This document shows, in pieces, positions 1 to 64,000 of a stretch of 64,000 bases of DNA. The stretch is from Verrucomicrobiota bacterium (GTDB lineage: Bacteria; Verrucomicrobiota; Verrucomicrobiia; Limisphaerales; J093), in the NCBI GenBank assembly GCA_016871715.1, contig VHCO01000006.1:1-64000 (forward strand), written 5' to 3'. Positions within the stretch are counted from its first letter, which is position 1, and every line of letters starts with the position of its first letter. The notes beneath the pieces are model-generated. The model saw nothing but the letters and a program-made list of their open reading frames with translations, ran no database searches and was not told the origin of the DNA. Made by a program: the position numbers and the translations under genes.

Positions 1-96
1 AAGCGAAAGCCCCGCGCAGCGGTCGCGATTTTTTTGTTTTTGAACATGACCCTTGGCAGTAGAACGCCCATGGGAGTGGCAACAGGAGCGCCAGAA

Positions 97-279
97 GGAG
101 CGCGGACATTCTTGTCCGCACGGCCGGCGGCGCACTACCCCGGGAACGACCCGGGCGAACCGACACTCGTGTCTGTTCGGGACGCCCACAGCGTGGGGCC
201 TCGGCCAAGAAGGGTCCACTGCCGCGCGGTTGGGCAAGAAGGTGCTTGCGCACAAAGCGGCCAGGAATGTCCGCGCTCC
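97..279. repeat. MITE-like element with 23-bp terminal inverted repeats
   Basis: Positions 97-119 and the reverse complement of 257-279 agree at 21 of 23 bases; the outer 15 are identical and begin GGAGCGCGGACATTC. The interior has no convincing coding frame and holds a CCACAG...GTGGG type motif also seen in the decayed region near 14.9 kb. I infer a small non-autonomous mobile or repeat element. The rest of positions 1-377 shows no gene, and in particular no recognisable end of a DGR target gene. Confidence 0.55.
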
Positions 280-377
280 CGAGTCCGCAGGGGGATCCGG
301 CCTTTGGACCTTGGGAAGACCCGAGTGGGAGGTGGGATCGGGATCCCAGACGAGCCGCTCCAGCGGGTGAATCGGCC

Positions 378-836
378 ATGCAACTGAAGACCTTCGTGCT
401 CCCGATCAAGAACCTGGCCGCCGCCGAGGCGGAGATGAACGGCTTTCTGCGCACGCACCGGGTGCTGGCGGTGAAGAAGGAATTCGTGCCGGACGGCGAG
501 AACGCCTTTTGGACGTTTTGCGTCGAATACCTCGACAGCCCGGCAGGCGCGCCTCCAGTGGGCGGCAAACCGCCCAAGGTGGACTATCGTGAGGTGCTCA
601 AGCCGGAGGAGTTCGAGGTGTTCAGCCGTTTGCGCGACTGGCGCAAGGGCGTGGCGGAACAGGAAGGGGTGCCGGTGTACGCGGTGCTGACCAACGAACA
701 GTTGGCCCAGATGGTGCAAAAGCGCGTCACCACCAAAGCCGGCTTGAAAGAGATCGAAGGCGTGGGCGAGGCGCGAATCGCCAAATACGGCGACGGCCTG
801 TTGGAGCGGATGGTGTTCAACCCCGTGCCGGGATGA
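378..836 (+). CDS. HRDC-domain protein, probable DGR accessory protein
   Basis: A 152-residue protein. The N-terminal ~60 residues form a small module beginning MQLKTFVLPIKN. The C-terminal ~75 residues have the HRDC pattern: a basic helix pair (RLRDWRKGVAEQEGVPVYAVLTNEQL), then a helix and the typical end GLKEIEGVGEARIAKYGDGLLE. HRDC domains bind nucleic acid, and HRDC proteins are a known accessory class next to DGR reverse transcriptases, where they replace or accompany Avd. The gene lies 125 bp upstream of the reverse transcriptase on the same strand. I chose the ATG at 378 because homology-like sequence begins there; the open frame extends upstream without a plausible N terminus. The domain call is firm; the DGR role follows from position. 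Confidence 0.82.
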   Translation: MQLKTFVLPIKNLAAAEAEMNGFLRTHRVLAVKKEFVPDGENAFWTFCVEYLDSPAGAPPVGGKPPKVDYREVLKPEEFEVFSRLRDWRKGVAEQEGVPVYAVLTNEQLAQMVQKRVTTKAGLKEIEGVGEARIAKYGDGLLERMVFNPVPG

Positions 837-859
837 GCCTTGCCGCGGAGAGAATGAAC

Positions 860-886
860 CACAAAGAACACAAAGAGCACAAAGAC
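860..886 (+). repeat. Three tandem copies of a 9-mer CACAAAGAN
   Basis: Three consecutive copies of CACAAAGA followed by A, G or C lie in the spacer between the HRDC gene and the reverse transcriptase. They are strikingly A-rich against the GC-rich surroundings. Function unknown; possibly a leader or unstructured RNA segment. Confidence 0.6.
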
Positions 887-961
887 CAGCCAGGGAGGCT
901 GGACCTGAGCTTCTCTTTGCGAGGGTTCCCAAGTCCTTGTGGGTGAACCGCGGTTTGTGGC

Positions 962-2299
962 GTGAAACGCAAGGGTCAATTGATGCAAGCGATTGTCAGC
1001 CCGGACAATCTGCGGCTGGCGTTTTGGAAGGCGGCCAAGGGCAAGGGCGGCAAGGCCGACTGTCGGGTTTTCCGCGAAAACCTGGAAGCCAACCTCGAGG
1101 ATCTGCGGGCTGATTTGCTGTCCGGTGAGGTCACGGTGGGCGACTACCACTATTTCAAGATCCACGATCCGAAGGAACGAACGATCTGCGCCGCGAGTTT
1201 CCGGGAGCGGGTGCTGCATCACGCGCTGATGAACGTGTGCGAACCGGTGCTCGAACGGGCGGCCGTTTTCGACAGTTACGCCTGCCGCAAGGGCAAGGGC
1301 CGGGAGGCGGCGATCCAGCGGGCGTGGGGATTTGCCCGCAGCCACGCCTGGTGCCTCAAGATGGATGTGCGGAAGTACTTCGACTCGATCGACCATTCGA
1401 TTCTGCTCGGTCTGCTGATGCGCAAGTTCAAGGACCCGGACGTGCTTGAGTTGTTCCACCGCATCCTCGTCAGCTATGAAGCCGCGCCGGGACGCGGTTT
1501 GCCGATCGGCAACCTCACTTCTCAGCATTTCGCCAACTTCTATCTGGCCGGCCTCGACCGGTTCGTGAAGGAAGAACTGCGCTGCCTCGCGTATGTGCGG
1601 TACATGGACGATTCGGTCGCCTGGGGCGATGGACCCGGGGAACTCAAGGTGCTTGCGAGCAGGGTCCAGGGGTTCCTGGCGGACGAACGGAAGCTGGAAC
1701 TCAAGGCCGGCATGGCGATCAACCGCACAGCGCACGGCATGGACTTCCTCGGATACCGCATATTCCCCAGTACGGTCCGCCTGGCGCGGCGTAGCAAGGT
1801 CCGCTTTGCGCGCAAGTTCCGCCGGTACGAGCAGGCGTATCTGCGGGGTCAATGGACCGAGCTGCACCTGCAGCAGCGGATGCAGGCATTGCTGGCCTTC
1901 ATTATGCCCGCCGACTCGTGGGCTTACCGGCGGCGGGTGCTGGAACGATTTGCCTGCCTGCCGCGTGACGAAGATGCGCGCCTAGGCGTGCCGTGCGCGC
2001 GGCGCAGGCAGGGGGTGGTGGCCCAGGGGCTCGAACCGGGTGATCCGGGGCGGCAGTTGGAACAACAACGCCAGGAACTGCCGGGTCACGAACCGCAACA
2101 ACGACTGGCCGGACAACAGGAACAACAACAACGGGTTCCGGTCCGTCCTCCCCCCAGCTCAATCCCGCGAGGCGGGACTGACCCGGCTGCCATCCTGTCC
2201 GGCGGAGGTTCTCCGCCGCCGGCAAACACGGCAAGCCCGCCCGGTGCCAGTAGTCCCGCCAGCGGCGGGATCGAAAACTCCGGGCGGGCCGTTGCCTAG
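962..2299 (+). CDS. Diversity-generating retroelement reverse transcriptase
   Basis: Copies the template-repeat RNA into mutagenised cDNA (A-to-N) used to rewrite a variable repeat in a target gene. The N terminus, MKRKGQLMQAI then a K-rich KAAKGKGGK, is typical of DGR enzymes and supports the GTG at 962 over the ATG at 983. Visible blocks are the catalytic KMDVRKYFDSIDH (Asp135), the motif-4 signature IGNLTSQ (182-188; DGR enzymes have xGxxxSQ where other retroelements have QG), YMDD (214-217), and FLGY (~262-265). The recognisable domain ends near residue 330-345. From about residue 360 the frame runs through the template repeat in a different register from the Asn-rich frame and stops only at 2299, so the last ~85 residues are low-complexity read-through or a true overlapping C terminus. 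Closest alternative, a group II intron protein, is excluded by motif 4 and the missing maturase domain. Confidence 0.93.
   Translation: MKRKGQLMQAIVSPDNLRLAFWKAAKGKGGKADCRVFRENLEANLEDLRADLLSGEVTVGDYHYFKIHDPKERTICAASFRERVLHHALMNVCEPVLERAAVFDSYACRKGKGREAAIQRAWGFARSHAWCLKMDVRKYFDSIDHSILLGLLMRKFKDPDVLELFHRILVSYEAAPGRGLPIGNLTSQHFANFYLAGLDRFVKEELRCLAYVRYMDDSVAWGDGPGELKVLASRVQGFLADERKLELKAGMAINRTAHGMDFLGYRIFPSTVRLARRSKVRFARKFRRYEQAYLRGQWTELHLQQRMQALLAFIMPADSWAYRRRVLERFACLPRDEDARLGVPCARRRQGVVAQGLEPGDPGRQLEQQRQELPGHEPQQRLAGQQEQQQRVPVRPPPSSIPRGGTDPAAILSGGGSPPPANTASPPGASSPASGGIENSGRAVA
2041..2160 (+). other. DGR template repeat (TR), adenine-rich
   Basis: Read from 2040 in the second frame this encodes IRGGSWNNNARNC, then RVTNRNNDWPDN, then RNNNNGFRSVLPP. 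Twelve codons are AAC, the hallmark of a DGR template, where A-directed mutagenesis of AAC can give many residues without stop codons. The peptide matches the C terminus of formylglycine-generating-enzyme-like (C-type lectin fold) DGR targets as I know the family. It begins about 80 bp after the recognisable end of the reverse-transcriptase domain, the expected position. The GC-rich 3' end (GGGTTCCGGTCCGTCC) would be the initiation-of-mutagenic-homing-like part. Exact boundaries cannot be fixed without the matching variable repeat, which is not in the window. Confidence 0.88.
2163..2177 (+). other. Short perfect hairpin just after the template repeat
   Basis: TCCCGC-GAG-GCGGGA forms a 6-bp GC-rich stem with a 3-nt loop within ~20 bp of the TR end. 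DGR loci often carry hairpins beside repeats; a role in cDNA priming or RNA folding is inference only. Confidence 0.5.
2187..2294 (+). repeat. DGR 3'-flank repeat, copy A
   Basis: About 108 bp starting CTGCCATCCTG and ending GGGCCGTTG, roughly 80% identical to 6683-6791. Copy A directly follows the template repeat; copy B lies beyond the toxin-antitoxin remnants. The pair brackets a 4.4 kb segment. After allowing a one-base insertion in copy B, one reading frame is conserved between them (AIL-SG...ANTA-PPGA-SP...GGIE), so an old coding origin is possible. Confidence 0.7.
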
Positions 2300-2440
2300 T
2301 CGGCTCAAGTGAGCAAGACGACCTGGCGCAGCGCCAGACCACGTCCACCCTGAGAGGCGACGCGGGGAATCGCCGAAGTTGGCTCTCGCTGAAGTTGGTT
2401 TGACATCGGCGCCGGGCCGCAGGAAGCTGGCGCCGCCATT

Positions 2441-2638
2441 ATGCCGCAGCGCGCTGCATCGAGGGCGAAGAAGCAACTGGACTACCCCGCCGAGACGCGG
2501 GGGAGCCGTCTGGCGGCCAAGGCCCGCAAGCTGGCCAGCCGGCACACCCCAGCACAACGCCGCGCCCATATGGACGCCGCAATGGCGATGGTCTATGGCG
2601 GCAGCCAGCCCAAAGAAGCAGCTCGCACTGGACGCTAA
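2441..2638 (+). CDS. Probable antitoxin of a PIN-type toxin module, copy 1
   Basis: A 65-residue basic protein (MPQRAASRAKKQ...RGSRLAAKARKLASRHTPAQ...). It precedes and overlaps a PIN-domain toxin frame by 44 nt, the usual antitoxin-toxin order. Two further degraded copies of the same sequence occur at 3822-4019 and 6446-6570; comparison of the three shows this is the only one with both ATG and stop intact. Its partner toxin is truncated, so the antitoxin is probably an orphan. Function is inferred from context and from similarity between copies, not from a named domain. Confidence 0.6.
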   Translation: MPQRAASRAKKQLDYPAETRGSRLAAKARKLASRHTPAQRRAHMDAAMAMVYGGSQPKEAARTGR

Positions 2639-2924
2639 TCTCCTCTTCGACCTGGCGGAGGAGCGAGACTTCGCTCTTGAGTTCCGCGAGGTCTTTCAGG
2701 ACCGAGGCTATCGACTCTTTCTCCCGCCGACCGCGTTGCACGAACTGCACACGATCTGCCTCGAAGCTGTGAATCAGCAGCCGCGTCAGGTCCGCCCGCT
2801 CCACGGGTGGGAGCGAGAGCGCCTCTTCGACCAGAGTGAGATTCGCCAAGGCCATGGCCGGAAACTAGCCGCCGACCGGATGAGGCGCGCACGGTCCTTC
2901 GGTTGTGGCGTGGCCGCATTGTGA
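2595..2924 (+). pseudogene. PIN-domain toxin, copy 1, C-terminally truncated
   Basis: Starts with an ATG inside the antitoxin gene. The N terminus reads MAAASPKKQLALDANLLFDLAE, a PIN-domain start with the first metal-binding Asp in LALDAN, then FREVFQDRGYRLFLPPTALHELH. Near position 2750 homology stops and the frame runs on through the antisense of another antitoxin remnant to a stop at 2924. The missing C-terminal half, with the remaining acidic residues, corresponds to what survives in copy 2. PIN toxins are RNases; this one should be inactive. Confidence 0.72.
2751..2855 (-). pseudogene. Addiction-module antitoxin fragment
   Basis: Reading leftward from the ATG at 2855 gives MALANLTLVEEALSLPPVER followed by ADLTRLLIHSFEADR, the N-terminal pattern of the putative addiction module component family (TIGR02574-like: two helices with an LPxxER turn). 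It breaks into the truncated PIN toxin near 2751. No cognate RelE/ParE-like toxin follows. Confidence 0.6.
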
Positions 2925-2930
2925 ACGGCG

Positions 2931-3217
2931 TCAGATCAACGGCTCGATCTTGCCGACGAGCTGACATCTGGATGACCACACCCAGAAAGCGGCTAAGTTC
3001 AGGCCTGAGCCAGCGCGGGGTCGCCGGCCGGCGTGAGGGCGGCGGCAGGCTGGCCCGTCACCTGCAACCAAAGGGACTCCGGGCCAAAGTCCAGTTGCTC
3101 ATCCCATCGCAGCTCGCCGGAGTCGCCAATGCACGCGCGGCGAAAATAGGCGTAATCCCGCCACGGCGCGTAAACCCCGGTGTGCGGTTTGCGGGCGAAC
3201 CGACGTTGACGCCTCAA
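2931..3217 (-). pseudogene. Degraded DUF4160/DUF2442 gene pair, copy A
   Basis: A damaged copy of the pair at 5704-6240. The DUF2442 part (2999-3217) keeps the C-terminal ~60 residues (RKPHTGVYAPWRDYAYFRRA...) but its first ~30 residues are replaced by unrelated sequence. The DUF4160 part has lost about 200 bp internally: its last codons (from 2931) are joined directly to its first codons near 2960, and its start codon ATG has become AGG (plus strand CAT to CCT). Sequence identity to copy B is very high, so the duplication is recent. Confidence 0.78.
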
Positions 3218-3240
3218 TGCCGCACGCTTAGTTTCCCACT

Positions 3241-3468
3241 ATGAGCACGGTCGCCGAAATCGAAGCGGCGCTCCGCCATTTGAGCGCCGAACAACTCTTG
3301 CGCGTCGAGCAGGCGTTGCACCAGCAGTATCGCCAACGAGGCGGGAGTCTCATCTACGACGATTCCTACGGAGTGGTGACGGACGCCGACTTGATCGCGT
3401 CGGCGGAGGAAGCGTTCTTGGCTTACGACAAAGAGGAGGCTGAAGGTGCCCAGCATCGAGCGCAGTGA
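3241..3468 (+). CDS. Antitoxin of a MazF/PemK-type module, module 1
   Basis: A 75-residue acidic protein (MSTVAEIEAALRHLSAEQLL...). The first ~25 residues form the helix and L-xAEQL turn shared with addiction-module antitoxins; the rest contains the linker-like DDSYGVVTDADLIA. It overlaps the MazF-like toxin by 23 nt in another frame, as is usual for translationally coupled modules. Predicted to bind and neutralise the toxin and to autorepress. Appears intact. Confidence 0.7.
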   Translation: MSTVAEIEAALRHLSAEQLLRVEQALHQQYRQRGGSLIYDDSYGVVTDADLIASAEEAFLAYDKEEAEGAQHRAQ

Positions 3469-4114
3469 AGTCTGGCTGGTGGACTTGGGTTTGGCGGCAA
3501 AAGCGCGCCCAGCCGTGGTCGTCAGCATCCCCTTTCTCGACAACGAACGTGCCGTCTATGCCATCGTGCCGCACACCACAGCGCGACGCGGCGGTCGTTT
3601 TGAAGTGGTCATTCCCGTGCCGTGGCTGGAGCCGGGGGCTTTCGATGTGCAAGGCATCCGCCATCTGCCCCGCCCGGTCTTCCTTCGCCGCTTGGGGGAC
3701 TTGACCCCGGCGCAACCCGAGGCCGAGCCCACCGTGCAAGGCGTCGGGGGCATCGCCGGATCTGGCTCTCGCCGAAGTTGGTTTGACATCGAGGCCGGGG
3801 CTGCCGGAAGTTGTCACTGCTTCGCCGCGGCGCACTGCATCGAGGGCGAACAAGCAACCGGACTACCCCGCCGAGACGCGGGGGAGCCGCCTGGCCGCCA
3901 AGGCCCGCAAGCTGGCCAGCCAGCATACGCCGGCCCAACGCCGCGCTCACCTGGACCCCGCGATGGCGATGATCTACGGCGGCAGCCAGCCCAAGGAAAC
4001 AGCTCGCACTGGACGCTCATCTCCTCTTCGACCTGGATTCGGCGGCGGAGGCGATCAGCGAGGAGTTCGCCCGGCGTCTGGGTGCGGCTCAGCTTATTCC
4101 CGCCGACGAGCTGA
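3446..4114 (+). CDS. MazF/PemK-family endoribonuclease toxin with aberrant C terminus
   Basis: The GTG at 3446 is used because the conserved fold begins at once: SEVWLVDLGLAAKARPAVVV is the PemK/MazF first strands with the RP-AVVV signature, and FLRRLGDLTPAQ is the usual late motif. The conserved domain spans about residues 1-105. After about GVGGIAGSG the frame enters the PIN-module repeat and adds some 115 meaningless residues, so the normal stop was lost when the neighbouring element was joined here. The protein may be unstable or inactive; frame-level damage inside the domain is not visible. Confidence 0.65.
   Translation: MPSIERSEVWLVDLGLAAKARPAVVVSIPFLDNERAVYAIVPHTTARRGGRFEVVIPVPWLEPGAFDVQGIRHLPRPVFLRRLGDLTPAQPEAEPTVQGVGGIAGSGSRRSWFDIEAGAAGSCHCFAAAHCIEGEQATGLPRRDAGEPPGRQGPQAGQPAYAGPTPRSPGPRDGDDLRRQPAQGNSSHWTLISSSTWIRRRRRSARSSPGVWVRLSLFPPTS
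3822..4019 (+). pseudogene. PIN-module antitoxin, copy 2, start and stop lost
   Basis: Same sequence as the antitoxin at 2441-2638 (DYPAETRGSRLAAKARKLAS is identical) but the ATG region has changed and the stop TAA has become TCA at 4017-4019, so the frame runs on to 4532. Upstream DNA shared with copy 1 begins near 3766, so the repeat unit includes leader sequence. Confidence 0.75.
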
Positions 4115-4287
4115 ACGACGGCAGGATCCTCGCCGAGACCTCCTTGGCCGCCATCCCGCTGCTTGTGACCTCGGACAAGCACCTGCTCGACATCGACGAA
4201 GACGCGTTGATCCTCGCATTCAACGACGCCGATCTGACGCCCGTCCGTGCTGCCCACCCCAAGCGCCTCTTGCGGGCCTTGCGCTGA
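3976..4287 (+). pseudogene. PIN-domain toxin, copy 2, internally deleted and without start codon
   Basis: The start ATG of copy 1 is ACG here (3976-3978). The reading frame otherwise stays open to TGA at 4285-4287. It keeps the N-terminal LALDAHLLFDL, then jumps to the C-terminal half: AISEEFARRLGAAQLIPADE, the ETSLAAIPLLVTSDKHLLDI segment with the late acidic residues, and the ending HPKRLLRALR. About the middle third of a PIN domain is missing. Because it lacks a start codon it would be skipped by automatic gene callers. Confidence 0.78.
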
Positions 4288-4763
4288 TCCGGGCGCTACG
4301 CCCGACGTACACACCTTGCTCCCGAAGGCAGGAATTGCTCAACCCCGGCGGCTCCGCCCGCCACCCAAGCGCGCAACAAGCCGACCTGGCACGCCTGCGG
4401 ACCATCGTGGGAATGAGTGCCAATCCCGGACGGGCGCCACACCGGAGAGGCGCTGGCGCCGGCTACGGTCCGACGAACCGTAAATCTCTAGTGCAACAGA
4501 TTGCAGCACCACAACTGCCTTTTGGTGCGTGAAAACGGCAAGTGGTCTGAAACGGCCGAATTGCAGTTTGTGCCTGGATTCATGGGGTCTTTGTGCACAT
4601 TTGTGCCGTGGTCACGAAACATGATCAACGGTTTCTGGAAACGGGCCGCGCCTGGCTATTGGATGTGGAACAGGCCGCCGGCATCGCGAGAGAGGATGAG
4701 CGTGGGCGGGGTGATGACGGAAGCGGTCGTCGTCAGCGTGAAGATCGTGGGGGCCGTAGGCGG

Positions 4764-4960
4764 GCACCAAGTTCAGGCCGTTGCCGGGCGTCACCCCGCC
4801 CAGTTCCATCTGCAACACGCCGGCGGTGGTCTGGGTGTGATTTGTGTTGATGGTGAGCCTGCCGGGCGAACTGCCGGGACTGGCGACGGCCCCGTTGACG
4901 ACCGCGCCGTCGATTGTGCCGCTGCCCGAAAGCGTGCCGCCGGAGAAAGTGAACGGGCTG
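4764..4960 (-). pseudogene. Fragment of an autotransporter-type beta-strand-repeat protein
   Basis: Minus-strand frame reads FTFSGGTLSGSGTIDGAVV, ASPGSSPGRLTIN and TAGVLQMELGG, the pattern of beta-strand repeat passenger proteins common in Verrucomicrobiota (GTLSGSGTI...SPGxSPGxLTI...QTxxGVLxMELGG). Flanking frame has no further similarity, so it is a remnant. Apart from it, 4288-5017 shows nothing I can identify. Confidence 0.6.
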
Positions 4961-5017
4961 ATCCTCGAGCGGATCGTGTCGCACACTCGATCGAAGTGGC
5001 GCGCTCGAACACGCTTC

Positions 5018-5362
5018 TTACCTGGACAAGTCGGCCGCGAAGGCTGCTGCCATTTGCTGCCAAACCTCTGCGACCCTACGGCCATCGTCGAGATGTAAAC
5101 GCCCGACCTTGTGATGGACGAGCCGACGATCAACGGTGGTGAGTTTGGTCAGGCGGACGGTTGAGGCGTACGGCAATCCCGCGTCCGACCACCGGTTAAG
5201 GGCCACGTCGGCGAGTTCGCGCGGGGGGTGCGTCGTGATCCGGGCGACGAGCACATCGGCGTCGCCCGCGACCAGCACTAACCCTGGGCGACGCCTGCCG
5301 GTTTGCAGATTGGAAAACGGGAACTCGACCGCAACCACATCGCCGGGCTCAAATGCCGTCAT
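5018..5362 (-). CDS. MazF/PemK-family endoribonuclease toxin, module 2
   Basis: 114 residues, normal for the family. Starts MTAFEPGDVVAVEFPFSNLQ, has RRRPGLVLV (the signature arginine-proline and strand), VARITTHPP, LPYASTVRL and LTTVDRRLVHHKVGRL near the C terminus. The ATG at 5362 lies 14 nt inside the antitoxin gene, giving translational coupling. Expected activity is sequence-specific mRNA cleavage. It appears intact, unlike the toxins to its left, and only distantly resembles module 1. Confidence 0.8.
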   Translation of the reverse strand: MTAFEPGDVVAVEFPFSNLQTGRRRPGLVLVAGDADVLVARITTHPPRELADVALNRWSDAGLPYASTVRLTKLTTVDRRLVHHKVGRLHLDDGRRVAEVWQQMAAAFAADLSR

Positions 5363-5534
5363 ACACGCGGTCGTCGAGCGAGCCGTCTTGGAAAAAGCTC
5401 TCGAGGCCCAGCCGCTGCCAATCGAGGTCTTCGGGGTCACGCCCGATCAACTGGGGCAGGTCCTTGTAAAGCCGGAGCTGCTCGGGCAGCGGCAAGGTCT
5501 CGATCGCCGCTTCGATTTCCGGCAATGTTTTCAC
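5349..5534 (-). CDS. Antitoxin of MazF/PemK-type module 2
   Basis: 61 residues from the GTG at 5534 (VKTLPEIEAAIETLPLPEQL...LDDRVYDGI). The first 25 residues match the helix-turn style of addiction antitoxins; the acidic C-terminal tail would bind the toxin. An in-frame ATG at 5570 adds 12 residues without similarity. Overlaps its toxin by 14 nt. Likely functional. Confidence 0.7.
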   Translation of the reverse strand: MKTLPEIEAAIETLPLPEQLRLYKDLPQLIGRDPEDLDWQRLGLESFFQDGSLDDRVYDGI

Positions 5535-5703
5535 GCCCGAAAGACTATCGCCCGCCGTACCGATTGGCAAGGGTGGCTCCGAGTGATGCGCATCCGCGTC
5601 CGGCGCGGTCCATCGTTTCCCTCCGCTTCAACTCCTCTGACTCTGACTGGAGATGAGGCGCGCACGGTCCTTCAGTTGCGGCGTGGCTGCATTGTGAACG
5701 GCG

Positions 5704-5963
5704 TCAGATCAACGGCTCGATCTTGCCGACGGGCTGGTCGGTTTGGGCCGCTTCCCAGCACCGCAACAATTCCGCCTGGTGCAGCACGGCCCATTCGGTG
5801 ACCTAGCCCAGAACGCGCGGTGGGAGTCGACCCGGATGATGGCCGGAGCGCGGATGGAAATCTGGGCGGCGAATTCCCCGTAAATGGCGTGGAAATGCGG
5901 CGGCGGATGCTCGTCGCGATACATCTGGATGACCACACCCAGAAAGCGGCTAAGTTCAGGCAT
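5704..5963 (-). pseudogene. DUF4160 gene, copy B, frameshift plus nonsense codon
   Basis: Starts MPELSRFLGVVIQMYRDEH with the DUF4160 pattern PPHFHAIYGEF. Around plus position 5820 the frame slips by one base; in the corrected frame a TAG follows and then the usual family ending VTEWAVLHQAELLRCWEAA and KIEPLI with a stop at 5704-5706. DUF4160 genes often sit next to DUF2442 genes in toxin-antitoxin-like pairs; this copy should be non-functional. Confidence 0.8.
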
Positions 5964-6240
5964 GAGCCAGCGCGGGGTCGCCGGCCGGCGTGAGGGCGGC
6001 GGCAGGCTGGCCCGTCACCTGCAACCAAAGGGACTCCGGGCCAAAGTCCAGTTGCTCATCCCATCGCAGTTCGCCGGAGTCGCCAATGCACGCGCGGCGA
6101 AAATAGGCGTAATCCCGCCACGGCGCGTAAACCCCCGTGTGCGGTTTGCGGGAGAAATTCACCTCCCCCTCAGCCCCGTCGTTGAAGCGCAGCCAGACGC
6201 GATAACCGTCGAGCACCTTCAGAGCGGTGATGTTCTTCAT
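5956..6240 (-). CDS. DUF2442-family protein, copy B
   Basis: 94 residues: MKNITALKVLDGYRVWLRFN, EGEVNFSRKPHTGVYAPWRD, DSGELRWDEQLDFGPESLWL. This is the normal DUF2442 layout of a small beta domain followed by the W-(D/G)-LDF-P-xLW motif. It overlaps the DUF4160 gene by 8 nt on the same strand. The family is considered a probable antitoxin-like partner of DUF4160 but the biochemical role is not established. A degraded duplicate lies at 2999-3217. Confidence 0.8.
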   Translation of the reverse strand: MKNITALKVLDGYRVWLRFNDGAEGEVNFSRKPHTGVYAPWRDYAYFRRACIGDSGELRWDEQLDFGPESLWLQVTGQPAAALTPAGDPALAHA

Positions 6241-6445
6241 AAGCCAAAACCAGCGACACCAGGCAGCACACGAACCGGTCGTCGATCACCTGGAGGGCCG
6301 CTCGGTTCATGGGCAGAAGCGAGTGTTTCCGAGTGGGCGCCGCAAGAGGGACTGGCTGGTACTGAAGGAAGCAACAGCGGTCCGGGGGTCGGTCCTGGAA
6401 TTCAGGGGACATCGGCGCCGGGGCGCGGGCGCTTGCCCCTCTGTT

Positions 6446-6570
6446 ATGCTGCAGCGCGACACATCAAAGGGCACGAAGCCCTTGGACTACCCAAACGAGA
6501 CGCGAGGGAGCCGTCTGGCGGCCAAGGCCCGCAAGCTGGCCAGCCGACACACGCCAGCACAGCGCCGCGG
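6446..6570 (+). pseudogene. PIN-module antitoxin, copy 3, 3' truncated
   Basis: Begins with an ATG as in copy 1 and keeps LDYPNETRGSRLAAKARKLA and SRHTPAQRR, then breaks at about 6570 into a different protein fragment. No toxin remains. Upstream DNA shares the GACATCGGCGCCGGG leader of copy 1. Confidence 0.75.
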
Positions 6571-6672
6571 TCGGGGCAGAACCAGGTGTCGATTTCCTGG
6601 GAGGCGCAGGCCGGCAAGTCGTACCAGCTCAAGACCACGACGAACCTGCTGACGCCCTGGCACGTCCTGGCC
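6571..6672 (+). pseudogene. C-terminal fragment of a secreted verrucomicrobial protein
   Basis: Reads QVSISWEAQAGKSYQLKTTT then NLLTPWHVL, the common C-terminal module of large secreted proteins in this phylum (SW-A-GKSYQL-T-NL--PW). It is sandwiched without spacers between the PIN-antitoxin fragment and the DGR-flank repeat copy B. Otherwise 6241-6878 contains only these mosaics and a terminator. Confidence 0.55.
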
Positions 6673-6682
6673 ACAGACCGGT

Positions 6683-6791
6683 CTGCCATCCTGGTCCGGC
6701 GAAGGAGTGAGGGCGCCGGCAAACACAGCAACCCCGCCCGGCGCCGGGAGTCCCATCAGAGGCGGGATCGAAGACTCCAGGCGGGCCGTTG
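6683..6791 (+). repeat. DGR 3'-flank repeat, copy B
   Basis: About 109 bp, ~80% identical to 2187-2294, including the ends CTGCCATCCTG and GGGCCGTTG. No template- or variable-repeat-like sequence precedes this copy. Confidence 0.7.
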
Positions 6792-6816
6792 TTCGGCGGG
6801 GCGTGGTTGGTCTAGC

Positions 6817-6844
6817 AAAAAGGGGGCGGCTTTCGGCCACCCCC
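6817..6844 (-). terminator. Rho-independent terminator of the PEP-CTERM gene
   Basis: On the minus strand GGGGGTGGC-CGAAA-GCCGCCCCC forms a 9-bp stem (one G-U pair) followed by five T. It begins 35 nt after the stop codon of the gene at 6879-7868. Confidence 0.85.
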
Positions 6845-6878
6845 TCGCGGAGAGTCGTTGGGTCTGGACAATCGGCGA

Positions 6879-7868
6879 TCAGTGTTTCTGCCGCCGGCGC
6901 CAGAGCAAGAACAGGCCGCAGCCCAGCGCCGCTGCCACGCCGTACTCGGCGGGTTCGGGCACGGCGATGTCAGCAATGACGCCGCTGGTGTCGGTGTAAC
7001 CGATAATGGACTTCACGCTGAGCGTTGCGCCGGTGTTCTTGTCGATCTCGTACAGGTAGTCTTTGCTCACGGCGTACATCTTATCGTTCCAACTGTCATA
7101 GGCGATCTGGCTCCACTCTGGGAAGACCGTGCTCAGGACGCCGACGCCCACGCCTGGAGTGGTGATGTTGCCGTGCCAGTAGCCTTGCAGAGCCAGGCCG
7201 CCGCCGAGGTTGTCGGGGTAGCTATATCCCCAGAGCTCGCCGGTGGAGATGTTCACCGTGAAGTCGCCCAGATCCGAGAAGCCGTTCGGGTAGGCTGCGC
7301 CCCATCCGGAGGTCGGAGCGCCACTGGTGCCGCCGTAAATGCCAGCCGACACAATGCCCGTGCCCAACGGGTTGAGGCCAACCTCGACCATGAACGAGAT
7401 CGGTTTGCCCGGCGGGATAGCAGGGTAAGCGCTTTCGCTCTTGAGGTCTAAGGTAAGATAGTACCTCCCGTCGAACGAGGTGGCTCCACCGTTGATCGAG
7501 TAGCTCGACAGATGCGGGTAGGTGGACAACGGGGCTACGGCGGCCAGGTTGCCCAGGTAGTCGAACGTCATCGCGTTGAGCGAGAAGCCATACACGTTGA
7601 GGGTCTTGTCGTTGCCGAAGATGAGCATGTTCCGGGTGTGATCATAGGCCAGCCCGTTCATGCGATTCTTCGGATCGAGGTCCCAGCCCGGGACGTTGGC
7701 CGAGGTGATGTCGAAGATCCTCGTCGCCTGGGCCGTAACCGGATCGAACTTCCAAATGTCGTTCCCGACGCCAAAGATTGGATTCAACTGCGCCTGTGCG
7801 GCCGATGCGAGGAAACCGACACTCACAGCCGCCAACACCAGCGCCGTACTGTTTGTCCTGTGTTTCAT
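6879..7868 (-). CDS. PEP-CTERM sorting-domain protein
   Basis: 329 residues. The N terminus MKHRTNSTALVLAAVSVGFL-ASAAQAQ is a signal peptide. The middle (about 40-300) has propeller-like strands (FDPVTAQATRIFDI, GLAYDHTRNMLIFG, WSQIAYDSWNDKMYAVSKDY) and may bind ligands in the matrix. The C terminus is VPEPAEYGVAAALGCGLFLL then WRRRQKH: PEP motif, membrane segment and basic tail, the signal for exosortase/EpsH-type processing in exopolysaccharide-producing Gram-negatives. Start at 7868 is chosen for the signal peptide. Monocistronic, with its own promoter and terminator. Confidence 0.88.
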   Translation of the reverse strand: MKHRTNSTALVLAAVSVGFLASAAQAQLNPIFGVGNDIWKFDPVTAQATRIFDITSANVPGWDLDPKNRMNGLAYDHTRNMLIFGNDKTLNVYGFSLNAMTFDYLGNLAAVAPLSTYPHLSSYSINGGATSFDGRYYLTLDLKSESAYPAIPPGKPISFMVEVGLNPLGTGIVSAGIYGGTSGAPTSGWGAAYPNGFSDLGDFTVNISTGELWGYSYPDNLGGGLALQGYWHGNITTPGVGVGVLSTVFPEWSQIAYDSWNDKMYAVSKDYLYEIDKNTGATLSVKSIIGYTDTSGVIADIAVPEPAEYGVAAALGCGLFLLWRRRQKH

Positions 7869-7902
7869 AGTGACTCTGCCGCTTGGTTTTAAGCTGGGCC
7901 GC

Positions 7903-7930
7903 ACTATAGCAACCGACCCCGTCGTGTCAA
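7903..7930 (-). promoter_or_regulatory. Sigma70-type promoter of the PEP-CTERM gene
   Basis: On the minus strand TTGACA (7930-7925), a 16-bp spacer, then TATAGT (7908-7903), about 35 bp before the start codon. Near-consensus in a GC-rich genome, so a strong housekeeping-type promoter is likely. Confidence 0.78.
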
Positions 7931-7989
7931 TGATAATGAACAGTTTGCCTTTCCAAGCCTTCCGACCCGTCCTGCCGCTTGAGCGACCG

Positions 7990-8006
7990 CCCCGGGCAAC
8001 CCGGGG
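7990..8006. other. Perfect hairpin downstream of carB
   Basis: CCCCGGG-CAA-CCCGGGG, 7-bp stem, about 70 nt after the carB stop on the minus strand. There is no T-run, so it may act as an RNA-stabilising 3' end rather than an intrinsic terminator. Confidence 0.4.
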
Positions 8007-8077
8007 AGCCGGCCCCCTCCAGGGTGGCGGCTGGCTGCCGGCCGGACCCGGGGGTGCTGGGCCACTGGGCGGCGGCG

Positions 8078-9877
8078 TCAGCCTTCTTGGTGGAATTCCT
8101 GGATGGTCTGGACGGCGTAATCGTTACGGCGCAGGGCGGCGATCCCGAGGGCGGCGGCGCGGGCCCCGCTGAGCGTCGTCATGATGGGTGTGGCGGTGTA
8201 GACGGCCGTGGTCCGGATCTTGACTTCATCCGCCCTGGGAACAGCGCCGGAGGGGGTGTTCACCACCAACTGGAGATCGCGGTTCTTGAGCAGGTCCACC
8301 GCATGAGGCCGACCCTCGAGGAGCTTGAACACGCGCTGGACGGTCAGGCCCGCCGCCTCGAGCACGTCCGCCGTCCCGCCGGTCGCCACCAGTTCGAAAC
8401 CTAGCTCGACGAAAAGCCGCGCCACGGCTGCGACTTGCGGCTTGTCCTGGTCATTCACGCTAAAGAAGACGCGGCCGCGCAAGGGCAAGGGCGATCCTGC
8501 CGCCATTTGCGACTTGGCGTACGCCAGCCCGAGGTCGGCATCGATCCCCATCACTTCGCCGGTCGAGCGCATCTCCGGCGAGAGCAGGATGTCCTGGCCG
8601 TGAAACCGGTTGAAAGGAAAGACCGACTCCTTGACCGCCCAGTAGCGGGTCCGGACTTCCGCCGTGAAGCCGAGTTCGCCTAAGGTGCGGCCGGCCATGA
8701 CCCGGGCAGCGAGCTTGGCCAACGGGACCCCGATGGCTTTGCTGACGAAGGGCACGGTGCGCGAGGCCCGCGGGTTGACCTCGAGGCAATAGACCCTCTC
8801 GCCTTTGACGGCGTACTGGACGTTCATGAGGCCGACGATGCGTAACTCGCGCGCCATCGCATGAGTGTAGGTGCGAATGGTGTCCAACACCGACTCGGCC
8901 AGGGTATGCGGCGGCAGGACCATCGCGGCGTCGCCCGAGTGCACCCCTGCGAACTCGATATGCTCGAGGATGCCCCCGATCACGCTGTGGCCCTGGTCGG
9001 GCCGGTCGAAACTGCCCACATCCGAAATGCAGTCCACATCCACTTCGGTGGCGTCTTCGAGGAACTTGTCGACCAGCACCGGCCGCTCGGGGGAAGCCTC
9101 GACGGCGAACCGCATGTAATGGGTCAGTTCGGCGTCGGCATACACGATCTGCATCGCCCGCCCCCCGAGCACAAACGACGGCCGCACCAGGATGGGGTAG
9201 CCCAACCCGCGCGCGATGGCCAAGGCCTCGATTTCATTAGTGGCCACGCCGTTCGGGGGTTGGGGGATCCCCAGCTTGCGCAAGAGGGCTGCGAAGAGCT
9301 TTCGGTCCTCGGCGATCTCGATGCTTTGGGGCGAGGTGCCGATGATGTTCACCCCGTGTTGCTGGAGCCCGAGCGCCAGGTTGAGGGGCGTCTGGCCGCC
9401 GAACTGGGCAATCGCGCCCCAGCAACGCTCCCGCTGATAGATGTGCAGCACGTCTTCTAAGGTCAGCGGCTCGAAGAACAACCGGTCGCTGGTGTCGTAG
9501 TCGGTCGACACCGTCTCCGGGTTCGAGTTCACCATCAGGGTCTCGAACCCGTCCTCGCGCAGAGCGAAGGCGGCGTGGACGCAGCAGTAATCGAACTCGA
9601 TTCCCTGCCCGATCCGGTTGGGGCCGCCGCCGAGGATCATGACTTTGCGTCGCTCGGACACGTTGACCTCGTCGTCGCCGCGATCGTACGTCGAGTAGTA
9701 GTAGGGCGTGTAGGCCTCGAACTCGGCGGCGCAGGTGTCGACCAGCCGATAGCTCGGCTCCAACCCCAAACGACGCCGCTCCGCCTGCACCGCCGCCTCG
9801 GTCAGGCCGGTCAAATGCGCAATCTGTCGGTCCGAGAAACCCAGTGCCTTAGCTTTTGTCAGTCGTTCCAAATTCAT
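8078..9877 (-). CDS. carB: Carbamoyl-phosphate synthase large subunit, C-terminal half only
   Basis: 599 residues against about 1070 for a full CarB. The protein starts in the middle of the oligomerisation domain (KALGFSDRQIAHLTGLTEA, equivalent to about residue 480 of E. coli CarB), continues with VDTCAAEF, then the second ATP-grasp synthetase domain (ILGGGPNRIGQGIEFDYCCV, NSNPETVSTDYDTSDRLFFE, VRPSFVLGGRAMQIVY, EVNPRASRTVPFVSKA) and the MGS-like allosteric domain (FVELGFELVATGGTADVLEA). This half phosphorylates carbamate to carbamoyl phosphate for arginine and pyrimidine synthesis. The ATG at 9877 fits; upstream frame has no CarB similarity and is followed by a divergent gene, so the N-terminal half must be encoded elsewhere, as in organisms with carB1/carB2. 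Confidence 0.92.
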   Translation of the reverse strand: MNLERLTKAKALGFSDRQIAHLTGLTEAAVQAERRRLGLEPSYRLVDTCAAEFEAYTPYYYSTYDRGDDEVNVSERRKVMILGGGPNRIGQGIEFDYCCVHAAFALREDGFETLMVNSNPETVSTDYDTSDRLFFEPLTLEDVLHIYQRERCWGAIAQFGGQTPLNLALGLQQHGVNIIGTSPQSIEIAEDRKLFAALLRKLGIPQPPNGVATNEIEALAIARGLGYPILVRPSFVLGGRAMQIVYADAELTHYMRFAVEASPERPVLVDKFLEDATEVDVDCISDVGSFDRPDQGHSVIGGILEHIEFAGVHSGDAAMVLPPHTLAESVLDTIRTYTHAMARELRIVGLMNVQYAVKGERVYCLEVNPRASRTVPFVSKAIGVPLAKLAARVMAGRTLGELGFTAEVRTRYWAVKESVFPFNRFHGQDILLSPEMRSTGEVMGIDADLGLAYAKSQMAAGSPLPLRGRVFFSVNDQDKPQVAAVARLFVELGFELVATGGTADVLEAAGLTVQRVFKLLEGRPHAVDLLKNRDLQLVVNTPSGAVPRADEVKIRTTAVYTATPIMTTLSGARAAALGIAALRRNDYAVQTIQEFHQEG

Positions 9878-10100
9878 GGCCGCAAGCGAGCCCTCAGCGA
9901 ATCGAGCCCGGTCAGTTAGCCCGAGCTTGACGGGACTGGCAAGTCCCCTCTCGCGCGCTGGGGAAAGCGCGGGGATCCCCGGTCGAGCCCGGCGGCGGCG
10001 ATTGATTTGCATATGGGCGACCCGTGCAGAATATTGGGCCCGTTTGTGGCGCCCCAGCGGCGTTGGCGCAGCGCGTTGTGCGCGTGTGGATTTCACCGAT

Positions 10101-12443
10101 ATGAAGATCAAGAACGGTTCTTTCCGGCGTGACTCGAGTTGGCTGGTAACCGGCTGGGTAGCTGCGGCGTTGTTCGCCCCAGCCGCCGTCGCGGCCGCTG
10201 GCGGTTGGTTGAGCTGGCGCGGCCCTGAGCAAAGCGGCTTCTCCCGCGAGACCGGTCTGCCCGAGCGGATCGGGTCGCAGGCGGAGGCGCTCTGGACGGC
10301 CGAGTTCCCGGGCAAATCGACACCGGTGATCGCGGACGGGCGGCTTTACATTTTGGGTTACGTCGGCGAGGGGGCCGAGTTGCAGGAAGCGCTGGCCTGT
10401 TTCGACGCGGAGACCGGCCGGGCCTTGTGGCGACACGGGTTCACCGATTTCCTGAGCGACATCATCTACGAGCGATACTCGACTTCGTCGCCCACGATCG
10501 ATCCGGAGACCGGCAACGTGTACTTGCAGGGGACCCAAGGGGTCTTGGCGGCCTTCACTGCCGGCGGCCAGCTTCTCTGGCAGCACTCCCTCATGGAGAT
10601 GTTGGGGCGTCTGACTTTCCCGAACGGGCGCACGGCTTCGCCCCTGGTGGACGGCGATCTGCTTCTCACCCGCGGCATTACCAGCAACTGGGGCAATCAA
10701 GGCGCCGGCGGCGACCGTTCCTACGCTTTCGATAAGCGGACCGGCGAGTTGGTCTGGGCCGCCAGCCCCGGCGACCGGCCCAAAGACAACTCCTTCTCGC
10801 ATCCGTACCTGACGTTCTTCCGCGGGAAACGGGTCTTTTACGCCGCCGCCGGCGATGGGTCGATCGTGTGCGTGAATGCTCGCACGGGCGAACCGCTCTG
10901 GCGTGTGCCTCTGGCCAAAGCCGGCATCAACGCGACCGTGGTGGTCCACGAGCCTTCGCAGACCATCGTCGCCACCTACGGCACTCCCTACGAACCGGGT
11001 GAGATGGTCGCCATGCGCATCCCGGATGTGGAACCAGGGCCCGGCCAGGCCGGTCCGGTGGTCGTGGACCGTGCCCAAGTCGAGCTCTGGTTCAACGAGC
11101 TCTCCTCTTCGGCCAGTTCCCCCATCCTCGCCAACGACCGGATCTATCTGGTCCAGGAAAAGGGCAACCTCTGTGCCGTCGAGGTCCGCACCGGCCGCAT
11201 CGCCTGGCGCACTCCGGTCGGCATCGAGCAACGCAATGCCTGTCCCCTGTTTGCCGACGGCAAGCTCTACGTCCCCATCCTGGATAACCCCACCGGCAAG
11301 GACCAAGGCGACTCGAGTGAGGCCGGTACCAAGAGCGGCTTTTACATTTTTCGTGACCGCGGCGATACCGCGGAGAAATTGACCCACCTCGAGCTGGACG
11401 GCCGCTGTTTCAGCACCCCGGTGGCTTACAACGGCAAAGTCTACCTCCAGACCGCCCGCCGCCTCTATTGCTTCGGCCGGGCGGGTGACAACTCCGGTTT
11501 GCCCGCCCCAGCCGCCGAGCCGGCCTGGCCGCAACCGGGCGCCGCCACCCAACTTCAAATCATCCCGGCGGAAGTCCTGCTGCACCCGGGCGAGGTCGCC
11601 TCGGTCCGCGTCCGCAAGCTCGACGCCCACGGCTACACCGTCGAGGAGCTGCACGACGTCTCGACCGTCGCCTGGCAGCCGTATGTGCCGCCGACCGCGT
11701 TGGTCCGCGCCAAGCTGGACGCCGCCTTCAACCCACGCGGACAACTGGTGGCGGGGACCAACCTCTCCGCTGGGGCCTTCGAGGCGCGCCTCGGAGAGTT
11801 ACGCGGCTATTTGCGGGGTCGGGTCTTGCCGCGGCTGCCGTTCCGCGAGGATTTCGAGGGTTACACCTTGAGCAACACCACCACCAACGAAGTCGAGCCG
11901 CCCACGCCCTTCTCCTATCCGCCCCTGCCTTGGATCGGCGCCCGGTACCGGTTCGACATCCGCGAGGTGGACGGTTCCCAGGCTTTGACCAAGACCATCG
12001 ATAACAAGTTCTTCCAGCGCGGGACGGCCTTCATCGGCCATGCTGACATGAGCAATTACACCATCCAAGCCGATGTCCGCAGCGAAGGCACCCGCCGCAA
12101 GATGTCCGAAGTGGGCCTGGTCAACCAACGCTATCTGATCGTGCTCAAGGGCAACGCTCAAGAGCTCGAGATCAACTCGAACCAGGAACGCCTCAAAGTG
12201 GCCGTGCCGTTCCGTTGGTCGCCCAACCTCTGGTACACCCTCCAGGCCCGCGTGGACGTTGCCGCCGACGGCACCGGCGTCGTTCGCGCCAAAGCCTGGA
12301 AGAAAGGCGACCCTGAGCCGGCCGCCTGGACCCTCGAGGTGCCGCATCGGCTCGCGCACCGGCAGGGGTCGCCCGGCCTATTCGCCTTTAGCCCGCAGGA
12401 CATGCGGGTCTACCTCGACAACATCCACGTGCGCCCCCATTGA
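10101..12443 (+). CDS. Exported PQQ-like beta-propeller protein
   Basis: 780 residues from the ATG at 10101, which gives a signal sequence (FRRDSSWLVTGWVAAALFAP-AAVAAA). Residues ~35-480 carry propeller blades with the pattern A-D--TG--LWR (CFDAETGRALWRHGF, YAFDKRTGELVWAASPG, VCVNARTGEPLWRVPL, CAVEVRTGRIAWRTPVG). Residues ~560-775 form a concanavalin-like sandwich (FREDFEGY...FIGHADMSNYTIQADV...VYLDNIHVRP). No catalytic quinone-binding set is visible, so a dehydrogenase role is not supported. Its stop overlaps the upstream frame of the next gene, a paralogue, so the two form an operon. Confidence 0.82.
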   Translation: MKIKNGSFRRDSSWLVTGWVAAALFAPAAVAAAGGWLSWRGPEQSGFSRETGLPERIGSQAEALWTAEFPGKSTPVIADGRLYILGYVGEGAELQEALACFDAETGRALWRHGFTDFLSDIIYERYSTSSPTIDPETGNVYLQGTQGVLAAFTAGGQLLWQHSLMEMLGRLTFPNGRTASPLVDGDLLLTRGITSNWGNQGAGGDRSYAFDKRTGELVWAASPGDRPKDNSFSHPYLTFFRGKRVFYAAAGDGSIVCVNARTGEPLWRVPLAKAGINATVVVHEPSQTIVATYGTPYEPGEMVAMRIPDVEPGPGQAGPVVVDRAQVELWFNELSSSASSPILANDRIYLVQEKGNLCAVEVRTGRIAWRTPVGIEQRNACPLFADGKLYVPILDNPTGKDQGDSSEAGTKSGFYIFRDRGDTAEKLTHLELDGRCFSTPVAYNGKVYLQTARRLYCFGRAGDNSGLPAPAAEPAWPQPGAATQLQIIPAEVLLHPGEVASVRVRKLDAHGYTVEELHDVSTVAWQPYVPPTALVRAKLDAAFNPRGQLVAGTNLSAGAFEARLGELRGYLRGRVLPRLPFREDFEGYTLSNTTTNEVEPPTPFSYPPLPWIGARYRFDIREVDGSQALTKTIDNKFFQRGTAFIGHADMSNYTIQADVRSEGTRRKMSEVGLVNQRYLIVLKGNAQELEINSNQERLKVAVPFRWSPNLWYTLQARVDVAADGTGVVRAKAWKKGDPEPAAWTLEVPHRLAHRQGSPGLFAFSPQDMRVYLDNIHVRPH

Positions 12444-12484
12444 CGCTCGAGTTCCGAACGACTCCTCATCCCCTGAACCTGTTT

Positions 12485-14146
12485 ATGACGCTATCTATGA
12501 CGCGATCCTCCCTTTGCCTCGGATTCCTCATCGCCGCCAGCCTGGTCGCTCGCGCGGACGACTGGCCCCAGTGGGGCGGCACCGCTGGGCGCAACATGTA
12601 CTCCGCAGCCACCGGTTTGCCCGACCGTTTCGAGCCTGGCAAGTACCGCGCCGGCACGGACGACGTAGACCTCGCCACCACCAAGAACGTCAAGTGGGTG
12701 GCCAAGCTCGGCACGCAGAGCTACGGCAACGCCACCGTGGCCCAGGGACGCGTGTTCATCGGCACCAACAACGATTACCCGCGCGACCCGCGGCATCAGG
12801 GCGACCGCAGCATCCTCCTCTGCTTGGACGAGGCGACTGGCGACTTGCTCTGGCAACTGGTCGTCTCCAAGCTGCGCTCGGGCAAGGTCAACGACTGGGA
12901 AAACCTGGGCATCCTGTCCTCGCCAAAGATCGAGGGCAAGTTCGTCTACCTGGTGACCAGTCGCTGCGAGGTGATCTGCCTCGACGTGCACGGCCTCGCC
13001 GACGGCAACGACGGCCCCTTCCAAGACGAGGCAGCTTACATGGTCAAAGACACCGGCCGGCCTCCGGTTCCGCTCGGCCCCAAGGACGCCGACATCATCT
13101 GGGTCTACGACATGATGGATCAGTTGGGCGTCTTCCCGCACAACGCATCGAACAGCTCGCCCCTGATCGTGGGCGACCTGGTCTATGTCTGCACCTCGAA
13201 CGGCCAGGACTGGACCCACGTCAACATCCCCTCACCCCTCTCCCCGAGCTACATCGGCCTGAACAAGCGCACTGGCGAGTTCGCCGGCGAAGACGACGCC
13301 GCCATCGGCCCGCGCATCTTTCATGGCCAGTGGAGCTCGCCCTCTGCCGGCCAAGTCAACGGCCAGTGGCAGATCTACTGCGGTGGCGGAGACGGCGTCC
13401 TCTACGCCCTCAACGCGACACCAACCAAAGCTGAAGACACCTCGCTGCTCGAGAAAGTCTGGTGGTTCGATTGCAACCCACCCGAGTACAAAGTCCGCGA
13501 TGGCAAACCCATCAGGTACCCGGCGGCCGAAGGCCCCAGCGAGATCAACTCCACCCCGGTCTTTTACCGGAACCGCGTTTATGTGGCCATCGGCCAAGAC
13601 CCCGAGCACGGCGAGGGCGTCGGCCGCTTGGTGTGCGTGGATGCCACCCGATCCGGCGACATCACCCAGTCCGGGCTGCTTTGGGAGTTCCGCGGGATTC
13701 ACCGCAGTATCTCGACCGTGTCCATCGATCCGGCCACCGGCTTGCTGTTCGCCGGCGATTTCTCCGGTTTCGTCCACTGCCTCGAGGCTGAAACCGGCAA
13801 ACACCTCTGGACCCACGATATGAAGGCGCATTTGTGGGGCTCGACCTTGGTGGCCGACGGCAAGGTCTACTTGGGCGACGAAGACGGCGACTTTGTGGTG
13901 TTGGCCGCGAGCCGCGAGAAGAAGTTGCTCAGCGAGACCAACCTTAACGCGCCCGTGTACTCGACACCCGTGGTGGCCAACGGCATCGTCTACGTCGCCA
14001 GCAACTCGCATCTCTACGCCTTCTACGACGCTGCGCGCGCGTCAACGCCCCCCCCGCCAAGCGGCCACCAATCAGACCTCAAGCCAGTGAAGGATAGGGC
14101 GCGCAGTCCCCTGCGCGCCGAACCCGATCGGACCTCGAGCCAGTGA
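12485..14146 (+). CDS. Exported PQQ-like beta-propeller protein, paralogue
   Basis: 553 residues from ATG 12485 (549 from 12497); both precede the signal peptide RSSLCLGFLIAASLVARA. Mature protein starts DDWPQWGGTAGRNMYS, the usual opening of this family, with blades LCLDEATGDLLWQLV, ICLDVHG, GLNKRTGEFAGEDD, HCLEAETGKHLWTHDM and a final VYVASNSHLYAFYD. The last ~22 residues (KPVKDRARSPLRAEPDRTSS) are encoded by 55-bp tandem repeats that run past the stop codon; an insertion of repeats has replaced the original terminus. Lies 41 bp after its paralogue. Confidence 0.82.
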   Translation: MTLSMTRSSLCLGFLIAASLVARADDWPQWGGTAGRNMYSAATGLPDRFEPGKYRAGTDDVDLATTKNVKWVAKLGTQSYGNATVAQGRVFIGTNNDYPRDPRHQGDRSILLCLDEATGDLLWQLVVSKLRSGKVNDWENLGILSSPKIEGKFVYLVTSRCEVICLDVHGLADGNDGPFQDEAAYMVKDTGRPPVPLGPKDADIIWVYDMMDQLGVFPHNASNSSPLIVGDLVYVCTSNGQDWTHVNIPSPLSPSYIGLNKRTGEFAGEDDAAIGPRIFHGQWSSPSAGQVNGQWQIYCGGGDGVLYALNATPTKAEDTSLLEKVWWFDCNPPEYKVRDGKPIRYPAAEGPSEINSTPVFYRNRVYVAIGQDPEHGEGVGRLVCVDATRSGDITQSGLLWEFRGIHRSISTVSIDPATGLLFAGDFSGFVHCLEAETGKHLWTHDMKAHLWGSTLVADGKVYLGDEDGDFVVLAASREKKLLSETNLNAPVYSTPVVANGIVYVASNSHLYAFYDAARASTPPPPSGHQSDLKPVKDRARSPLRAEPDRTSSQ

Positions 14147-14233
14147 AGGTAGGGCGCGCAGTCCCCTGCGCGCCGAACCCGATCGGACCTCGAGCCAGTG
14201 AAGGTAGGGCGCGCAGTCCCCTGCGCGCCGAAC
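14069..14233 (+). repeat. Three tandem 55-bp repeats containing a GGCGCGCAG palindrome
   Basis: GGGCGCGCAGTCCCCTGCGC starts at 14097, 14152 and 14207, an exact 55-bp period, with the intervening CGATCGGACCTCGAGCCAGT nearly identical. The core is a palindrome GGCGCGCAG...CTGCGCGCC. Related palindromes occur at 16990, 17040, 23515 and 23615, each beside gene ends. Not a CRISPR: no unique spacers. Confidence 0.85.
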
Positions 14234-14306
14234 GGTGACTGTCGCCCTGGGTCGAACCTCGTGGTGGACGGATCCGTCGGCCGGAGATGTGGCTCGGCCG
14301 GAGCCT

Positions 14307-14349
14307 CGCCCTACCGCCGACTTGCAGTCTATCTCAGTGACTTATGAGT
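14307..14349. repeat. Right end of dispersed repeat family (copy R1)
   Basis: CGCCCTACCGCCGACTTGCA through CAGTGACTTATGAG matches the right ends of the elements at 16949-17100 and 23374-23675. Together with the 55-bp repeats this makes a third copy of the family. Confidence 0.7.
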
Positions 14350-14364
14350 AGGTCTTGCGCCCGG

Positions 14365-14568
14365 TCAAAACCTGAACGTGGTCAGGACCTTTAGGACCAC
14401 CTCGTTGCCCGCCAGGCGCAGACCGGTCGACTCCGGCCGGTAACTCTGATTCAACACCAGGTAGACCCGTTGCCCGGGACGGTACTCCCAGCGCAGCCGA
14501 CTGTTGAACCCGATCGATCCCGATACGCTGTCGTATTGAACCAGGTGCGACCAGGTCAGGTCGGGCAC
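14365..14568 (-). pseudogene. C-terminal barrel fragment of a DUF5916-type protein
   Basis: Minus strand reads TWSHLVQYDSVSGSIGFNSR, LRWEYRPGQRVYLVLNQSY and the terminal EVVLKVLTTFRF with stop. This is the closing outer-membrane barrel of DUF5916/CBM9-like proteins (LVQYDN-S--G-NSRLRW--PG...). Nothing upstream matches, so only about 65 residues of a ~750-residue protein remain. Confidence 0.65.
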
Positions 14569-14754
14569 CCCCAAAAGTCTCCATGTTGCTGTGGAGCAAC
14601 ATTCGGGTCTTTGGCGACCGGCGCACCGACGCCTTTGCGCGGCTGCCGGCCTGGCGGCGGATCCAACCTGCGCGCCCCTCGACCCGTGATCTGATTCTTT
14701 TGCTCCAGCGAGAGGCTGCCGGACGGGACCTAAATCAGATGCGAAATTGAAAAT

Positions 14755-14937
14755 CTGGCTATGCAATTTACTCTTGTGGTAGGTGACGACGGGCAAAGCG
14801 CGGAGGCGGCATGCCGCGCCGTGAATAGGCCGCCTGAGCGCCAACCGGGCCGCAACCATGCCTGGCCCCGCCGTCACATGGCGACGCGATGCCCACAGGC
14901 CGGGGATTGCGCGTACAAGAGTCAACTGCATAGCCAG
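14755..14937. repeat. Second MITE-like element with 23-bp inverted ends
   Basis: 14755-14777 (CTGGCTATGCAATTTACTCT...) and the reverse complement of 14915-14937 agree at 21 of 23 positions. Total length is 183 bp, the same as the element at 97-279, and both contain a GCCCACAG-GGGG core, but their ends differ. AATTGAAAAT occurs just outside both ends and could be a target duplication. No coding content is evident in 14569-15056. Confidence 0.5.
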
Positions 14938-15056
14938 AATTGAAAATTGACTGAATACCTTCCGAAAATGCAAAACCGCCCCATCTGACTCCTGCCAAAC
15001 TCCAGGGCAGGATGTGATCCTGCTCAAGCCGGGCGACGGCTTTCCGGCGGTGGTCG

Positions 15057-15170
15057 ATGATCCAGGGTGCCGACGGGCGCATTCACCTCACCTATTCCTA
15101 CCGGGCGCCGGGCGGCGGCGCCGCCATCAAACATGTCGAGTTTGAGGAAGGCTGGGTGAGGCTTCCCTAG
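15057..15170 (+). pseudogene. C-terminal fragment of an exo-sialidase-like (BNR) protein
   Basis: Reads MIQGADGRIHLTYSYR, then AAIKHVEFEEGWVRLP and TAG at 15168. The pattern SMIQ-ADGxIHxTY-Y...IKHV is the last strand pair of BNR/sialidase-like propellers. The upstream codons for the family's Y-S/A are in another frame, so the remnant is also frameshifted. Confidence 0.6.
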
Positions 15171-15602
15171 ACCCCACTCGATCGGGGCGGTCGTTGACTC
15201 CTGTGATGGTAGGGCAGGTTCCGTTGCGTTCTGATCCTATTCGCCAGGTTAGATGCGATTGACACGACACCGCACCCTCCCTTCCATTCGCGTAGCCCTA
15301 GCCCTAGCCCACCGCCTTAGGGGCCATTCCATCAAGTCATTAATCGCCAGGCATAAAGAAATTGACACCAAGATCTTCGTACGTGTCTATCTGGTCTGGT
15401 GCGGGGCCATAGGAGGACCTTCCGATACCCTGTTGTTCCTGCGTCGTTTTGCTTAAGGCGGCCGCCCGCTGCCACACATCCATCTTTCGCTCCGGGAATC
15501 CGCGCGCAGCGAGCCGCACAGCAGCTCGCGCAAACCACACCGCCGACCGCGTGCGATACGGGCCCATGGCCTTGACTACGCAAACCACGGTCTGCAAACG
15601 CC

Positions 15603-15683
15603 TTACGGGACCAACACGACCCGATAAAGCCTGGTTCCGTTCACCTTCACCGTTGACTGGACCTCGACAAAGACCTGGGGCGG
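15603..15683 (-). pseudogene. Possible C-terminal remnant of a secreted protein
   Basis: Minus strand reads VFVEVQSTVKVNGTRLYRVV then LVP and stop TAA (15603-15605). The NGTRLYRVVLVP ending resembles C termini of large verrucomicrobial surface proteins, but an in-frame stop lies just upstream. The remainder of 15171-15712 shows nothing identifiable. Confidence 0.3.
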
Positions 15684-15712
15684 CTAGGTGAGGAGCAAGG
15701 TGACCAGCGCGG

Positions 15713-16843
15713 CTAGTCCGCTTTTCCTGAAGGCCTTGCGCCGGCAGTTCGCCGCGCGAGCCAGAGGTCGATCGGCTTGTTCACGCCGGTGGGGCGGAAA
15801 GGAAGGGTGACCTGAGCACCCAGAGCCGCGGAGTGATAGCCAGCGTACAGGGCCTCTTGGACCAGGCGGCCGTCTTCGCCAGTGGCTTGAGGCGTTTCCT
15901 TGCCGCGCACGCACCGGGCGAAGTGATGCATCTCCTGCGGGAACCCGTAGTTCCAAAGTTCCTCGAAGACGGGCCAAGACCAGCCCTGGGTGCTGGGGGC
16001 TTTCTCGACGGAGTAGCCGTAGCCGTACTCGCTGAAGGTGGGCAAGGCGTTGCCCATGTGCAGATCGGCATAGGTGACGCCGCCTTCGCCGTAGACCTCG
16101 ATGCGGTCTTCCATCCCGCCACGACGCGCCCAACTGTTCTCGACCACACCCTTGGCGCCATTTGCGAATTCGAGGATGCAGAGGCTGTCATCCTCGCCTT
16201 GGGTTTTCTCCCCGTGAACATAGGTGCCCATATGGCAGAGCACCCGATCGAGTTTGGGCCGGCCCAGGAACCAGTAACAGAACGCGATGCCGTGACAGCC
16301 CATGTCCATGAACACCCCGCCGCCCGAACGGTCCACGTCCCAGAACCAGGGGGCATGGGGCCCGAAGTGTTTCTCGGCCTGCTTGACCAGGTAGACCTTG
16401 CCGAAGGCGCCCTCGTCGGCCATGCGTTTGGCTTTGACGTACTTGGGCGTGAAGAACAGCTCCTCGGCGTAGAGCAAGAGCACGCCCTGGCGCCGGCAGG
16501 TGTCGATCATCAGGTCGGCCTCTTCGAGCGTGAGGCAGAGCGGTTTCTCGCACACGATGTGTTTGCCGGCCCGGGCAGCGTCCAGCGTCATTTGGCAATG
16601 GAAGGAATTGGGCGCGGCGATGGTGATCAGCTCGAGGTCGGGTTCGGCGAGCATCTGCCGGTAATCGGTGAACCAGCGGGGGATTTGGTGCTTGCGCGCG
16701 AAGCGCTCGGCGTTGCCGGGCGTGGGCGAAGCCGCCGCCACGACCACCGCTTCGTCGGGCATGAGCCGAAAAGACTCGGCGTGAATGTCAGCCTGGAATT
16801 GCGAACCGATGATGCCGACCTTGACGCGTCCTTCGGGTGTCAT
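15713..16843 (-). CDS. Gfo/Idh/MocA-family oxidoreductase
   Basis: 376 residues. Rossmann NAD(P) site VKVGIIGSQFQADIHAESF at the N terminus, then the conserved CEKPLCLTLEEADLM (family EKP motif, ~101-105) and a C-terminal alpha/beta substrate domain with DRSGGGVFMDMGCHGIAFC, where D and H fit the catalytic G-D-G-H pattern. No signal peptide, so cytoplasmic, unlike the Tat-type paralogue at 35837. Oxidises or epimerises a sugar or cyclitol derivative; the substrate cannot be told. Monocistronic. Confidence 0.88.
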   Translation of the reverse strand: MTPEGRVKVGIIGSQFQADIHAESFRLMPDEAVVVAAASPTPGNAERFARKHQIPRWFTDYRQMLAEPDLELITIAAPNSFHCQMTLDAARAGKHIVCEKPLCLTLEEADLMIDTCRRQGVLLLYAEELFFTPKYVKAKRMADEGAFGKVYLVKQAEKHFGPHAPWFWDVDRSGGGVFMDMGCHGIAFCYWFLGRPKLDRVLCHMGTYVHGEKTQGEDDSLCILEFANGAKGVVENSWARRGGMEDRIEVYGEGGVTYADLHMGNALPTFSEYGYGYSVEKAPSTQGWSWPVFEELWNYGFPQEMHHFARCVRGKETPQATGEDGRLVQEALYAGYHSAALGAQVTLPFRPTGVNKPIDLWLARRTAGARPSGKAD

Positions 16844-16948
16844 GGAAGGAGTTCGATGCGAACTTCTCGATGGGCTGGGGGCAGTGCCGGGGGTACTCGG
16901 CCAGAACCTTCCGCACGGGTGGCCGGCACTCGCCAGCCGGTACGGCTT

Positions 16949-17100
16949 ACTGACGAGAGCTTGGGATAGACGACCGTATGCTGGTAGCAGGGCGCGCAGT
17001 CCTCTGCGCGCCGCAGACTGCTGTGGACACAGGAGGCCCCGGCGCGCAGAGGTCTGCGCGCCCTACCGCCACCCGGTAGTCCGCCTCGGTGACTCATGAG
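16949..17100. repeat. Dispersed palindromic repeat, copy R2
   Basis: Left end ACTGACGAGAGCTTGGGATA, two GGCGCGCAG...CTGCGCGCC palindromes, and right end CCTACCGCC...GGTGACTCATGAG. The right end supplies the TGA stop codon of purC (plus TCA at 17094). Compare 14069-14349 and 23374-23675. Confidence 0.8.
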
Positions 17101-17996
17101 CCAAGCGATTGGCCGGTCAACTGCCGATAAGCCTCGAAGTATTTCTCCTGCGTCTTGGCCACCACCTCGGGCGGCAAGGCCGGCGCCGGGGGCGTCTTGT
17201 CCCAGTCGAGGGTTTCGAGATAGTCGCGGACGAATTGTTTGTCGAAGCTGGGCTGGCTGCGGCCGGGTTGGTATTGGTCGGCGGGCCAGAAGCGCGACGA
17301 ATCGGGCGTGAGCACTTCATCGATCAGGATCAAGGCCCCATCGTGGAGGCCAAATTCGAACTTGGTATCGGCGATGATAATCCCGCGTTCGCGAGCGTAT
17401 TGGCGGGCATGGGTGTACAACGTCAGGCTCAGGTCCCGCACCCGGACGGCGATCTCCTCGCCCACGATCGACGCCGCTTGCGCGAAGGGGATGTTCTCGT
17501 CGTGGCCGGTCTCGGCCTTGGTGGCCGGGGTAAACACCGGTTCCGGCAGCTCTTGAGATTCCTTGAGGCCTGCGGGTAGCGCGATGCCGCAGACGGTCTG
17601 GCCGGCGCGGTATTCCTTCCACCCCGACCCGGCCAGGTAGCCGCGCACGACGCACTCGATGGCCAAGGGTTGGGCCTTCTTAACGACCATGCTTCGGCCG
17701 GCCAGCACCTCGGCGTGCGGCTGTAGCGCTGGCGGCAGCGCGTCGTCCACTTTCGCCAACAGATGGTTGGGCGCTAGGTTGGCGAACTTGGCGAACCAGA
17801 AGTGGGACAGCCGCGTCAGGACCTCGCCTTTGCGGGGGATGCCGTTGGGCATGATGCAGTCGAACGCCGAGATCCGGTCGGTCGCGACCATCAACAGGCG
17901 GTCGCCTAGGTCGAACACCTCGCGAACCTTTCCGCTCTTGAGCTTGCGGATACCGGGTAGGTCAAGTTTGAGCACGGGCACTGGCGCGTTTGACAT
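17094..17996 (-). CDS. purC: Phosphoribosylaminoimidazole-succinocarboxamide synthase
   Basis: 300 residues, the longer SAICAR synthetase type. Converts CAIR, aspartate and ATP to SAICAR in purine synthesis. Visible motifs: KSGKVREVFDLGDRLLMVAT (SGKvRd-YD nucleotide site), DRISAFDCIMPNGIPRKGEV, ECVVRGYLAGSGWKEYRAGQ, GIIIADTKFEFGL and DEVLTPDSSRFWPADQYQPG. All catalytic segments are present. Its last codon and stop lie in repeat R2. A near-consensus promoter sits immediately upstream. Confidence 0.96.
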   Translation of the reverse strand: MSNAPVPVLKLDLPGIRKLKSGKVREVFDLGDRLLMVATDRISAFDCIMPNGIPRKGEVLTRLSHFWFAKFANLAPNHLLAKVDDALPPALQPHAEVLAGRSMVVKKAQPLAIECVVRGYLAGSGWKEYRAGQTVCGIALPAGLKESQELPEPVFTPATKAETGHDENIPFAQAASIVGEEIAVRVRDLSLTLYTHARQYARERGIIIADTKFEFGLHDGALILIDEVLTPDSSRFWPADQYQPGRSQPSFDKQFVRDYLETLDWDKTPPAPALPPEVVAKTQEKYFEAYRQLTGQSLGS

Positions 17997-18002
17997 GCGC
18001 GG

Positions 18003-18030
18003 ATTATGCGGAGGGGCCCTGTCCCGTCAA
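18003..18030 (-). promoter_or_regulatory. Probable purC promoter, nearly leaderless
   Basis: On the minus strand TTGACG (18030-18025), a 16-bp spacer and CATAAT (18008-18003). The -10 ends only 6 nt before the purC ATG, so transcription would begin at or next to the start codon. Confidence 0.5.
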
Positions 18031-18466
18031 ATGAAACGCGCCGACTTGCGGACTTGGGACTTGGGACTTGGGGTTGGCCCTGGGGTCGCTCCTGGTCGGA
18101 GACCACACCTGTAACGGCGCCTGTGTCAACAACTAAATACCTGTTGCGTAGTGCTTGAACGTTCGGCCGTCGTGGAGGGCCGTCGTAGAGGATTCGGGCG
18201 GGCGTCGTGCGCTCGACCGTCGCTGTCCGGTGGCGGTTGGGGGGGCGAAGTTCTGCGGAAGCGAGTGCGGCTTATTGCGGCTTACAGGTTTGGATTGTAG
18301 AGGGATTCCTGAGCGGGCACGCTTGGCGGCGGGTTGGGGCGGTAGTAGAGTGGCGCCTGAATAGACGAGTTGACGTGCCGTCTAACCCGGCACAAAGACC
18401 GACTGGAAAGTCGGTGGCACGTCGGATCGCCCGGTTTTCTAACCCTAACGGGCAATTGACACGAGT
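18031..18466. other. Intergenic region with one copy of the GTGTCAAC motif
   Basis: No gene is recognisable. GTGTCAACAACTAAATACCT at 18123 resembles three motifs at 34518-34733. The rest is unremarkable high-GC sequence. Confidence 0.4.
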
Positions 18467-19120
18467 ATGAGAACGGCAGGAATCGTCAGTTTGGTCAGCC
18501 TCCTGGCCTGGGAAAGCCAGGCACAACTTTTTGGTCCGGAATCGCTTACAGGAGCGGCCCTGGGCGGGTTGGCCGGTGGTGTCATTGGCCATAACAGCGG
18601 GCGGAAGACCGCCGAAGGCGCCGCGATCGGTGCGGGGGCCGGCCTCGTGCTCGGCGCCTTGGTGGGCCAGGAGCGCAGGGAGCGGAGCTACGGCTACGCC
18701 GCTCCGTACCCGGCCCAGGCCGTCCCGGCGCCGGGCTACTACCATTATGACGCGCCTGCGCCTGCGCCTCGACGCCCGAACTACGGCGTCACCGGCGCGG
18801 TGCTGGGGGGAGTGGCGGGAGGCGTGATTGGCCACAATCAAGGCCGTCAGACGGCGGAAGGCGCGGCCATTGGCGCCGGCGCAGGTTTACTGCTGGGCAG
18901 CCTGGCCGAGCGCGACGCGCGTCGACGCGACTCCTGGGCATATTCGCAGGCTGTGCCGGTGCATGTGCAATCACCCGCGCCTGTGGCTTGGGCGCCGGTC
19001 CCGCAAGGTGGCGAAGCGCCCCCCCCGTATGCTGCGCCTTCCCCAGCGCCCCACGCCACCTCGTATGCTCCTGCTCCCGCCGGCCCGATGAGCGGCGCCA
19101 ATGCCCTTTTTGGACGTTAA
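18467..19120 (+). CDS. Exported protein with two glycine-zipper domains
   Basis: 217 residues with a short signal peptide (MRTAGIVSLVSLLAWESQAQ). Two near-identical glycine zippers, about 28-66 (LTGAALGGLAGGVIGHNSGR...AAIGAGAGLVLGALVG) and 107-145 (GAVLGGVAGGVIGHNQGR...AAIGAGAGLLLGSLA), are separated by a Pro/Tyr/Ala linker; a Pro-rich tail follows. Glycine zippers insert into or pack against membranes in outer-membrane lipoproteins and pilus-like proteins. Begins the envelope gene cluster that continues to 22606. Confidence 0.8.
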   Translation: MRTAGIVSLVSLLAWESQAQLFGPESLTGAALGGLAGGVIGHNSGRKTAEGAAIGAGAGLVLGALVGQERRERSYGYAAPYPAQAVPAPGYYHYDAPAPAPRRPNYGVTGAVLGGVAGGVIGHNQGRQTAEGAAIGAGAGLLLGSLAERDARRRDSWAYSQAVPVHVQSPAPVAWAPVPQGGEAPPPYAAPSPAPHATSYAPAPAGPMSGANALFGR

Positions 19121-19159
19121 CTGACCGCGGCGATCCCACCGCGGCTTCCCCTTGCCGAC

Positions 19160-19825
19160 ATGAAGAACCTATTTCTCAACAACTCACGGCCGCTTGCTCT
19201 GGCGGCGCTCGGTTTACTGGTGGCCGGCTGCACGTCGTCCGGCGTAAAGAATCCCTCGGGGATCGGCGTGACGGAAATGCGCGCGGATGAGCGCGGCTTC
19301 GTGGCGGGGACCGGCGTCGAGTCGCAGGACATTGTGGCGGTCACCGACCGGATGGCGCGTAGCATTCTCAACGTGCCCGAGATCGCCAACGCTCAAAACG
19401 CGCCCACGGTGATTCTCTACCCGGTCGAGAACAACACGCGGTTTCCGGTCAACAAAGATCTGTTCCTGTCCCGCATCCGGGCGCAGCTTAACTCGAAGGC
19501 CCAGGGCAAGGTGAGATTCGTAATCCGCTCGGCCGCGGCGCAGGCGGACCCGCGCATGGCGGCGCTCGAGCGGGAGCGCGAGCTCAAGGAGACCGGGCAG
19601 GTCACCGGCGACCCGATGCGCGACACGCCGGGCGTTTCGCAGTTTCGGGGCGCGGACTTCATTTTGACCGGCAAACTCGAGGGCCAAAGCCACCGCAGCG
19701 CGCGGGGCACCAGCGACTACATCCTCTACACGTTCCAATTGGTGGACGTGCGGACCAGCGCGATTGTGTGGGAGGACATGGCGGAGATGAAGAAGCAGGG
19801 CCTCGAAGACGCCGCCTACCGCTGA
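19160..19825 (+). CDS. lpoB: LpoB-like penicillin-binding-protein activator lipoprotein
   Basis: 221 residues with lipobox LVAGC at residues ~21-25. The body fits the LpoB/COG3417 fold: TDRMARSILNVPEI near the start, VILYPVENNTRFPVNKDLFL, RIRAQLNSKAQGKVRFVIRS, GADFILTGKLEGQSHR and the C-terminal YTFQLVDVRTSAIVWEDMAE. In Enterobacteria LpoB anchors in the outer membrane and activates PBP1b through the wall; here the neighbouring YcfL-like gene supports orthology. Partner PBP is not in the window. Confidence 0.85.
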   Translation: MKNLFLNNSRPLALAALGLLVAGCTSSGVKNPSGIGVTEMRADERGFVAGTGVESQDIVAVTDRMARSILNVPEIANAQNAPTVILYPVENNTRFPVNKDLFLSRIRAQLNSKAQGKVRFVIRSAAAQADPRMAALERERELKETGQVTGDPMRDTPGVSQFRGADFILTGKLEGQSHRSARGTSDYILYTFQLVDVRTSAIVWEDMAEMKKQGLEDAAYR

Positions 19826-19839
19826 GGCTCGGCGGGACC

Positions 19840-21000
19840 ATGAAGACGTGGCTCGCCCTCGGCTTCGCGGGAGCGTTGTGTGCCCTGGCTGGGTGCGCGA
19901 CCACGCCGCCGGCGGCGCGTTGGCCGCGGACGGGCGATCCGCTGGTGGACGGTCGGACGGCGATTGCGCAGGGGCCGAGTCGGGATCGGGCGCTGTGGCA
20001 GTACCGGACCGCCGCCACGGCGCTGCGCCGCGGGCAGAGGGCCGAGGCTGCGGCGCTGCTCGACGAGGCGTTGCTGTCCATCGGTGGGATGGTCGGGCGC
20101 GACAAGGATGCGCGCAAAGCGCGCGGGCTGTTTCATGAGGAATCGCGCAAGACGTTTTTGGGCGAGCCTTACGAGCGGGTCATGGCGTACTATTACCGCG
20201 GCATCTTGTACTGGATGGATGGCGAACTCGACAACGCCCGCGCCTGCTTCCGCAGCGGGCAGTTGACCGACAGCGATACGGAGAACCAAGAGTACTCCGC
20301 CGACTACCTCCTGCTCGATTACCTCGAAGGACTAACGACGGCCAAGCTCGGGGGCGACGGTGCGGACAGCCTGAAACGCGCCCTCGCCGCCGCCCGGCTC
20401 TGGCAGCCTCCCGCCTACGATCCGGGGGCCAACGTGGTCGTCTTCGCGGAATACGGGACAGGCCCGACCAAGTACGCCACGGGCGAATACCGCGAGCAGC
20501 TCCGATTTCGCCCGGGCAACTCGGGTGCCGCCTCGGCTCGCCTGCGCGTCGGCAACCAGGTCCTCCGGCTTGAGCCCTACGACGATCTGAATTTCCAGGC
20601 GACCACCCGTGGCGGCCGGGTGATGGACCACATCTTGGGCAACAAGGCCGTGTTCAAGTCCGCCACCGACGCTGTGGGCGATGCGGCCCTGATCAGCGGC
20701 TTGATCCTGGCCCACGGCCGGCAGACGCGCGATGCCGGCCTCGGGTTGGCGGCGGCGGGACTGGTCAGCAAGCTGATCTCGGCGGCCACCACTCCGGCGG
20801 CCGACACGCGCGCCTGGGACAATCTGCCGCAGTACCTGAGTTTCGCCGCCTGCCGTCTGCCGCCCGGCGAGCACGCGGCGACGGTTGAATTCCTCAAAGA
20901 CAGCGCCAGTCAAATTGTGACCTTGACCAAGACGATCGCGATCACGGTGCCGGATCTGACGCGCGACACCGTGGTGTTCGTGAGTGACAAGAACCATTGA
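19840..21000 (+). CDS. COG3014-like outer-membrane lipoprotein
   Basis: 386 residues, signal with lipobox ALAGC (Cys ~19). Residues ~30-190 form helical repeats (ALRRGQRAEAAALLDEALLS, YYYRGILYWMDGELDNARAC), TPR-like. The second half has VVFAEYGTGPTKYATGEYRE, a glycine-rich membrane-like stretch and DTRAWDNLPQYLSFAACRLP. This layout resembles COG3014 proteins, which co-occur with lpoB and ycfL. ATG 19840 lies 14 bp after lpoB and places the signal peptide at the N terminus. Function unknown; envelope assembly is likely by context. Confidence 0.7.
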   Translation: MKTWLALGFAGALCALAGCATTPPAARWPRTGDPLVDGRTAIAQGPSRDRALWQYRTAATALRRGQRAEAAALLDEALLSIGGMVGRDKDARKARGLFHEESRKTFLGEPYERVMAYYYRGILYWMDGELDNARACFRSGQLTDSDTENQEYSADYLLLDYLEGLTTAKLGGDGADSLKRALAAARLWQPPAYDPGANVVVFAEYGTGPTKYATGEYREQLRFRPGNSGAASARLRVGNQVLRLEPYDDLNFQATTRGGRVMDHILGNKAVFKSATDAVGDAALISGLILAHGRQTRDAGLGLAAAGLVSKLISAATTPAADTRAWDNLPQYLSFAACRLPPGEHAATVEFLKDSASQIVTLTKTIAITVPDLTRDTVVFVSDKNH

Positions 21001-21014
21001 TCTACTTTGCATTT

Positions 21015-21482
21015 ATGACGACCAAGCTGCTGTTCCCCCTCGCTGCCGGCGCCTTACTCTGGCTTGCGGCCGGCTGTGTGCCCGTCGCCGAGAAGGTCGA
21101 GGGCGCCACCCGCACCGTCGTGACCGGTCATCCGGGCGGGGCCTATGCTCCGCGGAACCCCACCAAGTACGACCTCGAGAACCGTGCCAAGTTCGTCGCC
21201 CTGGACAAAGGGGTCGAGCGCTCGGTGACCTGCACGGGCTTGTTCGAGCGATTCCTCGAGGATGGGCGGCTCGAGGTCACGGCGAATGTGCGCAACCGGT
21301 TGAACCGGCGCATCCAGGTGCAAATCAACTGCGTCTTCAAGGATGCCCAAGGCGCGCCCACCGGAGACGAGACGCCGTTCGAGACGCTCATACTGACCGA
21401 GAACGCCCAAGAAGGCGTCAAGTTCGTGTCGATCAATACGCAGGCCAAGGGCTACACCATCCGGGTGCGCCAAGCTCGCTAA
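21015..21482 (+). CDS. YcfL-like (DUF1425) lipoprotein
   Basis: 155 residues from ATG 21015; signal with lipobox WLAAGC. The mature part is one beta domain: RSVTCTGLFERFLEDGRLEV, NRLNRRIQVQINCVFKDAQG, FETLILTENAQEGVKFVSIN, typical of DUF1425/YcfL. In E. coli ycfL is adjacent to lpoB, and the same pairing is kept here. The start lies 14 nt after the COG3014-like stop, so the genes are co-transcribed. Confidence 0.8.
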   Translation: MTTKLLFPLAAGALLWLAAGCVPVAEKVEGATRTVVTGHPGGAYAPRNPTKYDLENRAKFVALDKGVERSVTCTGLFERFLEDGRLEVTANVRNRLNRRIQVQINCVFKDAQGAPTGDETPFETLILTENAQEGVKFVSINTQAKGYTIRVRQAR

Positions 21483-21595
21483 GCCGCGCTCGGCTCGCTC
21501 GGCGGCAGCGGCTGCAGGCAGCGGCGCTGCTGGCGCGCGGGCCGGTTGGGCCTGTCCACCCCATCAACCTCAACCCACTTCAAGCACCCTACATC

Positions 21596-22606
21596 ATGAG
21601 AATCACCGTGTCCTTCGGTCCACTGGCAGCGGCGCTGTGCACCGCCACCGTGGCCGCCCCGCCCCAACCGCGGGTCAATCCGCCACCGCAACCCCCGATT
21701 GTCACGACCGCCACCCCACCGACGCCGAGCGCCGTCCGCGAGAGCATCGTGTACAACCAACAAGCCATGGCCACTCGGCCGGTGTTGGTCTCGCCGGAGC
21801 AAGCTCGCTCGGTCATCGACCGGTTCAAGGCGGCCCTGCCCAAACTGGGCAACCCGCGAATCCTCCTCTACATCAATCGCGAGTTGGTCGACGAGCGCTC
21901 CGGCTACAAGCTGGCGTCACAAACGGAGAAGACCGTCGCGACCAAGACCGAGGTCAAGACCGAGACGCAGGCGGATCCAAACGCTCCCAAGCCTGCCGCC
22001 GACAACCCGAATGCCGCGTCGATCTCCGCGGGGGGCAACGTGACCATCGTCGGCGGGGTGCACGCTGGCGCCGGGCTGGCCAGTCCGGGCAAGAGCCAAA
22101 TGGCGGTGGACTCGACCCACACCAAGCGCGACAACACTTGGCGCTACCAGGAGCGGCCCGCCGCCACGCTCGCGGACCAGCAAACCGTCCGTGACCTGGA
22201 ACGGCTCTTCGGCCGGCCCTTGCGCATGGCCGGCGCACGCCTGGCCGACCAGCGCGTGGCCACGCAACTGATCGGCGACGACCCCCTGCGCGTTTTCGGC
22301 CGCGACCAGGCCGCCAAAGACCGCGAGGTCCTGGCACGCGTCGCCGACGTGGTGCTCGAGATCCTCATCAGCTCGCGCAACCTGACGGTGCCGGCGGTCT
22401 CCGGCGACCAAACCTACGCCGTGCCGGACATCCAAGCGACGGCGATCCGCATGCAGGATGCCCAGATCATTGGCCAGGCCACCGCTGCGGACGTCATTGG
22501 CATAGACCGCTACGCCGCGCGCCTCGCCCGCAATTTCGGCGTGCGGGAGATTGCCGAGGCCACCGCGCTGGCGCTCATGGAGGACATGCTCATCGGGCTG
22601 GAATGA
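21596..22606 (+). CDS. Exported protein of unknown function in the LpoB cluster
   Basis: 336 residues, signal-like start MRITVSFGPLAAALCTATVA-AP, Pro-rich segment to ~40, then a compact domain (RPVLVSPEQARSVIDRFKAA, NPRILLYINRELVDERSGYK). A low-complexity stretch follows, with DNPNAASISAGGNVTIVGG. The C-terminal domain (ARVADVVLEILISSRNLTVP, PDIQATAIRMQDAQIIGQAT, YAARLARNFGVREIAEATAL) resembles in layout the curli-assembly-like periplasmic proteins that contribute an LpoB-type fold, but I cannot assign a family. Ends the cluster. Confidence 0.6.
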   Translation: MRITVSFGPLAAALCTATVAAPPQPRVNPPPQPPIVTTATPPTPSAVRESIVYNQQAMATRPVLVSPEQARSVIDRFKAALPKLGNPRILLYINRELVDERSGYKLASQTEKTVATKTEVKTETQADPNAPKPAADNPNAASISAGGNVTIVGGVHAGAGLASPGKSQMAVDSTHTKRDNTWRYQERPAATLADQQTVRDLERLFGRPLRMAGARLADQRVATQLIGDDPLRVFGRDQAAKDREVLARVADVVLEILISSRNLTVPAVSGDQTYAVPDIQATAIRMQDAQIIGQATAADVIGIDRYAARLARNFGVREIAEATALALMEDMLIGLE

Positions 22607-22619
22607 CCGGCTTAAGCTT

Positions 22620-23354
22620 TCAAGCTGGCTTCACGCCTCGGATCATCCCCATCACGCCGCCCAGCACCACCCGCAGTTCGATCCGGTGCATTGGCAAAGA
22701 CCGCACCAGGTCCGCCACGGCCTGTTGCGAGGGGTAGTGGTTGAGGGACTCGAGAATGTATGCGTACGCGTCGGCGTTGCCACAGAGGCAACGGCCCAGC
22801 CACGGCACGACCCAGCGGAGGTAGGCGAAAAACAGAGCGCGCCAGCCGGCGTGATCCGGTTTCCCAAAATCCAAGACCACGATCCGCCCGCCCGGCCGGG
22901 TCACCCGCCACAACTCGCGCAGGCCACCGGCGAAGTCGGCCAAGTTCCGCAGTCCGTAGCTGATGGTGACGCCGTCAAAGCTACCATCGGCAAAGGGCAA
23001 GCGGAGCGCGTCGCCCCGCACCCAGCACGGCTTCGGCCGCCCCCGGTCGGCGGCTGGCTCCCCCTGACTCCTGCGCTGCGCCACCTCGAGCATGGGACCG
23101 CTGAAGTCCACCCCTACCACGGTCGGTCCCCACTGGACCAGGGCGCGCGCCACATCGCCGGTGCCACAACAGACGTCCAGCGCTCGCTGGCCCGGGCCCA
23201 CTGCGGCCCACGCAGCCACCTTGCGCTTCCAGCACCGGTGCAGTCCGAAGCTCTGGAGGTCGTTGACCAGGTCGTAACGGCGGGCGATCGAAGAGAAGAG
23301 ATCCCGCACGTTTGCCGCGCGCGTTGCGCCGGGCTGATAGAACCGATTGGCCAT
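22620..23354 (-). CDS. ubiE: Demethylmenaquinone/ubiquinone methyltransferase
   Basis: 244 residues. Class I SAM methyltransferase of the UbiE/COQ5/MenG family: VRDLFSSIARRYDLVNDLQS, the SAM loop DVCCGTGDVARALVQ, GVDFSGPMLEVA, GDALRLPFADGSFDGVTISY, RPGGRIVVLDFGKPDH and the late LNHYPSQQAVADLVRS. Methylates a demethylmenaquinone or related quinone ring; menaquinone is expected for this phylum. Convergent with the LpoB cluster (14 bp apart). Confidence 0.93.
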   Translation of the reverse strand: MANRFYQPGATRAANVRDLFSSIARRYDLVNDLQSFGLHRCWKRKVAAWAAVGPGQRALDVCCGTGDVARALVQWGPTVVGVDFSGPMLEVAQRRSQGEPAADRGRPKPCWVRGDALRLPFADGSFDGVTISYGLRNLADFAGGLRELWRVTRPGGRIVVLDFGKPDHAGWRALFFAYLRWVVPWLGRCLCGNADAYAYILESLNHYPSQQAVADLVRSLPMHRIELRVVLGGVMGMIRGVKPA

Positions 23355-23373
23355 GTCCCGCTCAGCTTAGCTC

Positions 23374-23675
23374 ACTGATGAGAGCTTGGGATAGACGACA
23401 ATTTGCTGATAGGCGCGCGCCAATCTTGGAGGTCGAAGCTCCCCATGAACTGCCAGCTAGAGGTAGGGCCGGACCGCCGGGCCGGCCGCTCGGGCACGGT
23501 GACCTGCGTTCGTCCGGCGCGCAGCGGAGTGCGCGCCCTACCCCCGGTGACTTTGAGGTAGGGCGGGCCGTCCCAGCACGCCGCCAAGCACAGCCTACGG
23601 CGACAGTCATCGTCCGGCGCGCAGCGGAGTGCGCGCCCTACCGCCGACTTGTAGTCCCTTTCAGTGACTCACGAG
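23374..23675. repeat. Dispersed palindromic repeat, copy R3
   Basis: Longest copy, ~302 bp. Left end ACTGATGAGAGCTTGGGATA, two palindromes GGCGCGCAG-CGGAGTG-CGCGCC near 23516 and 23616, repeated segment GCGCGCCCTACC, right end CAGTGACTCACGAGCG. It lies just upstream of ubiE. The remaining 23676-23953 has no recognisable gene. Confidence 0.8.
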
Positions 23676-23953
23676 CGCTCGTTCTAAGCAGCCACGGGCG
23701 CGCGCCCCCTCGCGGCCCGCTCGGGGCGGCGCTTTGACTTGCGTCCCAAGCCCCCTATAGTTGGGCTCATGGAACGGACCTGCCACCGCACGATGCTGCT
23801 GCGAGCGAGGTGTTGGAAAGCCCAGCACTCGATCCAATCGAGCCCTGCGTCGACTCCCTGCCCATCGGTTAGGTCCACAGGCAACGGTCTCGACCCAGCG
23901 CCCGGGGCGCGGATCTGAAGGACGGCGGCACCCATCCGAACCCCCGAGGCCCG

Positions 23954-24436
23954 ATGCCGTATCCGCCCTTGCCAGCGACCCACCGCCCCGCTCGGCTCAG
24001 CGGTTGGGTATTGGCTGGGGGACTGGTGCTGCTGCTGCTGAGCTTGATCTCCGGCGCGGTCGTCTGGTGGGAGCAAACCGTCCAGAGTCGCCTCGATCCA
24101 CTCGACGCTCCCGCCTCGTTCTCGGTTCGCGGTTGGCTGGTGTTGCACGGTTGGCTGAACCCGTTTCTCTGTGTGCTGTTTGGCTACCTCTGCGTCCAGC
24201 ACGTTCACCCTGGCTGGGAGAGCCGGGCCAGCCGGCTCTCCGGGGCCGCGATGCTGATCGTTTTCGGCGGGTTGATCCTCACTGGGGCGGGCCTCTATTA
24301 CGTTGGCAGCGAGGGTGGACGGACGGTTCTGGTGTGGGCGCACCGGTTACTGGGTGTGTTGTGGCCGCTGGCGTTGGCTGGGCACGGCTGGCAGGGGATC
24401 CGCGCAGCCAAGAGGACCGTGAACCTGAATCCGTAG
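23954..24436 (+). CDS. Four-helix membrane protein, candidate b-type cytochrome or electron carrier
   Basis: 160 residues, four hydrophobic segments at about 18-38, 61-82, 93-116 and 124-145. Histidines sit in or at the ends of helices: His65, His83, His85, His130 and His144, suited to haem b ligation, as in DUF4405/PepSY-like membrane electron carriers that accompany extracytosolic flavoproteins. It lies 360 bp upstream of the porin-FMN protein-ApbE operon. Family not assigned; the redox role is inference. Confidence 0.5.
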   Translation: MPYPPLPATHRPARLSGWVLAGGLVLLLLSLISGAVVWWEQTVQSRLDPLDAPASFSVRGWLVLHGWLNPFLCVLFGYLCVQHVHPGWESRASRLSGAAMLIVFGGLILTGAGLYYVGSEGGRTVLVWAHRLLGVLWPLALAGHGWQGIRAAKRTVNLNP

Positions 24437-24580
24437 CGAGGAAGGAGCGCTGACGGCCACGTCGGCCAAGCGGGTCAGACGACTCGCGCCCCCGAAGGCA
24501 CCCGTCAGTTCTCACCCGGCATGGCACCTGACAAGCATCTCGCTCAGGTTTCGGGCGTGACCGAGGCGTAAGATTTTAGC

Positions 24581-24635
24581 TTGCACATGAGACTGAGTCT
24601 CATACAGTGAAGGCCGAACTTGAGACTGAATCTCA
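24581..24635 (+). promoter_or_regulatory. Promoter with two Fur-box-like palindromic operators
   Basis: TTGCAC (24581-24586), a 16-bp spacer, TACAGT (24603-24608). The spacer and one base of the -10 form a perfect 17-bp palindrome ATGAGACTGAGTCTCAT (24587-24603). A second copy, TGAGACTGAATCTCA (24621-24635), starts 33 bp after the first, three helical turns. The form 7-1-7 with TGAGA..TCTCA ends is like a Fur-family box, so metal-dependent repression is inferred. Nothing else is recognised in 24437-24793. Confidence 0.65.
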
Positions 24636-24793
24636 GAAATCGCAACATGCGCGCGCCATCTTCCAACCGCCCCAATCACAATCACCATCAGGGACCTGCC
24701 CGCCCAACCGTCCCCAACCGTTCCGCGCCGTGCCGCCCGGGGCTGCGCGCTTTGGGCCGACTCCTCACGCCGAACGCAATTCGCACACAGCCC

Positions 24794-26125
24794 ATGGGCG
24801 GCTGCCGCCGCGGCCTCGTGGCTACCTTGACGCTGACCCTGGCCGCCGTCGGGTTGTTTGCCGCGCTGGCAGCGTCCGAGCCCAGCACGGTCACCATCGA
24901 GGAGCTCCAGAAACAAGTCCAGGCCTTGCAGGAGGAAGTCGCCCGGCTCAAGGACGGTCCGCCGCGGGATGCGGAAGCGGAGGAGTTGCTGAATCGGGAC
25001 CTGTTCAAGGCCAAGGGGCTGAGCGTGGGTTTCTATGGGGAGGCGAAGTACCGGTTTCCGGAGGCCGGGCATAACGTGTTCGACCCGCACCGTTTTGTGC
25101 TGACGCCGAGCTACCAATTGAATGACTGGTTGATCTTCAACTCGGAACTCGAGTTCGAGCATGGTGGGATCGACGAAAAGACCGGCACGCAACGCAGCAA
25201 ATTCGATGGCGAGATCGAGCTGGAGCAGTTCTATGCCGACATCCTCCTTCATCCCGGATTCAACGTGCGGTTTCTGGGCATCGATCTGGTGCCCGTCGGC
25301 CGGATCAACAAGTACCATGAGCCGACCGTGTTCTATTCGACCGAACGGCCGGAGCTGTACCGAGAAATCATCCCCAGCACGTGGTTCGAGCCCAGCGTCG
25401 GCGTGTTTGGGAAGGTGGTCGATGGACTGGCCTACCAGTTAATGATCTCGACGGGTTTGGAGGACGCCATGGGCGGCTCGACAACCCCGGGCATCACGGC
25501 TGCCAGCGGCATGCGCGAGGCCCGACCGCGATTGCGTCAAGCCGACGAGAGTGACTTGGCCTACTCCGGCCGGCTCCATTACTACGGGCTCAGGGGTTTG
25601 GATGCCAGCACCTCGTTCTATGTGACCCGGGTCAGGGGGCACGAGGGTCGCCCGAGCACGGTGGCGCTGTGGGACGTCGAGGCGGCCTACCGCGTGCCGA
25701 AGACGGGGTTGGAGCTTCGGGGCGACTTGGCCTTCTGGCACCTCGACCGGCCGCGAAACCTGCTCGTCAACAACAACGCCTCGCTCATCGACGATGTCGG
25801 GCGGCTCATGTACGGCTGGTACGTCGAGGCCAGCTACCATTTCTGGCCGGAGGCGTGGAAAGGCGGCAAGGGCCGCAGTATGGACCTGGTTCCGTTCGTG
25901 CGGTATTCGCAGATCGCCACACAGGTGGATCTGCTGCCGGGGAGCGTGCGGCTGGACAACGGAACCGCCAACAAGGAATTCATCACGGCTGGCCTGGCGT
26001 GGTTCTTGAACGCCAACTTTGTGATCAAGGCCGACTGGCGCCACAACCTGCGTGGCTCCGACGCCACACAACGGTCGGGGGCCAATCAAGATTACTTCCA
26101 AATCGGTGGCGGCATCTTCTTCTGA
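24794..26125 (+). CDS. Outer-membrane porin-like protein
   Basis: 443 residues from ATG 24794, which heads a signal peptide (GLVATLTLTLAAVGLFAALA). A short coiled coil follows (TIEELQKQVQALQEEVARLK) as in periplasmic N termini of phosphate-selective OprP/O-type porins. The rest alternates aromatic beta-strands (GLSVGFYGEAKYRFPEAG, LIFNSELEFEH, GWYVEASYHFWPEAW, DYFQIGGGIFF). The upstream in-frame region, rich in Asn, His and Pro, has no signal character. Stop TGA shares its A with the next gene's ATG. A metal or chelate substrate is suggested by the operator. Confidence 0.78.
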   Translation: MGGCRRGLVATLTLTLAAVGLFAALAASEPSTVTIEELQKQVQALQEEVARLKDGPPRDAEAEELLNRDLFKAKGLSVGFYGEAKYRFPEAGHNVFDPHRFVLTPSYQLNDWLIFNSELEFEHGGIDEKTGTQRSKFDGEIELEQFYADILLHPGFNVRFLGIDLVPVGRINKYHEPTVFYSTERPELYREIIPSTWFEPSVGVFGKVVDGLAYQLMISTGLEDAMGGSTTPGITAASGMREARPRLRQADESDLAYSGRLHYYGLRGLDASTSFYVTRVRGHEGRPSTVALWDVEAAYRVPKTGLELRGDLAFWHLDRPRNLLVNNNASLIDDVGRLMYGWYVEASYHFWPEAWKGGKGRSMDLVPFVRYSQIATQVDLLPGSVRLDNGTANKEFITAGLAWFLNANFVIKADWRHNLRGSDATQRSGANQDYFQIGGGIFF

Positions 26126-26751
26126 TGCGTCGCAGATCGGACAACGGTGGGCGGATCCGGGATCGGCGCGGTCTTTCGGACCTCAGCCGGTCGCTGGTTT
26201 ACCTCTGGCTGGCCCTTGGCCTAAGCGGTCCGGCCTGGGCCGAGCGGTTCCTGACAGTGAGCGAGGCGCAGAAGATCTGTTTTCCGGAGGCGGACAGTTT
26301 CGAGGCGCAGGTTGTGCGGTTCACGCCGGAACAGATCAGGTCAGTCGAACGGCGGTCGCGCACGGCGGTGCTGAACAAGGGGAACCGCATTTGGCTGGCC
26401 CGCGACGAAGGCCGACTGGTGGGCGTGCTGGTCCTGGATTACGTGTTGGGCAAGCACGAGTTGATCGACTATGTGGTGGGGCTGTCCCCCGCGGGCGCGG
26501 TGCAGACGGTCGAAGTCCTGGCGTATCGGGAGAGCTATGGCGGCCAGATCCGCGACTCGGCCTGGCGGGCGCAATTCCAGGGTAAGACCTCCGCCGCTCC
26601 GCTCCGACTCCATGAGGACATCTACAACATCAGTGGCGCCACCCTTTCGTGTCGGCACGTTACCGAAGGGGTGCGGCGGGTGGTGGCGACCTATGAGCAA
26701 GTGGTGCAGCCTCGGCTGCTGGCTGCTGGCGAGTTGGCTGCTGCCCGTTGA
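26125..26751 (+). CDS. FMN-binding-domain protein, flavinylation substrate
   Basis: 208 residues with an N-terminal membrane or signal segment (LVYLWLALGLSGPAWA). Domain features match the RnfG/NqrC FMN_bind fold: GRLVGVLVLDYVLGKHELID, AVQTVEVLAYRESYGGQIRD, FQGKTS and the flavinylation motif SGATLS (170-175), where the final residue, Ser175, would bond FMN by phosphoester; Thr is more usual. ApbE, the transferase, is encoded next and overlaps by 59 nt. Located at the periplasmic face, passing electrons. Confidence 0.85.
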   Translation: MRRRSDNGGRIRDRRGLSDLSRSLVYLWLALGLSGPAWAERFLTVSEAQKICFPEADSFEAQVVRFTPEQIRSVERRSRTAVLNKGNRIWLARDEGRLVGVLVLDYVLGKHELIDYVVGLSPAGAVQTVEVLAYRESYGGQIRDSAWRAQFQGKTSAAPLRLHEDIYNISGATLSCRHVTEGVRRVVATYEQVVQPRLLAAGELAAAR

Positions 26752-27742
26752 GCCGTCGTCGGCTGGGACCGAGCTCGAGTTGGTCAGGCGCAGCCAGCCG
26801 TTGCTCGGGACCTACGTTGTCATCACGGCCTACGGTTCGGATCGCGCGGCCACGCACGACGCGGTCTCCGCTGCCTTTGCCGAGATCCGGCGCCTGGATG
26901 CGCTCATGAGTCTCCATCGCGCCGACAGCGAGCTGGCGTGGGTCAATGCGCGCGCGGCCGAGGCCGCTGTTGCCGTGTCGCCGGAGTTGTTCCACGTGCT
27001 CGCCATGGCGCAGGAGATTGCCCAGCAAACGGACGGCGCTTTCGACATCACGGCCGGGCCGCTGGTCGAGCTCTGGGGTTTTCTCTGGAAGGAACCCCGC
27101 CTCCCCACGGCCGCGGAGTTGGAGGCCGTCCGGCCCGCGATCGGGTGGCGGTTGGTCGAGTTAGACCCCGAGTGCCGGACGGTCCGATTGCGAGCGCCGG
27201 GCATGCGTCTGGATTTGAACGGTATCGCCAAGGGTTACGCTGTCGATTGCGCCCTCGAGAAGCTGCAGTCGCTGGGCGTAACGCGAGCCATGGTGCGGGC
27301 GGGCGGCGATTTGCGCGTGGTGGGTGTGCCGCCGGGCCGCGGCCATTGGCTGGTGCAGTTGGAGGATCCCCGGAAGGGCGGCCAGCGCATCGTCATTCCG
27401 GTGCGAGCATCGGCCCTGTCCACTTCCGGGAACTACGAGAACTACTTCGAGGTCGATGGCCACCGGTACAGTCACATCCTGGATCCGCGCACTGGGTGGC
27501 CCGTCGAGGGCCTGGCGGCCTGCACCGCGTTGGCGCCCACCTGCCTCGAATCGGACGCCTGGGCCACGGCCTGTTTCGTCTATGGTGTGACCAACAGCCT
27601 GACCAAGTTCGCCCAGCGCTTTCCACTCCGTTTTACCCTCATGCCGGCCCACCCTGCCGCGCCGGGGCAGGTCGTTGCGTCCCCGCTCTTTCCCGCTCCT
27701 ACGGGCCAACCCGCCGAGTCGGCGGGGCAGCGCCTCGATTGA
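26693..27742 (+). CDS. apbE: FAD:protein FMN transferase
   Basis: 349 residues from ATG 26693, preceded by a signal-like segment (CWLLASWLLPVEPSSAG). Family motifs: LLGTYVVITAYG, RLDALMSLHRADSELAWVN, DGAFDITAGPLVELWGF, the Mg-FAD site MRLDLNGIAKGYAVDCALEK, and HILDPRTGWPVEG near the C terminus. It transfers FMN from FAD to Ser/Thr of exported flavoproteins, here surely the neighbour's SGATLS. The 59-nt overlap with that gene indicates coupled synthesis of enzyme and substrate. Confidence 0.94.
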   Translation: MSKWCSLGCWLLASWLLPVEPSSAGTELELVRRSQPLLGTYVVITAYGSDRAATHDAVSAAFAEIRRLDALMSLHRADSELAWVNARAAEAAVAVSPELFHVLAMAQEIAQQTDGAFDITAGPLVELWGFLWKEPRLPTAAELEAVRPAIGWRLVELDPECRTVRLRAPGMRLDLNGIAKGYAVDCALEKLQSLGVTRAMVRAGGDLRVVGVPPGRGHWLVQLEDPRKGGQRIVIPVRASALSTSGNYENYFEVDGHRYSHILDPRTGWPVEGLAACTALAPTCLESDAWATACFVYGVTNSLTKFAQRFPLRFTLMPAHPAAPGQVVASPLFPAPTGQPAESAGQRLD

Positions 27743-27791
27743 GTCCTGCCTTGCGCTTGCCTTATCGGGGTTTTTCGCCAAGCTGCGCGCG

Positions 27792-29750
27792 GTGCGCCCG
27801 TCGTTCATCGGCCGAGTTTACCGCCCCAGGACCGTGGTGGCCATCCTGGCGGGGGCGAGTTTGGCGCTGGCTTTTCCGACACCGGGTTGGGCTGGGTTGG
27901 GCTGGCTGGGGCCGAGCTTGCTGTTGGTGGCGGCGCTGGGTGCGAGGGGTGGGCGGGCCTTTCGCTTGGGTTACTTAGCCGGTTTGGTTTGGCACTTGGT
28001 GGCGCTGCGCTGGTTGTTGCTCATCCCGTTCCCTGCGGGTGCGGCGGCGGGTTGGCTGGCCTTAAGCGCTTACCTGGCCTTGTATCCAGCCGCGTGGGTC
28101 TGGCTCTGCTGGCGGCTCTGCCCCTTTCCCAGTCGCCACACCGTGGACCCGGCGTCCGGCCCACCGACGGTCCTCGGATCCGCTGAGCCGTCGCTGGCCC
28201 GGCTGGCCAGCGCGCCTTCGGGATGGGAGGGCGCGTCCGAGGGAGTGCCGCCGGCGACCGGTGAACCGCTCGCCGGACGGTTCGGTTGGAGTGGGCCGGC
28301 GCCCTCGACCCTGGTGCCGCGCTGGGTTCGGATGCTGGGGCCTTTTCTGCAAATGGGTTGGGGACGACGTCTGCTTTGGTGCGGCGGCTGTGCGGTCGCC
28401 TGGGTTGCGCTCGAGATGGTCCAAGGGCGGTTGCTAAGCGGGTTTCCTTGGAACTTCTTGGGCGTGTCACAGTATCGAGTGTTGCCCCTGCTCCAAGTGG
28501 CTTCGGTGACCGGCGTGTATGGGGTGTCGTTCTTGGTGGTTTGGGTGTCGGTAGCGCTGCTCTGCGCGTCGCTGAAACTGGCCGGCCGATTCAGCGAACC
28601 GTTGCCGGAGCGGCTGGGTCGAGCCTGGGGCTCGACCACGCGGCGCGGCGTCTTCCCGCCCTCGCCTGGGCCGTCTTTGCTGGTCTCGTTTCGCCTGGCC
28701 TTGTTTGCCGATTTGGCGCTGCCGCTCGTGATTCTTGTGTGGGTGACCTTCGTGGGGGGCAGCCGGCTGGTGCAGCCGGCGGCGGCGCGCGGCGTCCTCA
28801 CGGTCGCCTTGGTGCAACCGAGCATCCCCCAACGGCTCATCTTTGACCCGCGCGAGTCGACGAACCGGTTCGACGCGTTAATGGACCTGACGCGGCAGGC
28901 CTTGTTCGAGGAGCCGGACTTGTTGGTGTGGCCAGAGGCTTCGTTGCCGGAGTTGGACGAGGCGCAGTATCGGTCCCTCACGAACCTCATCGCGACGCAC
29001 CAGGTCTGGATGGTGTTCGGTGCGGACGACGCGGCCCCTCGAGCCGGCGGCACGGGCACATCTGGCTATGACTACTTCAATAGCGCCTTCTTGTTCGACC
29101 CACGAGGCGAATACGTCTCCTCCTACCGGAAGCGACAGCTCGTCATCTTCGGCGAGTACGTGCCGCTGTCCGACTGGTTACCCGTGACCCGCTGGTTGAC
29201 GCCGATCCAGGGCAGCTTTACCCCGGGCCGGGGTCCCGTGCCTTTTATTTTGGGCGAACCCGCCGCCAAACTGGCGGTGTCCATTTGCTTCGAGGACGTC
29301 TTCCCACACCTGGTGCGCGAGTCCATCGAGGCGGACACCGATTTTCTGTTGAACCTGACCAACAACGGTTGGTTTGGCGAAAGCGCGGCGCAATGGCAAC
29401 ACGCGGCGAATGCGGTCTTCCGCGCGGTCGAGACGGGTCGGCCGCTGGTGCGCTGCACCAACAACGGGTTGACCTGCTGGATCGATGAGCTGGGGCGGTT
29501 GACCGAGTTCAGGTACGGCCGGCCGCCCACGGTCTACGCGCCAGGGTTCACCATCGTCCGCGTGCCGCTGCGCCCGCCCGAAGCGCCGGGCGCGCTGACT
29601 ACGTACGGGCGCTACGGCGACGTCTTTGGGTGGGCGTGCGTGGCCGGGATCGGGCTCGCGCTCGGGTGCCGTCAGTCCTTGAGGATGGCGCGCACGGCCT
29701 TGAGCAAAGCCGCCAGTTCGTCGTCGGTGCCAAGGGAGATGCGCAAGTAG
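27792..29750 (+). CDS. lnt: Apolipoprotein N-acyltransferase
   Basis: 652 residues from GTG 27792 (a TTG at 27675 would overlap apbE). Six or more membrane helices followed by the nitrilase-fold domain. The catalytic residues are visible: Glu382 in VWPEASLP, Lys447 in YRKRQLVIFGEYVP and Cys499 in SICFEDVFP. It adds the third acyl chain to lipoproteins. Between two early helices is an unusual ~80-residue Pro/Ser/Gly-rich insert (about 100-180) that makes it longer than the usual ~520. Its 3' end overlaps hisC (opposite strand) by 79 nt, so the last ~26 residues may be non-conserved. Confidence 0.92.
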   Translation: MRPSFIGRVYRPRTVVAILAGASLALAFPTPGWAGLGWLGPSLLLVAALGARGGRAFRLGYLAGLVWHLVALRWLLLIPFPAGAAAGWLALSAYLALYPAAWVWLCWRLCPFPSRHTVDPASGPPTVLGSAEPSLARLASAPSGWEGASEGVPPATGEPLAGRFGWSGPAPSTLVPRWVRMLGPFLQMGWGRRLLWCGGCAVAWVALEMVQGRLLSGFPWNFLGVSQYRVLPLLQVASVTGVYGVSFLVVWVSVALLCASLKLAGRFSEPLPERLGRAWGSTTRRGVFPPSPGPSLLVSFRLALFADLALPLVILVWVTFVGGSRLVQPAAARGVLTVALVQPSIPQRLIFDPRESTNRFDALMDLTRQALFEEPDLLVWPEASLPELDEAQYRSLTNLIATHQVWMVFGADDAAPRAGGTGTSGYDYFNSAFLFDPRGEYVSSYRKRQLVIFGEYVPLSDWLPVTRWLTPIQGSFTPGRGPVPFILGEPAAKLAVSICFEDVFPHLVRESIEADTDFLLNLTNNGWFGESAAQWQHAANAVFRAVETGRPLVRCTNNGLTCWIDELGRLTEFRYGRPPTVYAPGFTIVRVPLRPPEAPGALTTYGRYGDVFGWACVAGIGLALGCRQSLRMARTALSKAASSSSVPREMRK

Positions 29751-30835
29751 TCGCGCGTTTCGTAGGCGCCGAACCAGCGCACGAGGATCTTGTGTTCGCG
29801 CAGCTTGCCTTGCCACACCTCAGCACTCAGGGTGGGAGGGCGTGCGAGGATGAAGTTGGTCTGGCTAGGAAGGACGGTGAATCCCAGCCCGGTCAGGTCG
29901 GCAGTTAAGGCGGTCCGGGCCTGCTTGAGGCGGCGAAAATTGGCGCGGTAGTACGTCAAGTCATCGAGGGAAGCGAGCGCGGCCACTTGGCCGAGGCCGT
30001 TGACGTTGTAACTGTCCTTAATGCGCTGCAAGGCGGCGATGAGCTCGGCGTGGCCCACGCAGTACCCCACGCGTTGGTAGCAGAGGGAGTACGCCTTCGA
30101 GAACGTGCGCGAGACGATCACATGCGGGTACTTGAACGCCAAGCTCAGCGCGTTGTCATCGGCAAATTCGGCATACGCCTCGTCCAGCCAGACCACCCCC
30201 TCCATCGCTTGACAGAGCGCCTCGAGTTCCGCCGTGGGGTACCCGCGTCCGCTGGGCGCATTGGGGGTGGTGATGAAGGTGAGGGCAGCGTAGAAGTTCC
30301 AGACCTTGCCACGCCGCAGTTTTAGGAGGGTGGGCAGGCTGAAGTCGGACTCGAGCGGCGCGGCAACCTTGGCCGCGGCGTGGATGTCCGCCAGCACCGG
30401 ATAGAGCGAGTAGCTGGGCGTGAAATACTGCACCGTGCGCACATTCAGTTTCGGTCCCGAATGGCTGGGGTACTTGGACCAATGCGCCAGCGCCCCTTCC
30501 GGCGCCGGCTCGACAAACGCGCGCGTGGCCAACGCCAGCAACTCGTCCGAGCCATTCCCCACCAGCACCTGGTCGGGCTGGCACCCGTGCAGCCGCGCTA
30601 AGCGCTCGCGCAGCTTCTCGGCGGTCGGATCGGGGTATAGCCGGAGTCGCTCGTCGACCGCGGCCTGGACCGTGGCGAGCACCTTGGGCGACGGTGCGTA
30701 GGGATTCTCGTTGGTGTTCAGCTTAACGAGACCCTTGACCTTCGGTTGTTCGCCGGGCACATACGCCTGCAATTCCTGCACGTGCGGACGCACCAACGAA
30801 CGCGGGGTACGGGCTTTGGCTTGCGGAGTCTTCAT
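29672..30835 (-). CDS. hisC: Histidinol-phosphate aminotransferase
   Basis: 387 residues. PLP fold-type I enzyme: KLNTNENPYAPSPKVL, DQVLVGNGSDELLALATRAF, TTPNAPSGRGYPTAELEALC, LDEAYAEFADDNA, the PLP lysine in SRTFSKAYSL, RVGYCVGHAELI and terminal ILVRWFGAYETRDYLRISLG. A ~20-residue segment (EGALAHWSKYPSHSGPKLNV) after AFVEPAP looks inserted compared with usual HisC. Start ATG overlaps the hisD stop by 4 nt, so the order is hisD-hisC. Confidence 0.95.
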   Translation of the reverse strand: MKTPQAKARTPRSLVRPHVQELQAYVPGEQPKVKGLVKLNTNENPYAPSPKVLATVQAAVDERLRLYPDPTAEKLRERLARLHGCQPDQVLVGNGSDELLALATRAFVEPAPEGALAHWSKYPSHSGPKLNVRTVQYFTPSYSLYPVLADIHAAAKVAAPLESDFSLPTLLKLRRGKVWNFYAALTFITTPNAPSGRGYPTAELEALCQAMEGVVWLDEAYAEFADDNALSLAFKYPHVIVSRTFSKAYSLCYQRVGYCVGHAELIAALQRIKDSYNVNGLGQVAALASLDDLTYYRANFRRLKQARTALTADLTGLGFTVLPSQTNFILARPPTLSAEVWQGKLREHKILVRWFGAYETRDYLRISLGTDDELAALLKAVRAILKD

Positions 30836-32184
30836 GGAGTCTGCGGTCGTTTCCCGGCCTGGCTCGCCCGGGATTTGGAGTGGGAACGGGGGCGTTCGAG
30901 TCGGACCTCGGCCGAGCGGCCGTGAGCGGCCAACCCCTCGATCGCGGCGAAGGCGCGGACGGCGGCCAGGGACTTCTCGAGGGCCGCGCGGTCATACTCG
31001 ACCACGCTGGTTCGCCGTTGGAATTGGTCCACCGTAAGCCCAGCAAAGCTCCGCCCCGCCCCGCCCGTCGGCAAGGTGTGGCTCGGCCCCGCCACGTAAT
31101 CCCCAAGCACGGTCGGCGACCACGGGCCGAGGAAGAGGGCGCCGGCTGTGACGATCTGCTTGGCCACCGCCCGCGCGTTGCGGGTGTGCACTTCGCAATG
31201 CTCAGGCGCGAGCTGGTTCGCTAACGCTATGCCCGCTTCGAGGGATTTAACCTGAATCAACGCCCCGCCCTGGGCCAGCGCGCGGGCGATGTAGGCTTGC
31301 CGAGGGAGGGTGGGCAACTGGCGCGCCAGCTCCGCTTGCACTCCCTGCAGGAGTCTCGCCGAGGGCGTCACCAACCACACCCGTTCGTGCCCCGAGCCGT
31401 GCTCGGCTTGAGCCAGCAGATCGGCCGCCACGAACGACGCTCGAGCCGTGGCGTCGGCCAGCACCAGCACCTCGCTCGGGCCAGGCAGCAGGTCGATCGC
31501 CACTCGCCCCACCAAGAGCCGCTTGGCCGCCACCACATAGGCGTTGCCCGGGCCAAAGACCTTCTGCACCGGCCGAATGGTTGCCGTTCCCAAGGCCAAG
31601 GCCGCAATGGCTTGCGCCCCCCCCACTCGATACACCTCTGTTGCCCCCGCCATCCGGGCCGCATGCAGCAAACCGGGCTGAATGGCCCCATCCTGGCCGC
31701 ACGGGGTGCACACCGCGATTTCCGGGCAGCCCGCCACTCGCGCCAGCAAGATCGTCATCAGCGCCGTCGAGACCAGCGGCGCCGTTCCGCCTGGGATGTA
31801 CACCCCCACGCGATGGAACGGATCGAACTTCTCGCCCACCCGCGCGCCTTGGGCATTGCGCCCCGTCCAAGCCCGACGCAACGATTGGCGGCTGAACCGC
31901 TCGATGTTCCGGGCCGCGAACGCTAAGGTGCGCCGCAGCGCCGGGTCCGCCGCCAGCGAGGCGTTGAACAGCTCGGCCCGAGTGACCGTCAGTTGGTCCG
32001 CCGTCAACCGCGCGCCGTCAAACCGCGAGGTGAACTCGAGCAAGGCATCGTCGCCACGGCTCTGTACGGCGCCCACGATCTCCCTCGCGCGCGCTTCGAT
32101 CGCCGGGTCAAAAAGACTCGAAGCCGCCGTCAACTCCGCGAGCTTCTCCGCGAAGTCGGCGTCGGTGTGACGGATCACGTTCAT
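30832..32184 (-). CDS. hisD: Histidinol dehydrogenase
   Basis: 450 residues, full length. Catalyses the last two oxidations to histidine. Motifs: FHRVGVYIPGGTAPLVSTAL, RVGGAQAIAALALGT, KVFGPGNAYVVAAKRLL, IDLLPGPSEVLVLADATARA, the metal/catalytic QAEHGSGH, APEHCEVHTRNA and GDYVAGPSHTLPTGGAGRSF. The last ~25 residues (RLERPRSHSKSRASQAGKRP) are a basic tail beyond the domain. Followed by hisC with a 4-nt overlap; no other his genes in the window. Confidence 0.96.
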   Translation of the reverse strand: MNVIRHTDADFAEKLAELTAASSLFDPAIEARAREIVGAVQSRGDDALLEFTSRFDGARLTADQLTVTRAELFNASLAADPALRRTLAFAARNIERFSRQSLRRAWTGRNAQGARVGEKFDPFHRVGVYIPGGTAPLVSTALMTILLARVAGCPEIAVCTPCGQDGAIQPGLLHAARMAGATEVYRVGGAQAIAALALGTATIRPVQKVFGPGNAYVVAAKRLLVGRVAIDLLPGPSEVLVLADATARASFVAADLLAQAEHGSGHERVWLVTPSARLLQGVQAELARQLPTLPRQAYIARALAQGGALIQVKSLEAGIALANQLAPEHCEVHTRNARAVAKQIVTAGALFLGPWSPTVLGDYVAGPSHTLPTGGAGRSFAGLTVDQFQRRTSVVEYDRAALEKSLAAVRAFAAIEGLAAHGRSAEVRLERPRSHSKSRASQAGKRPQTP

Positions 32185-32422
32185 GGGCTGAGCTTGGAGA
32201 AATTCGAGCAGAAAGTCAAAGCAGGTTACGAATGAAAATTATAAGTGCTTCCTTCCGGCCCGAACCCGGTTCCACCCGCCCAGGGACCCGCGTCCATCCG
32301 GCCGAACGCAGCCGCGGTCCAGACTCCGATCCCATGGCCCAGAGCGGACGACCGGCGTTTACCGCCGGCTTTTGCCTTGACCCCCACCCGCACGCCCGGG
32401 ATGCTGGCGCCGCTTCCTCGAT

Positions 32423-33565
32423 ATGAAGATGATGACACTCAAGACCTTGGCGGCGGCGGCGCTCGGATGGCTGTTGACTGCCCCGCCGTTGGGCGCCGCG
32501 AACTCTGACACCGCCCCTGCGGCAGACGTGGCCCCGGCCCCCACCCCGTCGGCCAAGCCCGGCAAGTCACCCAAGCTCAAACCCGTCCCTGTCCCGAGAA
32601 AGGAGTACCCTGCGTTCGGCCAGATCGAGCGTTTGGACCCTGCCCTGGACGATCTCATCCCGCCCGACGCAGTGCTCGAAAAGCTCGCCGGCGGCTTCGA
32701 GTGGGCCGAAGGCCCGGTTTGGAATCGGAAGACCCAGACGCTGCTGTTCTCGGACGTTCCCCGTAACGTGGTCTTCGAGTGGAAAGAGGACCACGGCACC
32801 CGCGACTACCTCTTCCCCAGCGGCTACACCGGGACCTTGCGGCGCGGGGGTGAACCTGGCTCGAATGGCCTGATTCTCGACGCGCACAATCGCCTCGTGC
32901 TGTGCCAGCACGGCGATCGGCGCGTCGCACGGTGGGACCCGGATACCCGACAGTTCGTGACCCTCGCCCAGTATTACCTGCACCGCCGCTTCAACAGTCC
33001 CAACGACCTCGTCTACAATTCGAAGGGTGACCTCTATTTTACCGACCCACCCTACGGCTTGCTGCAGGGGAATCAAGACCCCCTCAAAGAGCTCGTCTTC
33101 AACGGTGTCTACCTGCTGCGACGCAACGGCGAGGTCGTGCTGCTGAGCACCGAACTGCCTTACCCGAACGGCATCGCCCTTTCCCCCGACGAAAAGACCC
33201 TCTACGTCGCCGTCTCGGACCGCTCCCGACCGAGCATCGCAGCCTTCGACGTCAAGGCCGATGGCACCGTCGAGAATGGCCGGATCTTCTTCGACGCCAT
33301 CCCGCTGCTGCCTGGGCGCAAAGGTTTGCCCGATGGCTTGAAGGTCGACTACTACGGCAACCTATTCGCAACCGGCCCGGGCGGTGTGCTGGTCCTTACC
33401 CCCGAGGGTAAACACCTCGGCACCATCGACACAGGCGAAGCCACCGCCAATTGCGCCTGGGGCGACGACGGTTCGACCCTCTACATCACGGCCGACATGT
33501 ACCTGTGCCGGGTCAAGACCACTACCAAGGGTCTCGGATTCGGTCGGCCGAAGAAGAAACGCTGA
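32423..33565 (+). CDS. SMP-30/gluconolactonase-type exported hydrolase
   Basis: 380 residues. Signal peptide MKMMTLKTLAAAALGWLLTA-APPLGA, an Ala/Pro linker to ~60, then a six-bladed propeller of the SMP-30/gluconolactonase/LRE family: LAGGFEWAEGPVWNRKTQTL (metal Glu), FSDVPRNVVFEW, GSNGLILDAHNRLVLCQHGD (Asn), FNSPNDLVYNSKGDLYFTDP (Asn/Asp metal ligands), YPNGIALSPDEKTLYV and GLPDGLKVDYYGNLFATGPG. Hydrolyses sugar lactones in the periplasm, fitting the DUF1080 and oxidoreductase neighbours. Confidence 0.9.
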   Translation: MKMMTLKTLAAAALGWLLTAPPLGAANSDTAPAADVAPAPTPSAKPGKSPKLKPVPVPRKEYPAFGQIERLDPALDDLIPPDAVLEKLAGGFEWAEGPVWNRKTQTLLFSDVPRNVVFEWKEDHGTRDYLFPSGYTGTLRRGGEPGSNGLILDAHNRLVLCQHGDRRVARWDPDTRQFVTLAQYYLHRRFNSPNDLVYNSKGDLYFTDPPYGLLQGNQDPLKELVFNGVYLLRRNGEVVLLSTELPYPNGIALSPDEKTLYVAVSDRSRPSIAAFDVKADGTVENGRIFFDAIPLLPGRKGLPDGLKVDYYGNLFATGPGGVLVLTPEGKHLGTIDTGEATANCAWGDDGSTLYITADMYLCRVKTTTKGLGFGRPKKKR

Positions 33566-33705
33566 ACTCTGTTCACCAACCTGTGACCGGACACCGCCCC
33601 AGCCAAGCCCGGTACGTAAGAGTGGCCCGCTCGACTCGGCAGGCCACGCGCCCGAATCGCCTTGGCTCACTCCTCTAGATGCACCTCGCCTTGCCCTCCA
33701 CTCCC

Positions 33706-34407
33706 ATGCGCGCCCCACTTCGGCCCCTCACAGCCCCCCTCGCCCTCGCCGTCCTAGGTGCCCTGTGCCTTTCGGCTGCGGCGGCTGAACTCGAGGAGGG
33801 CTTCACCTCGATGTTCAACGGCAAGGACCTTACCGGTTGGGAGGGTAAACCTGGCTGGTGGTACGTCGAGGACGGTTGTATCACGTCGCAAAGCACGCTT
33901 GAGAAACCCTGTCCCACCGCCCATTACCTCATGTGGCGGGGCGGCAAACCGGGCGACTTCGATCTGCGCCTCGAATACCGGCTGGTCGGAGGGAACTCGG
34001 GCATCCAGTTCCGCAGCCGTGAGTTGCCGAACTGGGACACCTCAGGCTACCAGGCTGACATGGAAGACGGCACCCAATGGAGCGGTTGCCTCTTCGAGCA
34101 CGCGCGCGGTGGGGTCTCGATGCGCGGTCAGAACGTCGTGATTGACGCTGATGGCAAGAGACAGGTCACCGCCATGGGCGATCCCCAGGAACTGCTCAAG
34201 CATGTTAACCACCACGACTGGAATCGGTATCGCATTCTCGCCCGCGGCAGCGAGATCACCCTCGAAATCAATGGGGTCGTGATGTGTCAAGCCATTGATC
34301 GCCAGGCCGGTCTCGCCGCCAAAGATGGCGTCATTGCCCTCCAGATGCATCCCGGCCCCCCGATGAAAGTCCAGTTCCGCCATTTGCGAATCAAACAGCT
34401 CGAGTAG
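33706..34407 (+). CDS. DUF1080 (3-keto-disaccharide hydrolase-like) protein
   Basis: 233 residues from ATG 33706 (signal RAPLRPLTAPLALAVLGALC-LSAAAA); ATG 33679 adds nine residues. One concanavalin-like domain begins FTSMFNGKDLTGWEGKPGWW with family motifs YLMWRGGKPGDFDLRLEYRL, GNSGIQFRSRELPNWDTSGY, HDWNRYRILARGSEITLEIN and ends VQFRHLRIKQL. Members cleave or bind 3-keto-glycosides made by periplasmic Gfo/Idh/MocA dehydrogenases. Co-directional with the upstream lactonase (~140 bp). Confidence 0.9.
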   Translation: MRAPLRPLTAPLALAVLGALCLSAAAAELEEGFTSMFNGKDLTGWEGKPGWWYVEDGCITSQSTLEKPCPTAHYLMWRGGKPGDFDLRLEYRLVGGNSGIQFRSRELPNWDTSGYQADMEDGTQWSGCLFEHARGGVSMRGQNVVIDADGKRQVTAMGDPQELLKHVNHHDWNRYRILARGSEITLEINGVVMCQAIDRQAGLAAKDGVIALQMHPGPPMKVQFRHLRIKQLE

Positions 34408-34517
34408 TGGCCTGGCCGCGCCGGCTCAGCTTGTGCCGCCGTGCCAGTCAGCCGGCCCCGACCGCGCCGGATCCTGGTGTCACCCGTCCCGATCGGTGCT
34501 TCAGACCTCGGCACTCC

Positions 34518-34733
34518 GTGTCAACTATTATAACCCTGGCATATTAAGAGCACTCTTCACGGTCGACGCCGGGCGAGGACCGAATGCTGACCCCGACCAT
34601 GGATGACCCGGAATTGCGAGTGCCAGTGTGAGGCGGAGGAGCGGCGTGACGTGAGGTCGATGGCTCGTGTCAACAACTATGATCCCGGGGAAGAGCTTTT
34701 CTACGCGCTGTGTGTCAATTACTAAAACCCTGG
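34518..34733 (+). repeat. Three copies of a GTGTCAA-type 22-bp motif
   Basis: Copies start at 34518, 34667 and 34712, consensus GTGTCAAYWAYTAWRAYCCN ending GG. A related motif is at 18123. They are AT-rich islands in a 611-bp intergenic region (34408-35018) that otherwise holds only a short tandem GGGATACCGA duplication near 34845. Function unknown. Confidence 0.6.
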
Positions 34734-35018
34734 CGAAATAATGTGCTCAGGCGTCGAGTTAGGGGGAGGGCGAGCTGGCCGGCAGCCGAGACCGGACGGA
34801 GCCACGAGACGGGGAGTTGGCGAGATCGGGCGGATACAGGATACCGAGGGATACCGAGGGGCAGGGTGACAACCCACGACGAGATGACGAGGATCCTGGA
34901 CGAAGGGCGAAGTGGATGAAGGCTGAGGGGTTGAAAGAGTCCCCGGGCTATGGTTGGATCGGCGCCGGTGACCCGACTTGACGGATAACCACCAACGATA
35001 ACCACGGAAGCCAATCGT

Positions 35019-35822
35019 ATGACGACACGCTATGCAGCACGGCACCGGATGGCGCTGACGACCTGGGTCGCCGGCCTGACGATCGCCAGCGGTGCGCCGG
35101 AACTCCGCGCGGGCGACCCGCACCTTGGTGTCGGGGCCAAGCCGATGCCTGGGGCGGAGATGCTCCTGGACGGGACGCGGGCAATACTGGACGCCAAATG
35201 GACCTATTGGGAAGGGCCGCGATTGGCGGCGGCACTGCCGATCAAGTGGCAGATCGTGCCGGACCCAGTGGACGCGGGGGCAGTCGTATCGAGCTACGAC
35301 CCGGCGGCGGCGGGCGGCAAGTACGGGGCGGCGGACATTGTCACCAAGCAGGGGTATCGGGACTTCCGTTTGCATGTGGAGTTTCTGGTCATGCAGCCTG
35401 GGGGCAACAGCGGGGTGTATTTGCAGAACCGTTACGAGATTCAGGTGTTGGATGGCGACCGGACCAAGCACGGGATGGGAGCGGTGATCAACGAGACCGA
35501 ATCGCCGTACCAGGCTTATCACGGGGTGGGGAAATGGAACGCGTACGATGTCGTGTTTCGGGCGGCGCGCTTTCAGGAAGGCCAGCGGGTGGAGAAGGCG
35601 CGGTTGACGATGTACTTCAACGGCCAAAAGGTGCATCGGAACCAGGAGATCAGCCAAGTTTGGGGAGGGCCGAACAGCGGGATCGACGGCGGGAACAACG
35701 GCGGCAAAGGGATCACCGACACACCGGGCGGCCTCAAACTCCAGGCTGAGGGCCACGATGTTCGGTATCGCAACATCTGGATCAAGGCGATCAACTTAAC
35801 CGATCCAGACACGGACTTCTAA
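35019..35822 (+). CDS. DUF1080-type protein, divergent
   Basis: 267 residues with a signal-like N terminus (ALTTWVAGLTIASGAPELRA). The usual FNGKDLxGW opening is replaced by AEMLLDGTRAILDAKWTYWE, but the later family motifs are intact: YRDFRLHVEFLVMQPGGNSG, VYLQNRYEIQVLDGDR, GKWNAYDVVFRAARFQEGQR, LTMYFNGQKVHRNQEI and VRYRNIWIKAINL. Preceded by a 611-bp spacer and ending 14 bp from the convergent Tat-exported oxidoreductase, with which it probably works on keto-sugars. Confidence 0.85.
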   Translation: MTTRYAARHRMALTTWVAGLTIASGAPELRAGDPHLGVGAKPMPGAEMLLDGTRAILDAKWTYWEGPRLAAALPIKWQIVPDPVDAGAVVSSYDPAAAGGKYGAADIVTKQGYRDFRLHVEFLVMQPGGNSGVYLQNRYEIQVLDGDRTKHGMGAVINETESPYQAYHGVGKWNAYDVVFRAARFQEGQRVEKARLTMYFNGQKVHRNQEISQVWGGPNSGIDGGNNGGKGITDTPGGLKLQAEGHDVRYRNIWIKAINLTDPDTDF

Positions 35823-35836
35823 GAACGGTTCGGACC

Positions 35837-37186
35837 TCAGGTCCCCAACGTCCACCCAGCTCGATAGGAGCGCCGGATGATGGGCGCCGCTTCGGGGACG
35901 CCCTTGGCTTCGAGGCTGGCAGCGTCCCAGACAATCTTCTGGCCGGTCCGATAAGCCACATTGCCGAGGTGGTTGGCCTCGGTGAGGGCGCCGGCGTACT
36001 CGAAGTGGCACGTGGTGGGAGCGCCGGTCTTGCAGGCGTGCAGCCATTCCTGGTGATGCCCCAGGCTTTCGGGGATGAACGGTTCCGGGCGCGGGAAGTC
36101 CTTGAACTTCTCCTCGGGCAAGAGGACATGCTTGCCGTAGTCGGCCAGGAGCATGCCGCGGTTGCCGATAAAGAGCACGCCATTGCCCCAGGTGGGGATG
36201 CCGCCTTCGGTCCAGATCTTGGGTTTAAGCTCGCCTTGGTACCATGTGAGTTGGACGGCGGGTCGTGAGCCGCGCGGGCCGAACTCGTACGTGGCGGACA
36301 TGCTGGCCGGGGCGATCTCGGGGTGCGGCGGCGGTCCCTGAGCGACGACCGTGCGCGGGGCGTCGAGGTCCAGCGCCCAAAAGGGAAGGTCGTTCCAGTG
36401 GCTGCCCAAGTCGCTCATCGTGCCGCTGCCGAAGTCCCACCAGCGATACCACTTGGATCCCGGGAAATAGACCTCATGGAACGGTCGTTCAGGGGCGGGG
36501 CCGAGCCAAAGGTCCCAGTGCAACCCGGCCGGCACGGGTGTGGAGCCGGAGGGGCGCTCGGTGGCGAAGACAATGTCCTTGTTGCGCTGAGCGGCCTCGG
36601 CGCTCTGCCAACCCCAGGCACGCGACACCCACACGTGCACCTCACTCACGGCACCGATGGCGCCGCTCTGGATCAGTTCGACCACGCGCCGGTAATTCGA
36701 GCCGGCATGGATCTGGGTGCCCATTTGGGTTGCGACCTTGGCCCGGCGCGCGGCCTGGCGAATGACGCGCGCTTCCCAGGTCGAGTGGGTGAGGGGTTTC
36801 TCGCAGAAGACGTGTTTGCGCAGCTCGAGGGCGGGCAGGGTGGCGAAGGCGTGGGTGTGTTCGGCGGTGCTGACGACCACGGCATCGATGTCCTTGGCGT
36901 CGTCGTAGAGCTTGCGGAAATCGATGTACTTACGGGCGGAGGGATGCTTGGCGGCAGCGGCCTCGAGGTTGCGCGCGTTCACATCGCACAACGCAACGAT
37001 GTTCTCGGCGCTGACAGCAGCGAGGTTGCCACCGCCGCGGCCGCCGCAACCGATGATGGCCAGGTTCAGTTTGGCGTTGGGGGCGGCGGCCTCGAGGAGG
37101 GCGGGAGCCGCGCTGGCGGCGAGGCAGCCGGCCAAGAACTGGCGGCGGGAGAGCGAGAGGGTCGGGCCGGGGGCGGGCGTATTCAT
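35837..37186 (-). CDS. Tat-exported Gfo/Idh/MocA oxidoreductase
   Basis: 449 residues from ATG 37186, which gives the twin-arginine signal [23 protein letters not shown](P) site [16 protein letters not shown], then [20 protein letters not shown] and [20 protein letters not shown]; the C-terminal domain has [20 protein letters not shown] with the D--H pattern. Folded in the cytoplasm with cofactor and exported. This subfamily acts on sugars with DUF1080 hydrolases. Convergent with the DUF1080 gene at 35019. Confidence 0.93.
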
Positions 37187-37366
37187 GGGCGCGAGCGTAA
37201 GGGGTGGCCAGCGCGGAGACAAGTGAGGAAGGGCTTGGTTCGCTTCGTTGTCCTTAGCGGACTTCACGCTGCGTGCGGGCCTCGAAGTGCTGGTGAGGGA
37301 TACCGACTCGTGGGCTGCGCCACGGCGGGATGGTCCGCCAGGGTTGGCGCAGCGCAGAGCCACGGC

Positions 37367-39310
37367 TTATGGGTTAGCGTCTCGTTGGCTTGAGGAACCT
37401 AGCCGCAGTTGGGCTTGTTGGGCCATCTGGGGAGCCAACTCATGGTCGGGCTCCCGTTGCCGGAGCGCCTCGAATTCTCGCCAGGCCTCGGCGTAGCGGT
37501 GGGCGTTCATGAGGGTGTTGCCGAGCGCCATGCGCAACCGGGCCGCGTGTGGCAGGAGCCGGACCGCTTGCTCGAATTGGGCCGCAGCAGCGTTGAAATC
37601 GCCGATCTCGTCGAAGAACCCGCCGTAATTGAAGCAGAGAGACCAATCCGCCGGGCGCTGGGCGATCGCCTCGCGGTAGGCTAGCTGGACCTTCTCGAAA
37701 TCTTGAGGGCCCAACGATTGGAGCCGATTGGTCAGGGCGGCCTCGGCTTGCGCCTGCCGTTGGGCGTGGTCCAGTTGGCTTGTGAAAGGCGGTCGTGCGG
37801 TCAGGCGCAACATGGCAGCGCGGGTGCCGAGTTCGTCCCAGGCCGTAAAGGCGAGGCGGCGCGCACACTCCGCGCGGGAGAGCCAGGGGACGCCGTTGGG
37901 TGCCGGGCGTGGCGGGCCCAGTGCCAGCGCTTCGGCCACCGCCGGCAAGAAGGTGCAGGCCAGCAGATAATCTCCCGCGAAGGTAAAGTGAACATGCTCG
38001 TGAAACAGACCGGCCCCGGGCACTCCGTGATCGCTGAGCGGGCTTTCGGCGAACGCCCGCTCGACCTCGACGAGCCTCACGTTGCCGGGGTCAGGAGCGG
38101 TGGCGACCTCACGGATGAGGGCATTGATGCGACGGTGGGCGCGCATGGCCAGGGCGTCCCAGTCGCGCGCGAGCCGGAACTGCTCGGCGGCGGCGTTGGT
38201 GTGTCCAAGGTCGGCGTGGCACCGGGCCAAGCGGAAATGGAGCTCGGCGTAGTGGTCATCCAGTTGGGCCGCCTGCTGGAAGTGATCGATGGCCAGGGCC
38301 AGTTGCCCTTGGTCTTGCGCGGTGACTCCTCGAGCGTATGCCGTCTCCCAGCGCGCCTGGTCTGCGGGGTCGAGGTTCGGACGATGCAGGGAAGCCAGGG
38401 GAGGGAAGTCCCTTAGGTTAACCGCCACGGTGGCCAGCAAGACCGGGATGCGCGCGCTGCGGGCAGCCCGAGCGATGTCGAGCAGATTCTCCCGAAAATG
38501 GGCGTAGACGCGGGCACGGCGCGGGTGGTCCGCGGCCATGTATTGGCGGCGGAAAAACTCAGGGGACTGTTCCCCAGGGGCGATGGGACTAACGGGCTTC
38601 GCGGCTCGGGTCGCTGCGAGCCACTGCGCGAGTTTGGCGCTCTTGAGACGGTCGGACCAACGGAGGAAGTCGAGCCAGGGTGGGGGCTGGAGGCCGGAGG
38701 CTTGGGGCGAATGCAGGCCGATGGCTTCGTTGTTGCCCAGATACACCAGGAACAGGTCCGGCTCGCGTTGGGCGCACTCGCGGGCGATAGGCAGGGCCAC
38801 GTGCGAGTTGATGCCCCACATGGCGGCGTTGACGATTTCAAAGCGACACTCGGGATACTGGTGTTCGAGTAACAAACCCAGGATACGGCTGAAGCCGAAC
38901 GCCGGTGCCGGCGTGCCTAACGCGGCTGAATCGCCCAAGACAAAGAGGCGCAGTGTGTTGTCCGGCTTCTGCAGGGGCAGGGCGAAGGGGTAGGGCTCGG
39001 TGGCTTTCCCACGGGGGAAGAAACGCCATGCATAGCGGCGGTTGTCGGTCCATTGGTCCGGGTCTTCTCGGCGGAGGAAGAAGGCCGTGGGGTAGCCGGA
39101 TCCGGCCCAACGGAGCGCGAGCTCTGCGGCGCACAGAAGCCCCAGTAGTGCGACCGTAGAGCCAGCGGCTAGAAGGGCTCGACGTCCCCACGGGTGCCGC
39201 CTCGCTCCCACGACCCGAGGTTGGGCCCCGGGGGCTATGGCGGCCGTGACCACGGTGGCGGATGCTCCGGTGCACTGCCGAGGCCGACCACTCTTTTTCC
39301 GCCGAGACAT
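37367..39310 (-). CDS. Membrane-anchored SGNH-hydrolase-like protein with TPR repeats
   Basis: 647 residues, one N-terminal membrane helix (about 45-64). An SGNH/GDSL domain follows: block I FVLGDSAALG with Ser128, block III VYLGNNEAIG, and a late H-E-H-V-H-F-T-F-A-G-D segment where the catalytic His is expected; the preceding Asp of the DxxH pair looks replaced by His-Glu. TPR helices lie in the middle (QGQLALAIDHFQQAAQLDDH) and at the C terminus (DFNAAAAQFEQAVRLLPHAA). Members modify glycans or lipids in the periplasm. Monocistronic. Confidence 0.75.
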   Translation of the reverse strand: MSRRKKSGRPRQCTGASATVVTAAIAPGAQPRVVGARRHPWGRRALLAAGSTVALLGLLCAAELALRWAGSGYPTAFFLRREDPDQWTDNRRYAWRFFPRGKATEPYPFALPLQKPDNTLRLFVLGDSAALGTPAPAFGFSRILGLLLEHQYPECRFEIVNAAMWGINSHVALPIARECAQREPDLFLVYLGNNEAIGLHSPQASGLQPPPWLDFLRWSDRLKSAKLAQWLAATRAAKPVSPIAPGEQSPEFFRRQYMAADHPRRARVYAHFRENLLDIARAARSARIPVLLATVAVNLRDFPPLASLHRPNLDPADQARWETAYARGVTAQDQGQLALAIDHFQQAAQLDDHYAELHFRLARCHADLGHTNAAAEQFRLARDWDALAMRAHRRINALIREVATAPDPGNVRLVEVERAFAESPLSDHGVPGAGLFHEHVHFTFAGDYLLACTFLPAVAEALALGPPRPAPNGVPWLSRAECARRLAFTAWDELGTRAAMLRLTARPPFTSQLDHAQRQAQAEAALTNRLQSLGPQDFEKVQLAYREAIAQRPADWSLCFNYGGFFDEIGDFNAAAAQFEQAVRLLPHAARLRMALGNTLMNAHRYAEAWREFEALRQREPDHELAPQMAQQAQLRLGSSSQRDANP

Positions 39311-39415
39311 ATTGGGTTTAGGATGGCCTCGCGCGCCGGCGCGGTAAAGCTACGACCTCGGTGTTCCGGCGCGGATGACCACGGTTCTGGCCCGGGTTAA
39401 TGGTGGCAGCAGGTG

Positions 39416-39451
39416 AGAAACAAAGAGGCCGGATGGGGTGCATCCGGCCTC
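39416..39451 (-). terminator. Rho-independent terminator of the 1435-residue protein gene
   Basis: Minus strand: GAGGCCGGAT, 7-nt loop, ATCCGGCCTC, a perfect 10-bp stem, then TTTGTTTCT. It begins 20 nt after the stop codon at 39472. Confidence 0.88.
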
Positions 39452-39471
39452 GTGCAGAATGGGCGATGAGC

Positions 39472-42400
39472 CTATTGGCGGCTGCGCCAGAACTTCATGG
39501 GGGCCGCGCTGGTCGCGGTCGTATACGGACTGGTGCCGGTCACGTCCGTCCAAGGACCGGTGACGCTGGTGGCGGACTGGAGCACGCCGGTGTACTCGAT
39601 GGTGACGTTAGCGCCCTCGCGTTTGATGCTCTGGATGGTGGGCTGGACGGGGGTGAACGTGCGTGCCCGATAGGCCTTGAGGCCTGAGGTGATGGAGCGG
39701 TCGTTGAGCAGGATCTTGTTGCCCGCGCCGTCGAAGGCGAACCACTCGAGGTTAGCTCCGCCGCCACCCTCGAACCAGACCAACCGGAGCGGATACACGC
39801 CCGGCTGCGCCACGTAGATCGGGAAGTACGTGTCCGCTGCGCCACGGCCGCCGTCGTACTCGCCCAAGATGGGGGTGTTGTCCGGGGTAATGTCCACCGT
39901 AATGTTCTCACCAGCCTCGAGGGCGGCGAGGATCTTGTCGCCGTCGGGACGCATCATCATGCCCGAGGGGATGTCGACGGCGCTGCCGCCCATGCCGATG
40001 GTCCAGGCGCCATCGCTACTGTCTGGGGTGCGGCTATTGACGATGATCGAGGCCGTGGCGCCCGCGTCTTTAGCGACTTGGTTCTTGCCGGTGAAGGTGC
40101 AAATGCCGCGGTAGATGAAAGCGACATTGCCCTTAACCGCGGCGGCATTTTGAATGACGAAGTCGCTGCCCGAGGTGCAGGCTTCCTTGGGGATGGCAAG
40201 GACGAGCTTGCCACTGATCGGGTAGGGCTTCGGCCCGAAGATACCGCCATAGTAGGTGCTGGCGTTGTGGTAGTAGTACGAGCCCGCGGCGGCCGAGGGC
40301 GGGTGGATGCGGACCGCGCCCATGTTTGCGGGTGGCCGTTCGGTGGCCGTGACACGGAACCCGTCGTCGCTATTGACCCCCATCATGTAGGCGCCGGCGG
40401 CGGGGAACTCGACGTAAGTGACGAGTTCACCCGCGATGTTATCCGTGACGCGGCCGGTGGTGACTCCCAGGCCTGGGATACCCGGGATGGGTTCGTCGGG
40501 TCGGCTGGGGTTGCTGGTGGTCTGGAAGCTGCCGATCTCGGTGTAGTTGCCGAGGGGCTGCATTTCCTGGTTCCAGTTAATCATGCCGGCGACCTGGAAA
40601 ATACCGCCCACGGCCCCGGTCAGGTCGGCAACGTTCGGTCCGACCAGTCCTGCCAACTCCTGTTCGGCGCGCGGGACGGTGTTGGGCAGTTCCGCGGTTG
40701 CCTTGTTGTTCGGGTCGACCTGGTAGATCCGGGCGTTGAAGCCAGGCTTCGCGGCATCCGCCGAGCCGATGGGAGACGCTACCGCGAGCGGAAGTGCCAC
40801 GGTGGTGGGCAGACCCTTGGGCACGGCGACGCCCAGCACCTCACCCCAGATGGGTGGCGAACCGTTGGCCGGATCGGCTGCGCTGGCCAGTTTCCAGGCC
40901 ACCGCGGCGTGATCCCCGCCGCCGCCTTCTTTCCAGAGGACTTCGGTGTAGTAGCGCTGGCCGGCTACGAGGCTGATCGGTTGAGAGATGTTCTCGCACG
41001 GGTTTCCTGAGGCACACGGCCGGTTGGCACTGCCGGTCCACTCGCGCGAGTTGGCCCACACCGGCTCGAACGCAACGCGCGCTTTGTTGGCGGCGCTGTC
41101 GTCGGTGCTCAACCAAAGCTCGGCGTTGTCATCGGCGGCGAGATAGAACACGTAGCTGCCGGTGGTCTTGGGCGTGATGAAGCCGCGGAGGCGGGCGCCG
41201 TAGTTGTCGCCGTAGCTCGGGCCTTCATAGCCGGGTGTGAGCCGGACTACGTTGGGATCGAGCGGATAGGTGGCAGCGCCGGTCAGGGCCGACACGGCCA
41301 CGCTGCCGCCTAATCCGGTCCAGATCTCCCAGGCCAGCACGCCGGGCAGGTAAATATGCGACCGGAACTGGCCGCTGTTGGCGGCCGGGTTCACTGGGTT
41401 GGGCGGGATGGCGATGTCCGTGACGCCCGCGCCCACGGTCACGGTGTAGCTGGTGTCTTCGGTCTGAGCGGTAGTGACGACCATGACCGTCGTGCTGTTA
41501 TGGACTCGAGCCCCGGTCACGGTGAGGCCAGCCACGGTGTAATTGGCCGCGGTTGCGGCGCCGGTGGCGCTGACCGGTTCCGAGAACACGACGTAGAAGC
41601 TCTTCAGGTCCGGACCCGGGGCGACGCGCACCAGGTCGGGCGGAGTGAGATCGATGTCCACCGTTAAGGTGGCCGGGTCGCTGTAGACAGTCTTGCCGGG
41701 CACCATCAAGGCGGCGCGGTACTTGGCGCCGTTGTCGGTGGCTTGTTTCACGGCGGGGGTGGTGTAACTGGCGGCGCGAGCGCCGGCGAGGTCTTGGAAG
41801 GTGGCCGAGCCCGGTGCGGCGCGTTGCCACTGGTAAGCCAGCGGCGCCGGCGTGCCGGTGGCCGCGACGGTGAAGCTGGCAGTCTTGTTCTCGGTGGTCG
41901 TGGCGTTAGCCGGCTGCTGGGTGATGTTGATGGTCGCCACGCCGGGGTCGGCGTAGGTGGCCAGGAACTCGCCCGGGATGGGCGTCAGGGAACCGGCTGG
42001 GGTCGTGTCGGTGTCTTTGCGCCAGGCGACCTGACAGTAGTCTCCGCCGGTGCCTTCTTTCATGAGGGCGAGGACAGCGTAACGTTGGCCTGCGGTCAGT
42101 TGGATGGCCCAGGAAGTCTGCAGGGGCCCGCCCGGTTCTTGGAACGCGTTGCAGCAGCCCGTCTCCTCGGCGATGGGCCAGTCCACGGCCGGATTGGGCG
42201 GCGTGGCGTCGGCGCTCAAGAAGAGCTGCGAGGCATCGTCGCTGCGGATGAAGAAGTAGTAAGCGGCGGTCTCTTTCGGGATGATGAAGCCCGACATTCG
42301 TGCCCCGTACTGTTCATGGGTGTCGTTGGGGAAGATCGTCCGCGTGTTAAAGGCGGACATGTAGCCGACTTCGTCGGGGGTGTTCGCCTGGTAACGGGCA

Positions 42401-43779
42401 TCGTTCTTGAGATCGTCGATGGTGCCGGGGGCGTTGGGAATGTTGCCCCAGTATTCGTGCTTGAGAAAACCGATGCTCAGGACGAAAGCGGTGAAGTCGA
42501 CCTTGGTGTCCGTGGCGATGACGTTGGCCACAAAGGCCAAATCGCGAACGCCGTTCACCGTGAGGGTGTAGACCTCGCCGACCGTCTGGACACTGGTGTT
42601 CAGCACCACCGTGGTCGGGGTGGGTTGGTTCCGCCCGGTGACCGTCAACCCTTTGTTGATGGCGAAGGTGGCCGTCGCGATGTTCACCGGTTCGGAGAAT
42701 GTCACCAGGACGCGGTCGAAAGTCTCAGCGGCACGCGCGGAGCTGATGGTGGGGACGACGGTGTCCTGGGTCACGGTCAGGGTGGCCTCGTCCGAGGTCC
42801 TGTTGCCCAGGGCGTTGGTGACTCGGGCTTTGAACTTGGCGTTGTTATCGCCGAAGCTCGCCGGGCTAAGGGTGAGCGTGCTCGCGGTGGCACCTGGGAC
42901 GTCGACGTTGTTCTTGAGCCATTGGAAGGTGAAGGGCGGCGTGCCGTCCGGGATCACGGCGAAGGTCACCGAGCCGTGCTCGGCCACGGTCTGGCTCGCC
43001 GGCTGCACCAGGATGGTCGGGGCAGTCGGGGCCGGGGCAGCCGTGGTGGTGATGCTCAGGTCATCGATGAAATTGCGTTCGTTGAGGCCGCCAGTGCGCG
43101 CGCCGATCGCGAACTGACCGTCGGTAATGGGCGTGTAACCAGCCAGGACCACGTTGTCGTGGATCACCTTACCTTTGATGTCCACGGTGAGCGTGCCGTT
43201 GGGCTTGAGCTCGATGTTCAGCGGAGTGAAGGTGTCGCTGAGCAGGTCTGGGAACCCCACCTTCTTGGAGGCGACGATCACGCCGTTGACCTTGACATCG
43301 ATGGCCGGGGCTTCGCCGCCGCCATTATCGTAGGTGTCAAAGCAGACGGTAATGCCAGGGTCGGTTCCCTCGGGGCCTTCCTCGCCGAAGGGCGCCGCCA
43401 TGATCGGGCCATTGCCAAAGTAGACCGACCAGCCATCGGCAGGGGTCGAGCTGCCACCACCGATGAGCGTCTTGAACGAGACTTTGAAGCTGCCGATGGT
43501 CGTGCCGGCGGGATCGAGCGGGTTGAGTACGATCGAGCCCATTTGGCTATTCTCAGCGAACGTCAGGGCCAAGTACGTGCCGAGGGCATCGCTCAGGATG
43601 GCCGGGTAGGGATCGTTGTTCGGGCGCACCCCGCCGAGGAGGGTGAACCCCGGTTGATTCGGGTTGCTGAAGTCGCTGGTGAAGGAGCCCGCCTGGGCGG
43701 CGGTCCCCATCAGCAGCATGCCCACGGCTGCAGTGCGCAGCCGACGGGTTATGGTTATGGTTGGTCTGGCGGTTTTCAT
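39472..43779 (-). CDS. Large secreted multidomain protein (lectin-like, Ig-like, PA14-like, PA domains)
   Basis: 1435 residues, signal peptide TRRLRTAAVGMLLMGTAAQA. About 30-245 is an L-type-lectin/laminin-G sandwich. Ig-like domains follow (QPASQTVAEHGSVTFAV ~265; QQPANATTTENKTASFTVAA ~630) with Big-like strands (VLVTFSEPVNIATATFAINK). There are PA14-type modules (GARMSGFIIPKETAAYYFFI, GARLRGFITPKTTGSYVFYL) with W-EGGGGDHAAVAW ends. Near 1190-1290 is a protease-associated-like domain (VKGNVAFIYRGICTFTGKNQ). The end (QSIKREGANVTIEYTGVLQS) is the usual surface-protein C-terminal module. Carbohydrate capture is likely. Confidence 0.82.
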   Translation of the reverse strand: MKTARPTITITRRLRTAAVGMLLMGTAAQAGSFTSDFSNPNQPGFTLLGGVRPNNDPYPAILSDALGTYLALTFAENSQMGSIVLNPLDPAGTTIGSFKVSFKTLIGGGSSTPADGWSVYFGNGPIMAAPFGEEGPEGTDPGITVCFDTYDNGGGEAPAIDVKVNGVIVASKKVGFPDLLSDTFTPLNIELKPNGTLTVDIKGKVIHDNVVLAGYTPITDGQFAIGARTGGLNERNFIDDLSITTTAAPAPTAPTILVQPASQTVAEHGSVTFAVIPDGTPPFTFQWLKNNVDVPGATASTLTLSPASFGDNNAKFKARVTNALGNRTSDEATLTVTQDTVVPTISSARAAETFDRVLVTFSEPVNIATATFAINKGLTVTGRNQPTPTTVVLNTSVQTVGEVYTLTVNGVRDLAFVANVIATDTKVDFTAFVLSIGFLKHEYWGNIPNAPGTIDDLKNDARYQANTPDEVGYMSAFNTRTIFPNDTHEQYGARMSGFIIPKETAAYYFFIRSDDASQLFLSADATPPNPAVDWPIAEETGCCNAFQEPGGPLQTSWAIQLTAGQRYAVLALMKEGTGGDYCQVAWRKDTDTTPAGSLTPIPGEFLATYADPGVATINITQQPANATTTENKTASFTVAATGTPAPLAYQWQRAAPGSATFQDLAGARAASYTTPAVKQATDNGAKYRAALMVPGKTVYSDPATLTVDIDLTPPDLVRVAPGPDLKSFYVVFSEPVSATGAATAANYTVAGLTVTGARVHNSTTVMVVTTAQTEDTSYTVTVGAGVTDIAIPPNPVNPAANSGQFRSHIYLPGVLAWEIWTGLGGSVAVSALTGAATYPLDPNVVRLTPGYEGPSYGDNYGARLRGFITPKTTGSYVFYLAADDNAELWLSTDDSAANKARVAFEPVWANSREWTGSANRPCASGNPCENISQPISLVAGQRYYTEVLWKEGGGGDHAAVAWKLASAADPANGSPPIWGEVLGVAVPKGLPTTVALPLAVASPIGSADAAKPGFNARIYQVDPNNKATAELPNTVPRAEQELAGLVGPNVADLTGAVGGIFQVAGMINWNQEMQPLGNYTEIGSFQTTSNPSRPDEPIPGIPGLGVTTGRVTDNIAGELVTYVEFPAAGAYMMGVNSDDGFRVTATERPPANMGAVRIHPPSAAAGSYYYHNASTYYGGIFGPKPYPISGKLVLAIPKEACTSGSDFVIQNAAAVKGNVAFIYRGICTFTGKNQVAKDAGATASIIVNSRTPDSSDGAWTIGMGGSAVDIPSGMMMRPDGDKILAALEAGENITVDITPDNTPILGEYDGGRGAADTYFPIYVAQPGVYPLRLVWFEGGGGANLEWFAFDGAGNKILLNDRSITSGLKAYRARTFTPVQPTIQSIKREGANVTIEYTGVLQSATSVTGPWTDVTGTSPYTTATSAAPMKFWRSRQ

Positions 43780-43969
43780 AAGAGCCTGTCGGGTAGACGT
43801 TGGGGTTGAACGACTCTAACCATTCAGTTCGGGCGATTGCGCGCGTAAGATTAGGGACCCTTGCGCTAGGCTGCAAGGGAAATCGCCCGAGCGGGAAATC
43901 GCCGCCCAAACCTGACCGGCACCCCGCCCTGCCCCTCGACCACTCGCGCGCTGGCCGGCGGCCACAGGG

Positions 43970-45436
43970 TCACCGCCCTCGCCCCTGCAAGGCGCGCTGA
44001 GGGCGCGATGGGACCGACGCCGCCACAGTCAGCCCCACAGCGCACACCGTGAAGACGATGCCGCTGGGGGTCCGCCCGGTCCAGGGTTCCCAGGGCCAGG
44101 GGAAATGGAAGAAGGCGTAGTTGAGGCCAAAGTAGAGCCAGGTGGCGAGCAGCAGCGTCCGGCGGAGGAACGGGCGCGCACCGTTGGGTCGTTGGGCGCG
44201 GCGGGCGAACCAGAGCGCGGCAACCGTGGTCAGGACCACGGGCAGGACAAGGTAGATGAACCAACCCCAAGCGGGCGCTATGAGCTTTTCGCCGACGACG
44301 AGTTGGCGGAGGGTCTTGCCCGCGATCGGGAGCGCAGTCACCGGCAGAACGAGCAAGTACGGCCACCACCTGCCCCCAACAATGGCCACCAGCGGGATGA
44401 TCCCGAGCAACAAACCGATATCGATCAGTCGGGCCAACTGAGGCACCTCCACGAATTCCGTGCCCGCCAATAACGACACGCCCACCACCAACAACCCCCA
44501 CTCGAGCGCCGGTTTGAGCCTGACCTCGGCAGGGTCGCTCGGCGGGGCGACCAGGCGGCGGTTGAGCCAGAGCCCCAGGCCGAGGGTGGCGCCGGCAACG
44601 GTGCCGAAGGTGATCTCCATCATGTTCCACCAGTTCATGTGGGGATCGAGCTTGACCCAGAGACCGGCGCGGAAGACGTCCGGATTCCAGGCGTGATAGG
44701 CCTGCAAACATTGACCCAGCGGAAACCCGATGGCCCCGCCGAGAAAGGCCCAGCCGGCTAGGCGCCTGGCCAGCCGGTCCTTTCGCAGCACGCCGGCATA
44801 CGCGACCAACCCAGCGAGCGCCAACAACAGCCCTCCCCAACATTCCCGCCGCGGTTTGAGTTCGGCGACGGTCGCGTCGGGCTGCCAGTGCCAATCGGCG
44901 GAGAAGTAGATCTTGGGCAAGGCCTTGTTAGCCGGATCGAACGGTTCGTTCAGCAACGCCAAGCCCAGGAACAGCAGCCATACAGCACCGGCTAAGGCCG
45001 CCAACAGTTCGAGGGGGCGATAGCGCACACCGCCCAAACCCATCCCCAAAAACAGGCCGGCGAACCCAATCCAAATACCGCCCTTGATGGCTAAGCCGAG
45101 CAAACCCCAGCGCAGGGCGTCCCAGTTGCCGATGACCGGGGCGTTTTGGGTCAAGCCAATGGTCTGTCCGTAGGTCATCGAACCGCCGAACCCGATCGCC
45201 ACTGTGCAAAAAGCCACCGCGCGCGCGGCCGGCAGCGATGCACCCTCCGGCTGGATCAGGAGCACCAGCACCAGGCCCATCAGCAACCCGGCGATCATCG
45301 CGCCGGTCTCGTGGCCGTACTGGCCGCGGATGCCCCACCCCATGCCACCCGCTAGCGCGGCGAACAGGACCGGCTGCCACCAGGGCAAAGTAGACGTGGC
45401 AGACGCCCCGGTAGCGGAGGGTGGCTGGCTCGACAT
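43970..45436 (-). CDS. Polytopic membrane protein, about 12 helices
   Basis: 488 residues with regularly spaced hydrophobic segments from residue ~18 to 475 and small polar loops. Conserved-looking motifs include GGMGWGIRGQYGHETGAMIA near the start, GFGGSMTYGQTIGLTQ, HMNWWNMMEITFGTVAGATL and AWGWFIYLVLPVVLTTVAAL. I recognise the type as a planctomycetal/verrucomicrobial conserved membrane protein near sugar genes; transport or sensing is possible. No signature of a named transporter family is seen. Confidence 0.68.
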   Translation of the reverse strand: MSSQPPSATGASATSTLPWWQPVLFAALAGGMGWGIRGQYGHETGAMIAGLLMGLVLVLLIQPEGASLPAARAVAFCTVAIGFGGSMTYGQTIGLTQNAPVIGNWDALRWGLLGLAIKGGIWIGFAGLFLGMGLGGVRYRPLELLAALAGAVWLLFLGLALLNEPFDPANKALPKIYFSADWHWQPDATVAELKPRRECWGGLLLALAGLVAYAGVLRKDRLARRLAGWAFLGGAIGFPLGQCLQAYHAWNPDVFRAGLWVKLDPHMNWWNMMEITFGTVAGATLGLGLWLNRRLVAPPSDPAEVRLKPALEWGLLVVGVSLLAGTEFVEVPQLARLIDIGLLLGIIPLVAIVGGRWWPYLLVLPVTALPIAGKTLRQLVVGEKLIAPAWGWFIYLVLPVVLTTVAALWFARRAQRPNGARPFLRRTLLLATWLYFGLNYAFFHFPWPWEPWTGRTPSGIVFTVCAVGLTVAASVPSRPQRALQGRGR

Positions 45437-45507
45437 GGGCCGGTGTTACCCCAACGGGCGGCGGTTGGCAAGGTGCGCTGCTCGAAGCGCGCTTTCGACT
45501 AGGTTAG

Positions 45508-48500
45508 CTAGGGCGAGAGTTGGATGCGGTAGAACCGGCTGCTGCCGGTGACGGTGTCGATCTGCGAAGCGGCGTCCCCGACCGCCGACACGGGGTTACC
45601 TAAGTTGAGCCAGGCAGCATCGTTGAGGGTGGTCTTAAACTGGATTTGGTAGGTGAGACCCGGGATGGAATCCCAGGCGATCGCAATCTGATCGCCACTG
45701 AGGGTGACGGCCAGGCGCGGCCGGTCGCGCACGGACAGGGTGAACGTGCGGCTCGCGTTGAGGGGCGGGAGGCCATTGTCGGTGACGGAGATTGTGAAGG
45801 ACTGATTGCCGAGCTGGTCGCCGGTCGGAGCCCAGCGGAACAAGCCCGTGGCGGTGTTGAAGGCAACGCCCGCAACACCCGCAGGTGAGAGGCTGTAGGT
45901 GAGGGTGTTGGCAGGCAGGTCCGGGTCTGATGCAACTGGAGTGAATTCGACCAGACCGCCCGCATGGAGCGTGCGATTCGCAATGGCTTCGAGCGTCGGC
46001 GCGCGGTTCACCTCGCGGACGACGACGGTGAAGACCTTGGTGTCGTCGAGGGCAGGCGTGCCATTGTCGGTAACGCGCACGGAGACGGGGTAGGTGCCGG
46101 GTCCTTGGGCCTCAGTGGGGGTCCAGGCGATGGCGCCGGTAGTGGGGTTGATATTCATTCCGGCGGGCGGCGAGACCAGGCTGAAGGCGAGGGTGTTGGC
46201 TGGCAGGTCCGGGTCTGTGGCAGTGGCGGTGACGGCCAGCGCGGTCAGCTCGTCGAGGGCCTGTTCGGCGGGGACGGTGAGTTGAGGCGGAGCGTTGACC
46301 TCGCGGACAATGACGGTAAAGGCCTTGGTGTCGTTGAGGGCAGGTGTGCCATTGTCGGTGACGCGCACGGAGACGGGGTAGGTGCCGGGTCCTTGGGCCT
46401 CGGTGGGGGTCCAGGCGATGGCGCCGGTGGTGGGGTTGATGGTCATTCCGGCGGGGGGCGAGACTAGGCTGAAGGTGAGGGTGTTGGCTGGCAGGTCCGG
46501 GTCTGTGGCGGTGGCGGTGACGGCCAGTGCGGTCATCTCGTCGAGAGATTGGTCGGCTGGCACGGAGAGAGTCGGTGGGCGATTGACCTCTTGGACGTTG
46601 AGGTTGAAGGTGACCGAGGTGCTTAGGCTCGGCACGCCGTCGTCGCTGACGGTGACGGTGACGGGGTAAGATCCAGGCCCTTGCGCCTCGGTGGGGGTCC
46701 ACTGGAGTTGGCCCGTGGTTGGGGCGAGGGTAAGGCCGGGCGGCGCGCCTGGGCTGAGGGCGAAGGTGAGTTGGTCGTTGGGCTGCTCGGGGTCGGTAGC
46801 GGCCACGGTGAAGGCGAAGGGGCTTTCCTCGTTGAAGGCTGGATCGGCGGGTTGGGGGACGCGCGGGGGGTGGTTGGCCGGCAGGACCTGGATTCGGTAG
46901 GACAACGAATCGAGGCCGCCGCCGCCGATGACGAGGGCATGGGGTGTGGCGGCGTTGGGGGTCCACTCGAAGTAACCGCCGCTGCTGCTCGCGAGGAGGC
47001 TGTCCTGGTGATTGTACAGGCCCCACACAGGTGGCGCTTCGCCTGGCAGGGGCTGGAAGAAATAGTTCATGCCGGGCAGAGGGGTGAGGCGGTAGAGGAC
47101 GGCTTGCGTTCCGGGGGTGAGGGTTGTGCCCGTAGGGGTATCGAGGACGAGTTCGGGGGCGGTGGCCAAGTCGAGGAGGCGGAAGCTGAAATCGGCTGGT
47201 TGATCCGAGTTGTTGTGTTGGACGAGGGTATAGCTGCCGGTGACTGGGAGGGTGAACGGACCGACATCTGCGTCCGAGTTGTTGCCGAACAAGGCGACGA
47301 TATTGGCTTGAGGCGAGAACAGCATGACGGTAACCGGGGCGAAGTCGGTTTGGAGGGCGTCGTAGTAGAGTCGTTGACCGGCGGTGCCGAGGAAGGTGAA
47401 GTGCCGTTGGTCGCCGGGTTGGGCAAGCGCGCCGGAGTGGACGGTACCGAGGGTGAGCGCGCTGGTGCTGGTCGAGGTCATGATGGCTCTGAAGCTGTAG
47501 GGGACGGGGTTATCGGTAGTGTTTTGGAGGGCGAAGACGTGGGTGCCGGCGCGGGTGAGGACGAACTCGGCGTCGGTGCCGAGGTTCCCGCTGGTGAGGG
47601 GGGTATTGGCAGGGTCGAACGCGATCCAGGATGCGACGTTGGCTTCTGGGGAGAAGCTGTCGAGGAAGGCGCGCAGAGCCGCTGAAGGCTGGAGGCGGTG
47701 GAGAAGGGTCTCACGGGCCGGGAGGGTGCCGGTGACCAAGGTGTCGAGGACCAAGGGAGTGGTTGGGGCTTGGTCAATATCGAGCCAGCGGAACTGGGCT
47801 GTGCCGGCGGTATTCGGGTCGCCGTTCTCGAGCATGAGATACGACGAGCCGGAATAGGTCAGCGTATAAGGTCCCCAGTCAAAGGAGGCGCCCGCGCTCC
47901 AGCTCCAGTTCAATCCCGCCGGTTCGTAGAAGGCGACCGAGGCGCTGGAGATGGTGGTCATTCCCAGGGCATCGTAGTAATAGCGCTGCCCAGCGGTTGC
48001 GGCGATGCGGTAGGCTGCGGTTTGATACGGCTCATCGAAGCTGGCCGTGTAAGCGGTGCCGGCGACCAACAAGGTGGCAGCCAGGTCGAGGTTGAGTAGG
48101 CGGAACCTAAACTCACCGCCGGGTCCGCCCGGATCTGCAGTTGTGGTGAGGGTGTAGGTGCCGGATTTAGGAAGGAAGAAAGGGCCGCCGTTCGATGCGG
48201 CGCTGATGACAAAGACGACCGTGCTATCTTCGGCGGTGAGCCCGACGTTGATGGCCCACGCGTTCGGTTGCAGCGAGTCGAAGAACACGGGCAGACCGGC
48301 CGGGGCCTGGAAGGTCAAGGTGCGCGTTTCTCCCGGGGCGAGGACCGCGGTTTGGATGGCGCTGAAGGTATCTGGGGCGACCGGGGCATCGGAGATGTCG
48401 GTGACGCGGATTTGGTAGTCGAGCGGGGCGGTGGCGTCGGCCCAGCCCTCGACCACGAGGAGGCAGGTGCCGGCGCCCGGCAGGGAGAGCTCTCCGGGGC

Positions 48501-51234
48501 TGGTTTGGATCCCGGTGCTGGTCAATTGCTGGTTGGCGGGGCCGAACAATCGCCAGTTGGCTTCTGAGCCGGAGGCGCTGAGGCTTTCGAGTCGGAGCCG
48601 TTGGGCGGCGGTTCCGGTGAAGCGGTAGAGGTCCAGTCGGTTGCCCGGGTCCAACCGTCCGGTGGCGATGGTTCCGAGGGAGAGCGGTGTCGCGGTGGCT
48701 TGGTCAAGGAGGCGGAAAGAGTAAGGCCCGACGGGGTCTGAGACGCCGCCCAACACGAGGGTGTAGGAGCCATTCTCGGTCAGGGTGTAGGGGCTGAAAT
48801 CCTGGTTGGCCATTTGCTGGATGGGGATGGCGCCACTGGGTGTGATCAATCGCAGGAAGGGGCTGTCGCCGGGCGCACCGAGCGCATCGTAAAGGAGGCG
48901 CTGGCCCACGGCACCGGCGAAGCTGTAGCGATGTTCCTCGCCGGGCGTTGCGATGGTCCCGGTGTGGGTGTTGGCGAGGGTCAATGGGGTGCTCGTGGTG
49001 GTGGGTGTGCGGGCGTGGAACGAGTAGGTGGTGGGCCCGGGTCCCGCGCCGATGAGGACCAGCAGGTAGGTGCCTGCGCTCGGCAGGGTAACCTCGAAGT
49101 CGCTGCCCAGCCAGGCACTGGCCAGGGCTTGGTTCGCTGGGCCGTAGAGGATCCACCAACCGTTGGCAGCCGGGTCGTTGCTGTCGAAGAGCATGCGCTG
49201 GCCCGAGGCGCCGCTGAACCGCAGCACGGCCATCGTGGAGAACGGGTCCAGAATGCCGGAGACCGGGGCGTTCAGGGGGAGTGCGGCGGCTGGGGGCGAG
49301 GCGACCTCGATGAGGCGGAACCGGTAATCGCCGAGGGTGGGGGTGTTGCCGCCCACAATGAGGGTGTAGGTGCCGGCGACGGTGAGGGTAAAGGGGGCCG
49401 AATCGCTGTCGGAGTTCTGGCTGAGGGCGAAGATGGCGCCGCCTGGATCGAGCAAGCGGACGTTGATATTGTCGGCGTCGGTGTCCAGGGCGTCGTAGAG
49501 GAGTCGTTGGCCGGCTGCGCCGGTGAACTCGAAGCGATGCTCCTCGCCTGCGGCGGTGAGCGAGCCGGTCGTTTCCGTTCCGAAGGCCAAGGCTTGGGTG
49601 GTGCTTGGGGCGATGGTGGCCTGGAAGGCGTACGGGGTCGGGTTGGGGTTGGCGCTGGTTACGTGGGCGAGATAGAGCCCCGTTTGGGGCAGGACGAACT
49701 CAGAGTAGCTGGTCAAGCCGACGCCGCCCAGGTACTGGTTGGCGGGACCGTAGAGGTAGAGTGAAACGGGGTCGACGGGATTGCGCCCGTCAATGAACAG
49801 CCGTTGACCGGCCGAGCCGGAGAAGCGGAGCAGGGCGGCGGCGCTGGCGGGGTCGAGTGTGCCGGAGACGACGGTATTGAAGGCCAGGTCGGCGGCGGGC
49901 GCCTGGTTCAGATCGACCATGCGGAAGCCGACGTCCGCCGGGTCCGCCTGAGAGTTCTCGAACAAGAGGTAGTAAGTGCCCGGCTCGGTGAGGGTCAGCG
50001 GGCCAAGGTCGGTGCTGCCCGACCAACTGTAGGCGAAGAGCCAATTCCCGCTCGGCGTGATGAGCTGCGCATAGACCTGCAGTGCGCCGAGGATGAGCGA
50101 GTCGAGGAAGAGCCGCTGCCCGGGCTCGCCGGTGAAGCGCCAGACGTCGGTGCGGTAACCGGGCATCGCGGGGGTGCTGATCGGGCTACCCAGCGTCAAC
50201 GGCTGGCTGTTGGTCCCGAGGTCGAGGAGGTTGAATCGGTAGTCGCCGCCGCTGGTGGCGTCTTGTCCCTGGACCGTGAGGGTGTAGTTGCCGGACTTGG
50301 TCAGTCGATAGGGGCCGGCGTTTTGCGGGGTTGCACCCGAGGCGACGACGGTTCCGTCGCTATGCTTGAGCTCGAAGGTGAGCGGGGCGGAGTTAAAAAG
50401 TTGGTCGTCGTAGTAGGCCACCAGGCCCGCTGGGGCGGTGTAATTGAAGACCACGGGCGGATCGCCTGGGTTGACGGTGCCGCTGCGGACGATGCCGAAC
50501 CCTGCGGGTGTGCCGGAGGGCAGGCTGACCGTGGACACTCGGAATTGGAAGGGCAGCGGGGCCGCTCCCATGACGACTCCCTCGATCAGCACCAGGTAGG
50601 TTCCGGTGTTGGGCAGGAAGGCTTCGCCGAGCGAGCTACTCAGGGTGCCCGCGAGGAGGTACTGATTGTGGGTGCCCACCAAGCGCCAGGTGGCTTCCGT
50701 GGCGGCAGGCTCCAGGCTCTCGAGGTTGACGACCTGGCCGGCGGTGCCCGCGAAGCGGTAGGCGCGCGTCGAGCTGCGCGGGTCGAGTTGCCCGCTGACG
50801 GGGGTTCCCAGGGTCAGCGCGGTGGCACCCGCCAGGTCAGTCAGTTGGAAGCTGTACTCGCCTGAGCCATCGCCGAGGCTCTCGACCACCAGCGTGTGGC
50901 GCCCGGCTTCGGTCAGGTAGAAGGGGCCTTGGTCCGCACTCTGGCCCACCAGGTTGAACACAGGATTTCCGCTGGGCGATTCGAGGCGCATGCCCACGGC
51001 GCTGAGGTCAATCCGCAGGTTATCCAAGTAGAGCCTTTGCCCCGGGGACCCCGTGAACGTGAACCGATCCACTTCCGCGGGCGTACCCAGGGTGCCCGTA
51101 GCGCTGACGCCCAGAGTGAGCGGCAACACATGTTTGGCAATGCGGCCTCGCGCGGGAGCTGTTTCGGCTGCCGTCGAGCTAGAGGACGAGAGTAAAAGGA
51201 CGGCGCTCAGCGCCGTCAGGAGAAATGGTTTCAT
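45508..51234 (-). CDS. Giant secreted protein with 14 PPC-like repeats and 4 cadherin-like domains
   Basis: 1908 residues from ATG 51234 (signal MKPFLLTALSAVLLLSSSSS-TAA). Residues ~35-1450 hold fourteen ~100-residue bacterial pre-peptidase C-terminal-like repeats, each starting LTLG--.SG-L.PG... and including RF-G.AGQRL--D-L and later YTL.. strand. Residues ~1460-1820 hold four cadherin/dystroglycan-like domains (NRPPTLSVPADQSLDE, ATDPDLPANTLTFSLVSPPA, TEAQGPGTYPVSVRVTDNGT). Two adjacent domains are nearly identical at DNA level (288-bp period, 46010-46560). The C terminus LTYQIQFKTTLNDAAWLNLG, SRFYRIQLSP is the standard anchoring-type module. Adhesin or matrix role likely. Confidence 0.85.
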   Translation of the reverse strand: MKPFLLTALSAVLLLSSSSSTAAETAPARGRIAKHVLPLTLGVSATGTLGTPAEVDRFTFTGSPGQRLYLDNLRIDLSAVGMRLESPSGNPVFNLVGQSADQGPFYLTEAGRHTLVVESLGDGSGEYSFQLTDLAGATALTLGTPVSGQLDPRSSTRAYRFAGTAGQVVNLESLEPAATEATWRLVGTHNQYLLAGTLSSSLGEAFLPNTGTYLVLIEGVVMGAAPLPFQFRVSTVSLPSGTPAGFGIVRSGTVNPGDPPVVFNYTAPAGLVAYYDDQLFNSAPLTFELKHSDGTVVASGATPQNAGPYRLTKSGNYTLTVQGQDATSGGDYRFNLLDLGTNSQPLTLGSPISTPAMPGYRTDVWRFTGEPGQRLFLDSLILGALQVYAQLITPSGNWLFAYSWSGSTDLGPLTLTEPGTYYLLFENSQADPADVGFRMVDLNQAPAADLAFNTVVSGTLDPASAAALLRFSGSAGQRLFIDGRNPVDPVSLYLYGPANQYLGGVGLTSYSEFVLPQTGLYLAHVTSANPNPTPYAFQATIAPSTTQALAFGTETTGSLTAAGEEHRFEFTGAAGQRLLYDALDTDADNINVRLLDPGGAIFALSQNSDSDSAPFTLTVAGTYTLIVGGNTPTLGDYRFRLIEVASPPAAALPLNAPVSGILDPFSTMAVLRFSGASGQRMLFDSNDPAANGWWILYGPANQALASAWLGSDFEVTLPSAGTYLLVLIGAGPGPTTYSFHARTPTTTSTPLTLANTHTGTIATPGEEHRYSFAGAVGQRLLYDALGAPGDSPFLRLITPSGAIPIQQMANQDFSPYTLTENGSYTLVLGGVSDPVGPYSFRLLDQATATPLSLGTIATGRLDPGNRLDLYRFTGTAAQRLRLESLSASGSEANWRLFGPANQQLTSTGIQTSPGELSLPGAGTCLLVVEGWADATAPLDYQIRVTDISDAPVAPDTFSAIQTAVLAPGETRTLTFQAPAGLPVFFDSLQPNAWAINVGLTAEDSTVVFVISAASNGGPFFLPKSGTYTLTTTADPGGPGGEFRFRLLNLDLAATLLVAGTAYTASFDEPYQTAAYRIAATAGQRYYYDALGMTTISSASVAFYEPAGLNWSWSAGASFDWGPYTLTYSGSSYLMLENGDPNTAGTAQFRWLDIDQAPTTPLVLDTLVTGTLPARETLLHRLQPSAALRAFLDSFSPEANVASWIAFDPANTPLTSGNLGTDAEFVLTRAGTHVFALQNTTDNPVPYSFRAIMTSTSTSALTLGTVHSGALAQPGDQRHFTFLGTAGQRLYYDALQTDFAPVTVMLFSPQANIVALFGNNSDADVGPFTLPVTGSYTLVQHNNSDQPADFSFRLLDLATAPELVLDTPTGTTLTPGTQAVLYRLTPLPGMNYFFQPLPGEAPPVWGLYNHQDSLLASSSGGYFEWTPNAATPHALVIGGGGLDSLSYRIQVLPANHPPRVPQPADPAFNEESPFAFTVAATDPEQPNDQLTFALSPGAPPGLTLAPTTGQLQWTPTEAQGPGSYPVTVTVSDDGVPSLSTSVTFNLNVQEVNRPPTLSVPADQSLDEMTALAVTATATDPDLPANTLTFSLVSPPAGMTINPTTGAIAWTPTEAQGPGTYPVSVRVTDNGTPALNDTKAFTVIVREVNAPPQLTVPAEQALDELTALAVTATATDPDLPANTLAFSLVSPPAGMNINPTTGAIAWTPTEAQGPGTYPVSVRVTDNGTPALDDTKVFTVVVREVNRAPTLEAIANRTLHAGGLVEFTPVASDPDLPANTLTYSLSPAGVAGVAFNTATGLFRWAPTGDQLGNQSFTISVTDNGLPPLNASRTFTLSVRDRPRLAVTLSGDQIAIAWDSIPGLTYQIQFKTTLNDAAWLNLGNPVSAVGDAASQIDTVTGSSRFYRIQLSP

Positions 51235-51360
51235 GGTCAAATGGTCGGCGCCGGCCCGGAATTCCCCGCGCGACGCACCTGGGATGGACTTATCAGAGAA
51301 AGCAAACGCAAAAACAAGGAAAAAATCTGAGCTCGACGCGCGAAGCGTGGGCGAAGTCAC

Positions 51361-51389
51361 TTGACGGTCTGCCGCACCCCCTCTACGTA
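51361..51389 (+). promoter_or_regulatory. Probable promoter of the efflux operon, very short leader
   Basis: TTGACG (51361-51366), 17-bp spacer, TACGTA (51384-51389), with TATTCT as an alternative overlapping -10. The ATG at 51398 is 9 nt after the -10, implying a leaderless or nearly leaderless mRNA. Confidence 0.5.
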
Positions 51390-51397
51390 TTCTAGCC

Positions 51398-52612
51398 ATG
51401 AATGACGCCAGGAACACCCTCGCGAGTCTGCGCATCGACCGCGAGGACTCTCCCGAGGCCAGGTCGGGTCGGAGACGTTGGCTCTTGGGCCTGGTGGCGC
51501 TGCTGCTGGTTCTGGGTGCGGCCGGGTACTGGACCCAGCGGTCGCATGAGGTCCGCACGGCGACGGCGCGGGGGGCAGACGGGGCGGGGTCGCGGGCGTT
51601 GCTGCACGCTTCAGGCTACGTCACCGCGCGGCGGGAAGCCACGGTCTCCTCGAAAGTCACCGGCAAGGTGGTCGAAGTGCTCGTCGAGGAAGGGATGCAA
51701 GTCGAGGCGGGCCAGATCTTGGCGCGGCTGGATGACACCAATAGCCAGGCGGCGTGGCGGTTGGCGGAGGCTCAACTCGAGGCGGCGCGAGCGGCGCGGG
51801 CGGAGACGGAGGTGCGCTTGGGGGAGGCGCGGCGGGAAGAGGGGCGCCAGGCGGCGTTGGTGGCGGAGCGCGTGGCCACGGAGGCGGACCTGGACCGGGC
51901 GCAGAGCGAGGTCAAGTCGCTGGTGGCCCGACTTGAGAAGCAGGCGCAGGACATCCGGGTGGCGGAGCGGGAGCTGGAGCTGCGGCAGCAGGAGCTGGAG
52001 GATTTGCTGATTCGGGCGCCATTCAGCGGGATCGTGACGGTCAAGAGCGCGCAGCCGGGCGAGATGATCTCGCCGATCTCGGCCGGTGGCGGGTTCACGC
52101 GGACGGGGATCTGCACGGTGGTGGACATGACCTCGCTCGAGGTCGAGGTGGACGTGAACGAGAGTTTTATCAATCGGATCACGCCGGGGCAGTCGGTCGA
52201 GTCGGCCTTGGACGCGTATCCGGACTGGAAGCTGCCCAGCCAGGTCATCGCGATTATCCCGACGGCCGACCGCCAGAAGTCGACGGTGAAAGTCCGGATT
52301 GGATTGGCGCAGCTCGATCCCCGGATACTGCCGGAGATGGCGGTGCGGGTGGCTTTTCTGGGCGAAGAGACGGGGTCGACCGAGGCGGGTGGAGGGGTGT
52401 GGGTACCGCAGGCGGCGGTGCACAAGGACGCCGCCGGCGCTTATGTGTGGAGGGTCCAGGACGGGCGGGTGTCGAGGCGCGGGGTACGCGCGGGCGAGAC
52501 GCGCAACGAGGAGGTCCTGGTGGCGAGCGGGCTCGCGGCTGGGGACCAGGTGGTGGTCGATGGGGCGGGACGGTTGCGGGACGGAGCCCGCGTGCGGGAG
52601 GCGCGCCGCTGA
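51398..52612 (+). CDS. MacA/HlyD-type periplasmic adaptor of an ABC efflux pump
   Basis: 404 residues. Membrane anchor at ~32-48 (RRWLLGLVALLLVLGAAGYW), then the lipoyl half ASGYVTARREATVSSKVTGK..VEAGQILARLDDT, a long alpha-hairpin (about 110-200), the second lipoyl half LLIRAPFSGIVTVKSAQPGE, and beta-barrel/MP domains to RRGVRAGETRNEEVLVASGL. First gene of a four-gene operon with an ATPase and two permeases; links them to an outer-membrane duct. Confidence 0.88.
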   Translation: MNDARNTLASLRIDREDSPEARSGRRRWLLGLVALLLVLGAAGYWTQRSHEVRTATARGADGAGSRALLHASGYVTARREATVSSKVTGKVVEVLVEEGMQVEAGQILARLDDTNSQAAWRLAEAQLEAARAARAETEVRLGEARREEGRQAALVAERVATEADLDRAQSEVKSLVARLEKQAQDIRVAERELELRQQELEDLLIRAPFSGIVTVKSAQPGEMISPISAGGGFTRTGICTVVDMTSLEVEVDVNESFINRITPGQSVESALDAYPDWKLPSQVIAIIPTADRQKSTVKVRIGLAQLDPRILPEMAVRVAFLGEETGSTEAGGGVWVPQAAVHKDAAGAYVWRVQDGRVSRRGVRAGETRNEEVLVASGLAAGDQVVVDGAGRLRDGARVREARR

Positions 52613-52618
52613 CCGGTT

Positions 52619-53317
52619 ATGGAGAGGCAGGGCGAGGCCTTGGTGCGCGTAAGCGGCGTCGAGAAGTACTACCGGCGGGGGTCGGAGAGTGTGCACGTCT
52701 TGGCCGGGATCGAGTTGGTCGTGCGGCGCGGCGAGTTTGTGGCGTTGATGGGTCCGTCGGGGTCGGGCAAGAGCACGCTGTTGAATCTGGTGGGGGGCTT
52801 GGATCGGCCCACAGGCGGGGCCATTGCGGTGGCGGATCGGCGGATTGACCAACTGGGGGAGGGGGCGTTGGCGGCTTGGCGGGCGCGGCATGTGGGTTTC
52901 GTGTTCCAGCTCTACAACTTGTTGCCGGCCCTGAGCGCGGAGCGCAACGTCGAGCTGCCCCTTTTGCTCACGCACCTCAACCCGGCACAGCGCCGCCGCC
53001 ACGTCGGTCTGGCCCTCGATGTGGTGGGGCTGTCGCATCGGCGCAAGCATTACCCGCGGCAGTTGTCGGGGGGCGAGCAGCAGCGGGTGGGGATCGCGCG
53101 GGCGATTGTGACGGACCCGACCTTGCTGTTGTGCGACGAACCGACGGGCGACCTCGACCGGAAATCGGGCGATGAGGTTTTGAACCTGCTCGAGGGTCTG
53201 AGTCGGGACCTGGGCAAGACGATCGTCATGGTCACCCATGACCCGCACGCCTCGGCGCGCGCGTCGCGCACGGTGTATTTGTACAAGGGACAAATCGTGC
53301 CGGAGATTCCGCGATGA
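52619..53317 (+). CDS. MacB/LolD-type ABC ATPase
   Basis: 232 residues. Walker A GPSGSGKSTLLNLVGGLDRP, Q-loop FVFQLYNLLPALSAERNVEL, signature LSGGEQQRVGIARAIVTDPT, Walker B LLLCDEPTGDLDRKSGDEVL and switch His in VMVTHDPHASA. Energises efflux or lipoprotein extraction with the two permeases downstream. Overlaps the first permease by 4 nt (ATGA). Confidence 0.93.
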   Translation: MERQGEALVRVSGVEKYYRRGSESVHVLAGIELVVRRGEFVALMGPSGSGKSTLLNLVGGLDRPTGGAIAVADRRIDQLGEGALAAWRARHVGFVFQLYNLLPALSAERNVELPLLLTHLNPAQRRRHVGLALDVVGLSHRRKHYPRQLSGGEQQRVGIARAIVTDPTLLLCDEPTGDLDRKSGDEVLNLLEGLSRDLGKTIVMVTHDPHASARASRTVYLYKGQIVPEIPR

Positions 53318-54468
53318 AGTATTGGCCGCTGATCTGGAGCAATCTGCGCCGGCGCAGGCTCCGCACGGCGCTGACGCTGTTGTCGGTGACGGTGGCGTTT
53401 TTGTTGTTTGGGTACTTGGCGGCGATTCGCGTGGGGTTCGGCGCCGGAGTCGAGGTAGCGGGGATCGATCGGTTGATCGTGCGGCATCGGGTGTCGTTGA
53501 CGGAGCTGTTACCGATCAGCTACCGGGAGCGGATGATGCGGGTGCCGGGGGTGACGGCGGTGGTGTTTCAGACCTGGTTTGGCGGGGTGTACCAGGACCC
53601 GCGCAATTTCTTCGCGCAAATGCCGGTCGATCCCGAGCCGTTCTTGGGGATGTTTCCCGAGTTCGTGTTGGCGGAGGAGGCGAAGTTGGCGTGGCTACGG
53701 ACGCGCACGGGGGCGATTGTCGGGCGCAAGACGGCGGAGCGGTTTGGCTGGCAGGTAGGCGACCGGGTGCCGATCCTCTCGCAGATTTGGGAGAACCGGC
53801 AAGGGACGCGGCTGTGGGAATTCGAGTTAGTCGGGGTCTATGACGGGCAGGAGAGCGGGACGGACACGACGATGCTGTTTTTTCGCCACGATTACTTCGA
53901 TGAGAACCGGGCCTTTGGCGAAGGGTTGGTGGGGTGGTACACCATCCGTGTGGCGGACCCGGAACGGGCGGCGGAGGTCGCGCAGGCGGTGGACGCCGAG
54001 TTTGCGAATTCGTCGGCGGAGACCAAGACGGAGACGGAGAAGGCGTTTGTGGCGGGTTTTGCGAAGCAGATTGGGGACATCGGGCAGATTCTCACGGCGA
54101 TTCTCTCGGCGGTTTTCTTTACGATCTTGTTGGTGACGGGCAACACCATGGCCCAGGCGGTGCGTGAGCGGACCGAAGAGATCGGCGCGCTCAAGGCCAT
54201 GGGCTATACCCACACGCAGGTCCTGGCTTTGGTCTTGGCGGAGTCGTGTTGCTTGGCGGGTTTGGGGGGGCTGCTCGGGCTGGGCCTAGCCGCCCTGATG
54301 ATCGCGGCGGGCGATCCGACGGGGGGTGCCTTGCCGATTTTCTATTTCCCGGCCCGGGACGCCTTGGTGGGGGCGGTGTTGGCGGTTGGGTTGGGGGTGG
54401 TGAGCGGGGCCTTTCCGGCGTGGCAGGCCATGCGCCTGCGCGTGGCGGAGGCGTTAAGGAGGTCGTGA
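53314..54468 (+). CDS. FtsX/MacB-type ABC permease 1
   Basis: 384 residues. N-terminal helix (LRTALTLLSVTVAFLLFGYL), periplasmic MacB_PCD-type domain to ~250 (ERMMRVPGVTAVVFQTWFGG), then three helices in FtsX-like order (IGQILTAILSAVFFTILLVT; CLAGLGGLLGLGLAALMI; DALVGAVLAVGLGVVSGAFP) and the terminal AWQAMRLRVAEALRR. ATG overlaps the ATPase stop; the stop shares its A with the next gene's ATG. One of two half-permeases. Confidence 0.88.
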   Translation: MKYWPLIWSNLRRRRLRTALTLLSVTVAFLLFGYLAAIRVGFGAGVEVAGIDRLIVRHRVSLTELLPISYRERMMRVPGVTAVVFQTWFGGVYQDPRNFFAQMPVDPEPFLGMFPEFVLAEEAKLAWLRTRTGAIVGRKTAERFGWQVGDRVPILSQIWENRQGTRLWEFELVGVYDGQESGTDTTMLFFRHDYFDENRAFGEGLVGWYTIRVADPERAAEVAQAVDAEFANSSAETKTETEKAFVAGFAKQIGDIGQILTAILSAVFFTILLVTGNTMAQAVRERTEEIGALKAMGYTHTQVLALVLAESCCLAGLGGLLGLGLAALMIAAGDPTGGALPIFYFPARDALVGAVLAVGLGVVSGAFPAWQAMRLRVAEALRRS

Positions 54469-55664
54469 TGGACGCGTTGAACCGGTTGCGCCAGCTTGCG
54501 GCGGTGACGCAGTTCGGCCTCGCCAGCATCCCGCAGCGTGCCGGGTCGGTGGCGGCAGCGGTGTTTGGGATTGCGGGCGTGGTGGCGGTGCTGGTGGGCA
54601 CGCTTTCGATCGGCGAGGGGTTTCGCCAGGCCCTGAGGAGCTCGGGATCGCCGGAGGTGGCGTTGGTGATGCGCAGCGGGTCGGAGAGTGAATCGGTCAG
54701 CTTCCTGTCCCGCGCGGACACCCGTGTGATCGCCGACGCCCCGGGGGTGCGCCGGACGGGGGCGGGTCCGCTGGCCTCGGCGGAGTTGTTGGTGATCGTC
54801 AATCTGCCCAAGCGCAGCACGGGCACCGACGCGAACGTTCTGCTGCGGGGCGTAGAAGACGCAGCCTTCAGTGTGAGGGACGAGGTGCGGGTGTTGGCCG
54901 GCCGGCGGTTCGAGCCTGGCTGCAACGAGTTGATGGTCGGGCGCGGCGCGGCGAGCGAGTACGTTGGTTTGGAGGTGGGGCAGACGCTGCGGTTGGGCCG
55001 CATCGACTGGCGCGTGGTTGGGGTCTTCAGCGCTCGAGGCGGGGCAGCGGAATCCGAGCTTTGGACCGACACGGTCGCGCTGCAGAACGGCTATCAACGC
55101 GGCAACAGCTACCAGTCGGTGCTGGCGCGGCTCGAGTCGGCCGCTGCGTTCGAGACGTTCCAGCGGGCGCTGAGCGGGGATCCACGCCTCAACGTGAAGG
55201 TGCAGCGGTTGGACGAGTACTATGCCGAGCAGTCGCGGCTGATCTATCGGCTGATCACCGGGCTGGGCTCGCTGATCGCGGGCCTCATGGGGCTCGGGGC
55301 GGTGTTTGGCGCTCTGAACACGATGTACTCGGCCGTGGCGGCGCGGACACGCGAGATCGCCACGCTGCGCGCGTTGGGTTTCGGGAACGGGCCGGTGATC
55401 TTCTCGGTGTTGCTCGAGGCGCTCTTGTTGGCGCTGGGGGGCGGGGTGTTGGGCGGTGGGCTGGCGTACTTGGCCTTTCACGGGTACCAGACTGCGACGA
55501 TGAATTGGCAAAGCTTCAGCCAGGTTGCGTTCGCCTTCCGCGTGACGCCCGAGTTGTTGGTGCGCGGGCTGGTTTACGCGACGCTGATCGGGACGGTGGG
55601 GGGGCTGTTCCCGGCCATCCGCGCCGCGCGGTTGCCCGTGGTGAGCGGCCTGCGCGAGCCCTGA
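54468..55664 (+). CDS. FtsX/MacB-type ABC permease 2
   Basis: 398 residues from ATG 54468, preceded by the strong ribosome site AAGGAGGT. Same layout as permease 1: helix SVAAAVFGIAGVVAVLVGTL, periplasmic domain (RTGAGPLASAELLVIVNLPK, GRRFEPGCNELMVGRGAA), FtsX helices around 275-300 (LGSLIAGLMGLGAVFGALNT), 330-355 and 365-390, ending LFPAIRAARLPVVSGLREP. Likely forms a heterodimer with permease 1. Confidence 0.88.
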   Translation: MDALNRLRQLAAVTQFGLASIPQRAGSVAAAVFGIAGVVAVLVGTLSIGEGFRQALRSSGSPEVALVMRSGSESESVSFLSRADTRVIADAPGVRRTGAGPLASAELLVIVNLPKRSTGTDANVLLRGVEDAAFSVRDEVRVLAGRRFEPGCNELMVGRGAASEYVGLEVGQTLRLGRIDWRVVGVFSARGGAAESELWTDTVALQNGYQRGNSYQSVLARLESAAAFETFQRALSGDPRLNVKVQRLDEYYAEQSRLIYRLITGLGSLIAGLMGLGAVFGALNTMYSAVAARTREIATLRALGFGNGPVIFSVLLEALLLALGGGVLGGGLAYLAFHGYQTATMNWQSFSQVAFAFRVTPELLVRGLVYATLIGTVGGLFPAIRAARLPVVSGLREP

Positions 55665-55690
55665 CGACGGCGCGCGCGAAGGCGGGGCCG

Positions 55691-56437
55691 CTACCGTTGG
55701 CCGTAGGGTTTGGTCCCCACCCCGGAGGTCATCCAACTTTCGTGGAGCGCGTCCGAGGTGCGTTGGGCTGTGACCCATTCGGCGTGACCGTCCGCGAAGC
55801 CCCAGTTCCAGCCCTTGGCGCCGTGGTTATTGATCGGGTCCGGCGAATTGTTGGCGTCATCGGGGATGTGGGGCAGGTTATCGTCGGCATCCAGCACGAT
55901 CACGACCTTGGTGGAGGCGAAGGCGGTGGTGGCTGGGTTCTTGCGCACGCCATTCAGATGCTCCCGTTCGAAGATGCCGAAGAACTCGTAACTATGGCCG
56001 CCGCGGTCATTGAGGCGGTCGCCGTGCGAGGTGACTTCGAGGTCGAGCAATTTGCCGGTCCGATCCTTGACGTCTGGGCGGATGACGTTGCGCGTGCTCG
56101 GGCAGAGGAAGGTCTTCAGCGCCGCAATGTAGCGAGGACAAAAGGAGAGGGGCGCCTCGTCGCTGCCGATGCTGGCGGTGTTGTAGTAGTAGCCGGGGAA
56201 ATCGTCGCTGTAGAGGTGGGCGCAGATCATGATCTGGCGCGTGTTGTTCTGACAGGAGATGCGGCGGGTGTGTTCCTTGGCCCGGCCGAGTGCCGGCAAC
56301 AGCAAGCTGGCCAGGATGGCGATGATGGCGATCACCACCAGTAACTCGATCAAGGTGAACCCCGCCGGCGACTCGCCCCGGGCGCCCACCCCGCGGGGGA
56401 TGGGCCGGCTGGCCGGGGCTGGGCCGGGGTCGGTCAT
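55691..56437 (-). CDS. Type II secretion-type pseudopilin (H-X9-DG group)
   Basis: 248 residues from ATG 56437. Prepilin site and helix [40 protein letters not shown], with cleavage after G before FTLIE and the conserved Glu5. The body has [12 protein letters not shown] and the final [12 protein letters not shown], the H-x-DG signature of planctomycetal/verrucomicrobial pseudopilins (the H-G-A-K segment precedes by nine residues). Start overlaps the Sel1 gene's stop by 4 nt, so both are one mRNA. Confidence 0.9.
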
Positions 56438-59400
56438 GGTTGGGGGGGGCGCGGCGCTTGGCGGGTAAAGAACTTCTGGCGCAGTTCGGCAAAGGCCAGA
56501 CTGGCGCGACGTTGGGCTTCGTTGACCTCGGCGGCGCTGAGTCGGCCGAGCACGTTGTCGCGGCCATCGCGGGCGGGCCCCATGCCTAGGGCGGTGGCGA
56601 GCGAGTACCAGACGTAGGCGTTGGCGGGGCTCATGGCGGTGCCGTGACCGCGTTCGAAGCTTTGGGCCAGTTGGTGCATGGCGTCGGTGTGCGCTTCCTG
56701 CGCCGCCAGGCCGAACCACTTGAAGGCCTCCGCATGATCCAGGGCCACGCCCAAGCCGTCATGGTACAGGGCGCCCAGTCGGGCTTGCGCCTCGACGAGG
56801 CCTTGATCGGCGGCCTTGCGGTACCAACGGGCGGCCTCGGTGTAATCTTGCGTGACACCCAAGCCTTCGTCGTGGTACTCGGCCAAGCGCGCTTGGGCAT
56901 GGGCGATGCCCTTGTCGCCAGCCAACCGGAACCAGCGCGCGGCCTCGGCGTAATCCTGGGCGACGCCGCGTCCGGCGTCGTAGTACTCGCCCAGTTTAGC
57001 CTGGGCTTCCGTCACGCCCTGTTCGCCCGCCAACCGCCACCACTTGGCCGCCTCGGTGTAATTCTGCGGCACGCCCAGACCCTGGTCGTGATAGCGGGCC
57101 AGTTTCGTTTGAGCCTCGAGGACGCCCTGCTCGGCAGCCCGGCGCCACCACTGCGCCGCTTCGCGGTAGTCTTGCGCCACGCCGAGGCCCTGATCGTAGT
57201 AGTGCCCCAGCTTGGCCTGGGCCTCGACGACCCCGTTGTTTGCGGCCAACCGCCACCACTTGGCTGCCTGGGTGTAATCCTGCGCCACGCCGACGCCTTG
57301 GTCGTAGTACTGGGCCATCTTGGTTTGGGCGCTGACCACGCCGCGCTCGCCCGCCATGGCGAACCAACGCGCGGCTTGGGTCTGATCGCGGCCGACGCCT
57401 AGACCCTGATCGAACAACTCGCCCAGGCGGGCTTGGGCCTCGACAACGCCCTGCTCGGCTGCCTGGCGGAACCAGCGTGCCGCCTCGGTGTAGTCGCGCG
57501 CCACGCCGAAGCCCTGATCGAAACAGTGGGCCAAACGGGCTTGGGCTTCGGGCAGGCCGTGGTCGGCGGCTTGGGTGTACCACTTGACGGCGGCGGCTTG
57601 ATCCATCGGCACGCCTTGCCCCTTTTCGTAGCAGTAGCCGAGCCGGAACTGCGCGGGGATGACATCCTGCTCGGCGGCGCGCTGGAACCACTGAGCCGCC
57701 TGCAGGAGGTCCTGCGGCGTGCCCCGACCGTGCTCGTAACACAGACCGAGGCTCAGTTGCGCCTCCGGATGGCCTTGGTCGGAGGCCACCCGATACAACC
57801 GCGCGGCCTCGGCGAAGTTCTGGGGCACGCCCATGCCTTCCTGGAACAACTGACCGAGGTAGAAGTGGGCCGGGACATTGCCTTGGCCAGCGGCTTGTTG
57901 GAACCATTGGACGGCGCTGGCGTAATCCTGACGCACCCCCTGCCCGTCGAGGTAACAACGGCCCAGATGGTACTGGGCGGTCAGGTCCCCCTTCTGCGCG
58001 GCGTGGGTAAACCACTTCACGGCCATCGCCGGGTTTTGGCTCACCCCGCGTCCTTCAAAGTAAAGCGTGCCGAGCGCCGAGGCGGCCTCGACATGGCCTT
58101 TCTCCGCCGCCGAATGATACCAACGCGCGGCTTCGCCCTCGTTCTTGGGGACGCCCATGCCGGTCTCGTGGCACCACCCGGCGCGGTACTGGGCGGCGGT
58201 GTGGTTTTGCCCGCCGGCGCGAACGAAATGGGCGGCGGCTTCCGCGAAGTTCTGGGGCAAACCCACGCCGGCGAGGATCAGCTCGCCGGCGGCGAACTGG
58301 GCCTCGACCACGTCGCCTGCGGCGGCGTCTTGGATCAGCATGGCGGCGATCACTTCGTCCTTGGGAACCTCGGTCCCCTCGAGCAGTCGGCGACCCAAGT
58401 CGTACTTGGCCTGTGGATCGCCCTGCGCCGCCGACCGCGCCAGCGCCAACACCGGTCCCGCTTCCTCGTCCTTGAACGCGTCCCCCAGCGCCCGCAGCCA
58501 CGGCTGCGCGACAGCCAGCTCCGCCAGCTCCGCCTCCGCCCCTCGGGCGGCCACCAATTGTTCGGCGAACCGACGCTCTTCCTCGCGCCGCTGCCGTTCC
58601 CCCTCGGCGGCGGCCTTTTCGGCGGCTGCAAGTTGCTCCGCCTCGCGCCGTTGCCGTTCCTGTTCGGCGCGCTCGCGCGCCTCGGCTTCGGCCTGGGCGC
58701 GGGCGGCGGCGGCGGCCTTCTCCTTTTCCTTCTCCTCGGCGGCGCGCTGTTGTTCCGCGGTGCGGCGCGCTTCCGCCGCGGCGCGGTTCTTAGCCTCGGC
58801 GGCTTGGCGTTTTTCCTCGCGGCGACGGGCTTGCTCTTCTGCGCGCTGTTTGGCTTCTGCCTCGGCTTGGGCCCGAGCCTCGGTCTCGGCGCGGGCGCGG
58901 ACCTCTGCGGCCGCGCGCTCTTCCGCCAGGCGCCTTTCTTCCGCCGCGCGTCGGTCCAGTTCTCGCCGCCGCGCTTCCTCCGCCGCGCGGGCTTTGGTCT
59001 CGGCTTCGGCGCGCGCGCGGGCTTCGGCGGCCGCCCGTTCGTCGGCGGCGCGGCGCGCTTCGGCGGCGGCCCGGGCCTTGGCTTCGGCGGCTTGCCGTTC
59101 GCTCTCGCGCCGTTGCTCTTCCTCGCGGCGCGCCTGCTCGGCCGCTTCGGCGGCGCGGGCGGGTGGGGCGGTGGAGGGCATGGTCGCGGTCAGGGTCCTC
59201 AGGGCTTCCTTGGCATCTTCGTCGCCCTGGGCAGCGGCACGCCGGTACCAGGCGATGGCCTCTTGAGTATCTTTGGGCACCCCATCGCCCAGCTCATAGC
59301 AGTAGCCGAGATTGAACTGACCGCCGACATGGCCTTGTTCGGCGGCCTGGCGGTACCACCGGGTAGCCTGTTGGGGGTCGGGATCCAGGCCTTGGCCCTT

Positions 59401-60150
59401 GTGATACAGCGCCCCGAGGGCGAACTGGGCGTCGGCGTGGCCTTGTTTGGCGGCCTGCTCGAACCACCGCGCTGCCTCGGTGTAGTCTTGCTCGACTCCC
59501 TCCCCAAGGACATGGGCTAAACCCATTTGATACTGCGCATCCGCTTTGCCTTCGGCCGCGGCCAGACGCACCTGGTCCAGAGAATCGCCGGTGTCGGGTT
59601 CGCCCGCCTCGAAGTCGGCGGCGACCGGTTCCTCGTCCGGTTCGGTGGGTGGTGCGGGGGCGAGCGCCTCGGCGGGCGCCTCCGGTTCCAGGGTAGGCTG
59701 GCGCAGCAGGGTGGCGAAGGCCGGATCTTTCGCCAGCTCTTCCATAGCGGCCTTGGCGTCCTCGTCGCCGGCGGCGGCGGCGCGCTGGTACCAGAAGACG
59801 GCGGTGCGCGCATCTTGTTGCACGCCATCGCCGACCTCGTAGCAATAGCCGAGGTTGAACTGAGCGGCGGCGTGTCCCTGATCGGCAGCCAGGCGGTACC
59901 AGGCGATGGCTTGCTCGAGGTCCTGCGGGACGCCCGCCCCGCGGTGGCAGCTTGCGCCCAAGGCGAATTGGGCGTCGGCATGACCTTGGTCTGCTGCCCG
60001 GCGGAACCAATCGGCGGCGCGCGCTTCGTCGAGGCGAGTGCCCTCGCCTTTGGCAAAACACAGGCCCACGTCGTACTGGGCAGCCGCGGTGCCCGCTTCG
60101 GCCTCAGCCAGCAACTCCTTGAAATCGACTTCCATGAAGGGCTTTGTCAT
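56434..60150 (-). CDS. Giant Sel1-repeat protein with central coiled coil
   Basis: 1238 residues from ATG 60150 (ATG 60135 also possible). No signal peptide. Three Sel1 repeats at about 20-125 ([20 protein letters not shown]), three at 190-300, then a ~200-residue Ala/Glu/Arg-rich coiled coil ([20 protein letters not shown]), then about 18 more repeats to ~1180 ([20 protein letters not shown]). Each repeat is 36 residues, A-Y-LG--Y--G-GV--D..A..W...AA--G. Sel1 arrays bind partner proteins. Upstream of and translationally coupled to the pseudopilin gene; divergent from rpsO. Confidence 0.85.
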
Positions 60151-60235
60151 CTTGCGGCGGGGAGCATAGCCTACGAAAGCGAGTCCGCGCAAGCGGTTTG
60201 AGCGGCACGGGGCGTTGTGTGGAAAGGAAAAGTGC

Positions 60236-60264
60236 TTTACACCTCGGGCTTGGGGACCTACTCT
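60236..60264 (+). promoter_or_regulatory. rpsO promoter
   Basis: TTTACA (60236-60241), 17-bp spacer, TACTCT (60259-60264), giving a start near 60271 and a ~27-nt leader before the rpsO ATG at 60298. Sigma70-like. Confidence 0.7.
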
Positions 60265-60297
60265 GATCGCTTTATTGAGATTGGACGTTTGAGAAGT

Positions 60298-60555
60298 ATG
60301 GAAGCGAAGAGCAAGACAATCGCCGATTTCCGCAGGCATGAGCGGGATACCGGCTCAGCGGACGTGCAGATTGCCCTGTTGACCCAGCGGATCAATCAAT
60401 TGACCGACCACCTGCAACAGCACAAGAAAGACCACAGTTCCCGCCGCGGCCTATTGATGCTGGTGGGGCAGCGGCGCCGGCTCTTGGACTACCTCAATGC
60501 CACCGACAGCGCGCGTTATGTCGCCGTCACCAAGCGGCTCAAGCTCCGCAAGTAG
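60298..60555 (+). CDS. rpsO: 30S ribosomal protein S15
   Basis: 85 residues, normal for S15 ([59 protein letters not shown] and [19 protein letters not shown]). Binds 16S rRNA in the platform. A frame open upstream to a GTG at 60217 lacks similarity and lies before the predicted transcription start. pnp follows, the classical order rpsO-pnp. Confidence 0.97.
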
Positions 60556-60708
60556 GTCCGCTCGTCCACCGACCCTCGGGGCAGGCAAATGCGCCCGACC
60601 CAATGATTTAAGCCGCTCATCGCCTCCTTGGGGCGGCGACGGGACTGGAAACACGCGGGCTAGTCCTTCCGGCGGCTCCAGATAACCTCGCGTCACAACT
60701 TGATCAAT

Positions 60709-60787
60709 ATACCCGTTGGCACAGGGAAATTTCATCCAGCCCCCCCGCGCGGGGGGTTGCATGAAGTTCCTCCGGGCCGACGGGTAT
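60709..60787 (+). promoter_or_regulatory. 79-nt near-perfect stem-loop in the pnp leader
   Basis: Two 37-nt arms (60709-60745 and 60751-60787) around a 5-nt CGCGC loop. By my alignment 29 pairs are Watson-Crick, 4 are G-U and 4 mismatched; the base is ATACCCGT/ACGGGTAT and the tip CCCCCC/GGGGGG. It ends 14 nt before the pnp ATG. In E. coli a double-stranded rpsO-pnp leader is cut by RNase III and then degraded by PNPase for autoregulation; the same logic is inferred here. No T-run follows. Confidence 0.75.
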
Positions 60788-60801
60788 AAAACTTAGCAGT
60801 T

Positions 60802-62958
60802 ATGCCAGAAAACGTAACGGTCCAAGTCGGGACCCAACCCATTCAGATTCAAACCGGGCACCTCGCCAAACAGGCCGACGGCGCTGTCACCGTCCAACTT
60901 GGCGATACGATCGTCCTGGTTGCCGCCGTCGCCGCGCTGGAACCCCGAGAGGGCCAGGATTTCTTCCCCTTAACGGTCGACTACCGGGAGAAAGCGGCGG
61001 CCGCGGGCAAATTCCCGGGAGGCTATTTCAAGCGCGAAGGGCGACCTACCGAGAAAGAGATCCTCAGTTGCCGCATGATCGACCGGCCGATCCGACCCCT
61101 ATTCCCGAAGGGTTGGTTCAACGAGGTGCAGGTCCAGTCCATCCTGCTCAGCGCCGACGGCGAGAACGACCCGGACGTGTTGAGCATCGTCGGAGCTTCC
61201 GCCGCCCTGATGGTCAGCGATATTCCTTGGGCGGGGCCACTCGGCGCGGTCCGAGTGGGCCGCGTGAAAGGCCAGTTCATCGCGAACCCCACGCACAGCC
61301 AAATGGCCGAAAGCGACCTGGACCTCGTCTACGTGGGCAGCGAGACCGAGTTGGTCATGTTCGAGGGTAACGCGAAAGAGATCACCGACGCGGACTTCCT
61401 GGCCGCATTGAGTTTTGGCCAGGTGAGTTGCCAACCGCTCATTGCCGCGCAAAAGGAACTCGCCGCTCGAGCCGGCAAGGCCAAACGAACCATCACCCAG
61501 GTGGTGGCGCCCGAGGAGATCTTGGCGGAGGCCAAGGCCCTGGCGGGCGATCGCACCCTACCGGCGTTGTTGACCCCAGGCAAGCTGGCGCGCGAGGCCG
61601 CCTGGCGCACCCTCACGGAGGAGGTCGGCGCCAAGCTCGTCGAGAAATTCGGCGCCGAGAAGGTGACCGAGTTCGTGCAGAAAGACGCCTTTTACTACAT
61701 CCAGAAAGAGGCCGTTCGCAATCTCATCCTCGAAGCCGGCCGGCGCCTGGACGGACGCGGTACCGAGGACATCCGCCCGATCCAGTGCCAGGTCGGTTTG
61801 CTGCCGCGGGCGCATGGCTCGGCGTTGTTCTCGCGCGGGGAAACCCAAACGGTGACCTTGGCCACGCTGGGCACAACCGAAGATGCCCAGGAGCTGGATT
61901 CCTACTCCGGGGGCGAGACCGAGAAGCAGTTCATCCTGCACTACAATTTCCCCAACTTCTCCGTGGGCGAGACGGGCCGCATCAGCGGCCCCGGCCGGCG
62001 CGAGATTGGCCATGGCGCCCTGGCCGAGCGTTCCCTCGAGCCGATGCTGCCGCTCAAGGAGTTTCCTTACGCCGTGCGCGTGACCAGCGAGATCATGGAG
62101 TCCAATGGATCGACCTCGATGGCCTCGGTCTGCGGCGGCACTCTCGCCTTGATGGACGCCGGCGTGCCGATGATCCGGCCGGTGGCCGGCATCAGTGTGG
62201 GGCTTTGCACCGAGGCTGGCCCCCAAGGCGGTCTCGCGCGCTACCGGTTAATGACCGACATCATCGGCTGGGAAGACGCGTTTGGCGACATGGACTGCAA
62301 GATCGCCGGCACCGAGAAGGGCATCACGGGCTTTCAGCTCGACCTGAAGCTCAAGGGCGTGCCCATCCACGTCATGTCGGAAGCGATCGAGAAAGCGCGC
62401 CTGGGCCGCTTGCACATCCTGAAGCTCATGGGCGAGACACTGGCCGAGCCCCGCAAGGAGCTCAGCAAGTATGCCCCACGCATCCTGACCCTCAAGATCA
62501 ACCCGGAAAAGATCGGCGCCCTGATCGGGCCCGGTGGCAAGAACATCAAGCGCATCGTCGACGAATCCGGCTGCGAGATCAACATCGAGGATGACGGCAC
62601 GGTCCAAATCTACTCGGTGAGCGCCGAGGGCATGGACGTGGCGCGCCGCGAGATCGAGCAGCTCACCGCGGAGATCGAGGTGGGCAAGCTCTACCGCGGT
62701 CGGGTGGTGACGATCAAGGAGTTCGGCTGTTTCGTCGAGATCTTCCCAGGTAAGGACGGCCTCGTGCACATCAGTGAACTGGCCAATTTCCGCGTCAAAC
62801 AAACCGAAGACATCGTCAAGCTCGGCGACGAGATCTGGGTCAAGTGCCTCGGCGTGGACGAGAAAGGACGCGTTCGCCTCTCCCGCAAGGCCGCCATGGA
62901 AGAGCGCGACAAAGCCGAACGCGAACGGCAAAACGCCAAAGCCGAACCGGCGCCCTGA
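60802..62958 (+). CDS. pnp: Polyribonucleotide nucleotidyltransferase
   Basis: 718 residues. Two RNase PH cores: N-terminal ([52 protein letters not shown]) and C-terminal with [14 protein letters not shown], the phosphate-site [45 protein letters not shown] and the catalytic D-I-G-D-like [22 protein letters not shown] domain around 555-620 ([20 protein letters not shown]) and S1 at 625-700 ([20 protein letters not shown]). Degrades RNA 3'-5' phosphorolytically, member of the degradosome. Confidence 0.97.
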
Positions 62959-62983
62959 GCTCTCTGCCGCCCCCCCAGGTTGA

Positions 62984-63115
62984 CTAGGCCGGGCGCCAGC
63001 CCTTGCCCGGGATGAACTCCTGACTGCCTGAGTGCGTCCGGCATCCGGTGCCGACCAGCACCGCCAGCGCCAAGAGCGCCAAGGCGAATTTGAAACGCGC
63101 CGAGTTAAGTTTCAT
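62984..63115 (-). CDS. Very small lipoprotein (43 residues)
   Basis: Minus strand reads [43 protein letters not shown] with TAG stop. Lipobox VGTGC with a mature part of only 19 residues ending in PGKGWRPA, a tail I associate with other tiny verrucomicrobial lipoproteins. Opposite strand to pnp and algH. Too short for usual gene callers. Confidence 0.65.
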
Positions 63116-63183
63116 GGGCCTACTCTATTCTGGGTTGCGTCTCTGGCAAGGCTGATGCAGCTTTTCGACGTGCCGCGCATCGG

Positions 63184-63771
63184 ATGCGTGCGGCCGAGTC
63201 GGCTGTGGTCCAGAAGGGCAAAACCAAGTTCCTGCAAGGGCAGTTGCTGCTGGACGGTGGCAACCTGCGCGGGTCCTTCTTCCATCGCACCGTGGTCCTC
63301 ATCTGCGAGCACAACGCCGAAGGCGCCTTTGGCCTGGTGCTCAACCGCGACAGCGGCAATAAAATCGGGGACGCCCTCGTCGCCGACTTGCCCGACTCCC
63401 TCAAGGAGCTTCCCCTTTACGTCGGCGGGCCCGTCCAGCCCTCCGCCATGAGCTACCTCCACTCCGACGCTTTCCACACCGAGGCCGACCTTATGGCCAA
63501 CTTGAATGTCGGCCATTCCTTGGACGAGTTGATCGAGCTGGGTGACTCCTTCTCCCCCGCCCGCAAGCTGCGCCTCTTCGCCGGCTATGCCGGGTGGAGT
63601 TCAGGCCAACTCGAGGACGAAATGCGCCGCCACGCCTGGCTGACTCACCCCGCCGCCCTCGAGTTGGTCTTCCACCCCGAACCGGCGACCCTCTGGCCGA
63701 TCATCCTCCGCCAGAAAGGCTGGCAGTACCGGTTGCTGGCCGATTCCCCCGAGGACTTCTCGGTCAACTGA
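63184..63771 (+). CDS. YqgE/AlgH-family protein
   Basis: 195 residues. Family motifs: GKTKFLQGQLLLDGGNLRGS, FFHRTVVLICEHNAEGAFGL, VLNR, LPLYVGGPVQ, LRLFAGYAGWSSGQLEDEMR and the terminal GWQYRLLADSPEDFSVN. Members are small cytoplasmic proteins of uncertain role (named after an alginate regulator). ATG 63184 is used; conservation begins about residue 12. Confidence 0.92.
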   Translation: MRAAESAVVQKGKTKFLQGQLLLDGGNLRGSFFHRTVVLICEHNAEGAFGLVLNRDSGNKIGDALVADLPDSLKELPLYVGGPVQPSAMSYLHSDAFHTEADLMANLNVGHSLDELIELGDSFSPARKLRLFAGYAGWSSGQLEDEMRRHAWLTHPAALELVFHPEPATLWPIILRQKGWQYRLLADSPEDFSVN

Positions 63772-63824
63772 GCTGCGCCGCCCTCCCGACGGCTACCGAT
63801 CGAGTGACTCAGTAATCGGACCCG

Positions 63825-64000
63825 ATGAGCCGCCAACCCAAAGACCGCATCGGGATTGGCCCCGGCCGAGCGGTGTGGACTGCGCTGGCCTGGCTGGCAG
63901 CGTTGTGGCCCGCGCCTGAGGCGGAGACTGCGGAACCGGCCTGGGAAGAAGGGGCCGGTTACCGGCGGCGGCCGTTGGTGGTGACGGCGCCGGGCCGGAC
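63825..64000 (+). CDS. N terminus of an exported protein, cut by the window end
   Basis: 58 codons open to the end: MSRQPKDRIGIGPGRAVWTA, LAWLAALWPAPEAETAEPAW and GYRRRPLVVTAPGRT. Signal peptide with cleavage near AEA. The segment EEGAGYRRRPLVV-APGRT resembles the first mature residues of ASPIC/UnbV (CRTAC1) proteins of this phylum, but too little is present to decide. Confidence 0.45.
   Translation, partial: MSRQPKDRIGIGPGRAVWTALAWLAALWPAPEAETAEPAWEEGAGYRRRPLVVTAPGR

Follow-up and report, generated by a model that had tools for sequence, protein, structure and literature searches.

The window analysed here, a stretch of 64,000 nucleotides (G000:C6:1-64000; genome G000 comprises 8.58 Mb in 554 contigs), opens with a cassette of an HRDC gene, a reverse transcriptase (RT) and a template repeat (TR) that is a genuine diversity-generating retroelement (DGR). 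With a probability of roughly 0.92, we read it as part of a cellular verrucomicrobial DGR in the order target - HRDC - RT - TR - spacer RNA, of which the target half lies on another contig, C174, and the rest on C6, with about 200-250 nt between the two missing. Directly 3' of the TR, as in DGRs of the BPP-1 type, lies a folded RNA, a structured element conserved by covariation (Table 1). An earlier note on this DNA had headlined the absence of a local target; we attribute that absence to the assembly, as C6 begins with the spacer that follows the variable repeat (VR) and C174 ends at the start of the VR, and a false case of a DGR without a local target is thereby resolved.

Table 1. Features of the DGR and its relic in the window.
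Feature	Position	Strand	Evidence or remark
Conserved piece of VR-to-HRDC spacer	1..35	+	hairpin CCGC-GCA-GCGG, then T-run
HRDC accessory protein, 152 aa	378..836	+	Pfam PF00570, E 6.7e-19
DGR RT ORF	962..2299	+	PF00078, E 2.5e-13; IGNLTSQ, YMDD; start GTG 962 or ATG 983
Template repeat (TR)	2026..2161	+	approximate span of TR/VR-type homology; IMH*-like 3' end CCCCCCAGCTCA; 5' end matches C174 VR start
Structured spacer RNA 3' of TR	2151..2296	+	covariation; single-sequence fold z = -4.1; model matches
TR end pairs with spacer	2159-2161/2179-2181	+	
Spacer RNA hairpin	2163-2168/2172-2177	+	
Spacer RNA hairpin	about 2196-2224	+	
Spacer RNA long stem enclosing conserved GTAG, hairpin and CGAA	2235-2244/2280-2289	+	
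Hairpin inside long stem	2253-2260/2264-2271	+	
Relic part 1: 5' coding fragment of C174-type target gene	6555..6693	+	82.7% to C174:14758-14893, E 2e-34
Relic part 2: decayed second spacer RNA copy, without TR or RT	6673..6793	+	81.5% to window 2177-2294, E 1e-25

The HRDC protein, the RT with IGNLTSQ and YMDD and the template repeat with twelve AAC codons were all confirmed, in order, where the earlier note had placed them, and its reading of the locus as a DGR that has HRDC as accessory and an FGE-type protein as target is supported. The RT carries both DGR-type motifs (GxxxSQ and YxDD) and is 61-72% identical to the RTs of complete verrucomicrobial DGRs. The conserved stretch of the RT reaches to about 2008, beyond which no stop interrupts the frame across the TR and the spacer RNA. 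The accessory gene of a DGR may be Avd, HRDC or MSL and is here HRDC; there is no space for Avd between HRDC and the RT, and matches to PF05635 are confined to other contigs of the genome. Proteins 28-77% identical to the HRDC protein occupy the equivalent position in 13 related loci. The TR is A-rich and close to the RT (31 A in 103 nt), and its frame from 2040 reads VIRGGSWNNNARNCRVTNRNNDWPDNRNNNNGFR, in which AAC codons number exactly 12. The HRDC-RT-TR order is seen again in relatives whose RTs are 53-72% identical to this one, and is therefore not due to chance. A search of viral_contigs returned nothing beyond two distant RT relatives. Four other RTs of the genome (C284, C177, C158 and C326) were rejected as DGR RTs, as they resemble those of group II introns.

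Relatives were collected by a GTDB genome scan with the RT, which gave 15 loci, and by a family search, which gave one (in G002, on the same contig as L046); 12 distinct loci hold both a TR and a VR of the window type (L045-L047 and L049-L057). In these 12 relatives the bias towards adenine that marks a VR is found in full: across the TR and VR cores (about 100 nt), 201 of 360 A positions differ, against 3 of 864 non-A positions. In 11 of the 12, the distance from the end of the VR to the downstream RT is 0.57-1.22 kb, with HRDC between in ten; in L056 the VR lies downstream of the TR, and in L045 other sequence takes the place of HRDC. That replacement (L045 4434-5624, about 1.2 kb) contains an ORF resembling a REP-associated (IS200-type) transposase. 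In L051, two neighbouring VRs (5956-6086 and 7291-7421) accompany one TR, making two targets of one DGR. In the most distant relative, L058, the TR and VR are of a different type, and L044 and L048 lack a visible VR because their contigs begin in its last codons.

In the window itself, no second copy of the TR core is found on either strand of the 64 kb with the template adenines left free, which bears out the earlier note's observation that no VR lies within the 64 kb. Position 1 of the window is the first base of C6, so the lack of a target to its left says nothing about the genome. The genome search with the template that the earlier note had proposed returned, besides the TR itself, a 20-nt exact match at the very end of C174: the last base of this contig, 17442, closes a stretch identical to the opening 20 nt of the TR core, and the full match extends over 34 nt with a single difference, at a template adenine (TR A to G). 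Those 34 nt are the whole extent over which the locus's own VR can be compared with the TR, as the VR body is absent from the assembly. The match is in the reading frame of a gene and encodes the C-terminus of its product, an exported Ig-FGE protein that has a signal-peptide-like start, an Ig I-set domain and an FGE-sulfatase domain; the protein breaks off at ...GSDRVIRGGS where the TR reads ...VIRGGSWNNN, so that C174 stops a base or two ahead of the first DGR-variable codon. For its FGE domain the closest counterpart, at 78-80% identity, is in the target of the DGR in G002, which belongs to the same family. The window TR ends in AGCTCA, like the TRs of the relatives, and most of the relatives' VRs end in AGGTCA; the 3' end of its own VR falls outside the assembly.

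The left end of the window supplies the other side of the break. In five relatives (L043/L046, L044, L045, L047 and L048), a conserved spacer piece, CCCGCGCAGCGGTCGC followed by a T-run, lies about 100-160 nt downstream of the VR and upstream of the RT/HRDC genes, and the window starts with the same piece (window 7-35 is 96.6% identical to L045 4559-4587). Since the window opens with this post-VR spacer, the target gene should end shortly left of position 1; together with the end of C174 and the cis targets of the relatives, this strongly supports a target in cis, just left of position 1, which was one of the two options that the earlier note had left standing. From the spacer at the start of C6 and the end of C174, we therefore predict a gap of about 200-250 nt between C174:17442 and C6:1, which would hold the bulk of the VR together with the start of the intergenic spacer. 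On these grounds we infer that C174 and C6 are adjacent, and the probable cause of the gap between them is a VR that could not be assembled. Counting against adjacency, about 330 nt between the spacer piece and HRDC in the window are absent from the relatives. Repeat collapse was rejected as the cause of the start of C6, window 1-377 being nearly single copy. GlgC-MTAP genes lie near both DGRs, upstream of the target in C174 and downstream of the DGR in G002; being on opposite sides, they are suggestive only and do not prove adjacency.

C174 and C6 are separate contigs that no sequence in the assembly joins, and remote DGR targets are on record (PMC4891356; PMC8144416), as would suit an RT-TR unit devoid of a cis target that diversifies C174 or another gene at a distant site. 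Against such a unit, the conserved post-VR spacer is present at window 1-35, the relatives keep their targets in cis, and the contig ends fall at the expected places on both sides; we thus hold action in trans alone, the other option of the earlier note, to be very improbable, and it need not be assumed. A DGR with its target in cis also accords with the fate of related assemblies: counting the window locus, 3 of 16 distinct loci are cut within the VR, as would be expected if population variation breaks assembly. Because a hypervariable VR can break metagenome assembly, DGRs in metagenome-assembled genomes (MAGs) can look as if they had no target. Our literature search found no report of contigs breaking in a VR.

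FGE-like proteins are known DGR targets, and FGE-like targets are also present in annotated DGR loci. The 26 FGE matches in the genome were considered as alternative targets of the window TR. The closest among them were rejected as present targets since they break the rule that only adenine positions differ: C339 shows 11-12 non-A differences, C139 shows 13, C246 shows 12 and C5 shows 19. On C139 (L002, 1501-1627), an isolated fragment of an FGE C-terminus that is 73% identical to the TR sits between unrelated genes, and is likely a remnant of an old VR or TR.

The genome also holds two decayed DGRs. In the window relic at 6555-6793, a fragment of the target gene is fused to a DGR spacer RNA in the same orientation with everything between them deleted, which lends independent support to a C174-type target beside this DGR; the RNA model recognises the spacer RNA part with an E of 2.6e-13. 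The second (L060, G000:C246 5070-5940, minus strand) retains an FGE-VR, a truncated HRDC gene and a spacer RNA, with the RT and TR missing. The C246 VR agrees far better with the TR of the relative L044 than with the window TR: it differs from the former at 28 of 33 A and 5 of 69 non-A positions (Fisher p 4e-15), an adenine bias that we read, from this alignment, as the trace of a related TR having diversified it in the past. Separately, repeated segments 83-98% identical lie downstream of the DGR (2322-2655, 3706-4036 and 6408-6569; 2879-3199 and 5652-6156), forming a duplicated, decaying stretch. With two relics in the same genome, the window cassette might likewise have ceased to work while its sequence stayed intact. 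We consider this unlikely: the RT motifs, HRDC, TR and spacer RNA are all intact, the score of this spacer RNA is 115 bits where the relics reach 61-74, and C174 breaks exactly where variation should begin.

Over the roughly 145 nt after the TR, stems are conserved more than sequence in 14 DGRs. Among these 14 sequences, 92% of the cells in 22 pairs are standard pairs, and 59 double changes are found against 20 in shuffles, with slid partners pairing at 30-44%. Extending the alignment to 29 distinct sequences gave compensatory changes at 19 of the 22 pairs and 152 compensatory double-change cells against 48 in shuffles, with slid partners pairing at 30-45%; the 14-sequence test is the cleaner one because the larger alignment was fitted to the model. 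The TR end itself joins the fold through pairing between UCA, from AGCUCA, and UGA, two strands that co-vary in L051 and L055.

The RT frame runs without a stop before the TR in the window (962-2299) as well as in L044-L049, L052, L054, L055 and L074-L076. Read-through would give the RT a TR-encoded tail, putatively Gln-rich in close relatives; other relatives stop before the TR. In the window and L044-L049 the frame runs on across TR and spacer; together with a common Gln-rich reading and a DPAAILS-like stretch, this could be taken to mean that the conservation 3' of the TR is that of a protein-coding RT tail and not of RNA structure. We consider that reading highly implausible, given the excess of compensatory double changes over shuffles and the poor pairing of slid partners in the 29 sequences. 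Moreover, the RT stops before the TR in L051, L053, L066, L068, L071 and L073, which have the same RNA, the frame from RT to TR varies among loci, and in L070 the TR-RNA unit lies ahead of both HRDC and RT.

A scan of 388 genomes of the phylum with a covariance model of the structured RNA (R1) detected 12 strong matches beyond the training loci and G000 (E up to 3e-8). Each of the 12 begins where a TR ends on its 3' side, one of these TRs being truncated, and a DGR RT lies within 1.5 kb for ten, one of the other two being near a contig end; no RT is close to any of the nine weak matches (E from 4.5e-4). In L069 (G290:C90, 970-1116), the spacer RNA follows the 3' part of a TR alone with no RT found nearby, and is probably a relic. 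Gene orders around the TR-RNA unit comprise RT-TR-RNA, TR-RNA-HRDC-RT and RT-TR-RNA-HRDC, the unit in L074 as well as that in L070 being placed differently relative to HRDC and RT. A search of window 1-6000, the spacer RNA included, against Rfam 15 found no match, and as far as Rfam and our literature search show, this RNA has not been described for this DGR group. That search found no published spacer-RNA consensus, though one may exist in structural work on the BPP-1 RNA. At about even odds, we propose that the ~145-nt element is an undescribed RNA family, a core shared by DGRs that have HRDC and no Avd and, more remotely, by many Avd DGRs with FGE targets; the TR-RNA unit would be kept while the protein genes shuffle, and in the HRDC-type group HRDC would replace Avd in the RNA-protein complex. 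With the model, TRs and DGR relics can be sought where an RT or VR is lacking, and how cDNA synthesis begins in HRDC-type, Avd-less DGRs becomes directly testable.

Taken together, these elements suggest how the DGR probably works. The target would be the exported Ig-FGE protein, whose C-type-lectin VR lies at the C-terminus, and the RT would copy the TR RNA, misincorporating opposite adenines. By analogy with BPP-1, the folded spacer RNA may organise the RNA-protein complex, in which HRDC presumably has a part, and position the start of the cDNA at the 3' end of the TR. The cDNA would then replace the VR of the neighbouring target and so alter the ligand-binding surface of the exported protein, a cycle that the intact cassette may well sustain at present.

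The DGR of Bordetella phage BPP-1 (brt/Avd/TR/mtd) likewise combines an A-specific TR and RT with a folded RNA 3' of the TR, and differs in having Avd instead of HRDC and in placing TR and spacer ahead of brt. In BPP-1 the spacer separates TR from brt; it folds, brings in bRT-Avd and provides the adenine used for priming (PMC12875486), and the window RNA is its probable counterpart. The RNA model finds no match in the BPP-1 spacer with filters off; given no detectable homology, the window RNA is best said to work, probably, like that spacer and not to belong with it. At the same setting, DGRs of Prosthecochloris, Ideonella, an Aeromonas phage and Nostoc give their best matches (E 0.001 to about 1) at a distance of 33-76 nt from the TR on its 3' side, with weaker ones, also 3' of the TR, in those of Photobacterium and Microcystis. 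FGE-targeting Avd DGRs (Prosthecochloris plasmid pPAES01, Nostoc and Ideonella) share FGE or similar targets with the window, and of its RNA the outer stem with GTAG/CGAA is the only clearly common part; the pPAES01 DGR has both Avd and HRDC, whereas the window has HRDC without Avd.

HRDC is already known as a DGR accessory (PMC4891356, PMC10053308). In the HRDC-type DGRs of Treponema denticola, HRDC lies next to the RT and C-type-lectin-like targets comprise core and remote ones (PMC4891356); there, TR and RT flank HRDC, which overlaps the RT gene (PMC4891356), whereas in the window HRDC is upstream of the RT and the TR follows it. Closest are the verrucomicrobial DGRs in public MAGs (L044-L049, L052, L054 and L055), which share the target-HRDC-RT-TR order (L045 without HRDC), RTs within the 53-72% identity range, an FGE-type TR and the spacer RNA, and differ in having the VR on their own contig, except where the contig itself begins within the VR (L044 and L048). 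The cassette thus adds another member to DGRs already known, among which an HRDC accessory, remote targets and FGE-like targets have all been seen before.
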